Positions 1 to 64,000 of a DNA stretch of 64,000 nucleotides are shown here, piece after piece; the stretch's first letter is position 1; every line of letters begins with the position of its first letter. The stretch comes from Flavobacteriales bacterium (GTDB lineage Bacteria > Bacteroidota > Bacteroidia > Flavobacteriales_F > PHOS-HE28): assembly GCA_024103275.1 (NCBI GenBank), contig JAGFIV010000077.1, positions 1 to 64,000 of the forward strand. The letters run 5' to 3'. The notes beneath the pieces are model-generated. The model saw only the letters and a program-made list of their open reading frames with translations, did not search any database and was not told the DNA's origin. The translations under genes were made by a program, and so were the position numbers.

Positions 1-430
1 CGGTAGGAAGGCGGCCCGGTCGGCCGCCTTCACATTTTCCCCGTGCCCAGCTGGTTGGAGCGTCCCGCACGGGGTGCGGGAAGGTCATCGGTCCGGCTCC
101 GATATTCTCCACGGTAGGAAGGCGGCCCGGTCGGCCGCCTTGACATTTTCCCCGTGCCCAGCTGGTTGGAGCGCCCGGCACGGGGCGCGGGAAGGACATC
201 GGTTCGACTCCGATATTCTCCACGGTAGGAAGGCGGCCCGGTCGGCCACCTCGGCAGTTTGCCCTTTACCGGGTGGGTGCAGATCCCGGGCGGGGACGCG
301 GGAATGTAAACGGTTCGCCTCCGATATTCTCCACGGTAGGAAGGCGGCCCGGTCGGCCGCCTTCACATTTTCCCCGTGCCCAGCTGGCTGGAGCGTCCCG
401 CACGGGGTGCGGGAAGGTCATCGGTCCGGC
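1..430 (+). repeat. Tandem 111-bp repeats derived from a tRNA 3' half plus terminator
   Basis: Three exact-length 111-bp units lie at 1-111, 112-222 and 223-333, with a fourth partial unit at 334 to about 430. Each begins with a GC-rich hairpin, then has a D-arm-like AGCTGGTTGGAG, an anticodon-arm-like stem-loop (stem CCCGC/GCGGG in units 1 and 4), and a T-arm (ATCGG, TTCGACT, CCGAT in unit 2) ending ATTCTCCA. No matching 5' acceptor strand (GGAGAAT-like) precedes the D-arm, so no unit can fold as a complete tRNA. Units 1, 2 and 4 are very similar, while unit 3 has diverged. The window starts exactly where a tRNA 3' end would finish, so an intact tRNA may lie just upstream. I infer successive duplication of a tRNA 3' part with its terminator. 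Confidence 0.7.
8..30 (+). terminator. GC-rich terminator-like hairpin of repeat unit 1
   Basis: A perfect 9-bp stem (AAGGCGGCC / GGCCGCCTT) with a 5-nt loop follows directly after the presumed tRNA 3' end and is followed by a short T-rich stretch (ACATTTT). Copies recur at 119-141 and 341-363, with a decayed copy at 230-252. It fits an intrinsic terminator of a tRNA gene upstream of the window, though the T-tract is interrupted. Confidence 0.5.
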
Positions 431-529
431 CCGGGCGGCAGGTGGTCGTGCAACTCGGGTTTTCTGCGGATGGGGTCACCAAAACGGGGGATGCCACAAA
501 GCATGGATGTGTTGGACCTTCGCACCAAC

Positions 530-2002
530 ATGCACATGGACCGCCTTCCGTTCCTGTTGACCGTTCTGGCCTTTGGGGCGGGTGCCACCACGGTCCGCGG
601 CCAATCAGCGCTCAATCCCTTCAGCGCGGCCGGCAGGGCGGCCGTCACCACGTTCGTTACGGATTACCAATCCATTGGGATCAACCCGGCCAACCTGGGG
701 TGGAAAGGGCGCTTTGAAGGAAAGCATGTGACCTTCGGGTTGTTGGAGGGGGCTTACACGGTCCATTCGGATGCCCTCAAGCGTGCCGATTTTCGTGAAC
801 GCGTGCTGAACACGGACTTCCGGTTCACCGAACGGGAGCAGGAAGAAGCCGGGCGCATTTTCGCCAATGCGGGCGCCATGGCCAATGCGGACCTGATGTC
901 CATCGGACTCAGCTATGCCAACGAAAACCTGGGTGGCCTTGCCTTCCACGTGCGCGACCGCATCGAAGTGTCGGCCAAGTTCGGCCAGCGTATGGCGGAG
1001 ATCCTCTTCCGGGGCTATCGCGCCGATTATTTCGACCTGCTGGTGCTGGCAACCGGGGACACGGTGGCCAACTATGCGAACATGTCGCCGGACTCCCTCG
1101 CCATGGTGATCCTGGGCGTGGCCACCGAACCCATGTTGCTGGGGCGGGTGGTCAAGGGCACCGACATCGGCATGAACTGGTACAGGGAGTTCAACTTCTC
1201 CTATGGGCGGCACTTGATCCGTACGGACAATTTTGAACTTGACCTGGGCTTCGGACTGAAGTACCTCCTTGGCATCGGCATTGTGGACATCCGTTCGCAA
1301 GACAACCGGCTCGATGGCTTTTCATCCTTGTCCGACGACTTCCAGATCGATTATCAAAACGTGGAGTTCATGCCCGGGGCCAGGTTGACCGGGGGGATGG
1401 TGGCCTTCCCCAAGGCAGTGGGCAACGGCTTCGGTGGTGATGTGGGCATCAGCATGCTGTTCAACAAGGCCTGGAAGGTGGGGCTGGCGGTGACCGATAT
1501 TGGTGCCATCCGTTGGAAAGGGAATGTTTATAAGGCCACTGAAGGCAGCTTGGTGGACCTGGCGATCGGCGGGCTGGAAAACCTGGACGTGATCAGCGGG
1601 CTGGAGGATTTTGTGACAAACAGCGGTGTGCTGACGTGGGAGCGTGCCCAGGCACGGGTCCTTCCCTTGCCCACCACGGCACGCCTGGGAGCGGGCAAGC
1701 TGCTCGGTGAATGGGCCGAGGCGGGCATTGATGCGGTGCTGCCCCTGAACGATGCCACGGGCAGCTTGCGAAATCCGGTGTTCGGGGCCGGTGCGGACCT
1801 GCTGCCGACACGTTGGCTCAGGTTCAGCAGCGGCCTCGTGGTCGGGGGAGGCATGCCCCTGAAGCTGCCCGTGGGCCTCGCGTTCATTGCCGGGAATGGG
1901 ACCTGGGAATGCGGGCTGGCCTCCCGGGATGTGATCACCTATTTCACCCAAACCAATCCGACGCTGTCACTGGGTCTGGGGTTCCTCCGCTTCCGCTTCT
2001 GA
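530..2002 (+). CDS. Outer-membrane beta-barrel-like protein, DUF5723 type
   Basis: 490 residues. An N-terminal signal peptide (MHMDRLPFLLTVLAFGAGA, then TTVRGQ) is followed by a glycine- and aromatic-rich sequence of alternating strands ending in FLRFRF, as expected for an outer-membrane barrel. It resembles the Bacteroidota DUF5723 family, whose function is not established. Typical family features are an N-terminal motif about asparagine-proline positions (here SIGINPANLGWKG) and repeated 'G-G-DVGI' strands. The open frame runs upstream to base 74 through the tRNA-like repeats. I reject that extension because it lacks coding character; ATGs at 491, 503, 530 and 536 are possible, and 530 or 536 fits the signal peptide best. 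The next gene follows after 34 bases. Confidence 0.7.
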   Translation: MHMDRLPFLLTVLAFGAGATTVRGQSALNPFSAAGRAAVTTFVTDYQSIGINPANLGWKGRFEGKHVTFGLLEGAYTVHSDALKRADFRERVLNTDFRFTEREQEEAGRIFANAGAMANADLMSIGLSYANENLGGLAFHVRDRIEVSAKFGQRMAEILFRGYRADYFDLLVLATGDTVANYANMSPDSLAMVILGVATEPMLLGRVVKGTDIGMNWYREFNFSYGRHLIRTDNFELDLGFGLKYLLGIGIVDIRSQDNRLDGFSSLSDDFQIDYQNVEFMPGARLTGGMVAFPKAVGNGFGGDVGISMLFNKAWKVGLAVTDIGAIRWKGNVYKATEGSLVDLAIGGLENLDVISGLEDFVTNSGVLTWERAQARVLPLPTTARLGAGKLLGEWAEAGIDAVLPLNDATGSLRNPVFGAGADLLPTRWLRFSSGLVVGGGMPLKLPVGLAFIAGNGTWECGLASRDVITYFTQTNPTLSLGLGFLRFRF

Positions 2003-2036
2003 ACGGAAATGCGGCCGGGATCGGCTTCCTTTGCGC

Positions 2037-2921
2037 ATGGCCTTGCCCGCACACCTCGCCGCGCACCTGGAGGAGCTGCTTTCATCGCGCCAAGGTTCGG
2101 CGGCCCGGGTGTTGAAGGCCGATGAAGCCTACGGCGGCAGCATCAACGACACGTACCGCCTGGAGACATCGGCAGGACGCTTCTTCCTCAAGGTGAACGA
2201 AGCGGACCGCTTTCCCAGCCTTTTTGTCTCGGAGGTGAAGGGGCTGGAACTGCTGCGGAACGCCGGCGAGCTGCGGGTGCCGGAAGTGGTGGCACAAGGG
2301 GAGGTGGGCGACACCACGTTCCTGCTGCTGGAGTTCATTCCTGCCAGGGAGGAGGACCCCGGGTTCCAAGCGCGCTTCGGACAGGCCCTGGCCCGTCTCC
2401 ACCGGCATACGCACGGCAGCTTCGGGCTGGAATACGACAACCATATCGGGGTGCTGCGCCAGGTGAACACGTCACACAAGGATTGGGTGGACTTCCTGGT
2501 CCAATGCCGGTTGGAACCATTGGTGAAAATGGCCAAGGACAACCATCGGATCCAGGATGGGGACGTGTTGCGGTTCGAGCGCCTCTATTCCAGGCTCCCG
2601 CAGTGGATCCCGAAGGAGATCCCGGCATTGTTGCACGGCGACCTGTGGAAGAACAACTACATCGCGGCGCAGGACGGGCAGGCGGTGCTGATCGACCCGG
2701 CGGTGTACTACGGCCATCGGGAGATGGACCTGGCCATGACGCGGTTGTTCGGCGGCTTTGACCGCGACTTCTACGAGGCCTACCACGGGGAGGAGCCGTT
2801 GGAGGCCGGTTGGGAGGAGCGCGTGGACCTGTGCAACCTATACCCCTTGCTGGTCCACCTCAACCTGTTTGGTGGCACCTACGCGGGCCGCGTCGGGGCC
2901 GTGTTGCGGCAATACGTGTAG
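2037..2921 (+). CDS. Fructosamine/ketosamine-3-kinase family protein
   Basis: 294 residues with the protein-kinase-like fold of the FN3K family, which phosphorylates sugar adducts on proteins so that they decompose (deglycation). Visible motifs are the glycine-rich GGSINDTYRLET, the ATP-binding lysine in FFLKVNEADRF, the acidic LLLEFIP hinge, the catalytic LLHGDLWKNN, and the metal-binding IDPAVYYGHREMDLAMTRLFGGF. All are well preserved, so the enzyme should be active. Length matches the family (about 290). A TTG at 2031 is in frame, but the ATG at 2037 is preferred. It is cytosolic, with no signal peptide. It converges with the PBP1A gene, whose stop is 3 bases away. Confidence 0.85.
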   Translation: MALPAHLAAHLEELLSSRQGSAARVLKADEAYGGSINDTYRLETSAGRFFLKVNEADRFPSLFVSEVKGLELLRNAGELRVPEVVAQGEVGDTTFLLLEFIPAREEDPGFQARFGQALARLHRHTHGSFGLEYDNHIGVLRQVNTSHKDWVDFLVQCRLEPLVKMAKDNHRIQDGDVLRFERLYSRLPQWIPKEIPALLHGDLWKNNYIAAQDGQAVLIDPAVYYGHREMDLAMTRLFGGFDRDFYEAYHGEEPLEAGWEERVDLCNLYPLLVHLNLFGGTYAGRVGAVLRQYV

Positions 2922-2923
2922 GC

Positions 2924-5359
2924 TCACTCCCATGCGGGAGGTTCCTGGCGGTCGTTGAAGCTTCCTTTCCGGGAACCCTTGTTGCCGAAACAATCCAGGT
3001 CGAGGTCGCCGATGCCCTCGGGTTTCACGAAGTCACCCGTGCTGATCCGGATGGTGCTGTCCGCGTATACCCGGTTCATGTAGTAGCCGTAGATCGGCAG
3101 GGCCATGTTGGCGCCTTGGCCCTGGTCGGTACGGCTGAAGCGCACGCTGCGGTCCTCGGCGCCGGTCCACACGCCGGTCACCAGGTCGGGGGTGATCCCG
3201 ATGAACCAGCCGTCGCTGTTGTTCTGCGTGGTGCCGGTCTTGCCGGCCGTGGGGTATTTGATGTTGGCGTATCTGGCCCGGTCGCCCCAGCTGGTGCGCA
3301 GCCGCATGCCCGTGCCCACGGTCTTCCCGGTGCCGGGGTTGTACGCGCCGTCCACCACGCCCTTCAACATTTCGAGCATCACGAAGGAGGTGCCGGGGTC
3401 CATGGCTTCCTCGATCTGCGGGGCCATGTCGAAGAGGGCATTGCCGTTCTTGTCCTCGATGCGCGTGAAGGCCACGGGCCGTATGTACACGCCGTCGTTG
3501 GCGAAGGTGGAGAAGGCCCCGGTCATCTCCTCCAGGGTCAGGTCGGCCACGCCCAGGCACAGCGAGGGCACCGGGTCCAGCGGGCTTTTCACGCCCATGT
3601 GCCGTGCCAACGTGATCACGGCCTGCGGCCCGTACTGTTTCATGATCCAGGCCGTGATGGTGTTCATGGAGTTGGCCAGGGCATATTTCAGGGTGACCAT
3701 CCCGCCGTATTGGTTGTCGCTGTTCGCGGGGCACCAATCGGGCTGCCCGGCGGGCATGGTGAAGCAGGTCTTCTGGTTGGGCAATTCCATGCACGGTTTC
3801 ATGCCTTCGCGGATGGCGGTGGCGTACACGAATGGTTTGAAGGTGGAACCCACCTGCCGCCGGGCCTGGGCCACGTGGTCGTACTGGAAGTGCTTGAAAT
3901 CGATGCCCCCCACCCAGGCCTTGATGAAGCCCGTGCGGGGGTCCATGCTCAGCAGCCCGCTTTGCAGGAAGCTCTTGTAGTACCGGATGCTGTCGTTGGG
4001 CGACATCAGCGTATCGACCTCGCCATGCCAGCTGAACACGGTCATGGGCGTGGGGGTGTTGAAGTTCTTCGCGATGCCTGCCGCGTCCAGGGCGGGCCAC
4101 CAGGCATCGCAGCCCCCTTTGCCCGGGTCGCAATGGAACATGGGCTCGCCGTCCTTCTTCGTTTTCACGATGTAGGCTGCCGGACGGCCGCAGTTGGGGC
4201 ACAGCTTGCCCGTGAGCACCTTGTAACGGTCGCTACGCTTGCGGGCCGCCGTCATGATCCCTTGCACCTCCTCCTCGCTCACCCTGAAGTCGAACGGCCT
4301 GTTCTTCTTCCTCGCCAGGTCCTTGAAGAACTGGGGTTGCAGCTCCTTGGAGAGGTGCTCGCGCACGGCCCATTCGGCGTACCGTTGCATGGACCGGTCC
4401 AAGGTGGTGTACACCTTCAGGCCGTCGGTGTACAGGTCGTATGGCGACCCGTCCGGCTTGGCGATCTTCAGCTTGCCCGTTTCCGGATCCTTCTCACTGA
4501 ACAAGCGTTGGAGCTCGCCGCGCAGGACTTCGCGCAGGTAGGGTGCCGGGCCCTCGGTATGGTCGATGCGCTGGAAATCGAGGCCCAAGGGCAGCACCTT
4601 GAGCGAGTCGTACTGCTGGCGGCTGAGGAAGCCCTGCTTTTCCATTTGCTTCAGCACCACGCCACGGCGGCCCAAGGTGGCCTCAGGCCTGCGCAGCGGG
4701 TTGAACAACGCGGGGTTCTTGCACATGCCCACCAGCATGGCGGCCTGTTCCACCCGCAAGGAATCGGGCGTGGTGTTGAAATAGACCCGTGCGGCCGAAT
4801 TGATCCCCACCGCCTGGTTGATCCAGTCGAATCGGTTGAGGTACATCGCGATGATCTCGTTCTTGGTGTATTCCCGTTCCAGCCGGGCGGAGATGATCCA
4901 CTCCTGGAATTTCTGGAACACGCGCCCGAAGAAATCGCGGCGGGCATCGTGGAAGAGCATCTTCGCCAGCTGCTGCGTGATCGTGCTCGCCCCGCCACGC
5001 TTGCCCAGGAACACGGCCGCACGGATGGTGCCGCGCACATCGATGCCGCTGTGGGACCTGAACCGTTCATCCTCGGTGGCCACCAGCGCCTGCGTCACGT
5101 GCGGGCTGATCGCATCATAGCCCACCGGGATGCGGTTTTCCCGGTAATACTGGCCCATGATGGACCCGTCGCTGAACAGCACTGCGGTGGCCAGGTCGCT
5201 GCGCGGATTTTGCAGTTCGGACGTGCCGGGGAGGTCCTTGCCCGAGGCGGCCAGCAACAACATGCCCAACAGCCCCAGGATGGGCCCCAGCACCACCAGC
5301 CACCACAGGACATACCACCGGGCCGCCTTGTTCTTCCTTTGTTTCTTCTGCTTCGCCAT
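2924..5359 (-). CDS. Penicillin-binding protein 1A (transglycosylase/transpeptidase)
   Basis: 811 residues. A bifunctional peptidoglycan synthase anchored by one N-terminal membrane segment (about residues 16-38) after a basic cytoplasmic stretch. The GT51 transglycosylase has ATEDERFRSHSGID (catalytic Glu96), GASTITQQLAK and later family motifs. The transpeptidase has SxxK at Ser505-Lys508 (GSTFKPF), SxN at 564-566 (ANSMNT) and KTG at 707-709 (AGKTGT). Between the two domains lies an unusual four-cysteine segment (Cys387, 390, 410, 417) that looks like a zinc ribbon. It lies 10 bases downstream of gldH, in the leftward run ricT-gldH-PBP1A, so co-transcription is likely. Confidence 0.93.
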   Translation of the reverse strand: MAKQKKQRKNKAARWYVLWWLVVLGPILGLLGMLLLAASGKDLPGTSELQNPRSDLATAVLFSDGSIMGQYYRENRIPVGYDAISPHVTQALVATEDERFRSHSGIDVRGTIRAAVFLGKRGGASTITQQLAKMLFHDARRDFFGRVFQKFQEWIISARLEREYTKNEIIAMYLNRFDWINQAVGINSAARVYFNTTPDSLRVEQAAMLVGMCKNPALFNPLRRPEATLGRRGVVLKQMEKQGFLSRQQYDSLKVLPLGLDFQRIDHTEGPAPYLREVLRGELQRLFSEKDPETGKLKIAKPDGSPYDLYTDGLKVYTTLDRSMQRYAEWAVREHLSKELQPQFFKDLARKKNRPFDFRVSEEEVQGIMTAARKRSDRYKVLTGKLCPNCGRPAAYIVKTKKDGEPMFHCDPGKGGCDAWWPALDAAGIAKNFNTPTPMTVFSWHGEVDTLMSPNDSIRYYKSFLQSGLLSMDPRTGFIKAWVGGIDFKHFQYDHVAQARRQVGSTFKPFVYATAIREGMKPCMELPNQKTCFTMPAGQPDWCPANSDNQYGGMVTLKYALANSMNTITAWIMKQYGPQAVITLARHMGVKSPLDPVPSLCLGVADLTLEEMTGAFSTFANDGVYIRPVAFTRIEDKNGNALFDMAPQIEEAMDPGTSFVMLEMLKGVVDGAYNPGTGKTVGTGMRLRTSWGDRARYANIKYPTAGKTGTTQNNSDGWFIGITPDLVTGVWTGAEDRSVRFSRTDQGQGANMALPIYGYYMNRVYADSTIRISTGDFVKPEGIGDLDLDCFGNKGSRKGSFNDRQEPPAWE

Positions 5360-5369
5360 CAGCTCTCGC

Positions 5370-5849
5370 TCAACGGGGATCCGCTTCCTCCACGCTGATC
5401 CCCACGTCCAGGACCCCGGGCAGGGACTCGGTTCGCATGGCCTGTTCCAGCGTGAACATATAACGCCCTTGGCGCGGGAATCTGTTTTTCAGCTTGTAGA
5501 GGATATGTGCCTGGAAGCGGTCGCTGAAGATGAAGCCGGTGCCCTTGCCGTACCACCGCCCGGTGGCATCCGCCAGCCTGCATTCCACCGTGTCCGTGTA
5601 CAAGTGGCCGCCGGGGCCTTCCAGGGTACTGAACAGGTAGAGGTTGCTGAACGGGTAGTCGCCCGTATGCCGGATATCCAGGAAAATGTTGCGTTCGGCG
5701 GCCGTGTCCGTGATGTCAAAGGTGAATCGTGGCTTCCAATTCCGGTCCCACGTTCCGTCGGGCACCTGGGCGCTCTCCTGGTACACTACATGCTCCATGC
5801 AGCCTGAGGCCAGGCTGGCGAGCAGGATGGACAGGGCCATGTGCTTCAC
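5370..5849 (-). CDS. gldH: Gliding motility lipoprotein GldH
   Basis: 159 residues. A lipoprotein signal (LLASLASGC, Cys17 being the lipidated residue) is followed by a GldH-type beta-rich domain with the characteristic N-terminal YQESAQVPDGTWDRNW, the NIFLDIRHTGDYPFSNLYLF segment and a C-terminal DVGISVEE. GldH is required for gliding and chitin use in Flavobacterium johnsoniae, and its role is linked to the gliding machinery of the envelope. The start is GTG at 5849, overlapping the ricT stop by 4 bases. ATG at 5840 is an alternative but leaves the signal peptide without its lysine. The neighbourhood ricT-gldH-PBP1A is common in Flavobacteriales. Confidence 0.9.
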   Translation of the reverse strand: MKHMALSILLASLASGCMEHVVYQESAQVPDGTWDRNWKPRFTFDITDTAAERNIFLDIRHTGDYPFSNLYLFSTLEGPGGHLYTDTVECRLADATGRWYGKGTGFIFSDRFQAHILYKLKNRFPRQGRYMFTLEQAMRTESLPGVLDVGISVEEADPR

Positions 5850-7174
5850 GGCTGCGACGGCCCGGGGCCGGGGTTGGATGGTGCGTTGTCCCCGCTACGG
5901 TTTCCCCGGCGTTTTCTGCCGCGATGGTCCCGCCTGTGCGGGTCTCTTGCGGGCTGGCCCCCTGGCGCGGCAGCTTCCCCGTGCGCAGGGGAGCCGTTGC
6001 GTTTGCCCGGCCCGGCGTTGTCCGCCGCCTTCCGTTTGCGCGGATCCCGCTTCCTGCGCTTGCCGCCGGGCCTGATCACCTTGTCGAAGCGGGACAGATC
6101 GTCCGTGCCGTCGATCACGTTCTCATAGTCGGAGGAGGTTTCACCCACGACAACGGCCGCCGGTTCCTCCTCCATGTGCAGGTCCACCTCCGGCTCGACC
6201 CCCTGCTTGTTCTGTGCCAGGATCTCCTTGACGACATCCACCGGGAACGAGGCCATGGCCGGGGCATCACCGGGCTTCTTGAACAGGTACCACATCCGCC
6301 CCTTGAAAATGTCGGTCTTCATGTGGGTGCCGGTGCCCTGCCGGGTCTTCAGCTTGGCGTTGGGCGAGGGATACCCCTTGATCGCCTCGATGTACATATC
6401 GAGCTCATAGTTGAGGCAGCACTTCAGCTTTCCGCACAGCCCGGTGAGCTTTTGGGGGTTCAGCGCGAGCTGCTGGTAGCGTGCGGCGCTGGTGGTAACG
6501 CTGCGCAGGTCCGTGAGCCAGGTGCTGCAGCACAGCTCGCGGCCGCTGGGCCCGATGCCGCCCAGGCGCGCCGCCTCCTGGCGCGCCCCGATCTGCTTCA
6601 TGTCCACCCGCACCTTGGCATGCGCGGAGATCCGGCGCACCGCCTCGCGGAAGTCCACGCGCTGCTCGGCCGTGTAATAAATCGTGGCCCGGCTGCCGTC
6701 ACCCTGGAATTCCACGTCGCTCACCTTCATGTCCAACCCGGCCTCACGGCAGATGCGCCGTGCCTCGAAGAGCGTCCCGTCCTCCTTCCCGCGTGCCGCA
6801 TGCCACTTGTCGATCTCGGCCTGGGTGGATTTGTGCAGCACCTTCCGCAATTCATACGTGTCCGTGCCTGCACCCTTGCGCTGCATTTGGGCCCGGACCA
6901 ACTCGCCGCCCAGGCTCACCATGCCCACATCATATCCGTTGGGGGCCTCCACGGTCACCACATCGCCCGCCATCAGCGAAAGCGCATTGGCGTTCCGATA
7001 AAACCCCTTGCGGTTGCTCTTGAACCGGACCTCCACGCCGTCAAATCGTGCCTGGCCGCCGGGCAATGGAATGCCCGTGAGCCAATCGTGGACCTCCAGC
7101 TTCCCGCAGCCTCCCTTCCCTTTGCAGCCGCCCGTGCCGCCACCGCCGCCGTTTGTACAACCTGCGCAAGACAT
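5846..7174 (-). CDS. ricT: RicT/PSP1 family protein (YaaT-like)
   Basis: 442 residues. It belongs to the PSP1 C-terminal family; Bacillus RicT acts with RicA and RicF on RNA maturation through RNase Y. Visible features are a cysteine-rich N-terminus (Cys3, 6, 17 and 23 among glycines), the PSP1 core with VEFQGDGSRATIYYTAEQRVDFREAVRRI and ARLGGIGPSGRELCCSTWL, and KLTGLCGKLKCCLNYE, whose cysteines recall the Fe-S-binding cysteines known in the Ric complex. The last 70 or so residues are a disordered Arg/Lys-rich tail. The open frame extends to 7420, but the ATG at 7174 gives the family's MSCAGC-type N-terminus. The function in Bacteroidota is inferred. Confidence 0.85.
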   Translation of the reverse strand: MSCAGCTNGGGGGTGGCKGKGGCGKLEVHDWLTGIPLPGGQARFDGVEVRFKSNRKGFYRNANALSLMAGDVVTVEAPNGYDVGMVSLGGELVRAQMQRKGAGTDTYELRKVLHKSTQAEIDKWHAARGKEDGTLFEARRICREAGLDMKVSDVEFQGDGSRATIYYTAEQRVDFREAVRRISAHAKVRVDMKQIGARQEAARLGGIGPSGRELCCSTWLTDLRSVTTSAARYQQLALNPQKLTGLCGKLKCCLNYELDMYIEAIKGYPSPNAKLKTRQGTGTHMKTDIFKGRMWYLFKKPGDAPAMASFPVDVVKEILAQNKQGVEPEVDLHMEEEPAAVVVGETSSDYENVIDGTDDLSRFDKVIRPGGKRRKRDPRKRKAADNAGPGKRNGSPAHGEAAAPGGQPARDPHRRDHRGRKRRGNRSGDNAPSNPGPGPSQP

Positions 7175-7281
7175 GGACGCGAAGATAACGGGAGGGGGGG
7201 CAGCGTTGTTGTTCCAAGATGCCGGGGCGGATGATTTCAGGGAGTTTCGTGTTCCGTCGGACCGGGCCGACATGCCGACGG

Positions 7282-8415
7282 TCATGCCAGGTGGCGTTCC
7301 GGCCGCATCAGGGTTCCCAGGGCATAGCTGAGGTCGAGGAACAACACCTTGGGGTTGGCGTTGCGCTCCAGCTGGGCATGGGCTTCCTCCAAGGCGCGGC
7401 GCAGCCCCTCGGTGGCCCATGCGTCCAGCAAGGCGCCGAACTTGCGGACGAACTCCATCTCCTCCCCGAAGGAAGCGATCAATTGCGGAAGGTCCTGCCG
7501 TTGCAACAGGGCCTGCCGGATGACATAGAGCGCATAGCGCATCAACCCCTTCTGCTTTTCGCGGCCCATCTTGGCGAAGTAGTCGGTGAATGCCACCACC
7601 TCGCCCATCTTGCCGGCATAACAGGCCCGCAGCCAGTCGCGCAGGAAGACGAACACCTCTTCTTCCCGTCCTTCGGCCATGGCCATGGCCTCCAGCAGGT
7701 CGCCCTCGCTGCGCGCCGCGATGTGCCTGGCGGTCTCCGATGCCAGTTCCGGATAGCGCTCCTGAAGGGCCGAGGCCAGTTCCCCGGGGTCCAGGGCCGG
7801 CACCTTCACCAGCTGCGTGCGGCTGAGGATGGTGGGCAGGATCCGGTCATGCGTGTGCCCGGCCAGCAGGAACACGGTACCGGGCGCCGGTTCCTCCAGT
7901 ACCTTGAGGATCTTGTTCGCCATCAGTGGGTCCATCATCTCGGGCAGCCAGATCAACATGACCTTCCATCCGCCCCGGAAGGCCTTCAGGCTCAGCTTGC
8001 GAAGCATTTCGCCGGCGATGTCCACCCCCATGCGGAGCTGCTTGTTCTCCCCCTTCAGTCGTTCCCGCCATTGGTCGGCATCCAAGTAGGGCTCCTCCAG
8101 CACCGCGTCGCGCCAGTCCTCGGTATAGTAGTCGCAGGTCCTGGGCTTCTTGTCCACGAAGAAGATGGGGAAGGCCATGTTCAGGTCCGGGTGGGCCAGC
8201 TTGGCCATCATCTTGCAGGCGTTGCACCGGCCGCAACTGTCGCCTTCCCCGGGGTGCTCACAGAAGAGATAAGTGGCGTAGGCCAGCGCCAAGGGAAGCA
8301 CCCCGCTGCCGCGCGGCCCCAGGAAGAACTGCGCATGCGGGACGCGCCCTTCGCGGATGTTCCCGATCAGCCGCGCCTTCAACGCCGCCTGGCCGATGAT
8401 CTTGTTGAACTGCAC
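7282..8415 (-). CDS. holB: DNA polymerase III subunit delta' (clamp loader)
   Basis: 377 residues. Clamp-loader subunit of the replicative polymerase. The N-terminus [16 protein letters not shown] and [17 protein letters not shown] align with delta' proteins. The P-loop has lost its Lys-Thr (GPRGSGVL), as expected because delta' does not bind ATP. A zinc site is present as [16 protein letters not shown], and the arginine-finger region reads TILSRTQ. It also has the [19 protein letters not shown] segment before the collar domain. The start codon is GTG at 8415. It is divergent from pgk, with 64 bases between the start codons, and about 107 bases separate it from ricT. Confidence 0.88.
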
Positions 8416-8467
8416 CGTGCAAGTTTACGCCAGGCCGAAGGGCCGGCAACCAAAGCGCGGCGCCGGG

Positions 8468-8475
8468 TATTTTCG
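8468..8475 (+). promoter_or_regulatory. -7 element (TATTTTCG) of the pgk promoter
   Basis: Matches the Bacteroidota -7 consensus TAnnTTTG with one change. It ends only 4 bases before the ATG at 8480, so transcription should begin at or just before the start codon and the mRNA would be nearly leaderless. A clear -33 TTG is not seen. Confidence 0.5.
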
Positions 8476-8479
8476 CGCC

Positions 8480-9685
8480 ATGCAAACCATGGACAACTTC
8501 AACTTCAAGGGGCGCAAGGCGCTGGTGCGCGTGGACCTGAACGTGCCGCTCGACGCGCAGTTCAAGGTGACGGACGACACGCGTGCACGGGCCATCGTGC
8601 CCACGGTGCGAAAGATCCTTCAAGACGGCGGCAGCGCCATCCTGATGAGCCACTTGGGAAGGCCCAAGGGCAAGGTGGACCCGGCCATGAGCCTGCGGCC
8701 GGTGGCCAAGCACCTGGAAGGCTTGCTGGGCCTGCCGGTGCAGTTCGCCGCCGACTGCGTCGGTGATGAGGCGCGCGGCAAGGCCGCCGCCCTGCGGCCC
8801 GGAGAGGTGCTGTTGTTGGAGAACCTGCGCTTCCATCCCGAGGAAGAAAAGGGCGATGAGGCCTTCAGCAAGGCGCTGGCATCCCTGGGCGACGTGTACG
8901 TGAACGATGCGTTCGGCACGGCCCACAGGGCCCATGCCAGCACCACCATCGTGGCCAGGTTCTTCCCCGCCGACAAGCTCTTCGGCTACTTGATGGCCGG
9001 CGAGCTGGCCAGCCTTACGCGGGTGCTGGACCGGCCCGAGAAGCCGCTTTGCGCCATCGTGGGCGGTGCCAAGGTGAGCAGCAAGATCGAGGTGTTGCGC
9101 AACATGCTGGGCAAGTGCGACGAGGTGGTCATCGGGGGAGGCATGGCCTTCACCTTCATCAAGGCCCAGGGCGGCCAAGTGGGCGGATCGCTGGTGGAGG
9201 ATGACCACCTGGGGACCGCCAAGGACATCCTGGCCGCGGCGGCCGAAAAGGGGGTGAAACTGCACCTGCCCGCAGACTCCGTGGTGGCCGACGCCTTTGC
9301 CGACAACGCCAACACCGACGTGTGCGCCGCCAACGCCATCCCCGACGGGTGGATGGGCCTGGACATCGGCCCGCGGACCGTGGCGGCCTTCGCCGACGTG
9401 GTGAAGCGCGCACGGACCATCCTCTGGAACGGGCCCATGGGCGTGTTCGAGATGGCCAGCTTCCAGCAGGGCACCAAGGCCGTGGCACAGGCGGTGGCAC
9501 AGGCCACGGCGGCGGGCGCCTATTCGCTGGTGGGCGGCGGTGACAGCGTGGCAGCCGTGAACCGCTTCGGCTTTGCCGGCAAGGTGAGCTACGTAAGCAC
9601 CGGCGGCGGGGCGATGCTCGAATACCTGGAGGGGAAGGTGCTGCCCGGAGTTGCTGCCATCCGGCAGGAACGGCACGGAGTTTGA
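8480..9685 (+). CDS. pgk: Phosphoglycerate kinase
   Basis: 401 residues, the usual bacterial length. It catalyses ATP formation from 1,3-bisphosphoglycerate in glycolysis. Motifs: RVDLNVPLD near the N-terminus, [46 protein letters not shown], the nucleotide-binding WNGPMGVFE, and GGGDSVAAV with [13 protein letters not shown] at the C-terminus. The open frame extends to 8357, but the family N-terminus and the promoter at 8468 place the start at 8480 or 8489 (MDNFNFKG). If the message is leaderless, 8489 is also plausible. Cytosolic. Confidence 0.95.
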
Positions 9686-9739
9686 ACAAGGCCGCGCCCG
9701 TCAATCCGGTTCATCGGAAGCTGCCGCAGGCGCGGCAAA

Positions 9740-9747
9740 TACCTTTG
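9740..9747 (+). promoter_or_regulatory. -7 element (TACCTTTG)
   Basis: Exact match to TAnnTTTG, 15 bases before the ATG at 9763. It indicates a separate transcript for the secreted coiled-coil protein downstream of pgk. Confidence 0.6.
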
Positions 9748-9762
9748 CCCTGCATAAAAACC

Positions 9763-10665
9763 ATGATCATGCACACCAACCGCATTCTCGGCACCGCCGC
9801 ATTCCTGATCGCCACCCTGCCGGCACTTCGCGCTCAGATGCTGAAGGACGGTACCTCGTTGACATGGGACAAAGTGATCACGGTCAGCCAAGCCACCATA
9901 CAGGGTGACGGGGCCACGTATGCAGGCTTGTCGGTACCCGTGTATGAGGCCAAGGCCGCGCAGGTGTGGGACCTGTTGAAGACGGAGCTGCCGGGGGCCG
10001 TTTTCCGCAAGGAAGGCCAGCTGATGAAGGCCAGCGGGGTGAGCTTCAACAGCGCCCTGTCCAGTCCCGTGGACATCGTGGCCAAGGCCGAGGATGTGAA
10101 GAAGATGAACATGGCCACGCTTTCCATGGCCTTCCTGTCACCGGGCACCTCCACCGTGGTGGAGAATGAGGCGCTGAGCCCGGCATTGCGTGAGCTGTCG
10201 GTGAAACTGAACAAGGCCGTGGTGCAACGCCAGATCAATGAGTGGAGCAAGAAGCTGGGCAAGGCGGACAGCAAGACCGAAAGCGCCGCCAAGACGCAGG
10301 ACAAGGCCCAGTCGCGGCTGAACAAGGCGCAGGCCAACCTGGAGAAGATCACCAAGGAAAAGAGCAAGCTGCAAAACCAGCATGCGGTGATGCAGAAGGA
10401 GATCGACCTGTACAACCAAAAGTGGACGCTGGGCCAGGACCCGAGGGATTTCAAGAAGCTGACCAAAGCGCGGGCGAAGATCACGAAGAACGAGTCGCAG
10501 ATGGCCAAGCTGATGGACAAGGAGGCGAAGGCGCAAAAGGAGATGACCAAAAGCACGGGCAGCCTGCCGGACGCGCAAAAGGCCAAGGAAGAAAGGGCGG
10601 CTGCACAAGCCGAGGTGCAACGCACCGTGGATGCTTTGCAACGCAAGCTGGAGAACATCCGGTAG
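9763..10665 (+). CDS. Secreted protein with long C-terminal coiled coil, function unknown
   Basis: 300 residues. I do not recognise a named family. A signal peptide (cleavage near LPALRAQ) precedes a small globular domain of about 110 residues (WDKVITVSQATIQGD, then VYEAKAAQVWDLL). From about residue 150 to the end the sequence is charged and heptad-like (KKLGKADSKTESAAKTQDKA and following), predicted to form a long periplasmic coiled coil. A promoter-like TACCTTTG lies 15 bases upstream, and the gene is separate from pgk. ATGs at 9763 and 9769 are both possible. Periplasmic location is inferred from the signal peptide. Confidence 0.7.
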   Translation: MIMHTNRILGTAAFLIATLPALRAQMLKDGTSLTWDKVITVSQATIQGDGATYAGLSVPVYEAKAAQVWDLLKTELPGAVFRKEGQLMKASGVSFNSALSSPVDIVAKAEDVKKMNMATLSMAFLSPGTSTVVENEALSPALRELSVKLNKAVVQRQINEWSKKLGKADSKTESAAKTQDKAQSRLNKAQANLEKITKEKSKLQNQHAVMQKEIDLYNQKWTLGQDPRDFKKLTKARAKITKNESQMAKLMDKEAKAQKEMTKSTGSLPDAQKAKEERAAAQAEVQRTVDALQRKLENIR

Positions 10666-10711
10666 ACGTCCGGACCCCCGATCGGCCATTACTGAAAAAA
10701 CCAGCTATGAC

Positions 10712-11035
10712 ATGGCAACCTTTGAACTGTATACCGACAAGGCGGGCGAATACCGTTTCCGGCTGAAGGCCGCCAACGGCGAGATCATTCTGGCCAGCGA
10801 AGGATACACGGCCAAGGCCTCGGCCCTGAACGGCATCGGGAGCGTGAAGAAGCACGCGGCCGACGATGCCAATTACGAGTGCAAGACCACGGCCGCGGGC
10901 GCTTCCTTCAACCTGCTGGCCGCCAACCACCAGGTGATCGGCAGCAGCCAGGTGTACACGAGTGAGCAAGGCCGGGACAAGGGCATCGAGAGCGTGAAGA
11001 AGAACGCACCCGGCGCCGAGGTGAAGGAAGTGTGA
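10712..11035 (+). CDS. YegP-like DUF1508 protein with two repeats
   Basis: 107 residues made of two tandem copies of the DUF1508 module (first FELYTDKAGEYRFRLKAANGEIILASEGYTAK, given here by its key words FELYTDKAGEYRF and GEIILASEGY; second TTAAGASFNLLAANHQVIGSS with VIGSSQVYTSEQ). Each module has the 'GI-SVKK-A' ending (GIGSVKKHA, GIESVKKNA). These are small cytosolic proteins of unknown function that occur as dimers or internal duplications, as in E. coli YegP. ATG at 10712 gives the family's MATFELY start. Expressed rightward; it converges with the large T9SS gene 12 bases away. Confidence 0.85.
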   Translation: MATFELYTDKAGEYRFRLKAANGEIILASEGYTAKASALNGIGSVKKHAADDANYECKTTAAGASFNLLAANHQVIGSSQVYTSEQGRDKGIESVKKNAPGAEVKEV

Positions 11036-11047
11036 CGGGCTGAGGGA

Positions 11048-14000
11048 TCAGCGGATCAGGTTCACGTGGCCGTACAGGGTGCGGCTCTGCCCGGTCGTTT
11101 CACGGAAGTCCACGCGCCAGACGTAGGTGTCCACCGGGGAATCGTGCCCGCCATAGCGCCCGTCCCATCCTTCCTCCTGGCGTTCGGAGGAAAAGATCAG
11201 TTCACCCCAGCGGTTGAAGATCATCAGCCGGAATTCGGCCAGCTCCGTCGCCAGCACGCGGAAGCGGTCGTTGATGCCGTCGTGGTTGGGGGTGAAGGTG
11301 TTCGGCACGAACAGGTTGCCGCGCACGTAGATGGTCACTTGGTCGAAAGCCAGGCAGCCATTGCCATCGGTCAGTTCCACGGTGTAGGTGGTGGTGGCCT
11401 CCGGCGATGCCACCGGGTCGGGGCAGGTCCCGCAACTCAGGGAACTGTCCGGGGACCAGCTGAGGGTGCCGGTGCCGAATGCGTGGAGTTGGGCGCTTTG
11501 GCCCCGGTCAATGGTGCTTTCCTGGGCGGCGGAGACCCAGGCGGGCGGGTAGAGCGCCACGGAAAGGGAGGCGGTATCCTGGCATCCGAGGTCGTTGGAC
11601 ACCACCACGGTGTAGAGGCCGGCCTGCGCGGGGTCCAATTCCAGCAGGTCCGTGCCGGAGGAAACCGGCCACCAGGCGTAATGGCTGCCGCCGTCGGCAT
11701 GCAATACCAAGGGTTCGCCCGGGCAGACCGTGGTGTCCGGCCAGGCGCTGGCGTTCACCTCCTGCACATCCACGAAGGCCGTGGCGGTGGCCGTGCCGCA
11801 GGCATTGCCCACCACGACGACATACGTGGTGGGAACATCCGGCGACACCCACGGGTCGGCCACGCCAAGATCCTCGATCCCCGGTGCCGCCTGCCAGGCA
11901 TAACTGGTGCCCCCGCTGGCGTGCAGTTGTACCTGTCCGCCCAGGCAGATCGCCGTGTCCCCGACCACGGGCACCGGCGGGCCGTCCAGGACAAACACGT
12001 GGACGGAATCCTGCACCAGGCATCCTTCCGGCGTGGTGATCAGCACGGTGTATAGCGTGGTGTCGTCCGGTGATGCGGTGGGCGTGGCCGACGTGGGGTC
12101 GTCCAGGCCGGCCGCCGGCGTCCAGGCATAGCTGCCACCGCCCGTGGCCGACAATTGCACCCCCTGCCCCTGGCACCCCGTCGCATCGTCACCGGCCCCT
12201 GCGCCCGACAGGTCCACCAAGGCCACCTCCACGCTGGCCGAGTCGGAGCCGCAATCATTCGTCACCACCACGGTGTAGGACGTGTTGCCCGTGGGAAGGG
12301 CCATGACGGTCTGTGCATCAGATCCGGCAAGCCCCGGGGCGGCAAGCCACTGGAAGGACAGGCCGCCGTGGGCGTTGAGCTGCACCGAATCGCCGGGGCA
12401 TGCCGGCGGCACCGGGTCGATGGAGGCGGTGGGAAGCGGCAGGATGGTGACCTCGGTATAGGCCGTGTCATTGCTCAGGCACACGTCCTCCGAGCTGAGC
12501 ACCAGGCGCACGGTGTACGTGCCGGGTGCCGTGTAGGTGTGGTCCGGCTCAAAGGCCACCGTGTCGGTGCCGTCGCCGAAATCCCATTCGAAGATGGAGC
12601 CGCCTGAGCTGAGGTTGAGGAAGGAAACGGTGGCCCCGGGCAGGCAGGCAAAGGAGGGCCCGTCCACCTCCACGTGGGCGGTGGGCTGGATCAGGTCGAA
12701 CTTGAACACGCCGAGGTTGCAGTTGAACGACCCGTTGGTGGTGGACCAGGCCGTGGGCGTGGTGGGGAAATCATCCTGGCCCAAGCAGCCGGCACATACG
12801 GCCTGGTACACGGTGCCGTGCTTGTCGAAGCGCGATGTGCCCCCGTCCACATGCTCACGGCTCGAAGGGCCGCCGAAGAAGGTGGCATAGTTCAATGCCG
12901 CCGCATCCTGCTCCAGTACCAGCAGGTAAAAGTCGTTCCCGTCCGTGGTGGGCTGGAAGGCATCGGCGGACACGGGCAGGCCGACGGTGGTGCTGGAGAC
13001 CCCTTGCGCATAGTTGTTTACCGTGCCGCCCCAGCCGCTGAGATAGATCTGCCCGCAATCGCTGACCAGGAAGGCGGAAGGGGAGACGTCATGCACGCTC
13101 CCGGACCCGATGACCGTGGACCAGAGCGTAGAGGACAGGCCGTTGTCCAGCTTGTGGATGAACTGGCTGCTCCCGGGGTTGGCATACACCCCTGCCGAAA
13201 CAGGGTAGGCGCCGTGCGTCTGGCCCACCACATACACCTGGTCGTCCAGGTCCAACTGCACGAAATAGCTTTGGTCATACTCCGCCGTGCCCAGGTAGGT
13301 GGCGGAAAGCAACTGGCCCAGGTCGCCGCTCCAACGTTCCACGTGCCCGTCGGTCAGCCCTTGCATGGTGGGGTGGAGCGGGGTGCCCGGCGTGGCCAGG
13401 TCGCCGCTGGTGGTGCCGCCGGTGGTGTATATGCGGCCGCTGGAATCAAACTGCACGCCGTAGCCGCTGTCGGCGCCGCTTCCCCCGTAGAACGTGGCCT
13501 GTAGTGCCGATAGCCCCGGGTCCATCCGGAAGATGTACGCATCCTGCACGCCCCCGAAGGTGGGCTGCGGCGCATTCGGGCTCACCGGGATGTCGCTGCT
13601 TTGCGTGGAGGTGCATACCACGGGCCAGCCCTGTGCGTCCAGGGCGATCTCGCCGCGGAAATGGTCGCCGTAGTTGTGCGCCAGGGCCAGCGTGTTGTTC
13701 AACCCGTCGTTGCCGCTTCCGCCCACGTAGGTGCAGGCCACCAGCGAGGTGGCATCGGCGGAGAAGTGGGCCACGATGATGTCGGTGCCGTTCGGGTGCC
13801 CGTAGCCATATCCGCTGTTGATGCCCGCCCAGCCGGTGGGGCCGCTGGTGGAAATGGCCGTGCCGCCATGGAAGGCCGGGCCATGCACCCCCGGCGTGGT
13901 GGGGAAGTCCAGCGAACTGGTGCTGCCCAGCACGTACAGCTCGTCGTTGCCGTTCACCACCAGGCTGTGCGGCGATTCATTCGAGGCCCCGCCCAGGTAG

Positions 14001-14917
14001 GTGCTCCAGGCCAGCGAAGTGCCGTCCGGGGAAAACTTGCTGATGCCGATGTCGATGGTGCCGCCGTTGAAGGCGGGGTCGAGCACGCCGGTGGTCACGG
14101 GATAGCCCGTCCCGAAGACGATGCCGCCCCCGTACAGATGCCCGCTGTTGTCATAGGTGGCGGTGAAGCCGAAGTTGTCCGCCGTGCTTCCGGAATAGCT
14201 CGCGAAGGTGAGCGTGGGATCGATCACCAATGGAAGCGTGGGGTCGTGGCCATCGGGCAATGCGAAGGACACCAGGTTCCCTTCCAGATGGAAATGGCAG
14301 GGCACCATCTTGCGGCCCCGGTCCGTTTGCTGGTATGCGGCGAGCCCGCCCTCGGTCATGGTGCCCGCCGTGGTCTCCACCACCAGCCGTCCCTCTTCCA
14401 GATGCAGGCGGTCCTGTCCCTCGTAGCGCATGACGATCTGTGTGGGGTCGCCGCCCGGGGCGACCACGAAGCTGTATTTCAGCCCCTCGCGCCCGTCCAC
14501 CTCCAGGTCGATCCCCGGATAAAGGCCCTTCATGCGCACCAGCCCGTACACGGCGCAGCCGGTGCCCCAGACGGAAGGGTCGTTGCCCAGGAAGAAATTC
14601 TCGTAATGCCCCAGCCGTTTGTCGCCCAGCGGGACCGCGTGCCCGGCACCCACGAAGGTGGCCCGGTAGGCATGGGCATGCGCCGGTGCGACAGGTTCGT
14701 TTTCCGCATGGCCGTGGTGCAGGTGCGCACCCCCGGAGCGCAGGGTGAAGGTGAACGCGCCGCGTTCCACGAACAGGACGCCGCCGGGCACCAGCGTGCG
14801 GAAGGCCACCTGTTCAGGCCACTGGCCCTTGTTCTCCGTGAACCGTGCCACGGGTGGATCTGCGCCCAGCGCGGGCACGGAAGCGGCAAGCAGGAGTATG
14901 GAGAGGAAATGGCGCAC
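11048..14917 (-). CDS. Large T9SS substrate: SBBP repeats, PKD domain, gliding-type C-terminus
   Basis: About 1289 residues. The start is taken as GTG at 14917, giving a clean signal peptide (MRHFLSILLLAASVPALGA); the open frame continues to a TTG at 14944. An N-terminal DUF7948-like domain (TENKGQWPEQVAFR) is followed by SBBP-type beta-propeller repeats (YLGGASNESPHSLVV and similar), a PKD domain (FEWDFGDGTDTVAFEPDHTY), several Ig-like modules of the 'C-G--VQL-A-GG-SYAW' type, and a type B T9SS C-terminal domain (NTFTPNHDGINDRFRV, IFNRWGELIF). This predicts export through the Por/T9SS secreton to the cell surface or beyond. An adhesin or cell-surface role is inferred. Confidence 0.9.
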   Translation of the reverse strand: MRHFLSILLLAASVPALGADPPVARFTENKGQWPEQVAFRTLVPGGVLFVERGAFTFTLRSGGAHLHHGHAENEPVAPAHAHAYRATFVGAGHAVPLGDKRLGHYENFFLGNDPSVWGTGCAVYGLVRMKGLYPGIDLEVDGREGLKYSFVVAPGGDPTQIVMRYEGQDRLHLEEGRLVVETTAGTMTEGGLAAYQQTDRGRKMVPCHFHLEGNLVSFALPDGHDPTLPLVIDPTLTFASYSGSTADNFGFTATYDNSGHLYGGGIVFGTGYPVTTGVLDPAFNGGTIDIGISKFSPDGTSLAWSTYLGGASNESPHSLVVNGNDELYVLGSTSSLDFPTTPGVHGPAFHGGTAISTSGPTGWAGINSGYGYGHPNGTDIIVAHFSADATSLVACTYVGGSGNDGLNNTLALAHNYGDHFRGEIALDAQGWPVVCTSTQSSDIPVSPNAPQPTFGGVQDAYIFRMDPGLSALQATFYGGSGADSGYGVQFDSSGRIYTTGGTTSGDLATPGTPLHPTMQGLTDGHVERWSGDLGQLLSATYLGTAEYDQSYFVQLDLDDQVYVVGQTHGAYPVSAGVYANPGSSQFIHKLDNGLSSTLWSTVIGSGSVHDVSPSAFLVSDCGQIYLSGWGGTVNNYAQGVSSTTVGLPVSADAFQPTTDGNDFYLLVLEQDAAALNYATFFGGPSSREHVDGGTSRFDKHGTVYQAVCAGCLGQDDFPTTPTAWSTTNGSFNCNLGVFKFDLIQPTAHVEVDGPSFACLPGATVSFLNLSSGGSIFEWDFGDGTDTVAFEPDHTYTAPGTYTVRLVLSSEDVCLSNDTAYTEVTILPLPTASIDPVPPACPGDSVQLNAHGGLSFQWLAAPGLAGSDAQTVMALPTGNTSYTVVVTNDCGSDSASVEVALVDLSGAGAGDDATGCQGQGVQLSATGGGSYAWTPAAGLDDPTSATPTASPDDTTLYTVLITTPEGCLVQDSVHVFVLDGPPVPVVGDTAICLGGQVQLHASGGTSYAWQAAPGIEDLGVADPWVSPDVPTTYVVVVGNACGTATATAFVDVQEVNASAWPDTTVCPGEPLVLHADGGSHYAWWPVSSGTDLLELDPAQAGLYTVVVSNDLGCQDTASLSVALYPPAWVSAAQESTIDRGQSAQLHAFGTGTLSWSPDSSLSCGTCPDPVASPEATTTYTVELTDGNGCLAFDQVTIYVRGNLFVPNTFTPNHDGINDRFRVLATELAEFRLMIFNRWGELIFSSERQEEGWDGRYGGHDSPVDTYVWRVDFRETTGQSRTLYGHVNLIR

Positions 14918-14956
14918 GCAGATAGTGGGGAACGACCAACCCAAGCTAAAGACACC

Positions 14957-14964
14957 CCAAGTTA
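14957..14964 (-). promoter_or_regulatory. -7-like element (TAACTTGG on the minus strand)
   Basis: Lies 40 bases upstream of the GTG at 14917. A nearly identical 16-base string (TAACTT, any base, GGGTGTCTT) occurs upstream of the next T9SS gene at 16223-16230, which suggests a shared promoter design for these two surface proteins. The match to TAnnTTTG is imperfect. Confidence 0.35.
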
Positions 14965-15033
14965 GGCACAGGTTGCTTCACCGGCCACCCGCTGTACCCA
15001 AAGGTCATCCGCAAGGGACCCCGCCGGCTGCGG

Positions 15034-16083
15034 TTACTGCACCACCACCTTTTCATGGCACACGTCCTCCTGATCGCTGATGCGCAACAGGTACGTGCCC
15101 TTGCCGAAGCGCGCCAGGTCGATCTCCTCGCTCTGCTGGCCTTGGGCCAGCGGCCGCTGGAAGAGCAGCTTGCCCACCGCATCGTACACCGAGTAGAAGC
15201 TGCCCACGGTGAGCGGGCCGGGGAAGGTCATGGTGACGCGGCCGGTGGTGGGGTTGGGTGTGATCACGATACGATTGGCCGATACACCGGTTCCGGACTG
15301 GCCAACAGTATATTGATCCGTGAAGAAGGAGGAGTAAACCGTGTCCATTCCATTGTATCTGACCTCTATGTTCAATAACGGCACCCTGGTTCCCGGTGTT
15401 GCGAAAAAGTACTGATCGACGAACGACCAGTAATCAAATTGAATTGGAGAGTGGGGGTCCGTGGTGCCATGATCCAGATACTCCATGCGATGCACCAGTA
15501 GCACGTTATCAATGCTGGCGTGAGGCAGGAGCAAGGTGCCGAACCCAACGCCATCGCACTGCACCAGGCCATCTTCATGGAAAGGCAAACCAACCTCGGC
15601 GCCTTGGCAGAAGAACGGCATGGTGGTGGAGGTTCCCATTGTACAGGGAAACGGTATTTGCATGTTTGGTCCGTGGCAATTGCCATCAGCCATTGCATCA
15701 TACCACCATCCCGTACAATAAACCCCCGTGTCCCTCAATGAATAGTAGTAAGCGTAGTACAGTGCGGAATCATTCATTTCAGCAACGGTGGAACTGAACG
15801 GTGCATTGGCCCCGGGAGGCCCATACGTCATGGGTGTTCCTTCCTGGGCGAAAGTTGCACCCGTATAATCCCAGATCAAGTCATAGCCCATAGCAGGCAC
15901 CATCTGTTGTCCGCCGTAATGGGCCATGTATGAAATTCCAGGAACGGGACCATAGTTGCTGCTGTCCAGTGTCGGTTGGGCCTGAACGTTGGTAAGGATG
16001 GGGAAGAAGCCGAGCACGAGCGCTTGAAGAACCCTCTGTCCCTTTAGGGTCTTCTGCAAGGGAACCCCGGAGGACTGAGCCAT
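15034..16083 (-). CDS. Secreted protein with type A T9SS sorting domain
   Basis: 349 residues. A signal peptide (VLQALVLGFFPILTNVQAQ) leads a roughly 235-residue passenger of unknown fold, rich in Tyr/Trp (LIWDYTGATFAQEGTPMTYG; SLRDTGVYCTGWWYD). The last 75 or so residues are a type A T9SS sorting domain (VITPNPTTGRVTMTFPG, YSVYDAVGKLLF, GTYLLRISDQ, ending EKVVVQ). T9SS cargoes of this type are exported and often anchored to A-LPS. The passenger shows no enzyme motif I recognise. ATG at 16083 is preferred to the GTG at 16221 because it puts the signal peptide near the N-terminus. A promoter-like TAACTTCG lies at 16223-16230. Confidence 0.82.
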   Translation of the reverse strand: MAQSSGVPLQKTLKGQRVLQALVLGFFPILTNVQAQPTLDSSNYGPVPGISYMAHYGGQQMVPAMGYDLIWDYTGATFAQEGTPMTYGPPGANAPFSSTVAEMNDSALYYAYYYSLRDTGVYCTGWWYDAMADGNCHGPNMQIPFPCTMGTSTTMPFFCQGAEVGLPFHEDGLVQCDGVGFGTLLLPHASIDNVLLVHRMEYLDHGTTDPHSPIQFDYWSFVDQYFFATPGTRVPLLNIEVRYNGMDTVYSSFFTDQYTVGQSGTGVSANRIVITPNPTTGRVTMTFPGPLTVGSFYSVYDAVGKLLFQRPLAQGQQSEEIDLARFGKGTYLLRISDQEDVCHEKVVVQ

Positions 16084-16370
16084 CCCAGGAACGGGGCTCC
16101 ATGCGTGCGGCAATGCATGTGGATGACGGGCTCCCATTTGCGAAGGGTTGGTGTGCCAAACCCGGTTCACCTTTCCGCAAGGAATCGACGAGCCAGCGGT
16201 TGACCAACAACACCAAGACACCCGAAGTTAGCCAGATGCTGCCTCCTTGCGCGATCAACGTCGTGCAAAAACGCACGTAGTTCATCCTGCCGGAGGTCGA
16301 AAAAGGGTGTTCGTCCGGGTGGAATGAAAAACCACTTGATAGGTCAACACCGTTGACTACACTTGCCCCC
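16084..16370. other. Intergenic leader of the T9SS gene
   Basis: Contains the candidate leftward promoter (TAACTTCG at 16223-16230), giving a leader of about 130-140 bases. I see no gene in it. Confidence 0.4.
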
Positions 16371-16530
16371 ACCTCGGCGCTCGGCTATGCCGAGTGCCCG
16401 TTCCCTCCGGCCTCTGGCCGTTTCTCGCTGTTTCATCATTGGCCGAACAGCTTGATCGGGCTTTCGGGGTGGGCGCTGCTGTAGGCATGATGTTCCGGCA
16501 AGGTAAACAACCGGCCACAAGCTGCTTCCG
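16371..16530 (-). repeat. Dispersed repeat copy A: probable transposase tail plus REP-like palindrome
   Basis: On the minus strand this encodes a short peptide tail, FTLPEHHAYSSAHPESPIKL then FGQ and stop, followed by a conserved 3' flank and a palindrome (CTCGGC / GCCGAG at 16379-16395). About 140 bases are roughly 90% identical by eye to an inverted copy at about 30525-30655. The 'EHYAYSSA' type ending resembles the C-terminus of REP-associated tyrosine transposases (RAYTs); that identity is an inference. The reading frame upstream has no conserved protein, so this is a relic. Confidence 0.55.
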
Positions 16531-16644
16531 CCGAAGGTGTGAGGGAGGAGGTGTGCAGTGGCTGGTGAATGGTGGTCGGTGATCTGGAATGCCTGGCGCA
16601 CCTGTTCACTGATGATCGGTTGCCGACCTCGCAGACCGTGGCCT

Positions 16645-16941
16645 TCAAGGCCCGAAGCGAGAACTGGGCTTTCGGCTGGTGTGGCGCACTTGATAGATGG
16701 TGATCACATCATCATCCACGGTGTAGACCACACGATATCGGGAAAATCCCCTCACCAGCACATGTCGGTAAATGCCTTTTCGGACCTGAAAGCTTGGGGT
16801 ATCCCGGATCTGCCTAAGCGTTCTCTCCAACGCATTTGTGAAGCGTTCACCCAATCCAGGTGATTGGCCTTCATACCACAACTTGATCGCTTCAGCCTCC
16901 TCCTGAGCCTCATCGCGGACCACCAAGGCATACGCCCTCAT
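16645..16941 (-). CDS. ParE/RelE-family toxin
   Basis: 98 residues of the RelE/ParE superfamily. Characteristic features are the N-terminal helix pair (EEAEAIKLWYEGQSPGLGERF), 'PSFQVRKGIYRHVLVRGFSRYRVVYTVDDD' key words VRKGIYRHVL and YRVVYTVDDDVITIYQVRHTSR, and a short C-terminal tail. ParE toxins usually poison DNA gyrase. The gene overlaps its antitoxin by 4 bases (ATGA), with the antitoxin first, which is classic for type II modules. It is clearly paralogous to the toxin at 31796-32092 (shared KGIYR, YRVVY and QVRHTSR). It seems intact. Confidence 0.88.
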   Translation of the reverse strand: MRAYALVVRDEAQEEAEAIKLWYEGQSPGLGERFTNALERTLRQIRDTPSFQVRKGIYRHVLVRGFSRYRVVYTVDDDVITIYQVRHTSRKPSSRFGP

Positions 16942-17174
16942 TTCCCGAGGTTCCGCAGCCGCGCGATCGATTCCTCCAAGGTGTAGGAAGTGCCTTCGCC
17001 CCGCAGGTGGCGTTCCCGCCGTTTATCCAGCTCCGCAAGCTCCTCCTCCGTGAAATCGTCTTCCACGGTCGGATCCTCCCGTCGCAGGAGCATCCTGATC
17101 GCCTCCAGCACGTTGATGTTCCGTTCCTGATCGAGCAGTCTCTTGATCTCGGCTTGAAGCTGTAAGGCGGTCAT
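16938..17174 (-). CDS. Antitoxin of the ParE module
   Basis: 78 residues. A helical N-terminus (MTALQLQAEIKRLLDQERNI) is followed by an acidic linker (DPTVEDDFTEEELAELDKRR) and a toxin-binding type tail (HLRGEGTSYTLEESIARLRN). This resembles the addiction-module component family found beside ParE toxins in Bacteroidota. ATG at 17174 is chosen over the longer open frame starting at 17396, which runs through a palindrome and the purF promoter. The same acidic DDFT-EE-AELD-RR and S-YT-E blocks are in the antitoxin at 31554-31799. Autoregulation is likely but no operator is obvious. Confidence 0.82.
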   Translation of the reverse strand: MTALQLQAEIKRLLDQERNINVLEAIRMLLRREDPTVEDDFTEEELAELDKRRERHLRGEGTSYTLEESIARLRNLGK

Positions 17175-17210
17175 GGCGGTTTGAACGTCCTGTAAAGATA
17201 GGGGGCAGCT

Positions 17211-17264
17211 CCTTTCCCGTTCCCCCAGGGTCCCTTGCGGGTGGCCCTGAGGGAACGGGAAAGG
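17211..17264. repeat. Nested palindrome between antitoxin and purF
   Basis: Perfect 14-bp inverted arms at 17211-17224 (CCTTTCCCGTTCCC) and 17251-17264, with an inner 5-bp stem (CAGGG / CCCTG). It sits in the divergent intergenic region upstream of the purF promoter. REP-like element or transcription attenuator are both possible. Confidence 0.6.
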
Positions 17265-17321
17265 GAGGCTTTGGCAAGCAGACCGTCGCCGGGCAGGAAG
17301 GAAAGCCTGGCCCCACCGCCA

Positions 17322-17329
17322 TACATTTG
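17322..17329 (+). promoter_or_regulatory. -7 element (TACATTTG) of purF
   Basis: Exact TAnnTTTG match, 26 bases before the purF ATG. Confidence 0.6.
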
Positions 17330-17355
17330 CAGCCCGGCCTAGTGCCGCGGGCTTC

Positions 17356-19257
17356 ATGAGCGACGCGATCAAGCACGAGTGCGGCCTGGCCTTCATCCGC
17401 TTGCGGAAGCCGCTGGCCCACTACCAGGAGCGCCACGGCAGCACCCTCTACGGCCTCACCAAGCTGTACCTCCTGATGGAGAAGCAGCACAACCGCGGGC
17501 AGGACGGCGCCGGTGTGGCCACCATCAAGCTGGACCCGCCGCCCGGCACGGCCTTCATCGACCGCGAGCGGAGCACGGCCAAGGATGCCATCCCGCTGAT
17601 CTTCGGGAAGATCAACCAGGGCATCAGCACCGCCATCGCCAAGCAACCGGAGGCCGCCACTGATGCGGAACTGCTGAAGCAGGCCGCCCCCTTCATGGGC
17701 GAGGTGCTGCTGGGGCACCTGCGCTACGCCACCTTCGGGAAGGACGAGCTGGAGAACTGCCACCCGCGCCGCCGCCTCAGCAACTGGATCACCCGCAACC
17801 TGGTGGTGGCCGGCAACTTCAACATGACCAACGTGGACGAGCTCTTCAACCTGCTCGTCAGCATCGGCCAGGTGCCCAAGGAACGCAGCGACACCATGAC
17901 GGTGCTCGAGAAGATCGGGCACTACCTGGACATGGAGAACGAACGCCTGCGCGCCATCCACCACCAGCTGGGCTACAATGACAAGCAGATCACGGCCATC
18001 ATCGAGGAGAAGCTGGACGTGAAGAGCATCCTGCAACAGAGCGCCAACGATTTCGACGGCGGCTACGCGCTGGCGGGCCTCATCGGCCACGGCGACGCCT
18101 TCGTGCTGCGCGACCCCGCCGGCATCCGCCCGGCGTTCTGGTACGCCGATGAGGAGGTGGTGGTGGCCGCCAGTGAGCGCCCCGCGATCCAGACCGCCTT
18201 CCGCCTGCGGGTGGACCAAGTGAAGGAACTGGAGCCGGGCTGCGCGCTGATCGTGAAGAAGGACGGCAGCTTCGCGGAGGAACGCATCCTGGCGCCACTG
18301 GCCAAGCGCGCCTGCAGCTTCGAGCGCATCTATTTCAGCCGCGGCAGCGATGCCGACGTGTACCGCGAACGCATCGCCTTGGGACGCTCCGTATGCCCGG
18401 CCATCCTGGAGGCCGTGGACCACGACCTGGAGAACACGGTGTTCTCCTTCATCCCCAACACGGCCGAGGTGGCCGCGTATGGCATGCTGAAGGGGATGGA
18501 CGACGAGCTGGACCGCGTGAAGGAGCGCCGCATCCTGGAGCTGGGCCCCAAGCCCGACCCGCAGCAGCTGCGCGCCATCCTGGCCATGCGGCCCCGCCTG
18601 GAGAAGGTGGCCATCAAGGACGTGAAGCTGCGCACCTTCATCACCAACGACAACGACCGCGACGACCTGGTGGCCCACGTGTACGACATCACCTACGGCT
18701 CGGTGCGCGCCGGGAAGGACAACTTAGTGGTGATCGACGACAGCATCGTGCGCGGCACCACGCTGCGCCAGAGCATCCTCAAGATGCTGGACCGCCTGGA
18801 GCCGAAGAAGATCGTGGTGGTGAGCAGCGCCCCGCAGGTGCGCTACCCCGACGGCTACGGCATCGACATGGCGCGCATGGGCGACCTCGCCGCCTTCCAG
18901 GCCGCCATCTCCCTGCTGAAGGAGACCAAGCAGGAGAACATCATCGACGATGTGTACGATCGCTGCTTAGCCGTGGTGGGCAAGCCCATCACTGAACAGG
19001 AGAACCTGGTGAAGGACATCTACCGGCCCTTCACGGCGGAGCAGATCAGCAAGCGCATCGCCGAGCTGCTGACCCCGCCGGACATCCAGGCAGAGGTGCG
19101 CATCGTGTACCAAAGCATCGAGGGCCTGCGTGCCGCCTGCCCCGAACACACCGGCGACTGGTACTTCACCGGCGACTACCCCACGCCCGGCGGCAACCGC
19201 GTGGTGAACCGCGCCTTCATCAACTGGCGGCAGGGGAAGAAGGAAAGGGCGTATTGA
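17356..19257 (+). CDS. purF: Amidophosphoribosyltransferase
   Basis: 633 residues. First committed step of purine synthesis: transfers ammonia from glutamine to PRPP. The class II glutaminase domain has a nucleophile Cys9 in HECGLAF (after a short propeptide), EKQHNRGQDGAG, and GHLRYATFG. The phosphoribosyltransferase domain carries the PRPP loop VVIDDSIVRGTTLRQSIL and the downstream VSSAPQVRYPDGYGID. It is longer than E. coli PurF (about 505), but this long form with internal insertions is normal for Flavobacteriia. The codon use is strongly biased (few rare codons), fitting a highly expressed housekeeping gene. It stands alone and is not within a pur operon here. Confidence 0.95.
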   Translation: MSDAIKHECGLAFIRLRKPLAHYQERHGSTLYGLTKLYLLMEKQHNRGQDGAGVATIKLDPPPGTAFIDRERSTAKDAIPLIFGKINQGISTAIAKQPEAATDAELLKQAAPFMGEVLLGHLRYATFGKDELENCHPRRRLSNWITRNLVVAGNFNMTNVDELFNLLVSIGQVPKERSDTMTVLEKIGHYLDMENERLRAIHHQLGYNDKQITAIIEEKLDVKSILQQSANDFDGGYALAGLIGHGDAFVLRDPAGIRPAFWYADEEVVVAASERPAIQTAFRLRVDQVKELEPGCALIVKKDGSFAEERILAPLAKRACSFERIYFSRGSDADVYRERIALGRSVCPAILEAVDHDLENTVFSFIPNTAEVAAYGMLKGMDDELDRVKERRILELGPKPDPQQLRAILAMRPRLEKVAIKDVKLRTFITNDNDRDDLVAHVYDITYGSVRAGKDNLVVIDDSIVRGTTLRQSILKMLDRLEPKKIVVVSSAPQVRYPDGYGIDMARMGDLAAFQAAISLLKETKQENIIDDVYDRCLAVVGKPITEQENLVKDIYRPFTAEQISKRIAELLTPPDIQAEVRIVYQSIEGLRAACPEHTGDWYFTGDYPTPGGNRVVNRAFINWRQGKKERAY

Positions 19258-19268
19258 GGGGGGGGGGC

Positions 19269-19475
19269 TCACTTGTTCCGTTCGTAGAAGAAGCCGATCA
19301 AGGCCTCCTGCCGGAACTGCATTTTGTAGTTCAGCATCGGGTTGTATGCCAAGCGCGTATCCAGGCGCAATTGCAGGTATTTCCACAGCTTCACGATCAC
19401 CATGTTGCTGAACTGGAAGTTCACATGGTCCTGGTCCAGGCCGTTGCCGAAGAAACGAGAGTTGTTCACCCACCT
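19269..19475 (-). pseudogene. Relic 3' end of a paralogue of the DUF3078-like gene
   Basis: Encodes WVNNSRFFGNGLDQDHVNFQ through the terminal GFFYERNK and stop, matching the last 65 or so residues of the intact gene at 19671-20621 almost residue for residue. The nucleotide differences are mostly synonymous (for example in the last codons before the stop), so it diverged as a coding paralogue before being truncated. The break at about 19475 is followed by a REP-like palindrome. No usable start codon or signal peptide remains. Confidence 0.75.
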
Positions 19476-19505
19476 CCGCACCCGCTCGTGTGCCACACGC
19501 GAGCA

Positions 19506-19630
19506 GCCGCTCGGCTTTTTGCCGAGTGGCTGGCATTAATAGGGCCTCTGGCCCGTCGTGTACAGGAAGTTTCGTGGATGCGGCGGGCTGGAAGCCCTAT
19601 GCGTGAACGCACTCGGTAAAAAGCCGAGCG
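19506..19630. repeat. Inverted pair of REP-like palindromes
   Basis: Two palindromes of the CTCGGC / GCCGAG family, at 19506-19530 and 19610-19630, are near-identical but in opposite orientation and about 80 bases apart. They lie exactly between the broken paralogue and the intact gene, which suggests the element's arrival is related to the truncation. Such doublets resemble REPIN structures. Confidence 0.6.
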
Positions 19631-19670
19631 CGGGCATCAGTAAGGATGTAAAGGGATTCTTCCCTCCGGA

Positions 19671-20621
19671 TTACTTGTTCCGCTCATAGAAGAAGCCGAT
19701 CAGCGCCTCCTGGCGGAACTGCATCTTGTAGTTCAGCAGCGGGTTGTAGGCCAAGCGCGTATCGAAGCGAAGTTGCAGGTACTTCCACAACTTCACGATC
19801 ACCATGTTGCTGAGCTGTAGATTGACATGGTCGCGATCCAGCCCGTTGCCGAAGAAACGCGAATTGTTGACCCATTGCACATGCTCCCCGAAGTCCTTGT
19901 TGATGGCCGTGGCGATGGAGAAGCCGTAGTTCATGAAGTAGAAGGCCCGCTTGCCCTCGACCACGTTGGCATCGGTGAAGGCCGGTGCGGTGAATTCCTT
20001 GGGCGAACTGCTGAACTGTACGGTGGCAAAGGCGAAGTTGATGCTGCTGCGGCCCCAAAAGCGGTACACGCCCCCATAACCCATCTGCAGGTTGAAGGGG
20101 TTGAGGAAGCCGCCCACGGAACGGTCCAGGATTTTGTCCTGCTCAAGGTCGTATTCCGGGAAGCTGGCGGGCAGGAACTGTGTGCCGAAGGCCACGGTGT
20201 AGGAACTGTTGAATCGGCGGCCGGTGCTGTTCCACAGCAGGTTCACTTGGAGGTTGTCGATGCTCTTTTCCCAGGTGCTGTCCACGAACTTCAGGTAGCC
20301 GAGGTCGGCCATGAACTGGTGGGAATGGCTGTGCGTGGCGGCGAAGAGGTTGTGTGAATAGAGTACATTGCCCACCAAGGCGAAGTTGCGCAGGTCCTGC
20401 CCGTTCCAATTGCTGCTGCTGGCATAGCTGGCGCTGAGGGAGCCGTAGAGGGAGGAGGTGATGAAGGCCGAGTCTCGAACTGGGGCTATGGAGATATCAC
20501 TCTCAGCCTGCAGTGTATCGCAGGCCACTACAGCATCTTCATGCAATTGCGCAACACCGGGAGTAAGGACCAAAAAGAAAAGCGCGAGGCCGGCTTGCAT
20601 CCGCCTCGCACTTTTCTTCAT
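19671..20621 (-). CDS. Outer-membrane beta-barrel-like protein, DUF3078 type
   Basis: 316 residues. An N-terminal signal peptide (RMQAGLALFFLVLTPGVAQ) is followed by alternating amphipathic strands: SSNWNGQDLRNFALVGNVLY, FMADLGYLKFVDSTWEKSID, and a C-terminal half with NYGFSIATAINKDFG and VIVKLWKYLQLRFDTRLAYN. The SNWNGGG-like motif, 'LKYSQ'-like strands and a terminal aromatic strand (GFFYERNK) are typical of the Bacteroidota DUF3078 family, thought to be outer-membrane proteins of unknown function. ATG at 20621. A truncated paralogue lies downstream. Confidence 0.75.
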   Translation of the reverse strand: MKKSARRMQAGLALFFLVLTPGVAQLHEDAVVACDTLQAESDISIAPVRDSAFITSSLYGSLSASYASSSNWNGQDLRNFALVGNVLYSHNLFAATHSHSHQFMADLGYLKFVDSTWEKSIDNLQVNLLWNSTGRRFNSSYTVAFGTQFLPASFPEYDLEQDKILDRSVGGFLNPFNLQMGYGGVYRFWGRSSINFAFATVQFSSSPKEFTAPAFTDANVVEGKRAFYFMNYGFSIATAINKDFGEHVQWVNNSRFFGNGLDRDHVNLQLSNMVIVKLWKYLQLRFDTRLAYNPLLNYKMQFRQEALIGFFYERNK

Positions 20622-20660
20622 CGGTGTAATCTATGGGGTACAGACACCGGGTTCAATTGT

Positions 20661-21281
20661 TCATGCGAAAAGCCAGAGCCTCGGCTTTGTTAACCGTTCG
20701 TTCCGCTTTGGATGGGCACGCAGGAGTCCCAAGCTTGCCAGCGTGCTTCCGATTAGGATTGCCGAGGTGTAAGACCAGTGAACAAATACCTTAGTCCACG
20801 AAGTATTCAGTCGGGATGGTAGTTTCTCATGAATCAAGAAACCTGCTATTTCGCCGGAACAGAGATGGATGCTCAAAAAAATTAGCATGAGTCCGGCTAT
20901 TATCGCAATATTTCCCAATGTTCGAGTGCGAAATACACATTCTTGTATCAGCAGAGCGATCAATTCAATGGCCAGTATAGCCAAAATGAATTTAATCAGC
21001 ATTTCCCATGAAAATGGAAGCAGCATGAGCGCTGTTGATAGTAAGAGTAAGACACCTCCCAACTTGAGCTTGAGGTCGGCCACAACCAGATGAAGGAATT
21101 GGCCCCATGTTGATTGCTTGGCATTCACCAGCGGAAGACTATTCCCGGTCCAGACACCTATTGTAACATGACCCATGAGAATCGTGGCCAAAGCGTCTAG
21201 GACGATAGTCCCTGACGAGGCGACAACGGCAAGATTCGCCATGATGAGAACTCCAAACCATAGACTGTTTGTTGCCTTCAT
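20661..21281 (-). CDS. Multi-pass membrane protein of unknown function
   Basis: 206 residues with about five hydrophobic segments: near residues 8-36 (LIMANLAVVASSGTIVLDAL), 70-90 (LKLGGVLLLLSTALMLLPFS), 92-112 (MLIKFILAILAIELIALLIQ), 120-140 (IAIIAGLMLIFLSIHLC) and 165-185 (WSYTSAILIGSTLASLGLL). I recognise no family. Base composition is visibly more AT-rich than the flanking housekeeping genes, as is the neighbour at 21373-21942, so recent acquisition is plausible. It lies immediately downstream of the secreted protein gene on the same strand (92 bases), so the two may be co-transcribed. Confidence 0.6.
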   Translation of the reverse strand: MKATNSLWFGVLIMANLAVVASSGTIVLDALATILMGHVTIGVWTGNSLPLVNAKQSTWGQFLHLVVADLKLKLGGVLLLLSTALMLLPFSWEMLIKFILAILAIELIALLIQECVFRTRTLGNIAIIAGLMLIFLSIHLCSGEIAGFLIHEKLPSRLNTSWTKVFVHWSYTSAILIGSTLASLGLLRAHPKRNERLTKPRLWLFA

Positions 21282-21372
21282 TTTTTGAGGGGGTGATGCA
21301 GGGTTGAAAACAAATACTCCACCCGACTATATCTACCCGATGATCATGGCAAAGATAGTAGGGCCGAGTACC

Positions 21373-21942
21373 TCAGAGACAGCCGTTGTCCCAAAGGTCG
21401 AACATCATGTAGCCCATGCCAAAAGCGAAACCAACAGGACCGGCAGTGGCTGTGGCGAAGACAGTTTGGGCGAATCCTCTCAGGTAGACTCCGCCGCATC
21501 CGAACTGCCCTAGAGCTTGGACATCGGTCAGAACCCCGCCGGTGACGGTGATTTGGAACATAGGCGTCCCGGACACGTCGAAAGCCTTAGCCAAGTAACT
21601 TCTGGGTCCGGTCTCGCTTACCTCGAATACCAAGGCCTTTTGGACCCCACCCTTTTTCAAATAGCTTACAGCCCTTGCCGTCGCACCTGTGTTTGACTGA
21701 ATCATGGTAAAGCCGTAATAATCACCTCGATAGACACAGTCCTGGAAATCCTCTCCGCTCATGTGCCTGAGCGGGCCAAAATCCTTTGTCGACCACTTGG
21801 CGCGCAGATCGGACCTCATGAACTCTTGGTAAGCTGAAGACGAACTTGGGGAGGAAGGAACGCACTTCTTGGTGCCTTGACCATTGCTGGTCAAAGGAAT
21901 AATGGCGATAGACAGCGCAGCGAGTGTGGGAATCAATCTCAT
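21373..21942 (-). CDS. Secreted protein with glycine-rich C-terminus, function unknown
   Basis: 189 residues. A signal peptide (MRLIPTLAALSIAIIPLTSNG) is followed by a 120-residue domain I do not recognise (EDFQDCVYRGDYYGFTMIQS; ALVFEVSETGPRSYLAKAF) and a small-residue-rich, cysteine-containing tail (FGCGGVYLRGFAQTVF, then AGPVGFAFGMGYMMF and DNGCL). The tail recalls membrane-active peptides but no double-glycine leader or bacteriocin transporter is nearby, so that is only a suggestion. The start at 21942 (ATG) is chosen for the signal peptide. It is divergent from an XRE regulator 130 bases away and shares its relatively AT-rich composition with the downstream membrane protein. Confidence 0.6.
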   Translation of the reverse strand: MRLIPTLAALSIAIIPLTSNGQGTKKCVPSSPSSSSAYQEFMRSDLRAKWSTKDFGPLRHMSGEDFQDCVYRGDYYGFTMIQSNTGATARAVSYLKKGGVQKALVFEVSETGPRSYLAKAFDVSGTPMFQITVTGGVLTDVQALGQFGCGGVYLRGFAQTVFATATAGPVGFAFGMGYMMFDLWDNGCL

Positions 21943-22018
21943 TTTCTTGTTTTTGGTGCCTCCCTTCGTTGAGAGGCGCCACAAACCTGTGTACATCTTG
22001 TGAAAAACCTCTCCGGCG

Positions 22019-22046
22019 GTTCCGGAACTTTTCCGGGAATTCCGGA
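22019..22046. promoter_or_regulatory. Candidate operator: three TTCCGG repeats
   Basis: Between the divergent secreted-protein and XRE-regulator genes lie a perfect palindrome GTTCCGGAAC (22019-22028), TTCCGGGAA (22031-22039) and TTCCGGA (22040-22046), spaced 11 and 9 bases apart. Repeated half-sites here fit autoregulation by the adjacent HTH protein; this is an inference. Confidence 0.45.
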
Positions 22047-22072
22047 TAGGTTTGGCCAAAACCCCTCGACCC

Positions 22073-22438
22073 ATGGAAGATGTATTCATGATCGGAAAGA
22101 AGCTCAAGCATTTACGCGAGGAACGCAAGTATACGCAGGAAGGCGTGGCCATTGAGCTGGGCGTGGCCTCCAGCACATACAGCGACTACGAGCGCGGCGT
22201 GGTGAACGTGCCAGCGGCCGTGGTGGTGAAAGCCGCGGAATACTACAAGAAGGACCTGAGCTACTTCTACAGCCTGCGCGGCCCGGTAAGCATCACCATG
22301 AACGACCAAGCCTCCAACGGCTATGTGGAGCAGCAGCACGGTGTGGGCGGCGAGGTGATGGAACGCCTGGTGGCCCGCTACGAGGCCATGAACCAGCGCC
22401 TGCTCGGTTTGATCGAGCGCTGGATGCCGAAGGAATAG
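22073..22438 (+). CDS. XRE-family transcriptional regulator
   Basis: 121 residues. The N-terminal helix-turn-helix of the Cro/CI (XRE) type is clear: IGKKLKHLREERKYTQEGVA then IELGVASSTYSDYERGVVNVP and VVVKAAEYYKKDLSYFY. The C-terminal half (VEQQHGVGGEVMERLVARYE) looks like a short dimerisation helix. ATG at 22073 is used; ATG at 22088 (MIGKKLKHLREERK) is equally good and sits at the usual domain start. It is divergent from the secreted-protein gene, with candidate operators between. Its target is most likely its own promoter and that of the divergent gene. Confidence 0.85.
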   Translation: MEDVFMIGKKLKHLREERKYTQEGVAIELGVASSTYSDYERGVVNVPAAVVVKAAEYYKKDLSYFYSLRGPVSITMNDQASNGYVEQQHGVGGEVMERLVARYEAMNQRLLGLIERWMPKE

Positions 22439-22587
22439 GGCGGGGCATCACGGACACCACGCAATTCCGCGCCCTGCAAAATGTGGGTATGGGCCATGCT
22501 TTATGCCGCAATTCCTATGGCCTTGTATCCGGGTTGCCAGGTGAGCACCCTTCGGAACGCCTTTCCACCACGGGTACCGATATTTGT

Positions 22588-22884
22588 ATGGACATGGGCA
22601 CCCTGGCCGACATCCTTGCCGCGCTGCGTCGTGAACGTGCGCGCCTCTTCGCCCAATATGGGTTGAAGAGCATGGCCGTGTTCGGCTCGGCCACGCGCGA
22701 TGACTTCCGGCCGGACAGTGATGTGGACATCATGGTGGAATTTGAGCCGGGAGCGGACTTCGACTATTTCGACCTATTGCGCGACTTGCAGAACATCGTG
22801 CAACGCGAAGTGGACCTGGTGATGCGCACCGCCATGAAGCCGCATTACATGGAGTTCATCCAGAAGGACCTGAAGTATGTCTGA
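22588..22884 (+). CDS. MntA-type minimal nucleotidyltransferase (antitoxin)
   Basis: 98 residues. The nucleotidyltransferase core reads MAVFGSATRDDFRPDSDVDIMVEFEPG, with the GSATR and D-x-D (DSDVD) motifs intact. Proteins of this size pair with HepT RNases as type VII antitoxins that inactivate the toxin by adding AMP to its tyrosine. The third acidic residue is in REVDLVMRTAMKPHY. Start ATG 22588 (MDMGTLADIL) is preferred to the upstream frame starting at 22483. Its end overlaps the hepT remnant by 8 bases. The antitoxin seems intact although the partner is broken. Confidence 0.85.
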   Translation: MDMGTLADILAALRRERARLFAQYGLKSMAVFGSATRDDFRPDSDVDIMVEFEPGADFDYFDLLRDLQNIVQREVDLVMRTAMKPHYMEFIQKDLKYV

Positions 22885-23142
22885 GCGCAACGGCAAGGTA
22901 CGGCTCGTGGACATGCTCCAAACTGCTGAACGAGTGGTTGCGAGCTTGAGGGGTGTGGATGTCGAAACTTTCCTCAACGATGGGGACAAGCGCGATGCCA
23001 CGGTCTATCGGCTTCAGGTGATCGGTGAGGCGTCCTTCATGTGTCCGACAAGATCCGACAAGCACATCCCGAGGTGGAATGGTTCAAGATCAAGGGCCTG
23101 CGGAAGCCCAAGGTGGCGGCCGTTCCTGAACTGAACGCCTGA
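22877..23142 (+). pseudogene. HepT-like toxin, frameshifted and lacking the RNase motif
   Basis: The first 55 or so codons from ATG 22877 encode a HepT-like start (VRLVDMLQTAERVVASLRGV, RDATVYRLQVIGEA). The frame is then lost near 23031-23040: the continuation VSDKIRQAHPEVEWFKIKGL is in the next frame from 23041 and stops at 23142. The essential HepT R-x4-6-H motif, normally in 'LRN-IAHEY', is absent because the text runs KGLRKPKVAAVPELNA and ends. Both changes argue for a non-functional toxin. MntA upstream is intact. Confidence 0.75.
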
Positions 23143-23325
23143 GGCATGCGGACGGGCAATGTTCCATGCCAGCTGCACACCGGGCAAACACCCATGGCAT
23201 TCGTGAAGGCGCGGGGCAGGTGAGGAGCGCGGGGAATACGCGAGCTACGCACTCGACCGCTCCGAAGAGCAGGAGCTCAACTCAACCGGGATACCGGCCT
23301 TGCAAACGAATGCCGTGTCGAGGCC

Positions 23326-23796
23326 CTACACGTGGTCCGGCTTGGTCAAGCCGAACAACAACACGATGGCCGAAGCGAAGATCACGGTCAACCGGACCAG
23401 GCTCAGCGTGATCCATAGGCCGGCGCTGTGCTGAAGGCCGGCATCCACCGTTGCCGCATACGGCGTTCCGATGATGCGGACAAGTTCCGGGACGTAATAG
23501 ATAAAGGTGGCGATAACCGCCAGCACGTAGGCACCCATGGTGATCAGGATGTACTTCCTGCGTCCGGTCTTCCAATTGAGGATCAATGTAACCAGCAACA
23601 ACAGCAGGGTCACCGGGTGGACAAGCCTCCAAAAGGATGCGGGCTGCAAGGCATACTCACCTTGAAACATCGCAAGTGACCTCGGTGGTTCGGAAAAGGC
23701 GATCGGCCACGTCGAGATATGCTCATAGGTTCCTGCGCCGAGGATCAGGCAATAGGAAATGCACGCCAAGATGTAGAACAGATTCCTGCTGCTCAT
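23326..23796 (-). CDS. Four-helix membrane protein, possibly DUF1772-like
   Basis: 156 residues with four membrane segments: near residues 4-24 (NLFYILACISYCLILGAGTY), 60-77 (PVTLLLLLVTLILNW), 84-104 (YILITMGAYVLAVIATFIYY) and 128-150 (LWITLSLVRLTVIFASAIVL). The pattern of an early YE after helix 1, 'FW-L-HP' before helix 2, and a YYVPELVRIIGTPY loop resembles the small DUF1772-type membrane proteins, but I am not sure. It precedes the AraC-family gene on the same strand (ending 55 bases away) and may be co-transcribed or controlled by it. Confidence 0.5.
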   Translation of the reverse strand: MSSRNLFYILACISYCLILGAGTYEHISTWPIAFSEPPRSLAMFQGEYALQPASFWRLVHPVTLLLLLVTLILNWKTGRRKYILITMGAYVLAVIATFIYYVPELVRIIGTPYAATVDAGLQHSAGLWITLSLVRLTVIFASAIVLLFGLTKPDHV

Positions 23797-23851
23797 GGGG
23801 ACGGGGCTTGGGACCCAAAAGTCCCATCAGGCCGCTTGGAAAAAATTGTAT

Positions 23852-24661
23852 TTAACGGCCATGGCCGAAGAGGTGTGCGGGGATGCCGCTTTTCCTGGCC
23901 TTGTACGCGTGGGGCGTGAGCGTGGTGAACGACTTGAACACCTTGATGAAATGCGACTGGTCCGAAAACCCGCTGGCATATGCGGTCTGCGTAAGCGATA
24001 GGCCGGAATAATGGATGAGGCTGACGGCTTTCAGGTATTTCAGGTAAAGCAACGTCTGTTCGGAATTCATCCCCGTCATCTCATGGAACATCCGGGAGAG
24101 ATGGCGGGGCGAATAGCACAGCCTTTCCGACAAGTTGGGAACGGATAGGGGGAATTCCGTTTTCAAGGCCAACACATTGTTCAATGTGTGTTCACGGGTG
24201 GTCAAACGAGGGAGGCGCCTGCTCAACCAGGTTGAGAAACAACCCACCTTGCCGCGGAACGTCCCCTGCTCCGCAAGTTGATGCCACAATGCGTTGAACG
24301 AGGCGTCCACGCTCGTCAGGTCGATGCATTGCCGGGCGAATGCGCCCGCCGGCACCCGCAGGATGTGCTTGGTGGCCGCTGGCTGCAGGACCACGCCAAA
24401 AAGGAATTGGCTGTCCGGCAAGTCCATTTCAATGATGCCGGTATGATACCCTTGGATGAAGCACCTGGGCATGGAAAAAGCCCCGTTGTACAGCTTGCCG
24501 TTGAAGGTCTTTTCCGGCAGGAAGTTGAAGATGATCTCAACAACCCCCTTGGGCACGATGGTTTCTTCCCTGAACTTGTTGTTGTCCCTGTTCACCTGCC
24601 AGAACAGCTGCACCGCATCGCTCAACGGCGCTCCACGCGGCTTGTAATAACGGGTTTCCAT
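23852..24661 (-). CDS. AraC-family transcriptional regulator
   Basis: 269 residues from ATG 24661 (METRYYKPRG). The N-terminal domain (DAVQLFWQVNRDNNKFREET, VPKGVVEIIFNFL) is of the DUF6597 type common in Bacteroidota regulators. The C-terminal domain is a double HTH: LSERLCYSPRHLSRMFHEMTG and LTQTAYASGFSDQSHFIKVF then KSFTTLTPHAYKA. The AraC 'GFSDQSHFIKVFK' signature is clear. The longer frame from 24904 has no coding support. The likely target includes the adjacent membrane-protein gene, but no ligand is evident. Confidence 0.85.
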   Translation of the reverse strand: METRYYKPRGAPLSDAVQLFWQVNRDNNKFREETIVPKGVVEIIFNFLPEKTFNGKLYNGAFSMPRCFIQGYHTGIIEMDLPDSQFLFGVVLQPAATKHILRVPAGAFARQCIDLTSVDASFNALWHQLAEQGTFRGKVGCFSTWLSRRLPRLTTREHTLNNVLALKTEFPLSVPNLSERLCYSPRHLSRMFHEMTGMNSEQTLLYLKYLKAVSLIHYSGLSLTQTAYASGFSDQSHFIKVFKSFTTLTPHAYKARKSGIPAHLFGHGR

Positions 24662-24990
24662 CTCCCAAGTGTCGCGCTCCGGCTGCTTCACCCCTTGTAA
24701 TGGACTTGACCTTTTGAACCCCGGGTATTCGTGACGCCTCGTGATCAGTTGTCCGTCGGTGACGATGCAAGATACGTTGCGCACGATGCACGTTGTGATG
24801 GATGTCTTGTGCACCGCTCTTCGAAAGAAATCCGGTGATGGTGCCGCCTTCGGAACGTGATCCTGGTTGAACATTAAAAACACAGGTATCCGGGAAAAAC
24901 CCAAGGCTCACGCCCAATCCCTGGATTCCTCCTGCTTCATTCGTTTCCTCCTCGAGGGGCCGCTTTTTCACATGAAAGCTTTTCAGTTTG
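24662..24990. other. Intergenic region upstream of AraC regulator
   Basis: Open frames on both strands lack coding character. I see no gene here. It runs into the palindrome cluster from 24995. Confidence 0.4.
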
Positions 24991-24994
24991 GCTG

Positions 24995-25223
24995 CGACCC
25001 CTCCCGGGTCGTGCTGCATGCTTCCATTCCGGCAATAGGCTACGACCCCTTCGGGGTCAGAAGCCTCGAGAGACATTGGTACTCCACGACCCCGGAGGGG
25101 TCACAGCATGTTGAACAATAGCTAGTTGGGATCCGACCCTGAAGGGGTCGCAGCCGGTGTTCCAAGTTCCCGTGTGAACAGAACACCTGGCGACCTAACC
25201 TCCCTCGACCCCGAAGGGTGTCG
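24995..25223. repeat. Cluster of five CGACCC-type palindromes
   Basis: Five short palindromes of one family occur in 230 bases: 24995-25011, 25043-25058, 25088-25102, 25134-25150 and 25206-25223. All have the form GACCCC, a 3-4 base loop, GGGGTC, usually followed by GCAG. Loops are TTC, GGA or GAA, so sequences vary while the stems are kept, indicating selection on structure or repeated insertion. The family was not seen elsewhere in the window. No gene overlaps the cluster. Confidence 0.8.
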
Positions 25224-25516
25224 CAGCAATTCCCCACACCAGTGAATGGGACAACCGTAAATGCCGATCTCGGAGGTGATGCACACCTTTTTCACCGGTA
25301 TCACTCCATGTGCAGTGGTGATTCCCCAAGCGGTCACTCACCGCTGATTGAACCGGTGAAGAGGAACCCTTCTCCCGGACGATCCCCTTGATCGAATTGC
25401 AGAGGGACGGATGCGTCCGCACAGGTACAGGCACAACCCAATGCCTGGCTGGTGCGCACCATGGATCCCCAATCATGGACAGATCCCTTCCCGGGATCGG
25501 TGCCAAGCGGTTGTTC
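25224..25516. other. Gap before cardiolipin synthase
   Basis: No coding sequence supported. Open frames here are not conserved-looking; the cls promoter follows. Confidence 0.4.
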
Positions 25517-25524
25517 TACATTCG
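25517..25524 (+). promoter_or_regulatory. -7-like element (TACATTCG) of cls
   Basis: One mismatch to TAnnTTTG, 19 bases before the ATG at 25544. It supports a start at 25544 or 25565 rather than further upstream. Confidence 0.45.
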
Positions 25525-25543
25525 GTTGCCGCCTCCGGTCCGT

Positions 25544-27034
25544 ATGCAGCGTCCTTTCCCCCTCATGCTCGCCACTTGGGAAGCGCTGCTCCCCACCGAC
25601 CTCCGCACCGTCCTGCTGGTGGCCTACACCCTGCTGGTGGTGGTCCTGTGCCTCTTCATCATCGTGGATGGCCGCACCCCGAGCAAGGTGCTGGCCTATG
25701 TGCTGCTGGTGGTGGCGCTGCCCGTGGTGGGTGCCATCTTCTACCTGTCGGTGGGCATCAACTACCGCAAGCGCAAGATCTACCGGAAGAAGCTCGACAT
25801 CGATGAGCGCACCTACCCGGAACTGGAGCAGCGCGCCACCGGATACACGCAGCAAGTGCTGGCGGAACAGCGCATCGAGCTCGCGCACTTCGCCCCCCTC
25901 GCACAGCAACTCACCGGGGTGTGCCTGCTGTCGCAAGGCAACCGAACGCACCTGTTGCGCAACGGTGACGCGAAATTCCCCGAGGTGCTCGCCGCGCTCG
26001 AGGCCGCGCAGCACCACATCCACCTCGAGTACTACATCTTCAACGATGACGGCATCGGGCGGCGGATCGCCGAAGTGCTGATGCGCAAGGCGCGCGCCGG
26101 CGTGAAGGTCCGCTTCATCTACGACGACTACGGCAGTTCCTCCATCCGCCGAAGCCTGGTGAGGGAATTGCGGGCAGCTGGCGTGGAGGCCTTCCCCTTC
26201 CGCAAGATCCTGCTGCTCTTCCTGGCCAATGGCATGAACTACCGCAACCACCGCAAGATCATCGTGGTGGACGGCCGCGTGGGGTTCGTGGGCGGGATCA
26301 ACGTGAGCGACAAGTACATCAATGCGGACGGACCGGGGCTCTATTGGCGCGATGAGCACCTGCGGATCGACGGGCCCGCCGTGCTCAACCTGCAACACAT
26401 TTTCCTGACGGACTGGAATTTCTGCTCGGGGCAGCGCATCGCCTTCAGCGAAGCGCACTTCCCGCTATCAGAGGAAACGGCGCCCGGTGAAGTGGTGCAG
26501 GTGGTGAGCAGCGGACCCGATTCCGACCACCCGGACATCCTGTACGCGTTGGTGCAGGCCGTGATGCTCTCCCGCGAACACATCCGCCTCACCACGCCCT
26601 ACTTCATCCCCGACAAGAGCCTGCTGGATGCCTTGTGCATCGCCGCGCGCAGCGGCGTCACCGTGGATCTGCTGGTGCCGGGCATCTCCGACTCGTGGAT
26701 CGTGAACACCACCTCGCGGTCATACTACAGTGAGCTGTTGGCGGTCGGGGTGCGGATCCATGCGTACCGCAAAGGCTTCGTGCATGCCAAGACCGCCGTG
26801 TTCGACGACCGTGTGGCGATGGTGGGCACGGCCAACCTCGATCACCGCAGCTTCGACCTGAACTTCGAGGTGAACGCCTTCGTGTACCACGCCGCCCGGG
26901 CCACGCAACTGGCGGCGGAGTTCGATCGCGACCTGCTGGATGCCGATCGGATCGATCCCGGACAATGGGCCCGGCGCCCCGTCCTTCAACGTGGCGCCGA
27001 ACGCATCCTCCACCTCTTCAGCGCGTTGATGTGA
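25544..27034 (+). CDS. cls: Cardiolipin synthase (phospholipase D family)
   Basis: About 496 residues. Two N-terminal membrane segments (LRTVLLVAYTLLVVVLCLF; VLAYVLLVVALPVVGAIFYL) precede two phospholipase D catalytic motifs: HRKIIVVDGRVGFVGGINVS (first HKD) and HAKTAVFDDRVAMVGTANLD (second HKD) followed by HRSFDLNFEVNAF. This is the standard bacterial cardiolipin synthase layout, which condenses phosphatidylglycerol molecules at the inner membrane. Both HKD motifs are intact. ATG 25544 or 25565 (MLATWEALLP) are possible starts; the upstream frame to 25388 is rejected on promoter position. It stands as a single gene. Confidence 0.92.
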   Translation: MQRPFPLMLATWEALLPTDLRTVLLVAYTLLVVVLCLFIIVDGRTPSKVLAYVLLVVALPVVGAIFYLSVGINYRKRKIYRKKLDIDERTYPELEQRATGYTQQVLAEQRIELAHFAPLAQQLTGVCLLSQGNRTHLLRNGDAKFPEVLAALEAAQHHIHLEYYIFNDDGIGRRIAEVLMRKARAGVKVRFIYDDYGSSSIRRSLVRELRAAGVEAFPFRKILLLFLANGMNYRNHRKIIVVDGRVGFVGGINVSDKYINADGPGLYWRDEHLRIDGPAVLNLQHIFLTDWNFCSGQRIAFSEAHFPLSEETAPGEVVQVVSSGPDSDHPDILYALVQAVMLSREHIRLTTPYFIPDKSLLDALCIAARSGVTVDLLVPGISDSWIVNTTSRSYYSELLAVGVRIHAYRKGFVHAKTAVFDDRVAMVGTANLDHRSFDLNFEVNAFVYHAARATQLAAEFDRDLLDADRIDPGQWARRPVLQRGAERILHLFSALM

Positions 27035-27151
27035 GGTTGCCGGAAGGGATTGATGCGGTCGCAATGATGGGCCTTCGCCCTAACCCAACGCCCCCACCAG
27101 CCGTTCCACATCCCCTTCATCGTTGTAGAAGTGGATGCCGATGGCCGGCCG

Positions 27152-28636
27152 CTACTTCAACCCCTCCACGTACTTGCGGTCGTTGGCCAGGCGCGGCACC
27201 TTGCTTTGCGCGTCGTTCATGCCGCGCGCCTTCATCCAGGCGGCGAAGCCCCCGCGCGACACGGGCACGATCACCAACGGTCGCAACACACTGCCGGTGA
27301 TCAGGTCGCGGTAGTACACGTTGCGTTTCTGCAGCGCTGCATCGACGGCCCGTGCGAAGGCGCCCATGTCCGCGGGAGGCGCGGCGAACTCGATGTACCA
27401 CTCATGGCGCGGCAACCCATCGGCCGGTGCCAGTTGTGGCGCCACGGTGAACTCGGCCACCTCGCACGGATGCTGCTCCATGGCTTCCTTCAACGCGCCC
27501 TCCACCTCCTCGGCGATCACGTGCTCACCGAATGCGCTGGTGAAGTGCTTCGTGCGGCCCGTGACCACGATGCGCGGCGGAACGAGGGAGACGAACTTCA
27601 CCGTGTCGCCGATCAGGTAGCCCCACAGGCCCGCGTTGGTGTGCAGCACCAGCGCATAGTTCACGCCCAGCTCCACCTGGCCGATGGACAGCCGGCGCGG
27701 ATCGGGCTTGCCCAGGTCCTCCACGGGCACGAATTCATAGTAGATGCCATTGTCCAACACCAGCAACAGGCCCTCGCCGGGGCCCTGGTCCTGGTAGGCG
27801 ATGAAGCCCTCACTGGCGGGGAACAGCTCCACGCTGTCCACCGCTGCGCCGATCAATTTGTGCATCCGTGCGCGGTAGGGCTCGAAGTTCACGCCGCCGT
27901 ACACGAACAGGGAGAAGTGCGGGAACACCTCGCGGACCGTGGCCTTGCCGGTGCGGGCCAGCAGGCGCTCGAAGTACATCTCCACCCAGGGTGGAATGCC
28001 GCTGATCAGGCGCAGGTCCTGGTGCATGGTCTCACCCACGATGGCGTCCACCTTGCTTTCCCAGTCGGGGATGCTGTTGGTGGCGAAGCTGGGCAGGCGG
28101 TTCTTCAGCAGGTAGCGGGGCACGTGGTTGGCCACGATGCCGCTGAGGCGGCCGCTGGGGATGGCGCCCTTGCGGTCCAGCACGGGGCTGCCCTGCAGGA
28201 AGATCATCTTGCCGTCCACGAATCCGGCATGGCCCGTGCGGGCGATGTAGGCCAGCAGCGCGCGGCGCGCGCTGCCGATGTGGTTGGGCAGGCTGGCCCT
28301 GGTGATGGGGATGTACTTGGCGCCGCTGGTGGTGCCGCTGGTCTTGCACAGGTACAGCGGCAGCCCGGGCCAGAGCACGTCCCGTTCCCCGGCGATGATG
28401 CGTTCGACCCAGGGCCGGAAGCCCTCGTAATCGCGCAGCGGCACGGCGGTGATCAGGGAGGCGTGGTCATGCACGCGGTCCAGCCGATGCTCCTTCCCGA
28501 AGGCGGAGGCCCGCCCGCCCGCCAGCAGGCGGCGCAGCACCATGGCCTGCGTGGCCGCCGGGTCGCCGGCCCGCCGCCGTACGGCGGCCGTGGTGGCGCG
28601 GGCCAGGATCTTGGCGGCAACGGATTTGAGCGACAT
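27152..28636 (-). CDS. GH3-family acyl-acid-amido synthetase-like protein
   Basis: 494 residues. The plant 'auxin-responsive promoter' GH3 family: adenylate-forming enzymes that join carboxylic acids to amino acids. The ATP-binding motif is LCKTSGTTSGAKYIPI, followed later by LFPASEGFIAYQ, and YALVLHTNAGLWGYLIGDTV, and TGRTKHFTSAFGEHV near the C-terminal lid, all intact. Bacterial substrates are largely unknown. The start is ATG at 28636. It follows the M23 peptidase gene by 3 bases, so the two are probably one transcript, though a functional link is not evident. Confidence 0.88.
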   Translation of the reverse strand: MSLKSVAAKILARATTAAVRRRAGDPAATQAMVLRRLLAGGRASAFGKEHRLDRVHDHASLITAVPLRDYEGFRPWVERIIAGERDVLWPGLPLYLCKTSGTTSGAKYIPITRASLPNHIGSARRALLAYIARTGHAGFVDGKMIFLQGSPVLDRKGAIPSGRLSGIVANHVPRYLLKNRLPSFATNSIPDWESKVDAIVGETMHQDLRLISGIPPWVEMYFERLLARTGKATVREVFPHFSLFVYGGVNFEPYRARMHKLIGAAVDSVELFPASEGFIAYQDQGPGEGLLLVLDNGIYYEFVPVEDLGKPDPRRLSIGQVELGVNYALVLHTNAGLWGYLIGDTVKFVSLVPPRIVVTGRTKHFTSAFGEHVIAEEVEGALKEAMEQHPCEVAEFTVAPQLAPADGLPRHEWYIEFAAPPADMGAFARAVDAALQKRNVYYRDLITGSVLRPLVIVPVSRGGFAAWMKARGMNDAQSKVPRLANDRKYVEGLK

Positions 28637-28639
28637 CGT

Positions 28640-29545
28640 TCACTTGAAGCCGATATAGGTCTGCGGGTCCACGGCCTTGCCGCCGCTCCACAGCTCGAAG
28701 TGCAGGTGCGGACCGGTGGTGAGCTCGCCGCTGTTGCCCACGATGGCGATGGCCTCGCCGGCCTTCACCTTGTCACCGGTCTTCTTCAGCAGCACCGCGT
28801 TGTGCTTGTACAGGCTCACCAGGTCCAGGTTGTGCTGCACCATGATCACGTAGCCCGCGTCGCTGGTCCAGCTGGCCATGATCACCGTGCCGTCCAGGCA
28901 GGCTTTCACCGCTTCGTCGGCTTTGGTGACGATGTCGATCCCGTAATGTCCCTCCGAGGCATTGAAGGTGCTGGTGACCACCCCGCGCAGGGGCGGGAAG
29001 AACAGCAGCCCCGACAACCCCAGGTGGTCCAGGGTGTTCGGTGGGCCGGTGGCATGCACGCTGTAGGCCTCCTCGGAGCGGATCTTCACGCGCATCAGGC
29101 TGTCCGCCACGGACGGCTCGAGGTCGGCCGCCGCAGGGGCCTTCACCGTGGGCACCGCCAGGGTGATGCTGTCCGCGGGCAGGTCGCCGCTGAGCACCTT
29201 GCGCAGGTTGCTGATGTAGGCATCGCGGATGGCCATGGCCTGCTCCAGCGAATCGGCGGTGAGGGTGGCCCGGTAGGCATTGAGCTTCACTTGCTGGTTG
29301 GAGTAGCCCGGGATGTACTGCTTCAGGGGCGTGTACACGATCACCGCGGCCACGAACAAGGCATTGATGATGAAGAGCACGACGGCGAGCAGGATCACGT
29401 TCATGCGCGACAGGCGGAAGCTGAACCGTTCCTCGTAGGTCGATTCATTGATCAGCACCGCCCGGTACTTGTTGCGCAGCTTGCGCATCAACTGCTGCCG
29501 CCGGAGCCGGCGCCGTTGGCTGTCGGAAATGGAGGGCTCGGCCAT
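28640..29545 (-). CDS. M23-family peptidase, membrane anchored
   Basis: 301 residues. Cytoplasmic basic N-terminus (RRRLRRQQLMRKLRNKYRAV), one membrane helix (MNVILLAVVLFIINALFVAAVIVY) and a periplasmic M23 domain with metal ligands in ASEGHYGIDIVTKAD and GPHLHFELWSGGKAVDP. Motifs HxxxD (HYGID) and HxH (HLHFE) are present, so it could be an active peptidoglycan endopeptidase. A region near GLSGLLFFPPLRG-VVTSTF precedes the domain. ATG 29545 is chosen; the open frame reaches 29584. Its gene leads the two-gene unit with the GH3 gene. Confidence 0.88.
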   Translation of the reverse strand: MAEPSISDSQRRRLRRQQLMRKLRNKYRAVLINESTYEERFSFRLSRMNVILLAVVLFIINALFVAAVIVYTPLKQYIPGYSNQQVKLNAYRATLTADSLEQAMAIRDAYISNLRKVLSGDLPADSITLAVPTVKAPAAADLEPSVADSLMRVKIRSEEAYSVHATGPPNTLDHLGLSGLLFFPPLRGVVTSTFNASEGHYGIDIVTKADEAVKACLDGTVIMASWTSDAGYVIMVQHNLDLVSLYKHNAVLLKKTGDKVKAGEAIAIVGNSGELTTGPHLHFELWSGGKAVDPQTYIGFK

Positions 29546-29662
29546 GGTGCGCCACAAAGGTGGGGCACGATGCGGCACCGGCATGCAGGCCGGTTTTGGA
29601 AGGTGGTGCTGCCGATGTGCCGGGGCCGGGGATGAAGGAAGGTGGCGGCAATGCCCGGTCGG

Positions 29663-30100
29663 TCACTGGCCAAGCTTCTTCCGCAATTCCTCGCTGGTGA
29701 CCAACAGGTCGAATCCTTTGCGGCGAAGTCCGGACAATAGCTTCTTGTCACCTGTCCAAAGCGGGCAATTCAAATGCAGTGCAATCGCGATGAACTGGGC
29801 ATCGTCCTCGTCAATTGCTCTCACCAGGTCAAAAGCACGCTCCCAAATGGCAGGTGGAATGAGTGGGTCGGGAACAATGTGCACCGGGGCCAGTACTTGT
29901 TCTTCCAAATAGGCAACGTCATCCACGCCGATACGCGCGGCCCGTGCGATCTTCTCACGGTATTTGGATACCTCGATACGAAGGTTTTCCGGGGCGAAAA
30001 GCTCAAGGGGCGGGTAGGTTCTCAATAGCAGTTCCCCAACAACGCCGTGAGCGGTGATCATACCGCTGATGACGATGTTGGCATCGACCACCAGCTTCAT
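29663..30100 (-). CDS. PIN-domain toxin
   Basis: 145 residues. PIN fold: acidic residues in the first strand VVDANIVISGM (Asp6), a conserved glutamate in LRIEVSKYREKI, and the C-terminal DEDDAQFIAIALHLNCPLWTGDKKLL with Asp residues expected to bind Mg2+/Mn2+. Such VapC-like proteins are RNases in type II toxin-antitoxin pairs. Its ATG at 30100 overlaps the stop of the upstream 70-residue gene by 4 bases. The catalytic acid set appears complete. The target RNA cannot be predicted. Confidence 0.85.
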   Translation of the reverse strand: MKLVVDANIVISGMITAHGVVGELLLRTYPPLELFAPENLRIEVSKYREKIARAARIGVDDVAYLEEQVLAPVHIVPDPLIPPAIWERAFDLVRAIDEDDAQFIAIALHLNCPLWTGDKKLLSGLRRKGFDLLVTSEELRKKLGQ

Positions 30101-30309
30101 GAAGCCAACCGTTCACGCCGCTTTCGGCCCATGCTGCGCTTTACTTCCGTGGCCAAGCGCTCCACATCGGCTTCGGTGGCCTTGGACCGGCGCTGCACTT
30201 GAAGAAAGCGCATGTAGTTGACCACATGCTCGATCATGGCCTGGTCGATCGGGCCGGACAGGGTGATGACCACCTCCTTCTTCTTGTTTTCGCTGATCTT
30301 GACAGCCAT
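30097..30309 (-). CDS. Antitoxin partner of the PIN toxin
   Basis: 70 residues. Basic N-terminus (MAVKISENKKKEVVITLSGP) then IDQAMIEHVVNYMRFLQVQR and a basic tail (MGRKRRERLAS). It overlaps the PIN toxin gene by 4 bases and precedes it, which is why I call it the antitoxin. The fold is not clearly a known antitoxin class. ATG at 30309 is followed closely by the coding sequence; no palindromic operator was noticed. Confidence 0.65.
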   Translation of the reverse strand: MAVKISENKKKEVVITLSGPIDQAMIEHVVNYMRFLQVQRRSKATEADVERLATEVKRSMGRKRRERLAS

Positions 30310-30390
30310 GGTAGTTCAAAAGTAAGGCGCATTGACCGGTGCGAGACTGTACCTGTGCCCGGATAGCGCGGAGCCACGGAATAACCCCGC

Positions 30391-30660
30391 GCTCGGCTTT
30401 GCCGAGGGCCCACTGTTCCCACCGCCCCGGCCTCCCGGAAGCAGGGGCGGCGGCATACGGTGCTTTCATCCACATGAGCAGGTAGTTGGAAGTTCACGAT
30501 CCAGAGGGTGGTTGCTTACCTTGCCGGAACACTATGCCTACAGCAGCGCCCACCCCGAAAGCCCGACCAAGCTATTCGGCCAATGATGAAACGGCGGGAA
30601 ACGGCCAGAGGCCAGAGGGAACGGGCACTCGGCACAGCCGAGCGCCGGGGTGGGGGATGC
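30391..30660 (+). repeat. Dispersed repeat copy B: REP-like palindromes around a transposase-tail relic
   Basis: Two palindromes of the CTCGGC / GCCGAG family (30391-30406 and 30628-30643) bracket a segment that encodes TLPEHYAYSSAHPESPTKLF then GQ and stop, ending at 30586. From about 30525 to 30655 it is an inverted, roughly 90% identical copy (by eye) of 16371-16530. This is probably the remains of a REP-associated tyrosine transposase with its flanking palindrome. The rest of the region from 30310 to 30706 contains no supported gene. Confidence 0.55.
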
Positions 30661-30706
30661 TGGGCAAACCTTCCAACACGGCTTCTGGTCCGGAGTAAGC
30701 ACAACG

Positions 30707-30937
30707 ATGGGGCTAAGTGATCCCGATTGCTCGAACACCTATGACAACTACTTCATTGGCCGTGGAGTACAGTACGCCTCGGATCGGTTCTCTCTTCTTG
30801 TCGAAGAGTACTTGAATCGCGAAGGCAGGAGTGGGAAAAAGGCATCGCTGCTTGGGTCCCAGGTCCCCGCGGGAAACCTAGGCAAGCCCCTATCTGGATC
30901 ACAGGCAGACCGATGGAACGTTAGCGATGATCACTAG
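30707..30937 (+). CDS. Short open frame of uncertain coding status
   Basis: 76 codons from ATG 30707 (MGLSDPDCSNTYDNYFIGRG), hydrophilic, no family or motif recognised. Its end overlaps the start of the next gene (ATG 30927) by 11 bases, which is compatible with coupling. It has a moderately plausible composition but could be non-coding. Confidence 0.25.
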   Translation: MGLSDPDCSNTYDNYFIGRGVQYASDRFSLLVEEYLNREGRSGKKASLLGSQVPAGNLGKPLSGSQADRWNVSDDH

Positions 30938-31382
30938 CAGACAAATACTTAGGCTCTTGGGGACCAGGGTCCTAAGGATTGCGCTCTTCGTTCTGTGTGT
31001 GTTCCTGGCCACATGGTTGACCACGAAGGTGTTCAAGATGGACGTCTACAAACGGTATGATGTTCAACTGTTCTACAACCTCGCGACTTACATCGCGTTC
31101 GGTGTTCACGGTCTGCTGTTTGTTGCGGACCTTGTGCTTCCGGCAAGGCGACGCCTGATCTCGGATACCATAGGCTTCATTGCTTTTGCGGTTTACATCT
31201 TCGGCGTTCACTACTCTGTGTACCCGCTTAAGTCACTCATGTTCGTCGGTTGCATGGCAGTGAGCATCTACGTGGTGCATGCGTCCCGCATGATATCAAC
31301 GCGACGCCTCCCCACCCGCGCTCGGGTGGGAGCGGGTCCAGCTGACCCAACCCGCGCTCGGGTGGCGCGAGGGTATGAATGA
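30927..31382 (+). CDS. Small four-helix membrane protein, function unknown
   Basis: 151 residues. Four hydrophobic segments can be seen: LRIALFVLCVFLATWLTT, FYNLATYIAFGVHGLLFVAD, TIGFIAFAVYIFGVHYSV and FVGCMAVSIYVVHAS. The tail from residue 127 on (RLPTRARVGAGPADPTRARV) is encoded by a duplicated short GC-rich palindrome (two copies of ACCCGCGCTCGGGTGG near 31314 and 31348), so the original C-terminus was probably replaced by a REP-like insertion. I do not recognise the family. It lies within the toxin-antitoxin and repeat cluster. Confidence 0.5.
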   Translation: MITSRQILRLLGTRVLRIALFVLCVFLATWLTTKVFKMDVYKRYDVQLFYNLATYIAFGVHGLLFVADLVLPARRRLISDTIGFIAFAVYIFGVHYSVYPLKSLMFVGCMAVSIYVVHASRMISTRRLPTRARVGAGPADPTRARVARGYE

Positions 31383-31387
31383 TCCCG

Positions 31388-31409
31388 GCGCTCGCTTGCA
31401 GCGAGTGCC
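31388..31409. repeat. REP-like palindrome (GCGCTCGC...GCGAGTGC)
   Basis: A variant of the CTCGGC-type palindromes, six bases downstream of the membrane-protein stop. Together with the ones at 30391 and 30628 it marks a REP-rich kilobase. Confidence 0.5.
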
Positions 31410-31526
31410 CGCAATGCTATCCGCCCCTGCCTCCGGGCAGGTCCGGCGGTCTCCTGCCTCACTTGCCCTGGGCCAGGTCGAACAGGGCCTCGCCGACCCC
31501 CGTCACCCTGAGCTTGGGCGAAGGGC

Positions 31527-31534
31527 TAACTTTA
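31527..31534 (+). promoter_or_regulatory. -7-like element (TAACTTTA)
   Basis: One mismatch to TAnnTTTG, 19 bases before the antitoxin ATG at 31554. Confidence 0.4.
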
Positions 31535-31553
31535 CGCGACGAAACCGAACGCC

Positions 31554-31799
31554 ATGGACATCGCACGGAAGAAGCTGGACCTGATGCAACGCTTGATGTT
31601 GATCTGGGACGAAGCCGCCTTGAACCGTGTGGCCAAAGTCATCGAGAAGGAAGCTCCCGAAGTCGGCGATGAGGACGACTTTACGGATGAGGAGATCGCC
31701 GAACTGGATCGGCGGCGTGCGCGTCACTTGAGCGGGGAAAGCAAGTCCTACACCCAGAAGGAAGCCATGCGCTTGGCGCGTGAGGGGTTCAAGCGATGA
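31554..31799 (+). CDS. Antitoxin of a second ParE module
   Basis: 81 residues. Helical N-terminus (MDIARKKLDLMQRLMLIWDE), acidic middle (VGDEDDFTDEEIAELDRRRA) and toxin-binding type tail (HLSGESKSYTQKEAMRLARE). The blocks DDFT-EE-AELD-RR and HL-GE-SYT are shared with the antitoxin at 16938-17174, so the two are paralogues even though their N-termini differ. The gene overlaps its toxin by 4 bases (ATGA). Confidence 0.82.
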   Translation: MDIARKKLDLMQRLMLIWDEAALNRVAKVIEKEAPEVGDEDDFTDEEIAELDRRRARHLSGESKSYTQKEAMRLAREGFKR

Positions 31800-32092
31800 G
31801 CTACAAACTCGTCGTGGAGGATGCGGCCGTCGAAGATGCCGCCGAGATCCACCAATGGTATGAGCAACGGAAGCCGGGACTGGGAATGCAGTTCCTTACG
31901 GCCTTGGACGATTGCTACACGTTCATCCGATCGAACCCGCGCGGTCGGCAGATCCGTAAAGGCATCTACCGTTATGCACAAGTCGAAGGGTTCCGTTATT
32001 ACCGGGTCGTTTATGCCGTGGATGGTGAGACCATAACGGTCTACCAAGTGCGCCACACCAGCCGCAGGCCCAGCAGGAAGTTCGGGCCGTAG
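31796..32092 (+). CDS. ParE/RelE-family toxin, second copy
   Basis: 98 residues, the same length as the toxin at 16645-16941 and clearly homologous: both have EIHQWYEQRKPGLGMQF-type N-terminal helices, KGIYRY, RYYRVVYAVDGETITVYQVR, and a nearly identical end (QVRHTSRRPSRKFGP here, QVRHTSRKPSSRFGP there). ParE-family toxins typically inhibit gyrase. The reading frame is complete, so the toxin should be functional. Overall identity is roughly half, so these are diverged paralogues and cross-neutralisation is uncertain. Confidence 0.88.
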   Translation: MSYKLVVEDAAVEDAAEIHQWYEQRKPGLGMQFLTALDDCYTFIRSNPRGRQIRKGIYRYAQVEGFRYYRVVYAVDGETITVYQVRHTSRRPSRKFGP

Positions 32093-32220
32093 AGAAAGAG
32101 AAGTGCGGTTCCGTTGCGCGGCCCCGTAACTGGCGGGAGCTTTTGGCGCGTGTTTTTATTCCCGCTTGTCCTAGGGCTGTACATTCCCCGCTCGTCAAGG
32201 CCTTCCGCGCCGCAGGCCGG

Positions 32221-32228
32221 TATCTTCG
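32221..32228 (+). promoter_or_regulatory. -7-like element (TATCTTCG)
   Basis: One mismatch to TAnnTTTG, 15 bases before the ATG of the free-methionine sulfoxide reductase gene at 32244. Confidence 0.45.
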
Positions 32229-32243
32229 CGCCGAGCTTCCTTC

Positions 32244-32732
32244 ATGGCCGAGCAGATCGTGATCCCCCCAACCACGGACCGCCGGAAGCGGTACGCGGCA
32301 CTTTACCCGCAGGTGGCGGCATTGCTGGCGGGTGAGGTGGATGCTATCGCCGCGATGGCGAACCTCTGCGCCGCGGTGCAGCAGGTCTTCGGTTGGCATT
32401 GGGTCGGCTTTTACCGCGTGGTGGGCCAACAATTGGTGCTGGGGCCGTTCCAGGGGCCGGTGGCCTGCACACCCATCGCCTTCGGCAAGGGCGTGTGCGG
32501 CACGGCCTGGAAGGAGGACCGCCCCATCACCTTGCCGGACGTGGACGCTTTCCCGGGCCACATCGCGTGCAGCGCGGCCAGCCGCAGCGAGATCGTCATC
32601 CCGCTGCACGGACGCACCGGGGCCGTGGCGGCCGTACTGGACGTGGACAGTGCCAGCCTGGATGACTTCGGGCCGGAGGACGGGCGGGAGCTGGCCCGGC
32701 TTTGCCGCTTGATCGAGCCCCTGCTGCCATGA
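32244..32732 (+). CDS. msrC: Free methionine-(R)-sulfoxide reductase (GAF domain)
   Basis: 162 residues. The GAF-type enzyme that reduces free Met-R-SO. All three cysteines of the family are present: Cys75 (GPVACTPI), Cys85 (GKGVCGTAW) and Cys109 (HIACSAASRSEIV), matching the spacing of the E. coli enzyme (84, 94, 118). The N-terminal FGWHWVGFYRVV and C-terminal AVLDVDSASLDDF complete the fold. ATG 32244. It is translationally coupled (ATGA) to the following lipoprotein gene, a coupling for which no functional link is obvious. Confidence 0.92.
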   Translation: MAEQIVIPPTTDRRKRYAALYPQVAALLAGEVDAIAAMANLCAAVQQVFGWHWVGFYRVVGQQLVLGPFQGPVACTPIAFGKGVCGTAWKEDRPITLPDVDAFPGHIACSAASRSEIVIPLHGRTGAVAAVLDVDSASLDDFGPEDGRELARLCRLIEPLLP

Positions 32733-34327
32733 GGAACACCGCGGCCCTTTCGGCCTTGCTGCTGCTGGCGGCCTGCGCCCAGGTGAAGGAGCCGCAGGGC
32801 GGGCCCAAGGACACCGCCGCGCCCCGCCTGTTAAGTGCCATGCCACCCAACGGAAGCACGGGGTTCAGCGACAACCGGATCGTGCTGCACTTCGATGAAC
32901 GCATCAAGTTGGACCGGGTGCACGAGCGGCTGCTGGTATCGCCGCCGCTGGACAAGATGCCGGAGGTGGCCGTATCGGCGGCCACGGATGTGGTGATCAC
33001 CCTGGCCGCACCATTGCGCGAAGGGACCACGTACACCTTCAACATCGGCGAGGCCGTCATCGACCTCACCGAAGGAAACCCGGCATCCGGGCTCACCTAC
33101 GTGCTGTCCACCGGCGATCACGTGGACAGCCTTGCCCTGGAGGGCCGGGTGGAAGATGCCTTCACCGGCCTGCCGGTGGCGGACGCGCTGGTGTTGCTCC
33201 ATGATGCCCGGGATACGGGGGATGTCCGCACGGCACCGCCCGCCTATTTCACGCGCACGGCAAAGGACGGCCGCTTCCGGCTGGCCCATTTGCGCGGCGG
33301 CCCCATGCACCTGGCCGCCCTGGTGGACCGCAACGGCAATTACCGTTACGACTTGCCCAACGAGGAGATCGCCTTCCTGGACAGCCTGGTCGATCCGCGG
33401 GACACCGTCCCGTACCGCTTGTTCCTGTTCCGGCCGGTCGCCGCCGTGCAATTCGTGGCCGCCGCCAAGGTGCTGCCCGAGCGGGGTTGGCAATTGGCCA
33501 TGGCCCGCCGTGCGAGTGACCTGACGTTGGCCTCCCTGGACCGGGAAGGCGGGCGCACGCGGTGGTGGTCCGAATGGAACGACACCCGCGACACAGTGAC
33601 CCTCTGGCCATCGGACACCACCCTGCTCGCCGGCCAACGTTTCGTGGTGCTGGAGGGCGGCGTACCCTTGGACACTTTGGCCTACAAGCCGACCGCCCCC
33701 ATGCCCTTCAATGTGGCGGTGGCCGCCAAGGCCGACCCGGCATCCGGCCGGTGGTGGCTGGAATGTACGCGCCCGGTGGCGGCCGTGGACCCGGGGCATG
33801 CCCGCTTGGTGGTGGACGGCACGGAACGGCCGTGGAGCGTGGCCGCGGACAGCATCCGGGGCCGGATGATCGGCCTGGACCTGCGCCCCAAGCCGGGCCA
33901 GGCCATGGAGCTGGTGCTTTTCCCCAAGGCCGTGACCGCCATCATGGGAGGCACCAACGACACCACCCGGCTCAACCTTTCCGCCCCGGACCCGCGCACC
34001 TTGGGGAAACTGGAGGTGGACCTGCCCGCCGACAGCTTGGCGGAGCGGCCGGGCCCGTACATCGTCCAACTCCTGACCACACAGGGGGGGATCCTTCGCC
34101 AGCAGGTGCTGGCTGCGCTGCCGGGCCGTGTGAAATGGGAAGCGATCCCCCCGGGCAGCTATACCTTGAAGCTGGTCCATGATCGCAATGGCGACGGCCG
34201 CTGGACCACCGGATCCTTTGAGCCGCGCATGCAGCCCGAACGCGTGTTCCTGGCACCGGATGCGATCATGGTCCGCGCAGGCTGGGTGGTGGCCCATACG
34301 TGGAGGTGGCCCATTGACACGCCGTAG
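32729..34327 (+). CDS. Ig-like (Big_5) domain lipoprotein
   Basis: 532 residues. Lipoprotein signal: LSALLLLAACAQ, with lipid Cys15. The N-terminal 100 or so residues are a bacterial Ig-like Big_5 domain (APRLLSAMPPNGSTGFSDNR, LREGTTYTFNIGEAVIDLTE). A carboxypeptidase-regulatory-like segment follows (DGRFRLAHLRGGPMHLAALVDRNGNYRYD). The rest is beta-rich with a terminal KLVHDRNGDGRWTTG repeat. This layout is common in Bacteroidota outer-membrane lipoproteins of unknown role. ATG at 32729 overlaps the upstream stop (ATGA). Confidence 0.75.
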   Translation: MRNTAALSALLLLAACAQVKEPQGGPKDTAAPRLLSAMPPNGSTGFSDNRIVLHFDERIKLDRVHERLLVSPPLDKMPEVAVSAATDVVITLAAPLREGTTYTFNIGEAVIDLTEGNPASGLTYVLSTGDHVDSLALEGRVEDAFTGLPVADALVLLHDARDTGDVRTAPPAYFTRTAKDGRFRLAHLRGGPMHLAALVDRNGNYRYDLPNEEIAFLDSLVDPRDTVPYRLFLFRPVAAVQFVAAAKVLPERGWQLAMARRASDLTLASLDREGGRTRWWSEWNDTRDTVTLWPSDTTLLAGQRFVVLEGGVPLDTLAYKPTAPMPFNVAVAAKADPASGRWWLECTRPVAAVDPGHARLVVDGTERPWSVAADSIRGRMIGLDLRPKPGQAMELVLFPKAVTAIMGGTNDTTRLNLSAPDPRTLGKLEVDLPADSLAERPGPYIVQLLTTQGGILRQQVLAALPGRVKWEAIPPGSYTLKLVHDRNGDGRWTTGSFEPRMQPERVFLAPDAIMVRAGWVVAHTWRWPIDTP

Positions 34328-34643
34328 GTACCGCGTGGACCCCTGGGCGCATGGACCGTCCCCTGGTCCGACCTGGGCCGGCCGATCCAACTACGGAAAG
34401 ACATCCTTCGTCGATGAAATCCCCGCCTTGCAAGGTTTAGTTGCCTCAGAGTGAAACTGCCTGGGTATCAGTTCTGTTTAATGCTGTGGTATGCGCTTTG
34501 CAGGTTAATCAAAACCAAATTCATGGATACGGGCAAACCATTTGTCGGCTAATTTCGTCAACTCGTCGAAGCAAACATTCGGAAGGGGTTCTCGTAAGAA
34601 GGCCCCGAACGTCCGATCCCGATTGAACAGTGATTCCCATTGG
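34328..34643. other. Intergenic region upstream of the large adhesin
   Basis: No gene is supported. A candidate -7 element TAATTTCG lies at 34550-34557, about 87 bases before the ATG at 34644. Confidence 0.4.
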
Positions 34644-37600
34644 ATGCGCCGCCTGCTAAGTGTTGCCCTGTTGTTTGCCGCTTTGATGACCTCGGCCCAG
34701 CCCGTGCAGCTGGACACCAAAGGACGCGAGTTCTGGTTGGGCTTTATGCAGAATGCTTCCGGAACGCAGCAGCTTTCGGTGAAGATCGCGGCCGAGCAGG
34801 CCACCACCGGCACCGTGAGCGTGCCGCTGGCCGGGTGGAACACCACCTTCAGCGTTGCGGCCAACGCCGTTACTTCGGTCAGCATCCCCAACATCTATGA
34901 GGCCACCGGCTCGGAAACGCCGCAGGACCTCGGCGTGTACATCACCTCCGTGGAACCCGTGACGGTAACCTTGGTGAACTACCAGAACCAGACCACGGAT
35001 GCCGCGCAGGTATTGCCCGTGGCGGGCCTGGGCACCGCCTACCGGGTGGATGCGCTGCCGGGGACGCCCACCGCGTACCAGAACGGAAGCTTCATCTTCC
35101 GCAGCGAATTCCTGATCGTGGCCACCGAGGACGGCACCGAGGTGAGCATCACCCCCACGGCGACCACCACGGCCGGCCATGCGGCGGGCATCCCCTTCAC
35201 CGTCAACCTGAACGCCGGGCAAGTGTACCAGGTGCAGGCGCTCAGCGGCCTCACGGACCTGACGGGCACCACGGTCACCGGCACCCCGCAGAACGGGCCC
35301 TGCCGTCCCTTCGCCGTGTTCGGCGGCAGCATGTGCGCCGTGGTGGAGTGTGCGGCCTGCGACCATGTGAATGAGCAGATGATCCCCTTGAACACCTGGG
35401 GCACCTCCTTCCACACCGTGCAACTGGGCAACCTGGCCGTCTGGGGATTCCGTGTGCTGGCCCACGAGCCCAACACCACGGTCCAGGTCGACGGTGTGCC
35501 CGTGGTGCTGGGTGCAGGTGCCACCCATTCCGTGATGAACACGGGCCAACTGTCGTGCATCACCAGCGACAAGCCCGTCAGCGTCACGCAGATCATGGAA
35601 GGGTCCACCTGCTCGGGCAGCGGCGACCCTTCGCTGCTGCTGCTTTCCGCGGATGACCGCATGAGCACGTCGGCGCGCTTCACCACCCTGTTTTCCACCC
35701 AGGCCTACATCAACCACTTCGTAAGCGTGGTGACCCCCACGGCAGGCATCGCCCAGCTCCAGCTGGACGGCAGCCCCGTCCCGGCCTCCGCATTCACTTC
35801 CTACCCGGGCTGCGCGGGATTCTCCCAGGCCAAGTTGCCGGTCGGCAACGGCACGCACCGCCTGTCCTCGCCTGCGGGATTCCTGGCCTATGCCTATGGT
35901 ACCGCCTCCGGCGAAAGCTACCTCTACGGGCTGTCCAACAACATGGCCGACCCCCTGCCCCCGCCAGCGGTGATCTGCTCCTTGGACCCCATCACCCTCA
36001 CCTCGCCGATCGCCTTGTCCAACGCCGAATGGACCATGGCCAGCGACCCGGGAACCGTGCTGGCCACCGGCAACAGCTACACCTTCACGCCCGACCATAA
36101 CGACGTGTACCGCGTGGACGGCGTGATCCTGCCCAGCGGATGCGCCCGCCATTACGAGTTCCAGGTGGGATTGCCCGTGGACCCGGACCTGGGCCTGACC
36201 GCCAATGGAGGGTCCACCGCCACCGTATGCCAATTCAATGCGGTCCAGCTCGGGGTGGATTCCATACCCAATGCCGCTTGGTTCGACCTCAACTGGAGCC
36301 CATCGGCACAAATGACCGATCCCACCATCCCGGACCCGTTGGCATACCCGAGCACCGACACCTGGTTCAAGTTGCAGGTGACCAGCCCCGTGGGCTGCGG
36401 CAGCGCCGTGGACAGCGTGTTCGTGCAGGTGCAGCCCAGCAACATCTATTCGGTGCGCACCACCACCCCCGACGATTCCATCTGTGCCGGCCAGCCCACC
36501 CAGCTCCATGCCGAGGAGGAGCGTGTGCTCTATGCCGATGCCTTCGAGGTGGCACCGGCTGCCTGGTGGGCCTCCATCCAAGGGGCATCCGTCAGCAATG
36601 CCTGCGGATCGGTGACGGGGACGGCCCTGTACTTCAACGGTGCCGCCGTACGCAGCGCCACCGCCCCGCCCATTGACCTGACCGGCGGCGGCATGGCGCA
36701 CTTTGCCCTGAAGATCGCCACAGGAACAGCACCCTGCGATGATGCCGACCCGGGGGAGGACGTGCTGCTGGAATACAGCGTGGACGGTTCCTCATGGCTG
36801 GTGCTGGCCACCTTCAATGAAGCGGCCTTTCCCTCCTTCACCCAGTTGGACGTCCCCCTGCCGCCGTTGGGCCCGGCCGTGCATCTGCGCTGGAGGCAGC
36901 CGGCACACTCCGGGGCGGGCCAGGACAACTGGGCGCTGGACAACGTCCTGCTCACCCGCTATGTGGACGCATCCAGCCTGCTGGCGTGGACGCCTGCCGC
37001 CGGCCTGAGCAGCGCCACCACCGCCCAGCCCACGGCCACGCCGGCCATGGACACCTGGTACAAGGCGCAGGTGACCAACAGTTCCGGGTGTACCTACACG
37101 GATTCGGTGTTCGTGCGCGTGGCCCCTGCATTCAACGTCCTGCCGATGTCCGACACGGCGCGTTGCGGGGCGGACGGCGTGCCTTTGCAGGCCATGGCCA
37201 GCTCAGGCGACGGCATCACCTGGACATGGACCCCGGCAACGGGCCTCAGTTCAACGGGAGTGGCCAACCCCGTGGCCTCCCCGGCCTCCACGACCACCTA
37301 TACGGCGAATGCCTCCAACTCCTGGGGCTGCACCGCAAGCGGCCAGGTGACCGTGGCGGTCAGCCAGCTCTCGTCGGTGGCCGTGGCGGCCAGTGACAGC
37401 GTGCTGTGCTTCGGGGAACCCGTGGACCTTTCCGCCTCCATCACCGCTTCGGGCAGCTATGGCATCGCGTGGTCCCCGGCGGCCAGCGTTGCCGACCCGG
37501 CCGCCGCCAGCACCCTGGCCACGCCCACGGCCCCCACCACCTTCACCTGCACGGTGACCGATGTCGCCACCGGATGCACCCAAAGCGCCGGCATCCTCGT

Positions 37601-39614
37601 GTCCGTCAATCCCCAGTACATCGTGGACATGCCGGCCGACACCACGGTATGCACCGCCTTGGGCCTGCAGCTGCACGTGGACCACAACATGGCGGCACCC
37701 TTCCAGATCGCATGGACCCCGGCGGCCAACCTCAATGCGGCCAATATCCTGTCACCCACCATCCTGGTGGACCATTCCGCGACATACGTGGCCACCCTCA
37801 CCGATGCCAATGGATGCACCGCGACCGGCTCCGTGGCGATCACCGTCGCCTTTGAGAACATGGTCACGCCGGTCGACCTCTCCGCCTGCGCCGGTGACCA
37901 GCTTGTATTGGATGCCGGCTACCCGGGATCCACCTATAGCTGGAACAACAACGCCACGACGCAAACGATCACCGTGGCCCAGAACGGCCAGTACGTGGTC
38001 ACCCTGTCCGACACGAACGCCTGCCAGGTGATCAAGACCTTCAACGTGTTGTTCAATCCCCTGCCCACGGTGGACCTGGGGCCTGACTTGGCGCTTTGCG
38101 GGGAAACGGACCATGTGCTGGATGCGGGCAACGCGGGCAACATGATCACCTGGAGCACGGGTGCACACACCCAGCTGATCACCGTGGACGCCACGGGCAC
38201 ATACAGCGTGAACGTGACGGACCAGAACGGCTGCCAAGCCTCCGATGCGGTGCAGGTCGCCTTCCATTCCTTGCCGGAGGACGCGCTGCAGGATGTCACC
38301 TTCTGCGAAACTTCACCGGTGGCCCTGGATGCCGGCAACCCGGGCAGCACCTATGCGTGGAACACGGGCGAGACCGGCCAATCGATCGTCCCCGGCGCCA
38401 GCGGCACGTACTCCGTCACCGTGACCACGGCCCAAGGATGCACGGGGGTGTTCCAGGCTGAAGTGGTCCGCATGCCGCGGGTGTCCGTAGCCTTGGGCCC
38501 CGATGCGGAATACTGCGCGGGCGACCCGGTGCAACTGGATCCCGGAAACGCGCAAGGGATCACCTTCCTTTGGAACACGGGGGCCACCACGCCCACCTTG
38601 GACGTGACCACAAGCGGGACTTACAGCGTAACCGCGACGAACGGGTATTGCAGCGATGCCGATACCGTGGTGGTGGTCTTCCATCCCGCGCCGGTGAACA
38701 CCATCAGCGACCAGACGGCCTGCATCGGCCAGTCCATCACTTTTGATGCCGGGAATGCCGGGTCCACCTATACCTGGAGCGACAACACCCATGGCCCGTC
38801 CATTACCGTGCAGCAGCCCGGCACATGGTCGGTGCACGTGGTCAACGCACAGGGCTGCGAGGCCGACTTCCAGGCCAGTGCCACATTCGTGCCTCCTCCG
38901 GTTGTCGACCTGGGCATGGACACGGTGCTCTGCTCGGGGCAGTTGCTCACCCTGGACGCCGGCAACCCGGGCAACAGCTACAGCTGGAACACCGGTGCGA
39001 GCTCCCGCACCCTCGTGGTGGGCACCGGCGGGCAGTATTCGGTTGCGGTGAGCAATGGCTATTGCAGCACGCCGGACAGCATCGTGGTGATCTTCAACCC
39101 GTCACCCGCGCCGATCCCGGTCCATCAGGTCTTCACCTGCCTGGACGAGGACCCGCATTACGTGGTCATCGACGCGGGGAACGCCGGCAGCACCTTCCTG
39201 TGGGGCGACGGACGGACCACCCGAACGATCCAGGCCCGTGCCTACGGGTGGCACGCGGTGACGATCACCAATGAATTTGCCTGTTCGCGCACGGACAGCG
39301 CGCTGGTGGAGGAGTTCTGCCGCCCGACGTTCTTCATCCCCAACACCTTCACCCCCAACGGTGACGGCCGCAACGATACCTGGTCCGCGGTGGGCAACAA
39401 CATCGCCGAGTACGAGATGTACGTCTTCGACCGCTGGGGCGGCGTGCTCTTCCATGCCACCCACGTGGACCAGGCTTGGGACGGCACCGCCAATGGGCAG
39501 CCTGTCCCGAACGATGTCTACGCGTACAGCGTCACCTACCGGCTACAGGAGGACAGCAGCGGACGCCTGGGCTTTGAACAGACCAAGCGGGGACATGTCC
39601 AAGTGTTGCGCTGA
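34644..39614 (+). CDS. Very large T9SS adhesin: IgGFc-binding N-domain, seven tandem modules, gliding-type C-terminus
   Basis: 1656 residues. Signal peptide MRRLLSVALLFAALMTSAQ. Residues to about 450 match the IgGFc-binding N-terminal domain (TKGREFWLGFMQNASG, ATEDGTEVSITPT, VNEQMIPLNTWGTSFHT). A concanavalin-like insertion and several Ig-like modules follow, then seven tandem 65-70-residue modules of the type C-G, LDAGN-GS-Y-WNTG, ITV, SGTYSVTVT (about 37,860-39,310). The end is a type B T9SS domain (NTFTPNGDGRNDTWSAVGNN, VFDRWGGVLFHA, VLR). It is exported by T9SS to the surface or secreted. The start at ATG 34644 fits the signal peptide. Adhesion is inferred from the domains. Confidence 0.9.
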   Translation: MRRLLSVALLFAALMTSAQPVQLDTKGREFWLGFMQNASGTQQLSVKIAAEQATTGTVSVPLAGWNTTFSVAANAVTSVSIPNIYEATGSETPQDLGVYITSVEPVTVTLVNYQNQTTDAAQVLPVAGLGTAYRVDALPGTPTAYQNGSFIFRSEFLIVATEDGTEVSITPTATTTAGHAAGIPFTVNLNAGQVYQVQALSGLTDLTGTTVTGTPQNGPCRPFAVFGGSMCAVVECAACDHVNEQMIPLNTWGTSFHTVQLGNLAVWGFRVLAHEPNTTVQVDGVPVVLGAGATHSVMNTGQLSCITSDKPVSVTQIMEGSTCSGSGDPSLLLLSADDRMSTSARFTTLFSTQAYINHFVSVVTPTAGIAQLQLDGSPVPASAFTSYPGCAGFSQAKLPVGNGTHRLSSPAGFLAYAYGTASGESYLYGLSNNMADPLPPPAVICSLDPITLTSPIALSNAEWTMASDPGTVLATGNSYTFTPDHNDVYRVDGVILPSGCARHYEFQVGLPVDPDLGLTANGGSTATVCQFNAVQLGVDSIPNAAWFDLNWSPSAQMTDPTIPDPLAYPSTDTWFKLQVTSPVGCGSAVDSVFVQVQPSNIYSVRTTTPDDSICAGQPTQLHAEEERVLYADAFEVAPAAWWASIQGASVSNACGSVTGTALYFNGAAVRSATAPPIDLTGGGMAHFALKIATGTAPCDDADPGEDVLLEYSVDGSSWLVLATFNEAAFPSFTQLDVPLPPLGPAVHLRWRQPAHSGAGQDNWALDNVLLTRYVDASSLLAWTPAAGLSSATTAQPTATPAMDTWYKAQVTNSSGCTYTDSVFVRVAPAFNVLPMSDTARCGADGVPLQAMASSGDGITWTWTPATGLSSTGVANPVASPASTTTYTANASNSWGCTASGQVTVAVSQLSSVAVAASDSVLCFGEPVDLSASITASGSYGIAWSPAASVADPAAASTLATPTAPTTFTCTVTDVATGCTQSAGILVSVNPQYIVDMPADTTVCTALGLQLHVDHNMAAPFQIAWTPAANLNAANILSPTILVDHSATYVATLTDANGCTATGSVAITVAFENMVTPVDLSACAGDQLVLDAGYPGSTYSWNNNATTQTITVAQNGQYVVTLSDTNACQVIKTFNVLFNPLPTVDLGPDLALCGETDHVLDAGNAGNMITWSTGAHTQLITVDATGTYSVNVTDQNGCQASDAVQVAFHSLPEDALQDVTFCETSPVALDAGNPGSTYAWNTGETGQSIVPGASGTYSVTVTTAQGCTGVFQAEVVRMPRVSVALGPDAEYCAGDPVQLDPGNAQGITFLWNTGATTPTLDVTTSGTYSVTATNGYCSDADTVVVVFHPAPVNTISDQTACIGQSITFDAGNAGSTYTWSDNTHGPSITVQQPGTWSVHVVNAQGCEADFQASATFVPPPVVDLGMDTVLCSGQLLTLDAGNPGNSYSWNTGASSRTLVVGTGGQYSVAVSNGYCSTPDSIVVIFNPSPAPIPVHQVFTCLDEDPHYVVIDAGNAGSTFLWGDGRTTRTIQARAYGWHAVTITNEFACSRTDSALVEEFCRPTFFIPNTFTPNGDGRNDTWSAVGNNIAEYEMYVFDRWGGVLFHATHVDQAWDGTANGQPVPNDVYAYSVTYRLQEDSSGRLGFEQTKRGHVQVLR

Positions 39615-39643
39615 TCGCCCGCGCCGGGCACCTGCCCGGATGC

Positions 39644-40429
39644 TCAACGGACGTCCAGCGTGAACGGGTCGGCATCCGCGGCCACCGGGAATTTTTCCCT
39701 GAGCGCCAACAGGGCCTTGGCATCCAAGGTGAAGGTGCGCACCCATTCGCCCCCGTCCTGCGGCAGGCCGGCCGGCGGTTGCCCCAGGGCATCCAGGACC
39801 GTGGAGCCGCCCGCATAGTGCAACCCCTTGCCGTCCACGCCCACACGGTTCACGCCCACCACGCAGGCCTGGTTCTCGATGGCCCGCGCGATCAACAGGT
39901 GCTGCCAGGCATAGTGGCGGGCGGAAGGCCAACAGGCCACGTAGAGGATCAAGTCGTAGTCGCCGCGGTTGCGTGCGAACACCGGGAAACGCAGGTCGTA
40001 GCAGATCTGCAACAGGATGCGCCAGCCCCGGTATGCCGCAACCACCCGCCTGGTGCCCGTGGTGTAGTGGCCGTTCTCCTCGCCCATGCGGAAGAGGTGC
40101 TTCTTGTCGTACCAGGAACAGGTGCCGTCGGGTTTCATCAGGATGGCCCGGTTGGTGTGGTGCCCATCCTCGCGCATGATCAGGCTGCCGTACATAGCCG
40201 CGCCCGACCGTGAGGCGTGTTCCCGCATCCAGGCCACGGTGGGGCCTTCCATCGTTTCGGCCAGCTCGCGGCTGCGCATGCTGAAGCCGGTGGGGAACAT
40301 TTCCGGCAGCACGATCAGGTCCGTGGCCCCCTCCAGCCCGTTGAACTTCGCCTCCAGCATGGCCCGGTTGGCCCGCGCATCCTCCCAGGCCAGGTCCGTC
40401 TGTACCAGGGTCACCCTCAGATCTTGCAT
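39644..40429 (-). CDS. Omega-amidase (nitrilase family)
   Basis: 261 residues. Nitrilase-superfamily catalytic triad: Glu43 (LPEMFPTGF), Lys110 (YDKKHLF) and Cys143 (QICYDLRFPVF). This branch hydrolyses omega-amides such as alpha-ketoglutaramate, made by glutamine transaminases. The start ATG at 40429 lies inside the end of the aminotransferase gene (13-base overlap), strongly supporting a shared pathway. A much longer frame upstream is an artefact of the overlap. Cytosolic. Confidence 0.9.
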   Translation of the reverse strand: MQDLRVTLVQTDLAWEDARANRAMLEAKFNGLEGATDLIVLPEMFPTGFSMRSRELAETMEGPTVAWMREHASRSGAAMYGSLIMREDGHHTNRAILMKPDGTCSWYDKKHLFRMGEENGHYTTGTRRVVAAYRGWRILLQICYDLRFPVFARNRGDYDLILYVACWPSARHYAWQHLLIARAIENQACVVGVNRVGVDGKGLHYAGGSTVLDALGQPPAGLPQDGGEWVRTFTLDAKALLALREKFPVAADADPFTLDVR

Positions 40430-41571
40430 AGCTTTTCGGTTGCGGCATCCAAGGTAGCATCCTGCTTGGCGAAGCAGAACCGGACGAGGCGTTGCCCCGG
40501 GGGCGGATGCCGGTAGAACGGGGAAAGGGGGATGGTGGCCACGCCGTGTTCCCGCGTCATCCATTGGGCGAACTCCAGGTCGGGCAGGTCGCTTACGGCG
40601 CGGTAGTCCGCCAGGAGAAAATAGCTCCCCTCGCAGGGCAGGGGCCTCATCCGCGATCGGCGCAGCCCCGCCACCAGGCGGTCGCGCTTGGCCTGGAAGA
40701 ACCCGGCCAACGCTTGGTAATGGCCGGGTTCCCGCAGGTATTCGGCCAAGGCATGCTGCACCGGCGTGTTCACGCTGAACACATTGAACTGGTGCGCCTT
40801 TCGGAATTCCGCCGTCATCGGTCGCGGTGCCAGCACATAGCCCACTTTCCATCCGGTGACGTGGAAGGTCTTGCCGAAGCTGAACGTGATGAAGGAGCGC
40901 CTGCGCAGCTCCGGGTGGCGCATGGCCGAGGCATGCGCCACGCCGTCGAAGACGATGTGCTCGTACACCTCGTCGCTCAGGAGCAGGATGTCCGTGCCGC
41001 GCAGCAGTTCGGCCAAAGCGCACATGTCCGCATCGCGCAGGATGCGCCCGGCCGGGTTGTGGGGCGTATTGATCAACAGCAGCTTGGTCCGCGGGGTGAT
41101 GGCCCTTCGCACGGCCTCCGCATCGAAGGCCATGTCCGCGCCAAGCTGCACATGCACCGGCGTGCCGCCGAACAGCTCCACGCCCGGCGCATAGCTGTCG
41201 TACGAGGGGTCGATGAGCACCACCTCATCGCCGGGCCGCACCACGGCTGCGAACACGGTGAAGATGGCCTGCGTGGCACCCGCCGTGATGGTCACCTCGT
41301 CCCCGGGGTCGTATGCATGGCCGTACAGCCGTTCCGCCTTGGCGGCTATGGCCTCCCGCAGCGGCAGGATGCCCGGCATGGGTGCATATTGGTTGTGCCC
41401 CTTGCGGATGGCGGCGGCAACCAGTTCGCCCAGCACGGGGTCGATCGGGAAATCGGGGAAACCCTGACCGAGGTTGATGGCACCGTGTTCCGCCGCCAGC
41501 TTGCTCATGACCGAGAAGATGGTGGTGCCTGCCCGCGGAAGTTTGCCTTGCAGTTCCATGCCGTGATCCAT
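40417..41571 (-). CDS. Aminotransferase, methionine/glutamine transaminase type
   Basis: 384 residues. A class I/II PLP aminotransferase of the kynurenine/glutamine transaminase-like branch (E. coli YbdL-like): INLGQGFPDFPIDP, YAPMPGILPLREAIA, NTPHNPAGRI, LLSDEVYEHIVFDG and the PLP lysine Lys234 in FSFGKTFHVTGWKVGY. The C-terminal arginine motif is in RLVRFCFAK. Paired directly with the omega-amidase gene, it may transaminate methionine's or other keto acids with glutamine; the omega-amidase then makes the reaction irreversible. ATG at 41571 (MDHGMELQ); ATG at 41559 is an alternative. Confidence 0.9.
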   Translation of the reverse strand: MDHGMELQGKLPRAGTTIFSVMSKLAAEHGAINLGQGFPDFPIDPVLGELVAAAIRKGHNQYAPMPGILPLREAIAAKAERLYGHAYDPGDEVTITAGATQAIFTVFAAVVRPGDEVVLIDPSYDSYAPGVELFGGTPVHVQLGADMAFDAEAVRRAITPRTKLLLINTPHNPAGRILRDADMCALAELLRGTDILLLSDEVYEHIVFDGVAHASAMRHPELRRRSFITFSFGKTFHVTGWKVGYVLAPRPMTAEFRKAHQFNVFSVNTPVQHALAEYLREPGHYQALAGFFQAKRDRLVAGLRRSRMRPLPCEGSYFLLADYRAVSDLPDLEFAQWMTREHGVATIPLSPFYRHPPPGQRLVRFCFAKQDATLDAATEKLCKI

Positions 41572-41634
41572 GCTGCAAACCTACCGCAGCGTCCATGGCG
41601 TGGCGGGCCGGGCTTTCTTGGCCATCTTCGTTCC

Positions 41635-42147
41635 ATGGAGATCGAGGTCATCCTGGGCGATATCACCCGCGTGCATGCCGATGCCATCGTGAATGCCGCC
41701 AACAGCAGCCTGCTGGGCGGGGGCGGGGTGGACGGCGCGATCCACCGGGCCGGCGGGCCGGCCATTTTGGAGGCATGCAGGATGATCGTGGCGCGGCAGG
41801 GGGGATGCCGGACGGGTGAGGCCGTGATCACCACCGCCGGAAGGCTGCCGGCCAAGCACGTGATCCACACGGTGGGGCCCGTGTGGCATGGCGGGCTGCA
41901 AGGCGAGCCGGGGCTATTGGCGGATTGCTACCGCAACAGTTTGTTGCTGGCCGAACAGCATCGGCTCTCCTCGATCGCCTTCCCGGGGATCAGCACCGGG
42001 GTTTATGGCTATCCCCCAAGGGAGGCGGTGCAGGTAGCGGTGGGCACCGTGCGTGCGACGGCGGACCTGCTCCAATGCGTCCGGCAGGTGATCTTCGTTT
42101 GCTTCGACACGGCGAGCGAAGCGATGTACCGCAAGCGCGTGGGTTGA
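41635..42147 (+). CDS. Macrodomain protein, O-acetyl-ADP-ribose deacetylase type
   Basis: 170 residues, a single macrodomain. Typical motifs are GDITRVHADAIVNAANSSLLGGGGVDGAIHR (shown by key words AIVNAANSSLLGGGGVDGAI) and FPGISTGVYGYP, with the catalytic-type Asn-Asn and Asp all in place. YmdB-like macrodomains remove ADP-ribose or O-acetyl groups. The start is ATG at 41635, close to a weak promoter-like CATCTTCG, so the mRNA would be nearly leaderless. It lies divergently from the transaminase gene, 64 bases away. Confidence 0.92.
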   Translation: MEIEVILGDITRVHADAIVNAANSSLLGGGGVDGAIHRAGGPAILEACRMIVARQGGCRTGEAVITTAGRLPAKHVIHTVGPVWHGGLQGEPGLLADCYRNSLLLAEQHRLSSIAFPGISTGVYGYPPREAVQVAVGTVRATADLLQCVRQVIFVCFDTASEAMYRKRVG

Positions 42148-42154
42148 GCGCCGC

Positions 42155-42934
42155 TCAGTAGGTACTGTCCTTTTCCGTGCCCTCGTCTTCCCTGCAGATC
42201 TCGGCGGCGAGGTACTCCCTGTTCAGGCGGGCGATGTTCTCCAGGGAGATGTCCTTCGGGCACTCGATGTGGCAGGCGCCGATGTTGGTGCACGTGCCGA
42301 AGCCTTCGGCATCCATCTGCTCCACCATGTTCAGGGCGCGGGTGCGGGCCTCGGCGCGGCCTTGAGGCAGCAGTGCGTATTGGCTCACCTTGGCAGACAC
42401 GAACAGCATGGCGGAGCTGTTGGGGCAGGCGGCCACGCAGGCGCCGCAGCCGATGCAGGTGGCCGCATCGAAGGCCTTGTCGGCGGCAGCCTTGGGCACG
42501 GGGATGGAATTGGCGTCCACCAGGTTGCCCCCGGTGTTCACGCTGATGAACCCGCCTGCCGCCTGGATGCGGTCGAAGGCGCTGCGGTCCACCACCAGGT
42601 CCTTCACGATGGGGAAGGCCTTGGCGCGCCAGGGCTCCACGTAGATCGTCTCGCCGTCCTTGAACCGGCGCATGTGCAGCTGGCAGGTGGTGATGTGCCG
42701 CCCGGGGCCGTGCGGCCTGCCGTTGATGTACAGGCTGCACATGCCGCAGATGCCCTCGCGGCAGTCGTGGTCGAATGCCACGGGCTCCTGTCCTTCGCGG
42801 ATCAATTGGTCGTTGAGCACATCGAGCATCTCCAGGAAGGACATGTCCTCCGAGATGCCATCGATGGGATAGTCCACCATGGCGCCCTTGGCATCGGGCC
42901 CTGCTTGCCGCCAGATCTTGAGTGTGAGTTTCAT
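42155..42934 (-). CDS. sdhB: Succinate dehydrogenase / fumarate reductase iron-sulfur subunit
   Basis: 259 residues. The [2Fe-2S] cluster ligands are in [20 protein letters not shown] (given by CREGICGMC), and the [4Fe-4S]/[3Fe-4S] sites in [15 protein letters not shown] and [16 protein letters not shown]. All expected cysteines are present. It passes electrons from the flavoprotein to the membrane quinone site. It is the last gene of the leftward set sdhC-sdhA-sdhB, 141 bases after sdhA. Membrane-associated on the cytoplasmic side. Confidence 0.95.
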
Positions 42935-43075
42935 TTGAACAGTGATTGGGGGTCCGTGCCCGGTGACGGGAAAGGCTTACTGGCCATGATCATCAGGGTC
43001 GAGGTCGGTGAATGGGACCTGTTGCGATCATTGGCCGGGGCCATGGCGTCGGCCTTGCGCGTTCTCAACCCCATT

Positions 43076-45079
43076 TTACTTGTAGCTGCGCTGCGACAGT
43101 TTCAACACCTCAAACGCGAGCGGTTCCTTGTGCATCACATCCTTGCCCGGCTCGCCCTTCCATTCCCACGCTGCCACGTAGGCAAACTCGTCATCCTTGC
43201 GCAAGGCTTCACCTTCCGCGGTCTGTGATTCCTCGCGGAAGTGCCCGCCGCAGCTTTCCGACCGGTGCAGCGCGTCCACGCACATCAATTCGCCCAGCTC
43301 CAGGAAATCGGCCACGCGGCCGGCCTTCTCCAGTTCCTGGTTGAACTCCTCCGCCTTGCCCGGCACACGCACGTTCTTCCAGAAATCCTCGCGGATCTTG
43401 CGGATCTTCTCAATGCCTTCCTTCAGCCCGGCCTCGTTGCGCGCCATGCCGCAGTGGTTCCACATCACCCGGCCCAGCTCGCGGTGGAAATGGTCCACCG
43501 GCAGCGTGCCCTTCACGTTCATCAGCTGTTCGATCCGGCCGCGCACGTGCTTCTCCGCCTCGTCGAACTCCGGCGTGTTGGTGGGGATCGGCCCCGTGCG
43601 GATGTCGTGCGCCAAGTGGTCCGCGATGGTGTACGGGATGATGAAGTAGCCGTCCGCCAGGCCCTGCATCAGTGCCGACGCACCCAGGCGGTTGGCGCCG
43701 TGGTCGCTGAAGTTGGCCTCTCCCAGCACATACATGCCGGGGATGGTGCTCATCAGGTTGTAGTCCACCCACAGGCCGCCCATGGTGTAGTGCACGGCGG
43801 GGTAGATCATCATCGGGTGCTCATAGGGATTGTCGCCCGTGATGTTCTCATACATGTCGAACAGGTTGCCGTACTTGGCGCTCACCACCTTCATCCCCAG
43901 CTCGCGGACCTGCTCCTTGCCGGGGTTGTGGATGTGGTGCACGTTGGCTTCCATCTTGCCGTACCGTTCGATGGCCGAGGCGAAGTCCAGGAACACGGCC
44001 TCACCGGTCCTGTTCACGCCGAAGCCGGCATCACAGCGCTCCTTGGCGGCGCGGCTGGCCACGTCGCGCGGCACCAGGTTGCCGAAGCTGGGATAGCGCC
44101 GCTCCAGGTAGTAGTCGCGGTCCTCCTCGGGGATGTCGCGGCCTTTCTTGCGGCCCTCCTGCAGGGCCTTGGCATCCTCCAGCTTCTTCGGCACCCAGAT
44201 GCGGCCGTCGTTGCGCAGGCTCTCGCTCATCAGCGTGAGCTTGCTCTGGTGGGTCCCGCTCACCGGGATGCAGGTGGGATGGATCTGCGTGTAGCAGGGG
44301 TTGGCCATGAAGGCGCCGCGCTTGTGGGCCTTCCACGCCGCGGTGACGTTGCTGCCCATGGCATTCGTGCTCAGGAAGAACACGTTGCCGTAGCCGCCCG
44401 AGCACAGCAGCACAGCGTGTGCCCCGTGGCGCTCGATCTTGCCGGTGACCAGGTTGCGCGCGATGATGCCCCGCGCCTTGCCGTCCACCACCACCAGGTC
44501 GAGCATTTCATGGCGGTCGAACATCTGCACCTTGCCCTTGCCCACCTGGCGCATCAGCGCGCTGTAGGCACCCAGCAACAGCTGCTGGCCGGTCTGGCCC
44601 CGGGCATAGAACGTGCGGCTCACCAGCGCCCCGCCGAAGGAGCGGTTGTCCAGCAGTCCGCCATATTCCCGGGCGAAGGGCACACCCTGCGCCACGCACT
44701 GGTCGATGATGTTGGCGCTCACCTCGGCCAGCCGCCAAGTGTTCGATTCCCGCGACCGGTAGTCGCCCCCCTTGAGCGTGTCATAGAACAGGCGGTACAC
44801 GGAGTCGCCGTCGTTGGGGTAGTTCTTTGCCGCGTTGATGCCGCCTTGGGCGGCGATGCTGTGGGCCCGCCGCGCACTGTCCTGGTAGCAGAAGCTTTTT
44901 ACGTTGTAGCCCATCTCGGCCAACGAGGCGGCCGCCGAGGCACCGGCCAGGCCGGTGCCCACCACGATCACGTCGATGCGGCGCTTGTTGGCTGGGTTCA
45001 CCAGGCGGAGGTGCTCCTTGTGCAGGTCCCATTTCTTTTCCAGGGGACCGTCGGGAACTTTGGGGTCAAGGGTGCTCAT
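43076..45079 (-). CDS. sdhA: Succinate dehydrogenase / fumarate reductase flavoprotein subunit
   Basis: 667 residues. FAD dinucleotide fold [20 protein letters not shown], covalent FAD histidine in [20 protein letters not shown] (His-Ser-Ile-Ala-Ala-Gln-Gly-Gly), active-site region [20 protein letters not shown], and C-terminal FAD contact [36 protein letters not shown] (shown by [15 protein letters not shown]). The length and motifs fit the type B SdhA of Bacteroidota. Starts at ATG 45079. The gene is 36 bases downstream of sdhC. Confidence 0.95.
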
Positions 45080-45115
45080 CAGGGATTCGAATAGGTTTAG
45101 GCCGCCCGTGGAAGA

Positions 45116-45805
45116 TCACTTCACCCAGCCCAGGAACATGCCTACCGGCATGGCCGCGAAGAGCGTGGGGACCACGATGGAGAACACCACCCCGCAGGCG
45201 GAGATCAGGCGGTTGTACCGGATGTTGTTCAGGCCGAGGTGCTGGAAGGCGCTGCGGAAGCCGTGCAGCAGGTGCCAGAACAGGGCGAAGCAGCCCAGCA
45301 CGTACACCACCACGACCACCGGGTTGCTGAAGACGTCCTGCATGCGGGCAAACAGGTTCTCGCGCCCTTGGGCATCCACGCCATAGCTGTCGATGTTGCC
45401 GACGATGTGCCGCGTTTTGATCCAGAAATCGTTCAGGTGTACGATCAGGAACAGCAGGATCAAGATGCCCAGGATGGCCATGCTGCGCGAGTACCACTTG
45501 CTGTTGGCATTGGGCTTGGAATACGCATACTTCACCGGCCTGGCCGCCACGTTGTGCCGCTTCAGCATGATGCCGTCGGCAATGTGGATGATGAACCCGA
45601 TGAACAGCACGATCTCCATGGCACGGATGAAGAAGTTGGTGCCCATGAACACGGCCCATTTGTTGAACACGACCCCGCCGTCGTTGCGGAAGATCATCGC
45701 GTTGATGGTGGCGTGCACCACCAGGAACATGATCAGGAACAGGCCGGTGCCGGCCATCCAGTATTGCCTCATCAACGAGGAGCGGAAGAGTCCTTTCTGT
45801 GCCAT
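45116..45805 (-). CDS. sdhC: Succinate dehydrogenase cytochrome b subunit
   Basis: 229 residues with five hydrophobic helices: GTGLFLIMFLVVHATINAMI, FIRAMEIVLFIGFIIHIADG, SMAILGILILLFLIVHLNDF, VVVVVYVLGCFALFWHLLHG, and a last helix before the C-terminus. Heme-ligand type histidines are in VVHAT, IIHIAD, IVHLND and LLHGFRS, as in type B single-subunit anchors. It anchors SdhAB and reacts with menaquinone. Starts at ATG 45805. First gene of the operon; a strong promoter motif lies 50 bases upstream. Confidence 0.9.
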   Translation of the reverse strand: MAQKGLFRSSLMRQYWMAGTGLFLIMFLVVHATINAMIFRNDGGVVFNKWAVFMGTNFFIRAMEIVLFIGFIIHIADGIMLKRHNVAARPVKYAYSKPNANSKWYSRSMAILGILILLFLIVHLNDFWIKTRHIVGNIDSYGVDAQGRENLFARMQDVFSNPVVVVVYVLGCFALFWHLLHGFRSAFQHLGLNNIRYNRLISACGVVFSIVVPTLFAAMPVGMFLGWVK

Positions 45806-45854
45806 GGGCTGCGGGGCGGCCGGGCGTGGATGCTGCCCGCCGGTTGGTCCTTGA

Positions 45855-45862
45855 CAAAAGTA
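45855..45862 (-). promoter_or_regulatory. -7 element (TACTTTTG, minus strand) of sdhCAB
   Basis: Exact TAnnTTTG match reading leftward, about 50 bases before the sdhC ATG. Confidence 0.6.
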
Positions 45863-45999
45863 GCGGCCACTTCCATGGGCACCTCCCGGCACCCTTATCT
45901 GGAATGATCCTAAGTAAGGAGAAGGTCCGCTAAGCGTTGGTGGCCGCGGCGATCAGCTGGTGGTGCCGGGCCGCTCTGCACGCCATGCCGGGGCCGGGA

Positions 46000-47028
46000 T
46001 CATGGGCGATGCACCGCGGTTTTCCACGTGGTGCCGCTGATGTCCGTGAGCAACAGGACATAGCTACCCGGCGGCAAGGTGCGGAACCGTTCATCCTCCC
46101 AATGGATGTCCGCCTTGGCCCCCAAGGGCAGCACCATGCTGTGGGCCCCCGGCTTCACCTTCGCCACATAGTGGTTGTGGATCCGGTCCTTGGGGAATGC
46201 AGCGAGTTCCTGGCCGTTCAACTCCAACACCGGTGCTCCATTGTCGCCCAGCACGGCCATGCCGATCAGGAACGAGCCGTACACGTCGGCGCCCTCCACG
46301 CGCTGCACGGTGAAGCTGAGCGCACCGCGGCCCAGCCGCGCATCGGCAATGGCCAGTTGGGGCCGCACCGACTTGTTGTGCAGCTTGCCCCATACACCGC
46401 CGTGGAACACCTGGTTGGTGAACAGCGTGAGGAAGAGGATGGCCATGGCGGCGGCGAACACCACCGGCTTCAACCGCGTGGCAAAGGCTTCGATGGGGCC
46501 GGAACCGAGCCAGAAGAACCAACCCTTGCGGGTGATCGGCAGGTCGCGCCGCAGCATCCAATGGTCCAGCGAATAGGCGGCGCTGCCGGTGAGGAAGAGC
46601 GTGAAGCCCGAGGCCACGCCCAGGATGCCGATCTGCCATTCGTCCAGGCAGGTGGTGCCGATCCAGCCGGAACCCAACAGGATCCCCATCGCCAGCCCGA
46701 ACGTGGCCACGCTCATCGCCCGGGTGAAGAAGCCGAACATCAGGAACAGCCCTACCACACCCTCGATGATCGTGAAGGCCACCATGCTCCACCAAAGGCG
46801 TTCCGGGTTGCTCACCAAGTGCTCGATCAGCGGCTTGATGCCCAGTGCGTGCGGCAGGAAGTGGTTGAACTTCTCCCCGATGTAGCCGGGCGTACCCACG
46901 TCCAACTTGTTCTCCAGCGCCACGCGGCGCCAGAAGGCGGAGAAGTAGGTCCAGCCCACCACCAGGCGGAGTGCCAAGGTGAAGAGGCCGGCGGGATTGG
47001 AGACGGTCGTACCGGATCGTGTATGCAT
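46000..47028 (-). CDS. DoxD-DoxA domain membrane protein (thiosulfate:quinone oxidoreductase-like)
   Basis: 342 residues. N-terminal DoxD-like membrane domain: LALRLVVGWTYFSAFWRRVA, FTIIEGVVGLFLMFGFFTRA, FGLAMGILLGSGWIGTTCLD, then FWLGSGPIEAFATRL and VVFAAAMAILFLTLFTNQVFH. The C-terminal 120 residues form a soluble DoxA-like beta domain (LAIADARLGRGALSFTVQ, GSYVLLLTDISGTTWKTAVH). In Acidianus, separate DoxA and DoxD make thiosulfate:quinone oxidoreductase; here they are fused. Thiosulfate use is inferred from the family. ATG 47028. Not in an obvious operon. Confidence 0.85.
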   Translation of the reverse strand: MHTRSGTTVSNPAGLFTLALRLVVGWTYFSAFWRRVALENKLDVGTPGYIGEKFNHFLPHALGIKPLIEHLVSNPERLWWSMVAFTIIEGVVGLFLMFGFFTRAMSVATFGLAMGILLGSGWIGTTCLDEWQIGILGVASGFTLFLTGSAAYSLDHWMLRRDLPITRKGWFFWLGSGPIEAFATRLKPVVFAAAMAILFLTLFTNQVFHGGVWGKLHNKSVRPQLAIADARLGRGALSFTVQRVEGADVYGSFLIGMAVLGDNGAPVLELNGQELAAFPKDRIHNHYVAKVKPGAHSMVLPLGAKADIHWEDERFRTLPPGSYVLLLTDISGTTWKTAVHRP

Positions 47029-47193
47029 GGGAAGCGTTGGTCAAAAGGTGCCGGTACATGCAGGGAGCATGCCGATCTTGCCGAATGTATCCGCATCCGG
47101 GGATCTTGGCCAGCGGAACAGGGTACAAGCGGAACAGCTTGGTGTGGTAGACCAGTGCCCCCGCCTGCGGGAATCGGCACCGTGCCGCCGGTT
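47029..47193. other. Intergenic region between DoxDA gene and ileS promoter
   Basis: No gene is supported in these bases. Confidence 0.4.
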
Positions 47194-47201
47194 TATCTTT
47201 G
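47194..47201 (+). promoter_or_regulatory. -7 element (TATCTTTG), original ileS promoter
   Basis: Exact TAnnTTTG match. It lies 20 bases before an ATG (47222) that begins an ileS-like MDKRFP, now cut off after six codons by the inserted segment. It probably also transcribes the ATPase gene and ileS today. Confidence 0.6.
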
Positions 47202-47221
47202 CCCCCCTTTCAAAAGCCGCC

Positions 47222-47239
47222 ATGGACAAGCGTTTCCCG
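47222..47239 (+). pseudogene. ileS: First six codons of the original ileS
   Basis: ATG GAC AAG CGT TTC CCG encodes MDKRFP. The present ileS starts MGEDKRFPQYDELDLP, with the identical GGACAAGCGTTTCCCG at 48562-48577. The leftward remnant is therefore the stranded natural start of ileS. Confidence 0.65.
47224..47239. repeat. Left 16-bp direct repeat (target duplication)
   Basis: GGACAAGCGTTTCCCG, identical to 48562-48577. The two copies bracket exactly the segment containing the ATPase gene. Confidence 0.75.
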
Positions 47240-47329
47240 ATGCATGGATGCGCTATCCATGTAAGCCGAAAGCGAAAATCAGAGGTACATAGGCGACTGT
47301 ATAAATTTAGTCGGACGGCTAAATACGGC

Positions 47330-47337
47330 TATCTTTG
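47330..47337 (+). promoter_or_regulatory. -7 element (TATCTTTG) of the ATPase gene
   Basis: Exact TAnnTTTG, six bases before the ATG at 47344, so the transcript would be essentially leaderless. The small ATTTAG / CTAAAT palindrome just upstream overlaps the expected -33 region and could be an operator. Confidence 0.55.
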
Positions 47338-47343
47338 CTCCGC

Positions 47344-48552
47344 ATGAAATTTGCCAATCCCTTTCGACCCGGTGCAGGCCATCCACCGCCTTACCTGGCG
47401 GGGCGCTCCACGGAGATCAGGGAATTTGAGCGTCTCCTGGAGCAGCCGGTCATTCTCACGAACCTGGTCCTCACCGGGTTGCGCGGGGTTGGTAAAACCG
47501 TGCTAATGGATGGCTCTTTGAAGCCCTTGGCGCAAAGCAAGGATTGGCTTTGGACGGGCAATGAGATCTCCGAAACGATCAATGTTTCCGAGGACCGCTT
47601 GGCGCAGCGGTTGATCACGGACCTATCGGTGATCACGAGCCGGTTTGTCGTGAATACCAACGTGGTTCACGGCATGGGTTTCCTGCCCCAACGCGAGGAG
47701 CGGCCCATCGTCCTTGACCATGATCTGCTGGAGGGCCTGTATAAATCCACGCCGGGTTTGGTGTCCGATAAGTTGAAGGCGGTCCTGGAGGTGGCGTGGC
47801 ACGCCGTTTCGGGCAGCGGTGCGAAGGGGATCGTGCTGGCCTATGACGAGGCCCAGAACTTGGCCGACCGCGCCGAAAAGGACCAGTATCCGCTTTCGCT
47901 CCTGTTGGACATTTTTCAATCCATACAGCGCAAAGGCATCCCCATCATGCTGGTGCTCACCGGGCTGCCTACCTTATTCCCCAAATTGGTCGAGGCGCGG
48001 ACATTCGCGGAAAGGATGTTCAAGGTGGTCACCTTGGACAAACTGGATGAACGGGACAGAAGGGAAGCCATAGAGAAGCCCATAACGGACCGTCGCTGCC
48101 CCATTCGCTTCACGGTGCAGGCGGTGGATGAGATCGCCAATTGCTCCGGCGGCTATCCGTACTTCATCCAATACATCTGCTACGAGATGTTCGAGGCTTA
48201 TTTGGGCCCCTCTGACGGTGTGCCCAACCCGGGGATCACGGTGGCTCACATTGCGAGAAAATTGGACCAGGACTTCTTTGCGGGACGTTGGAACAATGTG
48301 ACCGATCGGCAACGCGACCTGCTGGTCATCATTGCTTCACTGCGGAACCCGGATGACGAGTTCACGATCATGGAAGTGGTGGAAGGCTCCAAGCAACACG
48401 GCAAAAAGCCGTTCAGCCCCAGCCATGTGGGCCAGATGCTCTCCACGTTGAGCGAGCTGGGGCTCATCTTCAAGAACCGGCACGGGAAATATTCCTTTGC
48501 CGTACCCATGATGGCTGCCTTCATCCAACGCCAAACCGAAGAAAACGACTGA
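47344..48552 (+). CDS. Stand-alone AAA ATPase with winged-helix-like C-terminus
   Basis: 402 residues. Starts MKFANPFRPGAGHPPPYLAG, then a Walker A (GLRGVGKT, Lys51), Walker B with Glu (VLAYDEAQN, Asp168-Glu169), and a sensor-like VLTGLPTLFPKL. The layout resembles Orc1/Cdc6-type or archaeal-type ATPases, and the C-terminal 90 residues (LLVIIASLRNPDDEFTIMEV, VGQMLSTLSELGLIFKNRHG) look like a winged helix. Related genes of this NPF-PG-x-PPYLAGR type are scattered through many bacterial phyla and lack known partners. It stops 1 base before the ileS ATG, so it is transcribed and probably translated with ileS. Function unknown; it may bind DNA. Confidence 0.8.
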   Translation: MKFANPFRPGAGHPPPYLAGRSTEIREFERLLEQPVILTNLVLTGLRGVGKTVLMDGSLKPLAQSKDWLWTGNEISETINVSEDRLAQRLITDLSVITSRFVVNTNVVHGMGFLPQREERPIVLDHDLLEGLYKSTPGLVSDKLKAVLEVAWHAVSGSGAKGIVLAYDEAQNLADRAEKDQYPLSLLLDIFQSIQRKGIPIMLVLTGLPTLFPKLVEARTFAERMFKVVTLDKLDERDRREAIEKPITDRRCPIRFTVQAVDEIANCSGGYPYFIQYICYEMFEAYLGPSDGVPNPGITVAHIARKLDQDFFAGRWNNVTDRQRDLLVIIASLRNPDDEFTIMEVVEGSKQHGKKPFSPSHVGQMLSTLSELGLIFKNRHGKYSFAVPMMAAFIQRQTEEND

Positions 48553-48553
48553 A

Positions 48554-51500
48554 ATGGGCGAGGACAAGCGTTTCCCGCAGTACGACGAGTTGGACCTGCC
48601 GAAGGTGGCGGCGGACATCCTGCAACAGTGGGAGGCCGAGGGCACCTTCGGCCAAAGCCTGGAGCTGCGCAAGGATGCCGAACCCTTCGTGTTCTACGAG
48701 GGCCCGCCCAGCGCCAACGGCCTGCCGGGCATCCACCACGTGATGGCCCGCACCATCAAGGACATCTTCTGCCGCTTCCAAACACAACAGGGCAAGCGCG
48801 TGGACCGCAAGGCCGGCTGGGATACCCACGGCCTGCCCGTGGAGCTCGGCGTGGAAAAGGAGCTCGGCATCACCAAGGAGGACATCGGCAAGAAGATCTC
48901 CGTGGAGGACTACAACCGCAAGTGCCGCGAGGCCGTGATGCGCTACACCGACGTGTGGAACGAACTCACCAAGCGGATCGGCTTCTGGCTGGACATGCAG
49001 CATCCGTACGTGACGTACCGGACGCCGTACATCGAAAGCGTGTGGTGGCTGCTGAAGCAATTGCACTCGAAGGACCTGCTCTACAAGGGCTACACCATCC
49101 AGCCCTATTCCCCCGCGGCCGGCACCGGCCTCAGCAGCCACGAGCTGAACCAGCCCGGCACCTACAAGCCCGTGAAGGACACCACCGTGGTGGCCCAGTT
49201 CAAGGTGAAGCGCGACACGAACAGCGAATTCCTGTTCCAGGATGCTTTCGGGGAGGTTTATATCATCGCCTGGACCACCACACCGTGGACCCTGCCCAGC
49301 AACACCGCGCTCACCGTGGGGCCCAAGCTGGAATACGTGCGCATCAAGACCTTCAACCCCTACACGCACGCACCGCAGACCGTGGTGCTGGCCAAGTCAC
49401 GCATGGCGGCCTACTTCAACGCCAAGGACCAGGACGGCTCCTTCGCCGACTACAAGCGCGACGGCAAGCACATCCCCTGGACCATCACCGGGGAATGCTA
49501 CGGCCACCAGCTGGAAGGCATCCGCTACGAGCAGCTCTTCGATTTCGCACAGCCCAAGGACGGCGACGCCTTCCGCGTGATCGGCGGCGACTTCGTGACC
49601 ACCGAGGACGGCACCGGCGTGGTGCACACCGCGCCCAGCTTCGGCGCGGACGACATGCGCGTGGCGCGGCAGCACGGCATCGGCTCGCTCACCCTGGTGG
49701 ACCTGCAAGGCCGCTTCACCAAGGAGATGGGGCCCTTCGCCGGGAAGTACGTGAAGAACGAATACTACCCCGACGGCAGCGCGCCGGAAAAGAGCGTGGA
49801 CGTGGAACTGTCCATCCTGCTGAAGGAGCGCGGCCAGGCCTTCAAGGTGGAGAAGTACGAGCACAACTACCCACACTGCTGGCGCACCGACAAGCCCGTG
49901 CTCTACTACCCGCTGGACAGCTGGTTCGTGCGCAGCACCGCCGCCAAGGAGCGCATGGTGGAGCTGAACCGGACCATCCAATGGAAGCCCGAAAGCACCG
50001 GCACCGGCCGCTTCGGCAACTGGCTGGAGAACCTGCAGGACTGGAACCTGAGCCGCAGCCGCTACTGGGGCATCCCGCTGCCCATCTGGCGCACCGAGGA
50101 CGGAAGCGAGGAGCTGTGCATCGGCACCTTGGCCGAGTTGAAGGCCGAGGTGGACAAGGCCGTGAAGGCCGGCTTGATGCAGGAAAACCCGCTGAAGGAC
50201 TTCGATGCGGGGAATCCTTCCGCCGCCCAGTACGAGGCGGTTGACCTCCACAAGCCGTACGTGGACCGCATCACGCTGGTGAGCCCGAGCGGCAAGCCGA
50301 TGAAGCGCGAAAGCGATCTGATCGACGTATGGTTCGACAGCGGCAGCATGCCCTACGCCCAGTGGGGCCTGGACTACGCCAAGCTGCAGGCCGGCGATCC
50401 GCAGCCGTTCAAGGCGCCGTTCCCCACCAGCTATCCGGCCGAGTTCATCGCAGAGGGCGTGGACCAGACGCGCGGCTGGTTCTTCACCCTGCACGCCATC
50501 AGCACGCTCGTGTTCGACCAGGTGGCCTACAGGACCGTGGTGAGCAACGGCCTGGTGCTGGACAAGAACGGCCAGAAGATGAGCAAGCGCCTGGGCAACG
50601 CCGTGGACCCGTTCAAGACGCTGGACGCCTACGGCGCCGATGCCGTGCGCTGGTACATGATCAGCAACGCCTCGCCGTGGGACAACCTGAAGTTCGACGC
50701 CGAGGGCATCACCGAGGTGCAGCGCAAATTCTTCCGCGCGCTCTTCAACACCTACGGCTTCTTCGCGCTCTACGCCAACATCGACAATTTCATCCCCCCT
50801 TCTTCCCGGGAGGAGGGGACGGGGGATGAGGTGCATTCCTCCCCTCTCCTCGGGAGAGGGGCCGGGGGTGAGGGCACACCCCAGGTGCCCATGGACCGGC
50901 GCACCGAGATGGACCGCTGGGTGCTCAGCCGCCTCAACAGCCTGATCAAGCAGGTGCAGGCGGCCTACGCGGACTACGAACCCACCGTGGCCGCGCGCGC
51001 CATCCAGGATTTCACCGTGGAGGACCTCAGCAACTGGTATGTGCGTCTGAACCGCCGCCGTTTCTGGAAAGGGGAGCAGGGCGACGACAAGAACGCGGCC
51101 TTCCAAACACTGCACCGCTGCCTGGAAGTGGTGGCCATGCTCAGCGCGCCCATCGCGCCGTTCTACAGCGATCGGCTTTACCGTGATCTCACCGGCGGCA
51201 GCGTGCATTTGAGTGCCTGGCCGAAGCACGACGACGGTGCCATCGACCTGGAGTTGGAGCGCCGCACGGCGCTTGCGCAGAGGCTCACCTCACTGGTGCT
51301 CAGCATCCGCAAGAAGGAGGGCCACCGCGTGCGCCAGCCGTTGCGGAAAATGATGGTGCCCGCCTTGGATGCCGGCATGCGCAGCGACCTGGCGGCCATC
51401 CGCGACCTGGTGCTCAGCGAGGTGAACGTGAAGGAACTGGAGGTGCTGGACCCGGAAAAGAGCGGCCTGAACAAGAAGATCAAGGCCGACTTCAAGAAGC

Positions 51501-52027
51501 TGGGCGCCCGCTTGGGCAAGAACATGAAGGCCGCCGCCGCCGCCATCGCCGCATTCGACCAAGCGACCATCAACACCTTGGAGCAGCTGGGCCATATCCG
51601 CTTGGAACTGGACGGCGAACCCGTTGATATCCAGCGGGATGAAGTGGAGATCACCGCCGAGGACGTGCCCGGCCTGAGCGTGGCCAGCGAGGGCGGCCTC
51701 ACCGTGGCCGTGGACATTACGCTGGACGACGAATTAGTGCAGGAAGGTCTTGCCCGTGAGCTGGTTAGCCGTATCCAAGCCCTGCGCAAGGACAGTGGCC
51801 TGGAGGTCACGGACCGGATCCGGCTGCAAATCCAGCGGAACGGGGGAGGGGCCTTCGAAAAGGCCGTGCAGGTCCATGCCGGCCGCATTGTGGCTGAAAC
51901 ATTGGCTATAACACCTGAGGATGAGTTGCTTGTGAATACCATCGAACCCTCTTTCAGCGCCCCGGTGGAAATCGAGGTGGAGGGTGTCGGGAAATGCTTG
52001 CTGGCCTTGACCAAAGCGGTTTCTTGA
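48554..52027 (+). CDS. ileS: Isoleucyl-tRNA synthetase
   Basis: 1157 residues. Class I synthetase: HIGH-type site in SANGLPGIHHVMARTIKDIF, editing (CP1) domain with AWTTTPWTLPSNTAL and ITGECYGHQLEG, and KMSKR in LDKNGQKMSKRLGNAVDP. The C-terminal anticodon-binding domain follows LSRLNSLIKQVQAAY. Between catalytic and anticodon domains there is a non-conserved stretch of roughly 30 residues (about 749-779; SSREEGTGDEVHSSPLLGRG) created by an in-frame palindromic repeat. The initiating ATG at 48554 is supplied by the inserted segment upstream. Length agrees with the long IleS of Bacteroidota. Confidence 0.95.
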   Translation: MGEDKRFPQYDELDLPKVAADILQQWEAEGTFGQSLELRKDAEPFVFYEGPPSANGLPGIHHVMARTIKDIFCRFQTQQGKRVDRKAGWDTHGLPVELGVEKELGITKEDIGKKISVEDYNRKCREAVMRYTDVWNELTKRIGFWLDMQHPYVTYRTPYIESVWWLLKQLHSKDLLYKGYTIQPYSPAAGTGLSSHELNQPGTYKPVKDTTVVAQFKVKRDTNSEFLFQDAFGEVYIIAWTTTPWTLPSNTALTVGPKLEYVRIKTFNPYTHAPQTVVLAKSRMAAYFNAKDQDGSFADYKRDGKHIPWTITGECYGHQLEGIRYEQLFDFAQPKDGDAFRVIGGDFVTTEDGTGVVHTAPSFGADDMRVARQHGIGSLTLVDLQGRFTKEMGPFAGKYVKNEYYPDGSAPEKSVDVELSILLKERGQAFKVEKYEHNYPHCWRTDKPVLYYPLDSWFVRSTAAKERMVELNRTIQWKPESTGTGRFGNWLENLQDWNLSRSRYWGIPLPIWRTEDGSEELCIGTLAELKAEVDKAVKAGLMQENPLKDFDAGNPSAAQYEAVDLHKPYVDRITLVSPSGKPMKRESDLIDVWFDSGSMPYAQWGLDYAKLQAGDPQPFKAPFPTSYPAEFIAEGVDQTRGWFFTLHAISTLVFDQVAYRTVVSNGLVLDKNGQKMSKRLGNAVDPFKTLDAYGADAVRWYMISNASPWDNLKFDAEGITEVQRKFFRALFNTYGFFALYANIDNFIPPSSREEGTGDEVHSSPLLGRGAGGEGTPQVPMDRRTEMDRWVLSRLNSLIKQVQAAYADYEPTVAARAIQDFTVEDLSNWYVRLNRRRFWKGEQGDDKNAAFQTLHRCLEVVAMLSAPIAPFYSDRLYRDLTGGSVHLSAWPKHDDGAIDLELERRTALAQRLTSLVLSIRKKEGHRVRQPLRKMMVPALDAGMRSDLAAIRDLVLSEVNVKELEVLDPEKSGLNKKIKADFKKLGARLGKNMKAAAAAIAAFDQATINTLEQLGHIRLELDGEPVDIQRDEVEITAEDVPGLSVASEGGLTVAVDITLDDELVQEGLARELVSRIQALRKDSGLEVTDRIRLQIQRNGGGAFEKAVQVHAGRIVAETLAITPEDELLVNTIEPSFSAPVEIEVEGVGKCLLALTKAVS
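48562..48577. repeat. Right 16-bp direct repeat (ileS codons 4-8)
   Basis: GGACAAGCGTTTCCCG, identical to 47224-47239. It lies inside the ileS coding sequence at Glu-Asp-Lys-Arg-Phe-Pro. Confidence 0.75.
50797..50890 (+). repeat. Palindromic repeat inserted in frame inside ileS
   Basis: The sequence contains two GC-rich palindromes (TTCTTCCCGGGAGGAGG-type and CCCCTCTCCTCGGGAGAGGGGCC-type) and the tail GGGGGTGAGGG. It translates as SSREEGTGDEVHSSPLLGRG then AGGEG, a sequence typical of intragenic REP-like elements rather than of IleS. The interruption lies in the linker between the synthetase core and the anticodon domain and keeps the frame, so the protein may still fold. Confidence 0.65.
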
Positions 52028-52041
52028 GCCGCTGAATTGCC

Positions 52042-52049
52042 TATATTCG
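52042..52049 (+). promoter_or_regulatory. -7-like element (TATATTCG)
   Basis: One mismatch to TAnnTTTG, 26 bases before the ATG at 52075. Confidence 0.5.
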
Positions 52050-52074
52050 CGGATCAATTGAAAAGGGGTCCGAG

Positions 52075-53100
52075 ATGGCGACGAAAAAGAACAACAAACA
52101 GGCGAAAAAAGCGGTTGCCGGGAAACCGGTGAAGAAAGCCGCCGCCAAGAAGGTTGCTGCCAAGGCCCCTGCCAAGAAAACGACGGCCAAGGCAAAGCCC
52201 GTGAAGAAGCAGGCGCCCGCCAAGAAGCCCGCCCCGAAAAAGGCGGTGGTAAAGGCGGTGGCAAAGGCAGCCGTGAAACCGGCCAAGAAAGAAAAGAAGA
52301 TCGTGAAGAAGACGAACGTGAAGCCTGCCGCGAAAAAGGCGGCAGTGAAAAAGAAGCCCATCGCCAAGAGCGCTCCGAAAAAGGTGGTGGCCAAGGCAGC
52401 CGCCAAGGCCGGGACCAAGAAAGTTGCGGTCAAGAAGGCGCCACCGAAAACGACAGCCCCGGCCAAGGTGGTGAAAAAGGCGGTCTCTGCGAGAGGGAAG
52501 CATGAGGAGGTGAAGAAGCCGGTGGCCAAGGCCCCGGCGGCAAGGCCCAAGAAGGAGACCGCCAAGCCCACGGTGAAGACGGCACCCCCCAAGGCCAAGA
52601 CCCGCAAGGGACAGGCCGTGGAAGAGCCCAAGGCGGACAAGCCGTTGGTAACCGTGGGTGCCGGGCCCAGCCTGCCCAGGGTGACCCCGATGGTGGCCGT
52701 GCAGGTGAGCACCTTGGAAGCCGGCGACAAGGAACGGTACAGCGATGCCGAACTGGAGGAGTTCCGCACCATTATCAATGCCAAGCTGGACGAGGCGCGC
52801 AGGGACTATGACCTGCTGAAGCAGACCTTGGCCAACACGGACAACAACGGCACCGAGGACACGAGCCCCTCCTTCAAGATGATCGAGGACGGCAGCGAGA
52901 CCTTGGGCCGCGAGGAGACCGCCCAGTTGGCGGGCCGCCAGGAGAAATTCATCAAACACCTGGAGGATGCCCTGCTGCGGATCCGCAACAAGACCTATGG
53001 CATCTGCCGCGTCACCGGCAAGTTGATCAGCAAGGAACGCCTCCGCCTGGTGCCCCATGCCACCTTGAGCATCGAGGCCAAGCAACAGATGAGCAACTGA
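52075..53100 (+). CDS. DksA/TraR-type protein with histone-H1-like Lys/Ala tail
   Basis: 341 residues. The first 190 or so residues are Ala/Lys/Pro-rich (KKAAAKKVAAKAPAKKTTAK and similar), like histone H1 tails or bacterial Hc1-type DNA-binding domains. The last 120 residues are a DksA-type domain: coiled coil (ELEEFRTIINAKLDEARRDY) and a finger region GICRVTGKLISKERLRLVPH. Of the four zinc-finger cysteines only one (GICR) remains, which is usual for this Bacteroidota branch. It should bind RNA polymerase; the tail may add DNA binding. ATG 52075; it is followed after 16 bases by lspA (GTG 53117), so they are probably co-transcribed. Confidence 0.85.
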   Translation: MATKKNNKQAKKAVAGKPVKKAAAKKVAAKAPAKKTTAKAKPVKKQAPAKKPAPKKAVVKAVAKAAVKPAKKEKKIVKKTNVKPAAKKAAVKKKPIAKSAPKKVVAKAAAKAGTKKVAVKKAPPKTTAPAKVVKKAVSARGKHEEVKKPVAKAPAARPKKETAKPTVKTAPPKAKTRKGQAVEEPKADKPLVTVGAGPSLPRVTPMVAVQVSTLEAGDKERYSDAELEEFRTIINAKLDEARRDYDLLKQTLANTDNNGTEDTSPSFKMIEDGSETLGREETAQLAGRQEKFIKHLEDALLRIRNKTYGICRVTGKLISKERLRLVPHATLSIEAKQQMSN

Positions 53101-53116
53101 GCGGCATCCGCATCCG

Positions 53117-53764
53117 GTGAAGCGCGCCATCCTGATCATCCTGGCCATCCTGGTGGCCGACCAGGCGTTGAAGTTCTGGGTCAAGCAGAATTTCTTCCTC
53201 GGGGAATCCGTTCCGCTGTTCGGCGAGGGGCATACCTGGGCGTACCTGCAGTTCGTGGAGAACCGTGGCATGGCCTTCGGCCTGGAATTCGGCGGGGCTG
53301 CGGGCAAGATGGCACTCACCCTGTTCCGCATCGCCGCTTTGGCCGGCATCGGGTGGTTGTTGTGGAAGGCGGCCAAGGACAAGCAGCGGCCCGTGCTCGG
53401 TTGCAGCTTGGCACTGGTTTTTGCGGGGGCCTTGGGCAACATCATCGACAGCGCCTTCTACGGGCTGATCTTCGATGCCAGCACGCCTTATCATAAGGCG
53501 GTGCTGTTCCCCCCGGAAGGCGGTTATGCGCCTTTCCTGCACGGTGCGGTGGTGGACATGTTCTACTTCCCGATCATCCATGGCCACCTGCCGGGGTGGT
53601 TGCCGGTGTGGGGTGGTGAGGAGTTCGAGTTCTTCCGGCCCGTGTTCAACATCGCCGACGCCGCCATCAGCGTGGGCATCGTCATGGTGGTGGTGCTGCA
53701 ACGGAAGCGTGAGCCGGGCACCAAGCTGGTGTACCGGCATGCCGAACCGGCGGCCCGTCCCTGA
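53117..53764 (+). CDS. lspA: Lipoprotein signal peptidase (signal peptidase II)
   Basis: 215 residues. It cleaves prolipoproteins after lipidation. Four membrane segments are seen (AILIILAILVADQALKFWV; MALTLFRIAALAGIGWLLW; CSLALVFAGALGNIIDSAF; AAISVGIVMVVVLQ). The catalytic aspartates are in GALGNIIDS and NIADAAIS, and the N-terminal Asp in LVADQALKFWVK. It is a little longer than E. coli LspA because of an extra periplasmic loop. The start is GTG at 53117, adjacent to the DksA-like gene. It follows directly from the need to process the many lipoproteins of this genome (two are in the window). Confidence 0.92.
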   Translation: MKRAILIILAILVADQALKFWVKQNFFLGESVPLFGEGHTWAYLQFVENRGMAFGLEFGGAAGKMALTLFRIAALAGIGWLLWKAAKDKQRPVLGCSLALVFAGALGNIIDSAFYGLIFDASTPYHKAVLFPPEGGYAPFLHGAVVDMFYFPIIHGHLPGWLPVWGGEEFEFFRPVFNIADAAISVGIVMVVVLQRKREPGTKLVYRHAEPAARP

Positions 53765-53797
53765 TTGCCACTGGTGCAGGCTCCCGTACCTGGCCTG

Positions 53798-54820
53798 CTA
53801 TTGCCCCACCGTCGACGCCTTCAGCTTCCCTGCCGTGATGAGCATTTGGGCGATCTGCACCGCATTGGTGGCCGCCCCCTTGCGCAGGTTATCCGCTACC
53901 ACCCACATGTTCAGCGTGTTCGGCTGGCTTTCATCACGCCGCAGGCGGCCCACGAACACCGCATCCTTGCCATGGGCGTGCAGGGGCATGGGGTAGGAGG
54001 CGATGGCGGGATCATCCTCCACTTGCACGCCCGGTGCTTGGCCCAGTAGCTGGCGCACCTCATCCAAGGTGAAGTCCTTTTCAAACTGCACGTTCACCGC
54101 CTCGCTGTGGCCACCGGTAACCGGAACGCGCACCGCCGTGGCCGTCACGCGGATCGAAGGGTCCAGGATCTTGCCCGTTTCCCACACCAGCTTCATTTCC
54201 TCCTTGGTGTAGCCGTTGTCCAGGAATACGTCGCAGTGCGCCAACACATTGCGGTCGATCCGGTGCGGATAGACCTTTTCCCCTTCGCGCCCGTTGCGCT
54301 CGTCCTCCATTTGGCGCACCGCCTTTGCCCCGGTGCCCGTCACGCTTTGATAGGTGCTCACCACCACGCGTTGCGCCCTGTAGCGGCGGTGCAGCGGTGC
54401 CAGTGCCATCACCAGTTGGATGGTGCTGCAGTTGGGGTTGGCGATGATGCCGCCCCGCGAAAGATCCGTTTCCCCGAGCAGGTGCCCGTTGATCTCAGGC
54501 ACCACCAGCAGCTTGTCCGGGTCCATCCGCCAAGCGCTGCTGTTGTCGATCACGATGGTGCCCGCCTCCGCGAATTTGGGCGCCCACTCCAGCGAAGTGC
54601 CCCCGCCGGCGGAAAAAAGTGCGATGTCCGGTTTGGCCGCCAAGGCCTCTTCCATGCCCATCACCGAGACATCACGCCCTTGGAACCGGACCGTTTTTCC
54701 CGCGCTGCGGGCGGAGGCCACCGGCAATAAGGTGCCTACCAGGCCACCCATGCGTTCCTCCAACACCTGCAGCATCACGCCACCCACCAATCCCGTCGCG
54801 CCGACCACCGCTACCTTCAT
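53798..54820 (-). CDS. asd: Aspartate-semialdehyde dehydrogenase
   Basis: 340 residues. NADP-binding GATGLVGGVMLQVL, active-site cysteine in NPNCSTIQL, and the conserved VPVTGGHSEAVN catalytic histidine motif. It makes aspartate semialdehyde for lysine, threonine, methionine and diaminopimelate, the last linking to the cell wall. ATG at 54820 (MKVAVVG) is the family start; the open frame extends to 54910. Divergent from the lamin-tail gene with promoters back to back. Confidence 0.93.
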   Translation of the reverse strand: MKVAVVGATGLVGGVMLQVLEERMGGLVGTLLPVASARSAGKTVRFQGRDVSVMGMEEALAAKPDIALFSAGGGTSLEWAPKFAEAGTIVIDNSSAWRMDPDKLLVVPEINGHLLGETDLSRGGIIANPNCSTIQLVMALAPLHRRYRAQRVVVSTYQSVTGTGAKAVRQMEDERNGREGEKVYPHRIDRNVLAHCDVFLDNGYTKEEMKLVWETGKILDPSIRVTATAVRVPVTGGHSEAVNVQFEKDFTLDEVRQLLGQAPGVQVEDDPAIASYPMPLHAHGKDAVFVGRLRRDESQPNTLNMWVVADNLRKGAATNAVQIAQMLITAGKLKASTVGQ

Positions 54821-54847
54821 CCTGATGCCGTTCCTTTGTCTCCTCCG

Positions 54848-54855
54848 CAAAACTA
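54848..54855 (-). promoter_or_regulatory. -7 element (TAGTTTTG, minus strand) of asd
   Basis: Exact TAnnTTTG reading leftward, 27 bases before the asd ATG. It lies next to the oppositely directed element at 54857-54864. Confidence 0.5.
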
Positions 54856-54856
54856 C

Positions 54857-54864
54857 TACCTTTC
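54857..54864 (+). promoter_or_regulatory. -7-like element (TACCTTTC) of the lamin-tail gene
   Basis: One mismatch to TAnnTTTG, 19 bases before the ATG at 54884. Divergent promoters nearly abut. Confidence 0.4.
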
Positions 54865-54883
54865 CTTCCCCTACTTGCCCCGT

Positions 54884-57469
54884 ATGCCCCGTCCGTCGAG
54901 AATCCTTCACGCCGCCTTGGCGTTGCTGACCACCTTGTCCGCCCAGGCCCAGTTCACGGACGATTTCAGCGATGGCGACTTCACCAACGATCCCACGTGG
55001 AGCGGGGATGATGCCTTCTTCACGGTGGACAACGGACAGTTGCGCTCCAACACCGGACCGCTTTCAGGCACCACCACCTATTACCTGAGCACACCCTCTT
55101 CCCTGGCCTCGGATGCGCAGTGGGAGTTTTTCATCAACCTGAGGTTCGCCACATCCGGCGTCAACTATGTGGACGTGTACCTGATGAGTGACGTGCAAGG
55201 CCTGGCATCACCGAACAACGGCTACTTCGTGCGCATCGGCGAAACCGCGGACCATGTGGTGCTGAACAAGATGACGGGAGGCACGGCCAGTGCGCTGGTG
55301 GCCAGCCCGGACGGTATCGTGAACAGCAGCACCGACAATCCATTCCGCATCAAGGTGACGCGCGATGCCGCCGACCTCTGGACCTTGTACTACGATGACG
55401 GGGCCACGGGGACCTACACCACGGCCGGGACGATGACGGACGCGAGCATCACCTCCAGCGCATGGTTTGGCGTGCGCATCACCCAAAGCACGGCGGCCTC
55501 GGCCGTGAACAACCACTTCTTCGATGACTTCTACGCGGGGCCCATCGTGCAGGACACCACGCCGCCCAGCGTGGTGAGCGTTACGGCCACCAGTGCCACC
55601 AACGTGGATGTGCTGTGGAGCGAGCCCCTGAACCCGTCCGCCATCGGCAGCTATGACATCCTGCCGTTCATCGGCGTGAACAGCGCGGTGCAGGACGGCG
55701 CCAACCCCGCCCTGGTACACCTTACACCCACCACGGAACTCGGGGCCAACGTGCCGTACAGCGTGTTCATTTCCAATGCGGAAGACGTGGCTGGCAATGT
55801 GGCAGCGCCCGCCAACATCGGCTTCACCTGGTTCGTCACCGTGCCGGCGCAGCCCGGCGATGTGGTGATGAACGAGCTGATGCCCGACCCCGACCCGCCC
55901 GTGGGCCTGCCCAATGCGGAGTACGTGGAGCTGTTCAACACCACCACCGACCGGACCTTCGACCTCACCGGCTGGAAGATCACCGACGGCAGCTCCACCG
56001 GCACCTTGCCCGCCGTGCAGCTGCCGCCGGGCGGCTTCGTCATCCTGGCCAGCACGGCCAACGCCCCGCTGTTCACCGGCTTCGGCACGGCGGTGGGGGT
56101 TCCCTCCTTCCCCTCGCTGAACAACGACGGCGACCCCATGGAGCTTTGGGATGCCTCCAACACGGTGATCGATGCCGTCACCTACTCCTCATCGTGGTAC
56201 ATGGACCCTGCGAAGGCTTCCGGAGGTTGGTCGCTGGAGCGCAAGGATCCGTTCACGCCATGCTCGGGTGCGAACAACTGGGCGGCCTCCACCAACGGCG
56301 CGGGCGGAACACCCGGTGCGCAGAACAGCATCTTCGCCCTGCTGAACGACACGGTGCCGCCCGTGCTCATGCAGGTCTTCGTGGTGGACAGCATCACGCT
56401 GGACCTGCTCTTCAGCGAGATCATGGACGGCACCACGCTGTTGGCGGGTTCCTACACCATCGATCCCGCCGTCCCGATCGCGAACGTGGCGGTGATCGCC
56501 CCGGACCGGGCGCGCCTCACCTTGGCGCTCCCCCTCGTGGCAGGCGGGCTCCACACCATCACGGTCACTGGCGTGAACGACTGTCCGGGCAACCCGATCG
56601 GGGCGGCGAATGCGGCGAGCTTTGCGCTGCCCGAACCCATCGCGGCCGGTGACGTGGTGATCAACGAGGTGCTGTACGACCCGCGCGGCAGCGGCAGCGA
56701 TTTCGTCGAGCTGTACAACCGCTCGCAAAAGGTGCTGAGCCTGGCCGGGCTGCAATTGGCCAACGGCTCGGGCAGCAATGCCCTGATCACCGTCGATGCG
56801 TGGCTGCTGCTGCCGGGCGAATACGTGGCCATCGCCACCAACACGGCCAACGTGCTGATGAACTATCCGCTGGGCCGGGCCGACCGCATGCTGCAATCCG
56901 CGCTTCCCTCTTACAACAATGGCAGCGGCACCGTGGTGTTCAAAGGCGCGAACGGCGACACCCTGGACCTGTTCAACTACAGCGATGCGCTGCACTTCCC
57001 CTTGCTGAAGAGCGTGGACGGTGTGAGCCTGGAGCGTGTGGACCCCGACCGTCCCACGGACGATCCCACCAACTGGCACAGCGCCGCCGCCGAGGTGAAC
57101 TTCGCCACGCCGGGCTACCGGAACTCACAGTTCGCCCCGGCCCCGGCACCCCGTGGCAGCATCACCATCGATCCCGCCATCTTCTCACCGGACAACGACG
57201 GTTACCAGGACCTGCTCACCATCACCTACGCCTTCGATGAGCCGGGCTTCGTGGGCACCATGAAGGTGTTCGACCTGGCCGGCCGCGAGGTGAAGACGTT
57301 GATGAACAACCTGCTGCTGGGCACCAGCGGTGCCGTTTCCTGGGATGGCATGATGGACACCAACGAACTGGCCCGCATGGGCCCGTACGTGATCTACATG
57401 GAAGCCTACGACCTGGCGGGCAACGTGGAGAAGTTCCGCAAGACGGTGGTGCTGGCGCACCGGCTGTAG
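54884..57469 (+). CDS. Secreted protein with two lamin-tail domains and FlgD-like C-terminus
   Basis: 861 residues. Signal peptide ILHAALALLTTLSAQAQ. After a LamG-like 190-residue domain (DDFSDGDFTNDPTWSGDD) and a Big_5-like domain (PPSVVSVTATSATNVDVLWS), two lamin tail domains occur (GDVVMNELMPDPDPPVGLPN ... GDPMELWDASN, and GDVVINEVLYDPRGSGSDFVE ... GATGD-LDLFNYSD). The C-terminal 90 residues are FlgD-Ig-like (FSPDNDGYQDLLTITYAFDE, MKVFDLAGREVKTL), which in Bacteroidota can serve as a T9SS-type end domain. Extracellular nucleic-acid or matrix functions are speculative. The ATG at 54884 gives the signal peptide. Confidence 0.85.
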   Translation: MPRPSRILHAALALLTTLSAQAQFTDDFSDGDFTNDPTWSGDDAFFTVDNGQLRSNTGPLSGTTTYYLSTPSSLASDAQWEFFINLRFATSGVNYVDVYLMSDVQGLASPNNGYFVRIGETADHVVLNKMTGGTASALVASPDGIVNSSTDNPFRIKVTRDAADLWTLYYDDGATGTYTTAGTMTDASITSSAWFGVRITQSTAASAVNNHFFDDFYAGPIVQDTTPPSVVSVTATSATNVDVLWSEPLNPSAIGSYDILPFIGVNSAVQDGANPALVHLTPTTELGANVPYSVFISNAEDVAGNVAAPANIGFTWFVTVPAQPGDVVMNELMPDPDPPVGLPNAEYVELFNTTTDRTFDLTGWKITDGSSTGTLPAVQLPPGGFVILASTANAPLFTGFGTAVGVPSFPSLNNDGDPMELWDASNTVIDAVTYSSSWYMDPAKASGGWSLERKDPFTPCSGANNWAASTNGAGGTPGAQNSIFALLNDTVPPVLMQVFVVDSITLDLLFSEIMDGTTLLAGSYTIDPAVPIANVAVIAPDRARLTLALPLVAGGLHTITVTGVNDCPGNPIGAANAASFALPEPIAAGDVVINEVLYDPRGSGSDFVELYNRSQKVLSLAGLQLANGSGSNALITVDAWLLLPGEYVAIATNTANVLMNYPLGRADRMLQSALPSYNNGSGTVVFKGANGDTLDLFNYSDALHFPLLKSVDGVSLERVDPDRPTDDPTNWHSAAAEVNFATPGYRNSQFAPAPAPRGSITIDPAIFSPDNDGYQDLLTITYAFDEPGFVGTMKVFDLAGREVKTLMNNLLLGTSGAVSWDGMMDTNELARMGPYVIYMEAYDLAGNVEKFRKTVVLAHRL

Positions 57470-57688
57470 GGGAGCGGGTGGGGCCGTGAACGCGCGATGC
57501 AGAAACACGGACACGTGGAGTGCCCGTGAAAACCGGCGGAACGTGCTAAATGCTCATGAACCCGCCCAAAGATGGGTGGGAGGCCGTGTTCTTAATGGGC
57601 ACACGGGCGGGTGCACGGAATGAGATCACCCACATGGCATGGATAGGTCCATATTATCCAACGGGGCCTGTTCAGGCCAAACTCAACG
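57470..57688. other. Gap between lamin-tail and FISUMP genes
   Basis: Contains no supported gene. Confidence 0.4.
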
Positions 57689-59047
57689 TTAATCCCGAAG
57701 GCAACGTAGGTAGTACCCCTCCCTCTCGTATGTCCCGCCTAGGCCTTCCACCCGGTCAATACCTGCGGAGGAGCTAAGCCTCCGTGTATAAAGGATTTCT
57801 GAACCGCTCTCTACGGCACACCACCAAAAGCTATTGGACAGCAACCATCCGAATTCGCCATCCGCTTCGCTGCGAATACCGCCAGGGAGACCCGAGAAGC
57901 CGCTCTCGTTAGTGCCGGGGCCCCACCATAAGATGGTGGCTTTCAGTTTGCCCCCCACATTCTGGGCGGCCCCACGTGTCCCTGTGGCATTCAGTTCGGC
58001 CGCGGGCATCCCCAAGAAGGCCTCCATTTGCTGCCATTCCACATCGGTTGGCACGTGCCAACCAGATGGACAGGTGTTGGGGTTGTTGGCGACAAACGAA
58101 TTGTACAGCTTGCCGTAGATGGTATCGTTGCCGGGATTGTTCTCGTAGTTGCACCATGCTCCGCTGGTCAGCTGGGACCACTCCGTGTTGTCGGGCACGT
58201 TGGGGATCGTGGTGCCATCGCGGTAGCGTGAGGTACGCAAATTGGTGGCCATCCAGCATTGGTCGCCGATCTGCACCACGGGGTAAATGTTTCCGTCGAT
58301 GTCGGTCACAAGGGGTTCTTCCGCGCACACCACCCCCGGCAGGAGGTCGAGCAGCGGCGTGGAAGTTCCGGTGAGCGTACCGCCACCCGAGGCGCTGAAT
58401 ACGTATCCGTCCGGACCCGTGGCAAAGACGATGTACAACAGTGAATCGCCTATTTGCCACGTGTCCCACGCGGCCTTCCAATGGCCGTTGCCCGTTGTGG
58501 ATTCCCCGCCCGCATAGCGGAGGTCCATCGGTTGCCCGCCGCTCATGTTCAACAAACGCTGGTTGGTGCGCTGTCCATTCCATTGGGCCTCCACGAAAAG
58601 TACGCCCGTGGGTCCGCCGGTGCACGAGAAAGCATGCGTACCCCGGCCCACCGTGCGCTGTTGCCGGGCCAATGTCCGGCCCATGGCATCATGCACGGTG
58701 AAGGTCAGATCGCCCGCGTCCTCCACGCTTACCTGGAGCTGCGTACGGCCATCATATGGATTGGGCACGGCTTGGCTCATGCTCAATCCCGAGGCCGCAC
58801 CCTTGGGGGGAAGCACATTCGGAATGCCTGTGCTGAAGTCCAATACGAGCACAGTATCCGGCCAGTACAGCATGGTGTCCGTGCCGGAACCCACATCTTT
58901 CACCCAGATGCTGTCCATGGGCACAGGCACGCCATCAATCGTGGCGGCGAAGGTGATGCTGACATCCTGCGGCATTGCGCGTTCATGGACCAGCAACGTT
59001 AGCAGCAGGACGGTCAGGCATGGAACAAAGGACTTGCTTGTGCGCAT
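57689..59047 (-). CDS. FISUMP-domain secreted protein with internal sorting-like domain
   Basis: 452 residues. Signal peptide (FVPCLTVLLLTLLVHERAMP). A central region resembles a type A T9SS domain (QAVPNPYDGRTQLQVSVEDA, TFTVHDAMGRTLARQQRTVG), followed by a 220-residue Fibrobacter-major-paralogous-domain (FISUMP) unit (TDIDGNIYPVVQIGDQCWMA, GWHVPTDVEWQQMEAFLGMP, SEADGEFGWLLSNSFWWCAV). In most T9SS cargoes the sorting domain is at the C-terminus, so the order is unusual. FISUMP domains are common in surface proteins of Bacteroidota and Fibrobacter but their role is not known. ATG at 59047. Confidence 0.82.
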   Translation of the reverse strand: MRTSKSFVPCLTVLLLTLLVHERAMPQDVSITFAATIDGVPVPMDSIWVKDVGSGTDTMLYWPDTVLVLDFSTGIPNVLPPKGAASGLSMSQAVPNPYDGRTQLQVSVEDAGDLTFTVHDAMGRTLARQQRTVGRGTHAFSCTGGPTGVLFVEAQWNGQRTNQRLLNMSGGQPMDLRYAGGESTTGNGHWKAAWDTWQIGDSLLYIVFATGPDGYVFSASGGGTLTGTSTPLLDLLPGVVCAEEPLVTDIDGNIYPVVQIGDQCWMATNLRTSRYRDGTTIPNVPDNTEWSQLTSGAWCNYENNPGNDTIYGKLYNSFVANNPNTCPSGWHVPTDVEWQQMEAFLGMPAAELNATGTRGAAQNVGGKLKATILWWGPGTNESGFSGLPGGIRSEADGEFGWLLSNSFWWCAVESGSEILYTRRLSSSAGIDRVEGLGGTYEREGYYLRCLRD

Positions 59048-59168
59048 GGTGCCAAGGGTGATTCAGTGAGGTCCAGGCCAATATAGGGATCGGGCAGTTG
59101 CGAAGCACGCCCCTTGCAGGGCTATCGCGTCTTCATTCATCAACGGTCAGGACTTCGGCAAAGGGGTA
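59048..59168. other. Gap upstream of FISUMP gene
   Basis: No gene seen; the cruciform begins at 59169. Confidence 0.4.
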
Positions 59169-59299
59169 GGAACAGCAGGCCCAGCGTGCGTTCCTTGCTC
59201 CCCGGACCGCCGCTCGCCTTGGTCCGCCCCCTCGCCCTGAGCCCGCCGTTCGGCGGGCACGAGGGGGACAGGATTGCCGCACGCTGGGCCTGCTGTTCC
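59169..59299. repeat. Large nested inverted repeat (cruciform)
   Basis: Perfect 22-bp arms at 59169-59190 and 59278-59299 enclose 87 bases that themselves contain an 8-bp stem (CCCCCTCG 59227-59234 with CGAGGGGG 59260-59267) and inside it a palindrome GCCCGCCG TT CGGCGGGC (59241-59258). The structure is three stems nested around one axis and is GC-rich. It carries no open frame of note. It lies between the FISUMP gene start and the relic lamin-tail end. A structured RNA, a transposon derivative or a REP composite are all possible. Confidence 0.75.
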
Positions 59300-59414
59300 G
59301 GCACATTCCCAGTACTGGCGGGAGAAATTAGACGCGATAGCCCTGACACCCCTTGGTGGATAATGAACAGTTGAGCACCCGCGGCACCCTATCGTCGGAC
59401 GGCCTTAAGGAAGG

Positions 59415-59523
59415 CAACGAACCGGCCCGCATCGGCCCGTACGTGATCTACATGGAAGCCTACGACCTGAACGGCAACGTGGAGAAGTTCCGCAAGTCCG
59501 TGGTGCTGGCGCACCGGTTGTGA
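59415..59523 (+). pseudogene. Relic 3' end of a lamin-tail-domain paralogue
   Basis: Encodes NEPARIGPYVIYMEAYDLNG then NVEKFRKSVVLAHRL and stop, matching the last 36 residues of the intact gene ending at 57469. Several codons differ synonymously and the stop codons differ (TGA here, TAG there), so it is the tail of a diverged paralogue rather than a recent copy. Nothing homologous precedes it; upstream is the cruciform. The remnant lies just downstream of nuoF in the opposite orientation. Confidence 0.7.
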
Positions 59524-59623
59524 GGGTACGTAGTTGCCCGTGGTCGGTTCCCGGTTGTCAGTTTTCGGCGGTCAGGATCGCCGGGCGGTGCGCCGGGAAC
59601 CGTCAACTGACAACTACAGGCCA

Positions 59624-60982
59624 CTACCCTGCATAGGACCGCTCCGGGTACGGGATCGGCTCCTTCTCGCAGTGCTTGGGGTCCTTCACCTTGGTGGGGT
59701 GGGTGGCGTGGTACTCGAACTCGTGGCGGAAATGGCGGATGGAGGCTGCCACCGGCCAGCTGGCCGCATCGCCGAAGGGGCAGATGGTCTTGCCCTCGAT
59801 GCGGCGCTGCACGTCCCACAGCAGGTCGATGTCGTCCGTGCGGGCCAGGCCGTGCTCGAAGCGGTAGAGGATCTTCTCCATCCAGCCGGTGCCTTCGCGG
59901 CAGGGGCTGCACTGGCCGCAGCTCTCGTGGTGGTAGAACCGTGAATGGTTCCACGTGGCGCGCACCATGCAGGCGGAGTCGTTGAACACGTAGAAACCGC
60001 CCGACCCGAGCATGCTGCCGGTCTCGAAGCCGCCGTCGGCCAGGCTCTCGTAGGTCATCAGGCGCGTCTCGAACTTGGCGGTGCGGAAAAGCAGTTCGGC
60101 CGGCAGCACGGGCACGGAGCTTCCGCCGGGGATGCAGGCCTTCAAGGGCCTTCCCCCGCTGACGCCGCCGCAGTACTCGTCGCTCATCAGGAACTCCTCC
60201 ACGGGCACGCCCAGCTCGATCTCATACACGCCCGGCTTGTTCACGTGCCCCCCGGCGCTGATCAACTTGGTGCCCGTGCTCTTGCCGATGCCGATCTTGG
60301 CGTATTCCTCGCCGCCGTCGTTGATGATGGGCACCACCGCGCAGATCGTCTCCACGTTGTTCACCACCGTGGGGCGCTGCCACACGCCCTTCACCGCCGG
60401 GAAGGGCGGTTTGATGCGGGGCAGGCCGCGCTTGCCTTCCAGGCTTTCCAACAGCGCCGTTTCCTCCCCGCAGATGTAGGCGCCGGCGCCCACGTGAACG
60501 TATACCTCCAGGTTGAAGCCGCTGCCCAGGATGTTCTTCCCCAGCCATCCCGCGGTGCGGGCCTCGGCGATCGCCTGCTCCAGGATGCGGGCAATGTAGA
60601 AGTACTCGCCGCGGATGTAGATGTAGCAGGTGTCCACGCCCAAGGCATAGCAGCTAGGGATGATCCCCTCGATCAACAAGTGCGGGATCAGCTGCATCAG
60701 GTAGCGGTCCTTGAAGGTGCCCGGCTCGCTCTCGTCCGCGTTCACCACCAGGTGGCGGGGCACGCCTTCGGGCTTGGCCATGAAGCTCCATTTCAGCCCC
60801 GCCGGGAAACCCGCGCCGCCGCGACCGCGCAGGCCGCTTTTCTTCACCTCCTCCAGCACCCCCTCGGGGCTCATCGTTTTCAGGGCCTTCTCCACGCTGC
60901 GGTAGCCGCCGTTGGCCCGGTAGCCCTCCAGGCCCCGGATGCCGGGCTTGTGGATGTTCTCAAGCAGAAGCTGTCGTCCCAT
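59624..60982 (-). CDS. nuoF: NADH-quinone oxidoreductase subunit F
   Basis: 452 residues. The NADH/FMN-binding subunit of complex I: GRGGAGFPAGLKWSF and GAGAYICGEETALLESLEGK (FMN and NADH sites), ADESEPGTFKDR, and [4Fe-4S] N3 ligands in ESCGQCSPCREGTGW with the distant Cys of ICPFGDAASW. All ligands are intact. It overlaps the nuoE stop by 23 bases. No nuoG follows; the gene is the last of the leftward nuoA-F set. Confidence 0.95.
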   Translation of the reverse strand: MGRQLLLENIHKPGIRGLEGYRANGGYRSVEKALKTMSPEGVLEEVKKSGLRGRGGAGFPAGLKWSFMAKPEGVPRHLVVNADESEPGTFKDRYLMQLIPHLLIEGIIPSCYALGVDTCYIYIRGEYFYIARILEQAIAEARTAGWLGKNILGSGFNLEVYVHVGAGAYICGEETALLESLEGKRGLPRIKPPFPAVKGVWQRPTVVNNVETICAVVPIINDGGEEYAKIGIGKSTGTKLISAGGHVNKPGVYEIELGVPVEEFLMSDEYCGGVSGGRPLKACIPGGSSVPVLPAELLFRTAKFETRLMTYESLADGGFETGSMLGSGGFYVFNDSACMVRATWNHSRFYHHESCGQCSPCREGTGWMEKILYRFEHGLARTDDIDLLWDVQRRIEGKTICPFGDAASWPVAASIRHFRHEFEYHATHPTKVKDPKHCEKEPIPYPERSYAG

Positions 60983-61553
60983 CGTCCGGAGCGGGTATGT
61001 GGTCGGTGTAGTTGGAGCGCGTGTCCTTCTGGCGCAGCTGGCCGATGATCTGGTCCACCTTCTCGATGGTCAGGTGTTCATGGTAGCGCGCGCCGCATTG
61101 CATCATCGGGGCGCTGCCGCAGCTGCCCAGGCACTCCGCGGTGCGCAGGGTGAACATGCCGTCCGCCGTGGTCTCCCCCGGCTTGATGCCCAGCGTCTTC
61201 CCGATGTGCGCAATGATGTCGTCCGCACCGCGCAGCATGCAGGGCACGGTCTGGCATACGTCGAAGACGTGCTTGCCCACCGGCTTCAGATGGAACATGC
61301 TGTAGAAGGTGGCCACCTCGTACACCTCGATGTACTGGATGCCCAGCAGCTCGGCCACGGCATCCATGGCGGGCACGCTCAGCCAGCCGTCGTTGTCCGC
61401 CTGCACCACGTGCAGGATGGGGATCAGGGCGCTCTTGGGGTGGTCCTGCGGATAGTGCGTCAACAGCTCCTTGCACTCGGCCAGGGCCTTTTCGCTGAAG
61501 GTGTAGGGCGTAATGCCCTCCGCCGCAGGGGTATGGGGATCGGATGGTTGCAT
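60960..61553 (-). CDS. nuoE: NADH-quinone oxidoreductase subunit E
   Basis: 197 residues. [2Fe-2S] cluster N1a protein of complex I. Ligands are in VFDVCQTVPCMLRGADD and ECLGSCGSAPMMQC. Family motifs LGIQYIEVYEVATFYSMFHL are clear. ATG at 61553 overlaps the nuoD stop by 1 base; its 3' end overlaps nuoF. The longer frame to 61859 has no coding support. Confidence 0.93.
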   Translation of the reverse strand: MQPSDPHTPAAEGITPYTFSEKALAECKELLTHYPQDHPKSALIPILHVVQADNDGWLSVPAMDAVAELLGIQYIEVYEVATFYSMFHLKPVGKHVFDVCQTVPCMLRGADDIIAHIGKTLGIKPGETTADGMFTLRTAECLGSCGSAPMMQCGARYHEHLTIEKVDQIIGQLRQKDTRSNYTDHIPAPDDGTTASA

Positions 61554-62791
61554 CAGGCGTCGAGTTCGCCGGCGATCACGTTCATGCTGCTCATGGTCAG
61601 GATGGCATCGCTGAGCAGGCCTCCCTTGATGATCTCCGGATAGGCTTGGTAGTATATGAAGCAGGGGCGGCGGAAGTGTACGCGGAAGGGGGTGCGGCCG
61701 CCGTCGCTGACGATGTAGAAGCCGAGCTCGCCGTTGCCGCCCTCCACGCAGTGGTAGATCTCGCCCACGGGTACGTTGGTCTCCGCCATCACCACCTTGA
61801 AGTGGTAGATGAGGGCCTCCATGTCGTTGTACACCTCCTCCTTCGGCGGCAGCACCCATTCCGGCACGTCGGCCCGGAAGGTGGACTTGTCGGCGATCTT
61901 GTCCAGCTTTTCCAGTGCCTGGCGGATGATGGAGAGGCTTTGGCGCATCTCCTCCTGGCGCACCACGAAGCGGTCGAACACGTCGCCGCTCTTGCCCACG
62001 GGGATCTGGAAGTCGAAGTCCTCGTAGGAGCTGTACGGGTCGGCCACGCGCACATCGTAGTCCACCCCGGCGGCCCGCAGGTTGGGGCCGGTGAGGCCGT
62101 ATTGCAGGGCCTTTTCCGCGGAGATGGGCCCGCAGTTGATGCAGCGGTCCATGAAGATGCGGTTACGCACGATCAGCTGGTCGAACTCCTTGAGCACCGC
62201 CGGGAAGTCGCGCACGATGGCGCGCACGCGTTCCCACACCTTGTCGTTGAAGTTGCGCTCGAAGCCGCCGATGCGCCCGATGTTGGTGGTGAGCCGCGAC
62301 CCGCAGATCTCCTCGAAGATGTCATAGATCCGCTCCCGCCACTGGTACACGTACAGGAAGGGGGTGGTGGCGCCCGCATCCTGGCAGATGATGGTGTTGC
62401 AGATGATGTGGTCGATGATGCGGCCCAGCTCCATGATGATCACCCGCATGTATTCCACGCGCTTGGGCAGCTCGATGCCCACCAGTTTTTCCACCGCCAT
62501 GTGCCAGCCCATGTTGTTGATGGGGGCGCTGCAGTAGTTCATCCGGTCGGTGAGCACGGTGATCTGGTAGAAGGGGCGCCGCTCGCAGATCTTCTCGAAC
62601 GCGCGGTGGATGTAGCCGATGGTCTGCTCGGTCTCCAGCACCACCTCGCCGTCCATGGTGAGCACGTTCTGGAAAATACCGTGCGTGGCCGGGTGCGTGG
62701 GGCCCAGGTTGAGCGTGGTCAGCTCGCGGAACCCTTCGCCCGTCACGTGGTCGTCCCGCCAATGCTCCGGCCTTTTGGTCGTTTCGCTCAT
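61553..62791 (-). CDS. nuoD: NADH-quinone oxidoreductase subunit D
   Basis: 412 residues. The 49-kDa subunit with the quinone site: GPTHPATHGIFQNVLTMDGE, YIHRAFEKICERRPFYQITV, DRMNYCSAPINNMGW, and PKGEIG-like SDGGRTPFRVHFRRPCF at the C-terminus. ATG at 62791 overlaps the nuoC stop by 4 bases. Separate nuoC and nuoD genes are seen, as in most Bacteroidota. No cluster in this subunit. Confidence 0.95.
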   Translation of the reverse strand: MSETTKRPEHWRDDHVTGEGFRELTTLNLGPTHPATHGIFQNVLTMDGEVVLETEQTIGYIHRAFEKICERRPFYQITVLTDRMNYCSAPINNMGWHMAVEKLVGIELPKRVEYMRVIIMELGRIIDHIICNTIICQDAGATTPFLYVYQWRERIYDIFEEICGSRLTTNIGRIGGFERNFNDKVWERVRAIVRDFPAVLKEFDQLIVRNRIFMDRCINCGPISAEKALQYGLTGPNLRAAGVDYDVRVADPYSSYEDFDFQIPVGKSGDVFDRFVVRQEEMRQSLSIIRQALEKLDKIADKSTFRADVPEWVLPPKEEVYNDMEALIYHFKVVMAETNVPVGEIYHCVEGGNGELGFYIVSDGGRTPFRVHFRRPCFIYYQAYPEIIKGGLLSDAILTMSSMNVIAGELDA

Positions 62792-63300
62792 CGTCCGAAG
62801 AAGGTGTCGTTCTTGTCGTCGCGCGTGGGGTCTTCCAGCGGGTAGTCCTTCCGCATGGGGAAGGCCGGGAAGTCCTCCATGTTGAGGATGCGCTTCAGGT
62901 TGGGGTGCCCGGTGAAGTGGATGCCGAAGAAATCCCAGGTCTCGCGCTCCATCCAGTTGGCCGTGGGCCACAGGTCGGTGACAGTGGGCAGCTTGGCCTC
63001 GGCCAGGGACACGTGCGTCTTCACGCGGATGCGGTGTCCGTTGCGCATGCTGTGCAGGAAGTATACCGCGCCCAGCTCCAGCTCCAGGCCGGGGAAGTGC
63101 ATGCCGCACAGGGAGGTGAGGAAGTTGAAGTCCAGCTCGTCGCGCAGGAAGGCCAGCACATCGTGGATGTGTTCCTTGGGCACCGTGAAGCAGAGGGTGT
63201 CGTACAGGCGTTCATGCGTGAAGCTTCCCGGGCCGAACCGCCCGGTGAGCTTGTCGACCGTGAGCTGGTCACGATCTGCTTTGATCTTGAAGGCAGGCAC
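62788..63300 (-). CDS. nuoC: NADH-quinone oxidoreductase subunit C
   Basis: 170 residues. The 30-kDa subunit: LTSLCGMHFPGLELELGAVY, SVTDLWPTANWMERETWDFFGIHFTGHPNLKRIL (key words PTANWMERETWDFFGIHFTG) and a DYPLEDPTRDD end. The start is GTG at 63300. It is separated from nuoB by 3 bases and overlaps nuoD by 4. No other features. Confidence 0.93.
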   Translation of the reverse strand: MPAFKIKADRDQLTVDKLTGRFGPGSFTHERLYDTLCFTVPKEHIHDVLAFLRDELDFNFLTSLCGMHFPGLELELGAVYFLHSMRNGHRIRVKTHVSLAEAKLPTVTDLWPTANWMERETWDFFGIHFTGHPNLKRILNMEDFPAFPMRKDYPLEDPTRDDKNDTFFGR

Positions 63301-63303
63301 GGC

Positions 63304-63888
63304 TCAGTCGATCTTATACTTGGTGAGCAGGTCTTCGTATTCCTTGCTGTAGCGGCGGCGCAGGCTTTCGTTGCGGGCCAGCTCCTGGATCTTCAGGATC
63401 CCGTTGATCACCTGCTCGGGCCGCGGCGGGCAGCCGGGGATGTACACGTCCACGGGGATCACCCGGTCGATGCCCTGCAGCACGCTGTAGCTGTCGAACA
63501 CCCCGCCGCTGCTGGCGCAGGCGCCCATGCTCAGCACCCATTTGGGCTCCGCCATCTGCATGTACACCTCCCGCAGCACGGGGGCCATTTTCTTGGCGAT
63601 GGTGCCCATCACCATCAACAGGTCGCTCTGGCGCGGGCTGAAGCTCAGGCGTTCCATGCCGAAGCGGCCCAGGTCGTAGTGCGAGCTCATCAGCGACATG
63701 AACTCGATGCCGCAGCAGCTGGTGGCGAACGGCAGCGGCCACAAGCTGTTCAGGCGTGCCATGCCGATCACCTTCTCCGCGCTGGTGGCGAAGAAGCCCT
63801 GGCCCTCATAGCCGGGGGGGCCTTCCGGCACAATGGTGACCCCGCCCTTGGTGACGATGGGCTGCGGTTTGTTCTTGTTTGCGTCCAT
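63304..63888 (-). CDS. nuoB: NADH-quinone oxidoreductase subunit B
   Basis: 194 residues. PSST subunit with the terminal [4Fe-4S] N2 cluster: consecutive cysteines in [26 protein letters not shown] and [14 protein letters not shown]. All cluster cysteines are present. The N-terminal 35 residues ([20 protein letters not shown]) are non-conserved. ATG 63888, followed downstream by nuoC. It is 47 bases after nuoA's stop. Confidence 0.95.
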
Positions 63889-63935
63889 GGCTTGATAAAC
63901 TTCCCGAAAATGGATTCAATGGCTATCCGTATGGA

Positions 63936-64000
63936 TCATTCCCACTTCAAGGCACCCTTTTTGATCACATAGAAAAAGCCCGCCATCACGAAGGTGAGGA
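63936..64000 (-). CDS. nuoA: NADH-quinone oxidoreductase subunit A, C-terminus only
   Basis: Only the last 20 codons are in the window (LTFVMAGFFYVIKKGALKWE then TGA). The final membrane helix and the KKGALKWE ending are typical of NuoA. It runs off the right edge. It is the first gene of the nuoA-F run. Confidence 0.8.
   Translation of the reverse strand, partial: LTFVMAGFFYVIKKGALKWE

Follow-up and report, generated by a model that had tools for sequence, protein, structure and literature searches.

Tandem tRNA-Ala 3' halves at a contig end of a Flavobacteriales genome: probable footprints of a GIY-YIG nuclease element that targets tRNA genes

A run of truncated tRNA-like sequences occupies the very beginning of contig C24 in a Flavobacteriales draft genome (G000, 137 contigs), which raises the question of where such fragments come from and how they came to be repeated. 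The stretch analysed here, referred to as the window, comprises 64,000 bp and starts at the contig end. Its positions 1–430 were reported by TRF as a single tandem array with a period of 111, 3.9 copies, 82% matches and a score of 620. A first-pass annotation, made from the sequence alone, had described three exact 111-bp units and a partial fourth; the array is real and its spacing exact, but the units are not identical. The same annotation had singled out unit 3 as diverged and units 1, 2 and 4 as close to each other, and pairwise identities agreed with this (Table 1).

Each unit starts with a terminator-like hairpin, followed by the D-arm, arm site, T-arm and 3' acceptor strand (ATTCTCCA) of a tRNA-Ala. 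The hairpin of unit 1 recurs at positions 118, 229 (degenerate) and 340, and is of the same kind as the terminator found behind the intact tRNA in relatives. Alignment to tRNA-Ala genes of the genus bore out the earlier description of the units as tRNA 3' halves with terminators: the 5' acceptor strand was missing from all of them, with units 1, 2 and 4 aligning from the D-stem and unit 3 from the D-loop onward, units 1 and 2 continuing through to the tRNA 3' end and unit 4 ending in the T-loop. The segment previously taken for an anticodon-arm-like structure turned out to be something else. The arm site of units 1 and 4 reads TCCCGCAC-GGG-GTGCGGGA, a perfect palindrome of 8 pairs with a 3-nt loop, which is 19 nt long versus 17 nt in a genuine anticodon arm.

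Table 1 Features of the array and of its right flank in the window
Feature	Position	Strand	Basis or remarks
Unit 1: terminator-like hairpin and tRNA-Ala-derived right half	1..111	+	
Hairpin of unit 1, 10-bp stem, terminator-like	7..31	+	fold z -5.15
D-arm remnant GCCCAGCTGGTTGGAGCG of tRNA-Ala, first tRNA-like stretch of unit 1	45..62	+	alignment to genus tRNA-Ala
Palindrome TCCCGCACGGGGTGCGGGA replacing the anticodon arm, unit 1	63..81	+	
Variable loop, T-arm and 3' acceptor strand of tRNA-Ala, ending ATTCTCCA, unit 1	82..111	+	
Unit 2: palindrome partly decayed, T-arm intact	112..222	+	104/111 identical to unit 1 (7 differences)
Unit 3: diverged, 3' end ATTCTCCA retained	223..333	+	88/110 identical to unit 1 with gaps; 84/111 ungapped
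Unit 4: cut off in T-loop	334..430	+	96/97 identical to unit 1 (1 difference)
Palindrome TCCCGCACGGGGTGCGGGA of unit 1 found again in unit 4	396..414	+	
DUF5723 protein gene, right flank of array	530..2002	+	homology to G033; start codon from sequence
Fructosamine-kinase-family gene, second gene behind array	2031..2921	+	matches right flank in several other relatives

A functional tRNA or a known RNA family was considered as an identity for the array unit and rejected. A tRNA scan of the array, proposed earlier as a check, returned 0 genes with ARAGORN, which found no tRNA gene anywhere in the 64-kb window; a search of positions 1–1000 against Rfam at E ≤ 10 gave three weak hits, all of them non-tRNA; and the 5' acceptor strand is absent.

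As the window opens at a contig end, a tRNA gene lying upstream of the array would be invisible within it, and gene order was used for placement. The product of the DUF5723 gene is 68% identical over 465 aa to that of the gene which follows the tRNA-Ala(GGC) locus in a relative (G033), and the left side of that same locus matches the genes ahead of tRNA-Ala(GGC) on contig C9 of the source genome. Since the right flank in the window and the left flank on C9 both match the G033 locus, the array belongs to the right of tRNA-Ala(GGC), which upholds the earlier placement downstream of a tRNA gene. The C9 tRNA gene and the C24 array would accordingly be parts of one locus as predicted by synteny, the C9–C24 join being unassembled. 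An intact tRNA ending in ATTCTCCA, which had been expected upstream, is absent from the source assembly, where TCCGATATTCTCCA (≤ 1 mismatch) matched only the array's three places. The tRNA-Ala(GGC) on C9 has the unusual 3' end TTATCCTCCA, and the contig stops 288 bp further on. These last 288 bp (G000:C9; positions 1567–1854 of locus L002) seemed, by eye, to be richer in A+T than the genome; the DNA behind this tRNA gene may mark the boundary of an island or come from the mis-joining of a metagenome contig.

When the array was used as a DNA query, 41 of 45 genomes of the genus gave matches, mostly at genuine tRNA-Ala genes. Full elements were present at tRNA-Ala(GGC) in three relatives (G042, G020 and, with an N gap, G017). 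On the left side of an intact locus, the host promoter leads into the tRNA 5' half, a TCCCG/CGGGA palindrome and a short leader. The centre holds a complete tRNA of the same identity, its terminator and a gene of ~85 aa encoding a GIY-YIG protein, while the palindrome appears again on the right, followed by the tRNA 3' half with its terminator. The nuclease stop codon falls in the following tRNA-like stretch or inside the palindrome itself. In the dead halves the loop is replaced; the cassette nonetheless retains an intact tRNA. The source genome has the complete plan at tRNA-Pro(GGG) (locus L078), the only one of its tRNA genes with a 5' half and a 3' half bearing palindromes; no other element was found at the 33 distinct tRNA genes checked in 32 of its loci. 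Matches at Thr/Gly and Lys/Lys in this check were rejected as adjacent intact tRNAs.

Dead copies were also encountered in other guises. At locus L039 (1116–1196, minus strand) a palindrome-bearing dead tRNA-Ala copy was called 'tRNA-Val(cac)' by ARAGORN, and elements of this sort can produce false tRNA annotations. Upstream of tRNA-Asp at L213, the left dead copies bear a palindrome near the acceptor strand and a different one in the D-loop; with palindromes at two places, loop replacement is not confined to the insertion point.

All four element proteins tested carried the Pfam domain PF01541, and the columns Y, I, Y, G, R, H, T, E and K were invariant in 30 aligned proteins. The closest solved sequences were 1zg2 (E = 3.6e-13) and 1ywl (UPF0213), with SLX1 chains following from 3.4e-6; SLX1 is a structure-specific nuclease. 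Identity of the GIY-YIG domain is settled, at the level of sequence matches, by Pfam and PDB. NCBIfam offered no name for the nuclease, and PHROGs no family at E ≤ 1e-3 for any of the four proteins. Cargo of a phage or plasmid was considered and rejected: tblastn gave 0 matches in 50,697 phage records and 0 in 72,556 plasmids, and IMG/VR yielded a single locus. Across 76 usable pairs from 14 Chryseobacterium genes, the nuclease had a median dN/dS of 0.12 (range 0.05–0.49), and by this codon-based measure it is under purifying selection.

A profile of 3 proteins matched 36 of the 45 genus genomes at E ≤ 1e-3. One scan of species genomes with it produced 79 loci, mainly in Bacteroidota, with others in Verrucomicrobiota, Balneolota, Ignavibacteriota, Marinimicrobia, Zixiibacteriota and one Magasanikbacterium; a 30-protein profile matched 205 of 392 Bacteroidota genomes at E ≤ 1e-12, with up to 13 matches per genome. 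The set analysed comprised 89 loci with 119 nuclease copies, made up of the 30 loci returned by the 30-protein profile search, minus the source genome's own locus, plus 60 from further down the list, and thus represents top scorers, not a random sample. An intact tRNA on the same strand lay less than 600 bp upstream in 73 of the 89 loci; seven loci were cut by a contig edge and nine were without a tRNA, at least five of the latter having palindrome-bearing or terminal tRNA-like pieces nearby, as judged by eye. About 15 kinds of tRNA were involved, led by Gly-GCC (13), Asn-GTT (13), Val-TAC (12), Asp-GTC (12) and Ala-GGC (8). A copy of the same tRNA's 3' half (≥ 11 nt exact) followed an ORF in 53 of the 73 tRNA-linked loci, and a CCG-core palindrome was present at 39 of these 53 copies; no 3'-half copy was detectable at the other 20 of the 73.

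Several loci of different character were also noted. Two small GIY-YIG genes of the source genome, L079 (G000:C69:43771-43992) and L080 (G000:C30:14967-15188), have no adjoining tRNA and sit among repeats of the type CGTCATTGCGAG..., perhaps another pairing of nuclease and repeat. At L224 a TCCCG palindrome lies inside a repeat of this type. Locus L028 (G000:C126:21835-21984) holds adjacent His-GTG and Phe-GAA tRNAs unlike the other His and Phe tRNAs of the source genome; the pair perhaps derives from a phage or a contaminant contig.

The palindrome was found to be closely tied to tRNA remnants. The pattern GAGCGTCCCGCACNNNGTGCGGGAAGGTCA (≤ 3 mismatches) occurred at 17 places in 10 of the 45 genus genomes, two of them in the window, against 0 places in the same 45 genomes for its reversed control, and every place whose locus was read lay at a tRNA-Ala copy. 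Perfect TCCCG palindromes (arms ≥ 7) numbered 99 in 85,408 bases of element zone versus 10 in 168,233 bases outside it, 8 of the 10 being by eye also in tRNA-like remnants. In the genus TCCCG...CGGGA was not in excess genome-wide (35 in the source genome versus 53 for a control pattern). A palindrome dispersed genome-wide, of the REP/RAYT type, was excluded by these control and zone counts.

Because choosing sites by the palindrome would be circular, pairing was assessed on arm sites defined, in the right copy, as whatever sequence separates the D-arm from the variable loop. Of 65 distinct arm sites, 43 had 6 or more outer pairs, versus 0.03% of shuffles. At least 5 were present in 46 of the 65, of which 37 start with TCCCG, and the 41 sites with at least 7 pairs comprised 22 different 8-base arms. 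Pairing is thus conserved while sequence varies; loops also vary among copies and genomes, with the arms remaining complementary. Counting against this pattern, 22 of the 65 arm sites were poorly paired; 19 had fewer than 5 outer pairs, some of these being near-palindromes or having the palindrome shifted. The position of the palindrome differed between copies (anticodon arm, T-loop or variable/T region), and certain dead copies contained two (for example L216 and L059).

Individual tRNA genes were found in several states within the genus. Of 25 tRNA-Pro(GGG) sites, 8 contained nuclease sequence, in some cases broken or truncated by the end of a contig; 6 had only a palindrome-bearing left or right copy, 6 showed decayed traces by eye and 5 were traceless. 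A script scored 18 tRNA-Ala(GGC) sites, excluding the source genome's own and leaving out the nuclease-bearing locus of G017 with its N gap, as 2 with nuclease, 8 with dead copies only and 8 with neither; one of the last 8 (L057) has a weak copy by eye. Occupied, footprint and unoccupied alleles therefore coexist at one tRNA gene within one genus.

Arrays comparable to that of the window occur elsewhere. Contig G042:C281 begins with a 4-unit, 122-bp array of tRNA-Pro 3' halves without a nuclease, which is a twin of the window array, and left-hand arrays were seen at L117, L208, L213, G042:C151 and in G024. In a tree of 102 nucleases, built from 86 columns for the 102 rows and with many open forks, the two nuclease copies of a locus were sisters at L124, L125, L126, L127, L129 and L172; at L148 one copy clustered with a copy from a different genome. 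Sister copies at one locus fit local tandem duplication better than repeated arrival, and tandem duplication, as invoked in the first-pass annotation, accounts for the multiplication of units. The tree also had 22 changes of tRNA identity over 68 labelled rows, a figure that has no shuffle control and is not counted as evidence. Locus L035 has a second, broken nuclease copy behind the right half. Five nuclease copies with an exact 315-bp period lie behind tRNA-Asp at L203 (G338:C1:2945594-2947093), and three with a period of 358 bp behind tRNA-Arg at L197 (G309:C224:649-1610); both arrays are intact and probably recent.

The window array is probably the set of nuclease-less right-hand footprints of a tRNA-targeting element at tRNA-Ala(GGC), tandemly multiplied. 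No nuclease remnant was found within the window (best E of 2.2, at chance level), so the array's membership in the element is argued from the palindrome, the tRNA halves and synteny. The anatomy, distribution, palindrome and footprints of the element were read directly from the loci described above. An intact element inside a tRNA gene would leave the host gene as a 5' half and a 3' half, with the cut loop in each half replaced by a TCCCG...CGGGA palindrome. We infer the cutting, the homing and the role of the palindrome: the nuclease may cut the same tRNA gene where it is unoccupied, and the cassette would then be imported by repair from the occupied copy, with the replacement tRNA sustaining the host while the old gene decays. 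Counting against the proposed cutting, the intact tRNA of the cassette has the very sequence expected of a target. The lack of a phage or plasmid carrier in the records searched, and the 20 tRNA-linked loci at which no 3'-half copy was detectable, count against the reading as a whole. The direct repeats of ~80–100 bp that flank the nuclease gene (tRNA 3' half and terminator) could recombine, and the nuclease might prompt this, as SegB does in phage; units would thereby multiply, and later losses of nuclease genes would leave short tandem repeats like those in the window. As the nearest solved structures are UPF0213 and the structure-specific SLX1, our guess is that the nuclease may target those loops of tRNA genes that can form hairpins, and that the TCCCG hairpin may represent either a form of the site which escapes cutting or a binding site.

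The array might also consist of attR-like tails, left when integrases repeatedly inserted phages or integrative elements into the 3' end of tRNA-Ala; repeated integration at one attachment site was one of two origins named in the first-pass annotation. tRNA 3' ends are classic attachment sites, and the altered 3' end of the tRNA-Ala(GGC) on C9, with seemingly A+T-richer DNA behind it, would be compatible with integration or with a mis-join. The copies, however, start at the D-arm and have the foreign, element-specific TCCCG/CGGGA palindrome in the place of the anticodon arm, and it is a GIY-YIG cassette, and no integrase, that lies between copies in relatives. The same anatomy recurs at about 15 tRNA identities, and relatives have arrays without an integrase-bearing island (L037), which makes this origin very unlikely. 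In a reading without any mobile element, slippage or unequal exchange would have duplicated a tRNA gene in tandem, the copies would then have decayed, and the nuclease gene would be a passenger. This would agree with the near identity of units 1 and 4 (96/97) and with the sister nuclease copies at six loci. It leaves unexplained why one TCCCG/CGGGA palindrome is common to different tRNA identities and why the GIY-YIG gene is constant and under purifying selection, and we regard it as unlikely.

Less likely still is mobility of the palindrome itself, in which a SLX1/UPF0213-like nuclease would handle hairpins and insert TCCCG hairpins into tRNA loops in the manner of RAYT/REP. The kinship of the nearest solved structures points in this direction, as do palindromes in different loops, sometimes twice per dead copy (L216, L059), but the palindrome is confined to tRNA remnants and not in excess genome-wide (35 versus 53). 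Least probable of all is a device serving the host, with amplified or decoy tRNA pieces guarding translation against tRNA-cutting toxins or defences. Amplification of tRNAs driven by SegB shields phage T6 from Septu (PMC13096335); the pieces amplified in our array are not full tRNAs, the acceptor strand being missing and the anticodon arm replaced, and the lone intact tRNA is not amplified in the source genome.

Beyond the locus itself, we put forward a wider interpretation, plausible yet tentative, which falls a little short of our being inclined to accept it: the footprints would belong to widespread 'break-and-replace' selfish elements of bacterial chromosomes, in which GIY-YIG homing destroys a tRNA gene and supplies a substitute on which the host becomes dependent, with the TCCCG/CGGGA hairpin as signature and worn arrays as common scars that break assemblies. 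If true, a class of small selfish elements has been overlooked in one of the best-sequenced bacterial phyla, because the genes have ~85 codons, the pieces resemble pseudo-tRNAs and the arrays tend toward contig ends. It would also provide a natural homing nuclease that attacks an essential gene and carries the rescue copy for it, across about 15 tRNA identities. Many incomplete tRNA copies next to genuine tRNA genes, and some erroneous tRNA calls there, would be explained as well. The palindrome offers something concrete to test about which sites the nuclease selects and which it spares. We found no published description of the element in open-licence PMC papers, the scope of our literature search, and call it undescribed only provisionally.

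Parts of the element have counterparts in known systems. Its nuclease shares PF01541 with UPF0213 and SLX1, the closest solved sequences, and those UPF0213/SLX1-like proteins are not known to us as tRNA-linked elements. As in integrative elements that use tRNA sites, displaced tRNA 3' fragments lie beside an intact tRNA; unlike there, the fragment begins at the D-arm and its arm is altered, and no integrase was seen in the element loci read or in the array units. Free-standing GIY-YIG homing endonucleases of the SegB type occur in T-even and other phages, within phage tRNA clusters, and SegB, which cleaves tRNA genes internally, causes segments of tRNA DNA to be amplified (PMC13096335). The element resembles this SegB type in that its nuclease, too, is of the GIY-YIG family and associated with many different tRNA genes; unlike phage-borne SegB, the element had no match in the phage and plasmid records or in PHROGs, and its loci have split tRNA halves and palindromes. 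Another close arrangement is that of fungal mitochondrial mORFs (Allomyces, Glomus; PMC3630166), endonuclease genes inserted at the end of essential genes (atp6, atp9, cox2 and nad3, with a GIY-YIG type in atp9); the insert supplies a new 3' end, and the native one is displaced downstream of the nuclease gene. In 53 of our 73 tRNA-linked loci the nuclease gene is likewise flanked by a functional gene end and a displaced one. Compared with mORFs, which occur in protein genes of fungal mitochondria, the element resides in tRNA genes of bacterial chromosomes and often has a whole replacement tRNA, a displaced 5' half as well, and palindromes at the broken loops.
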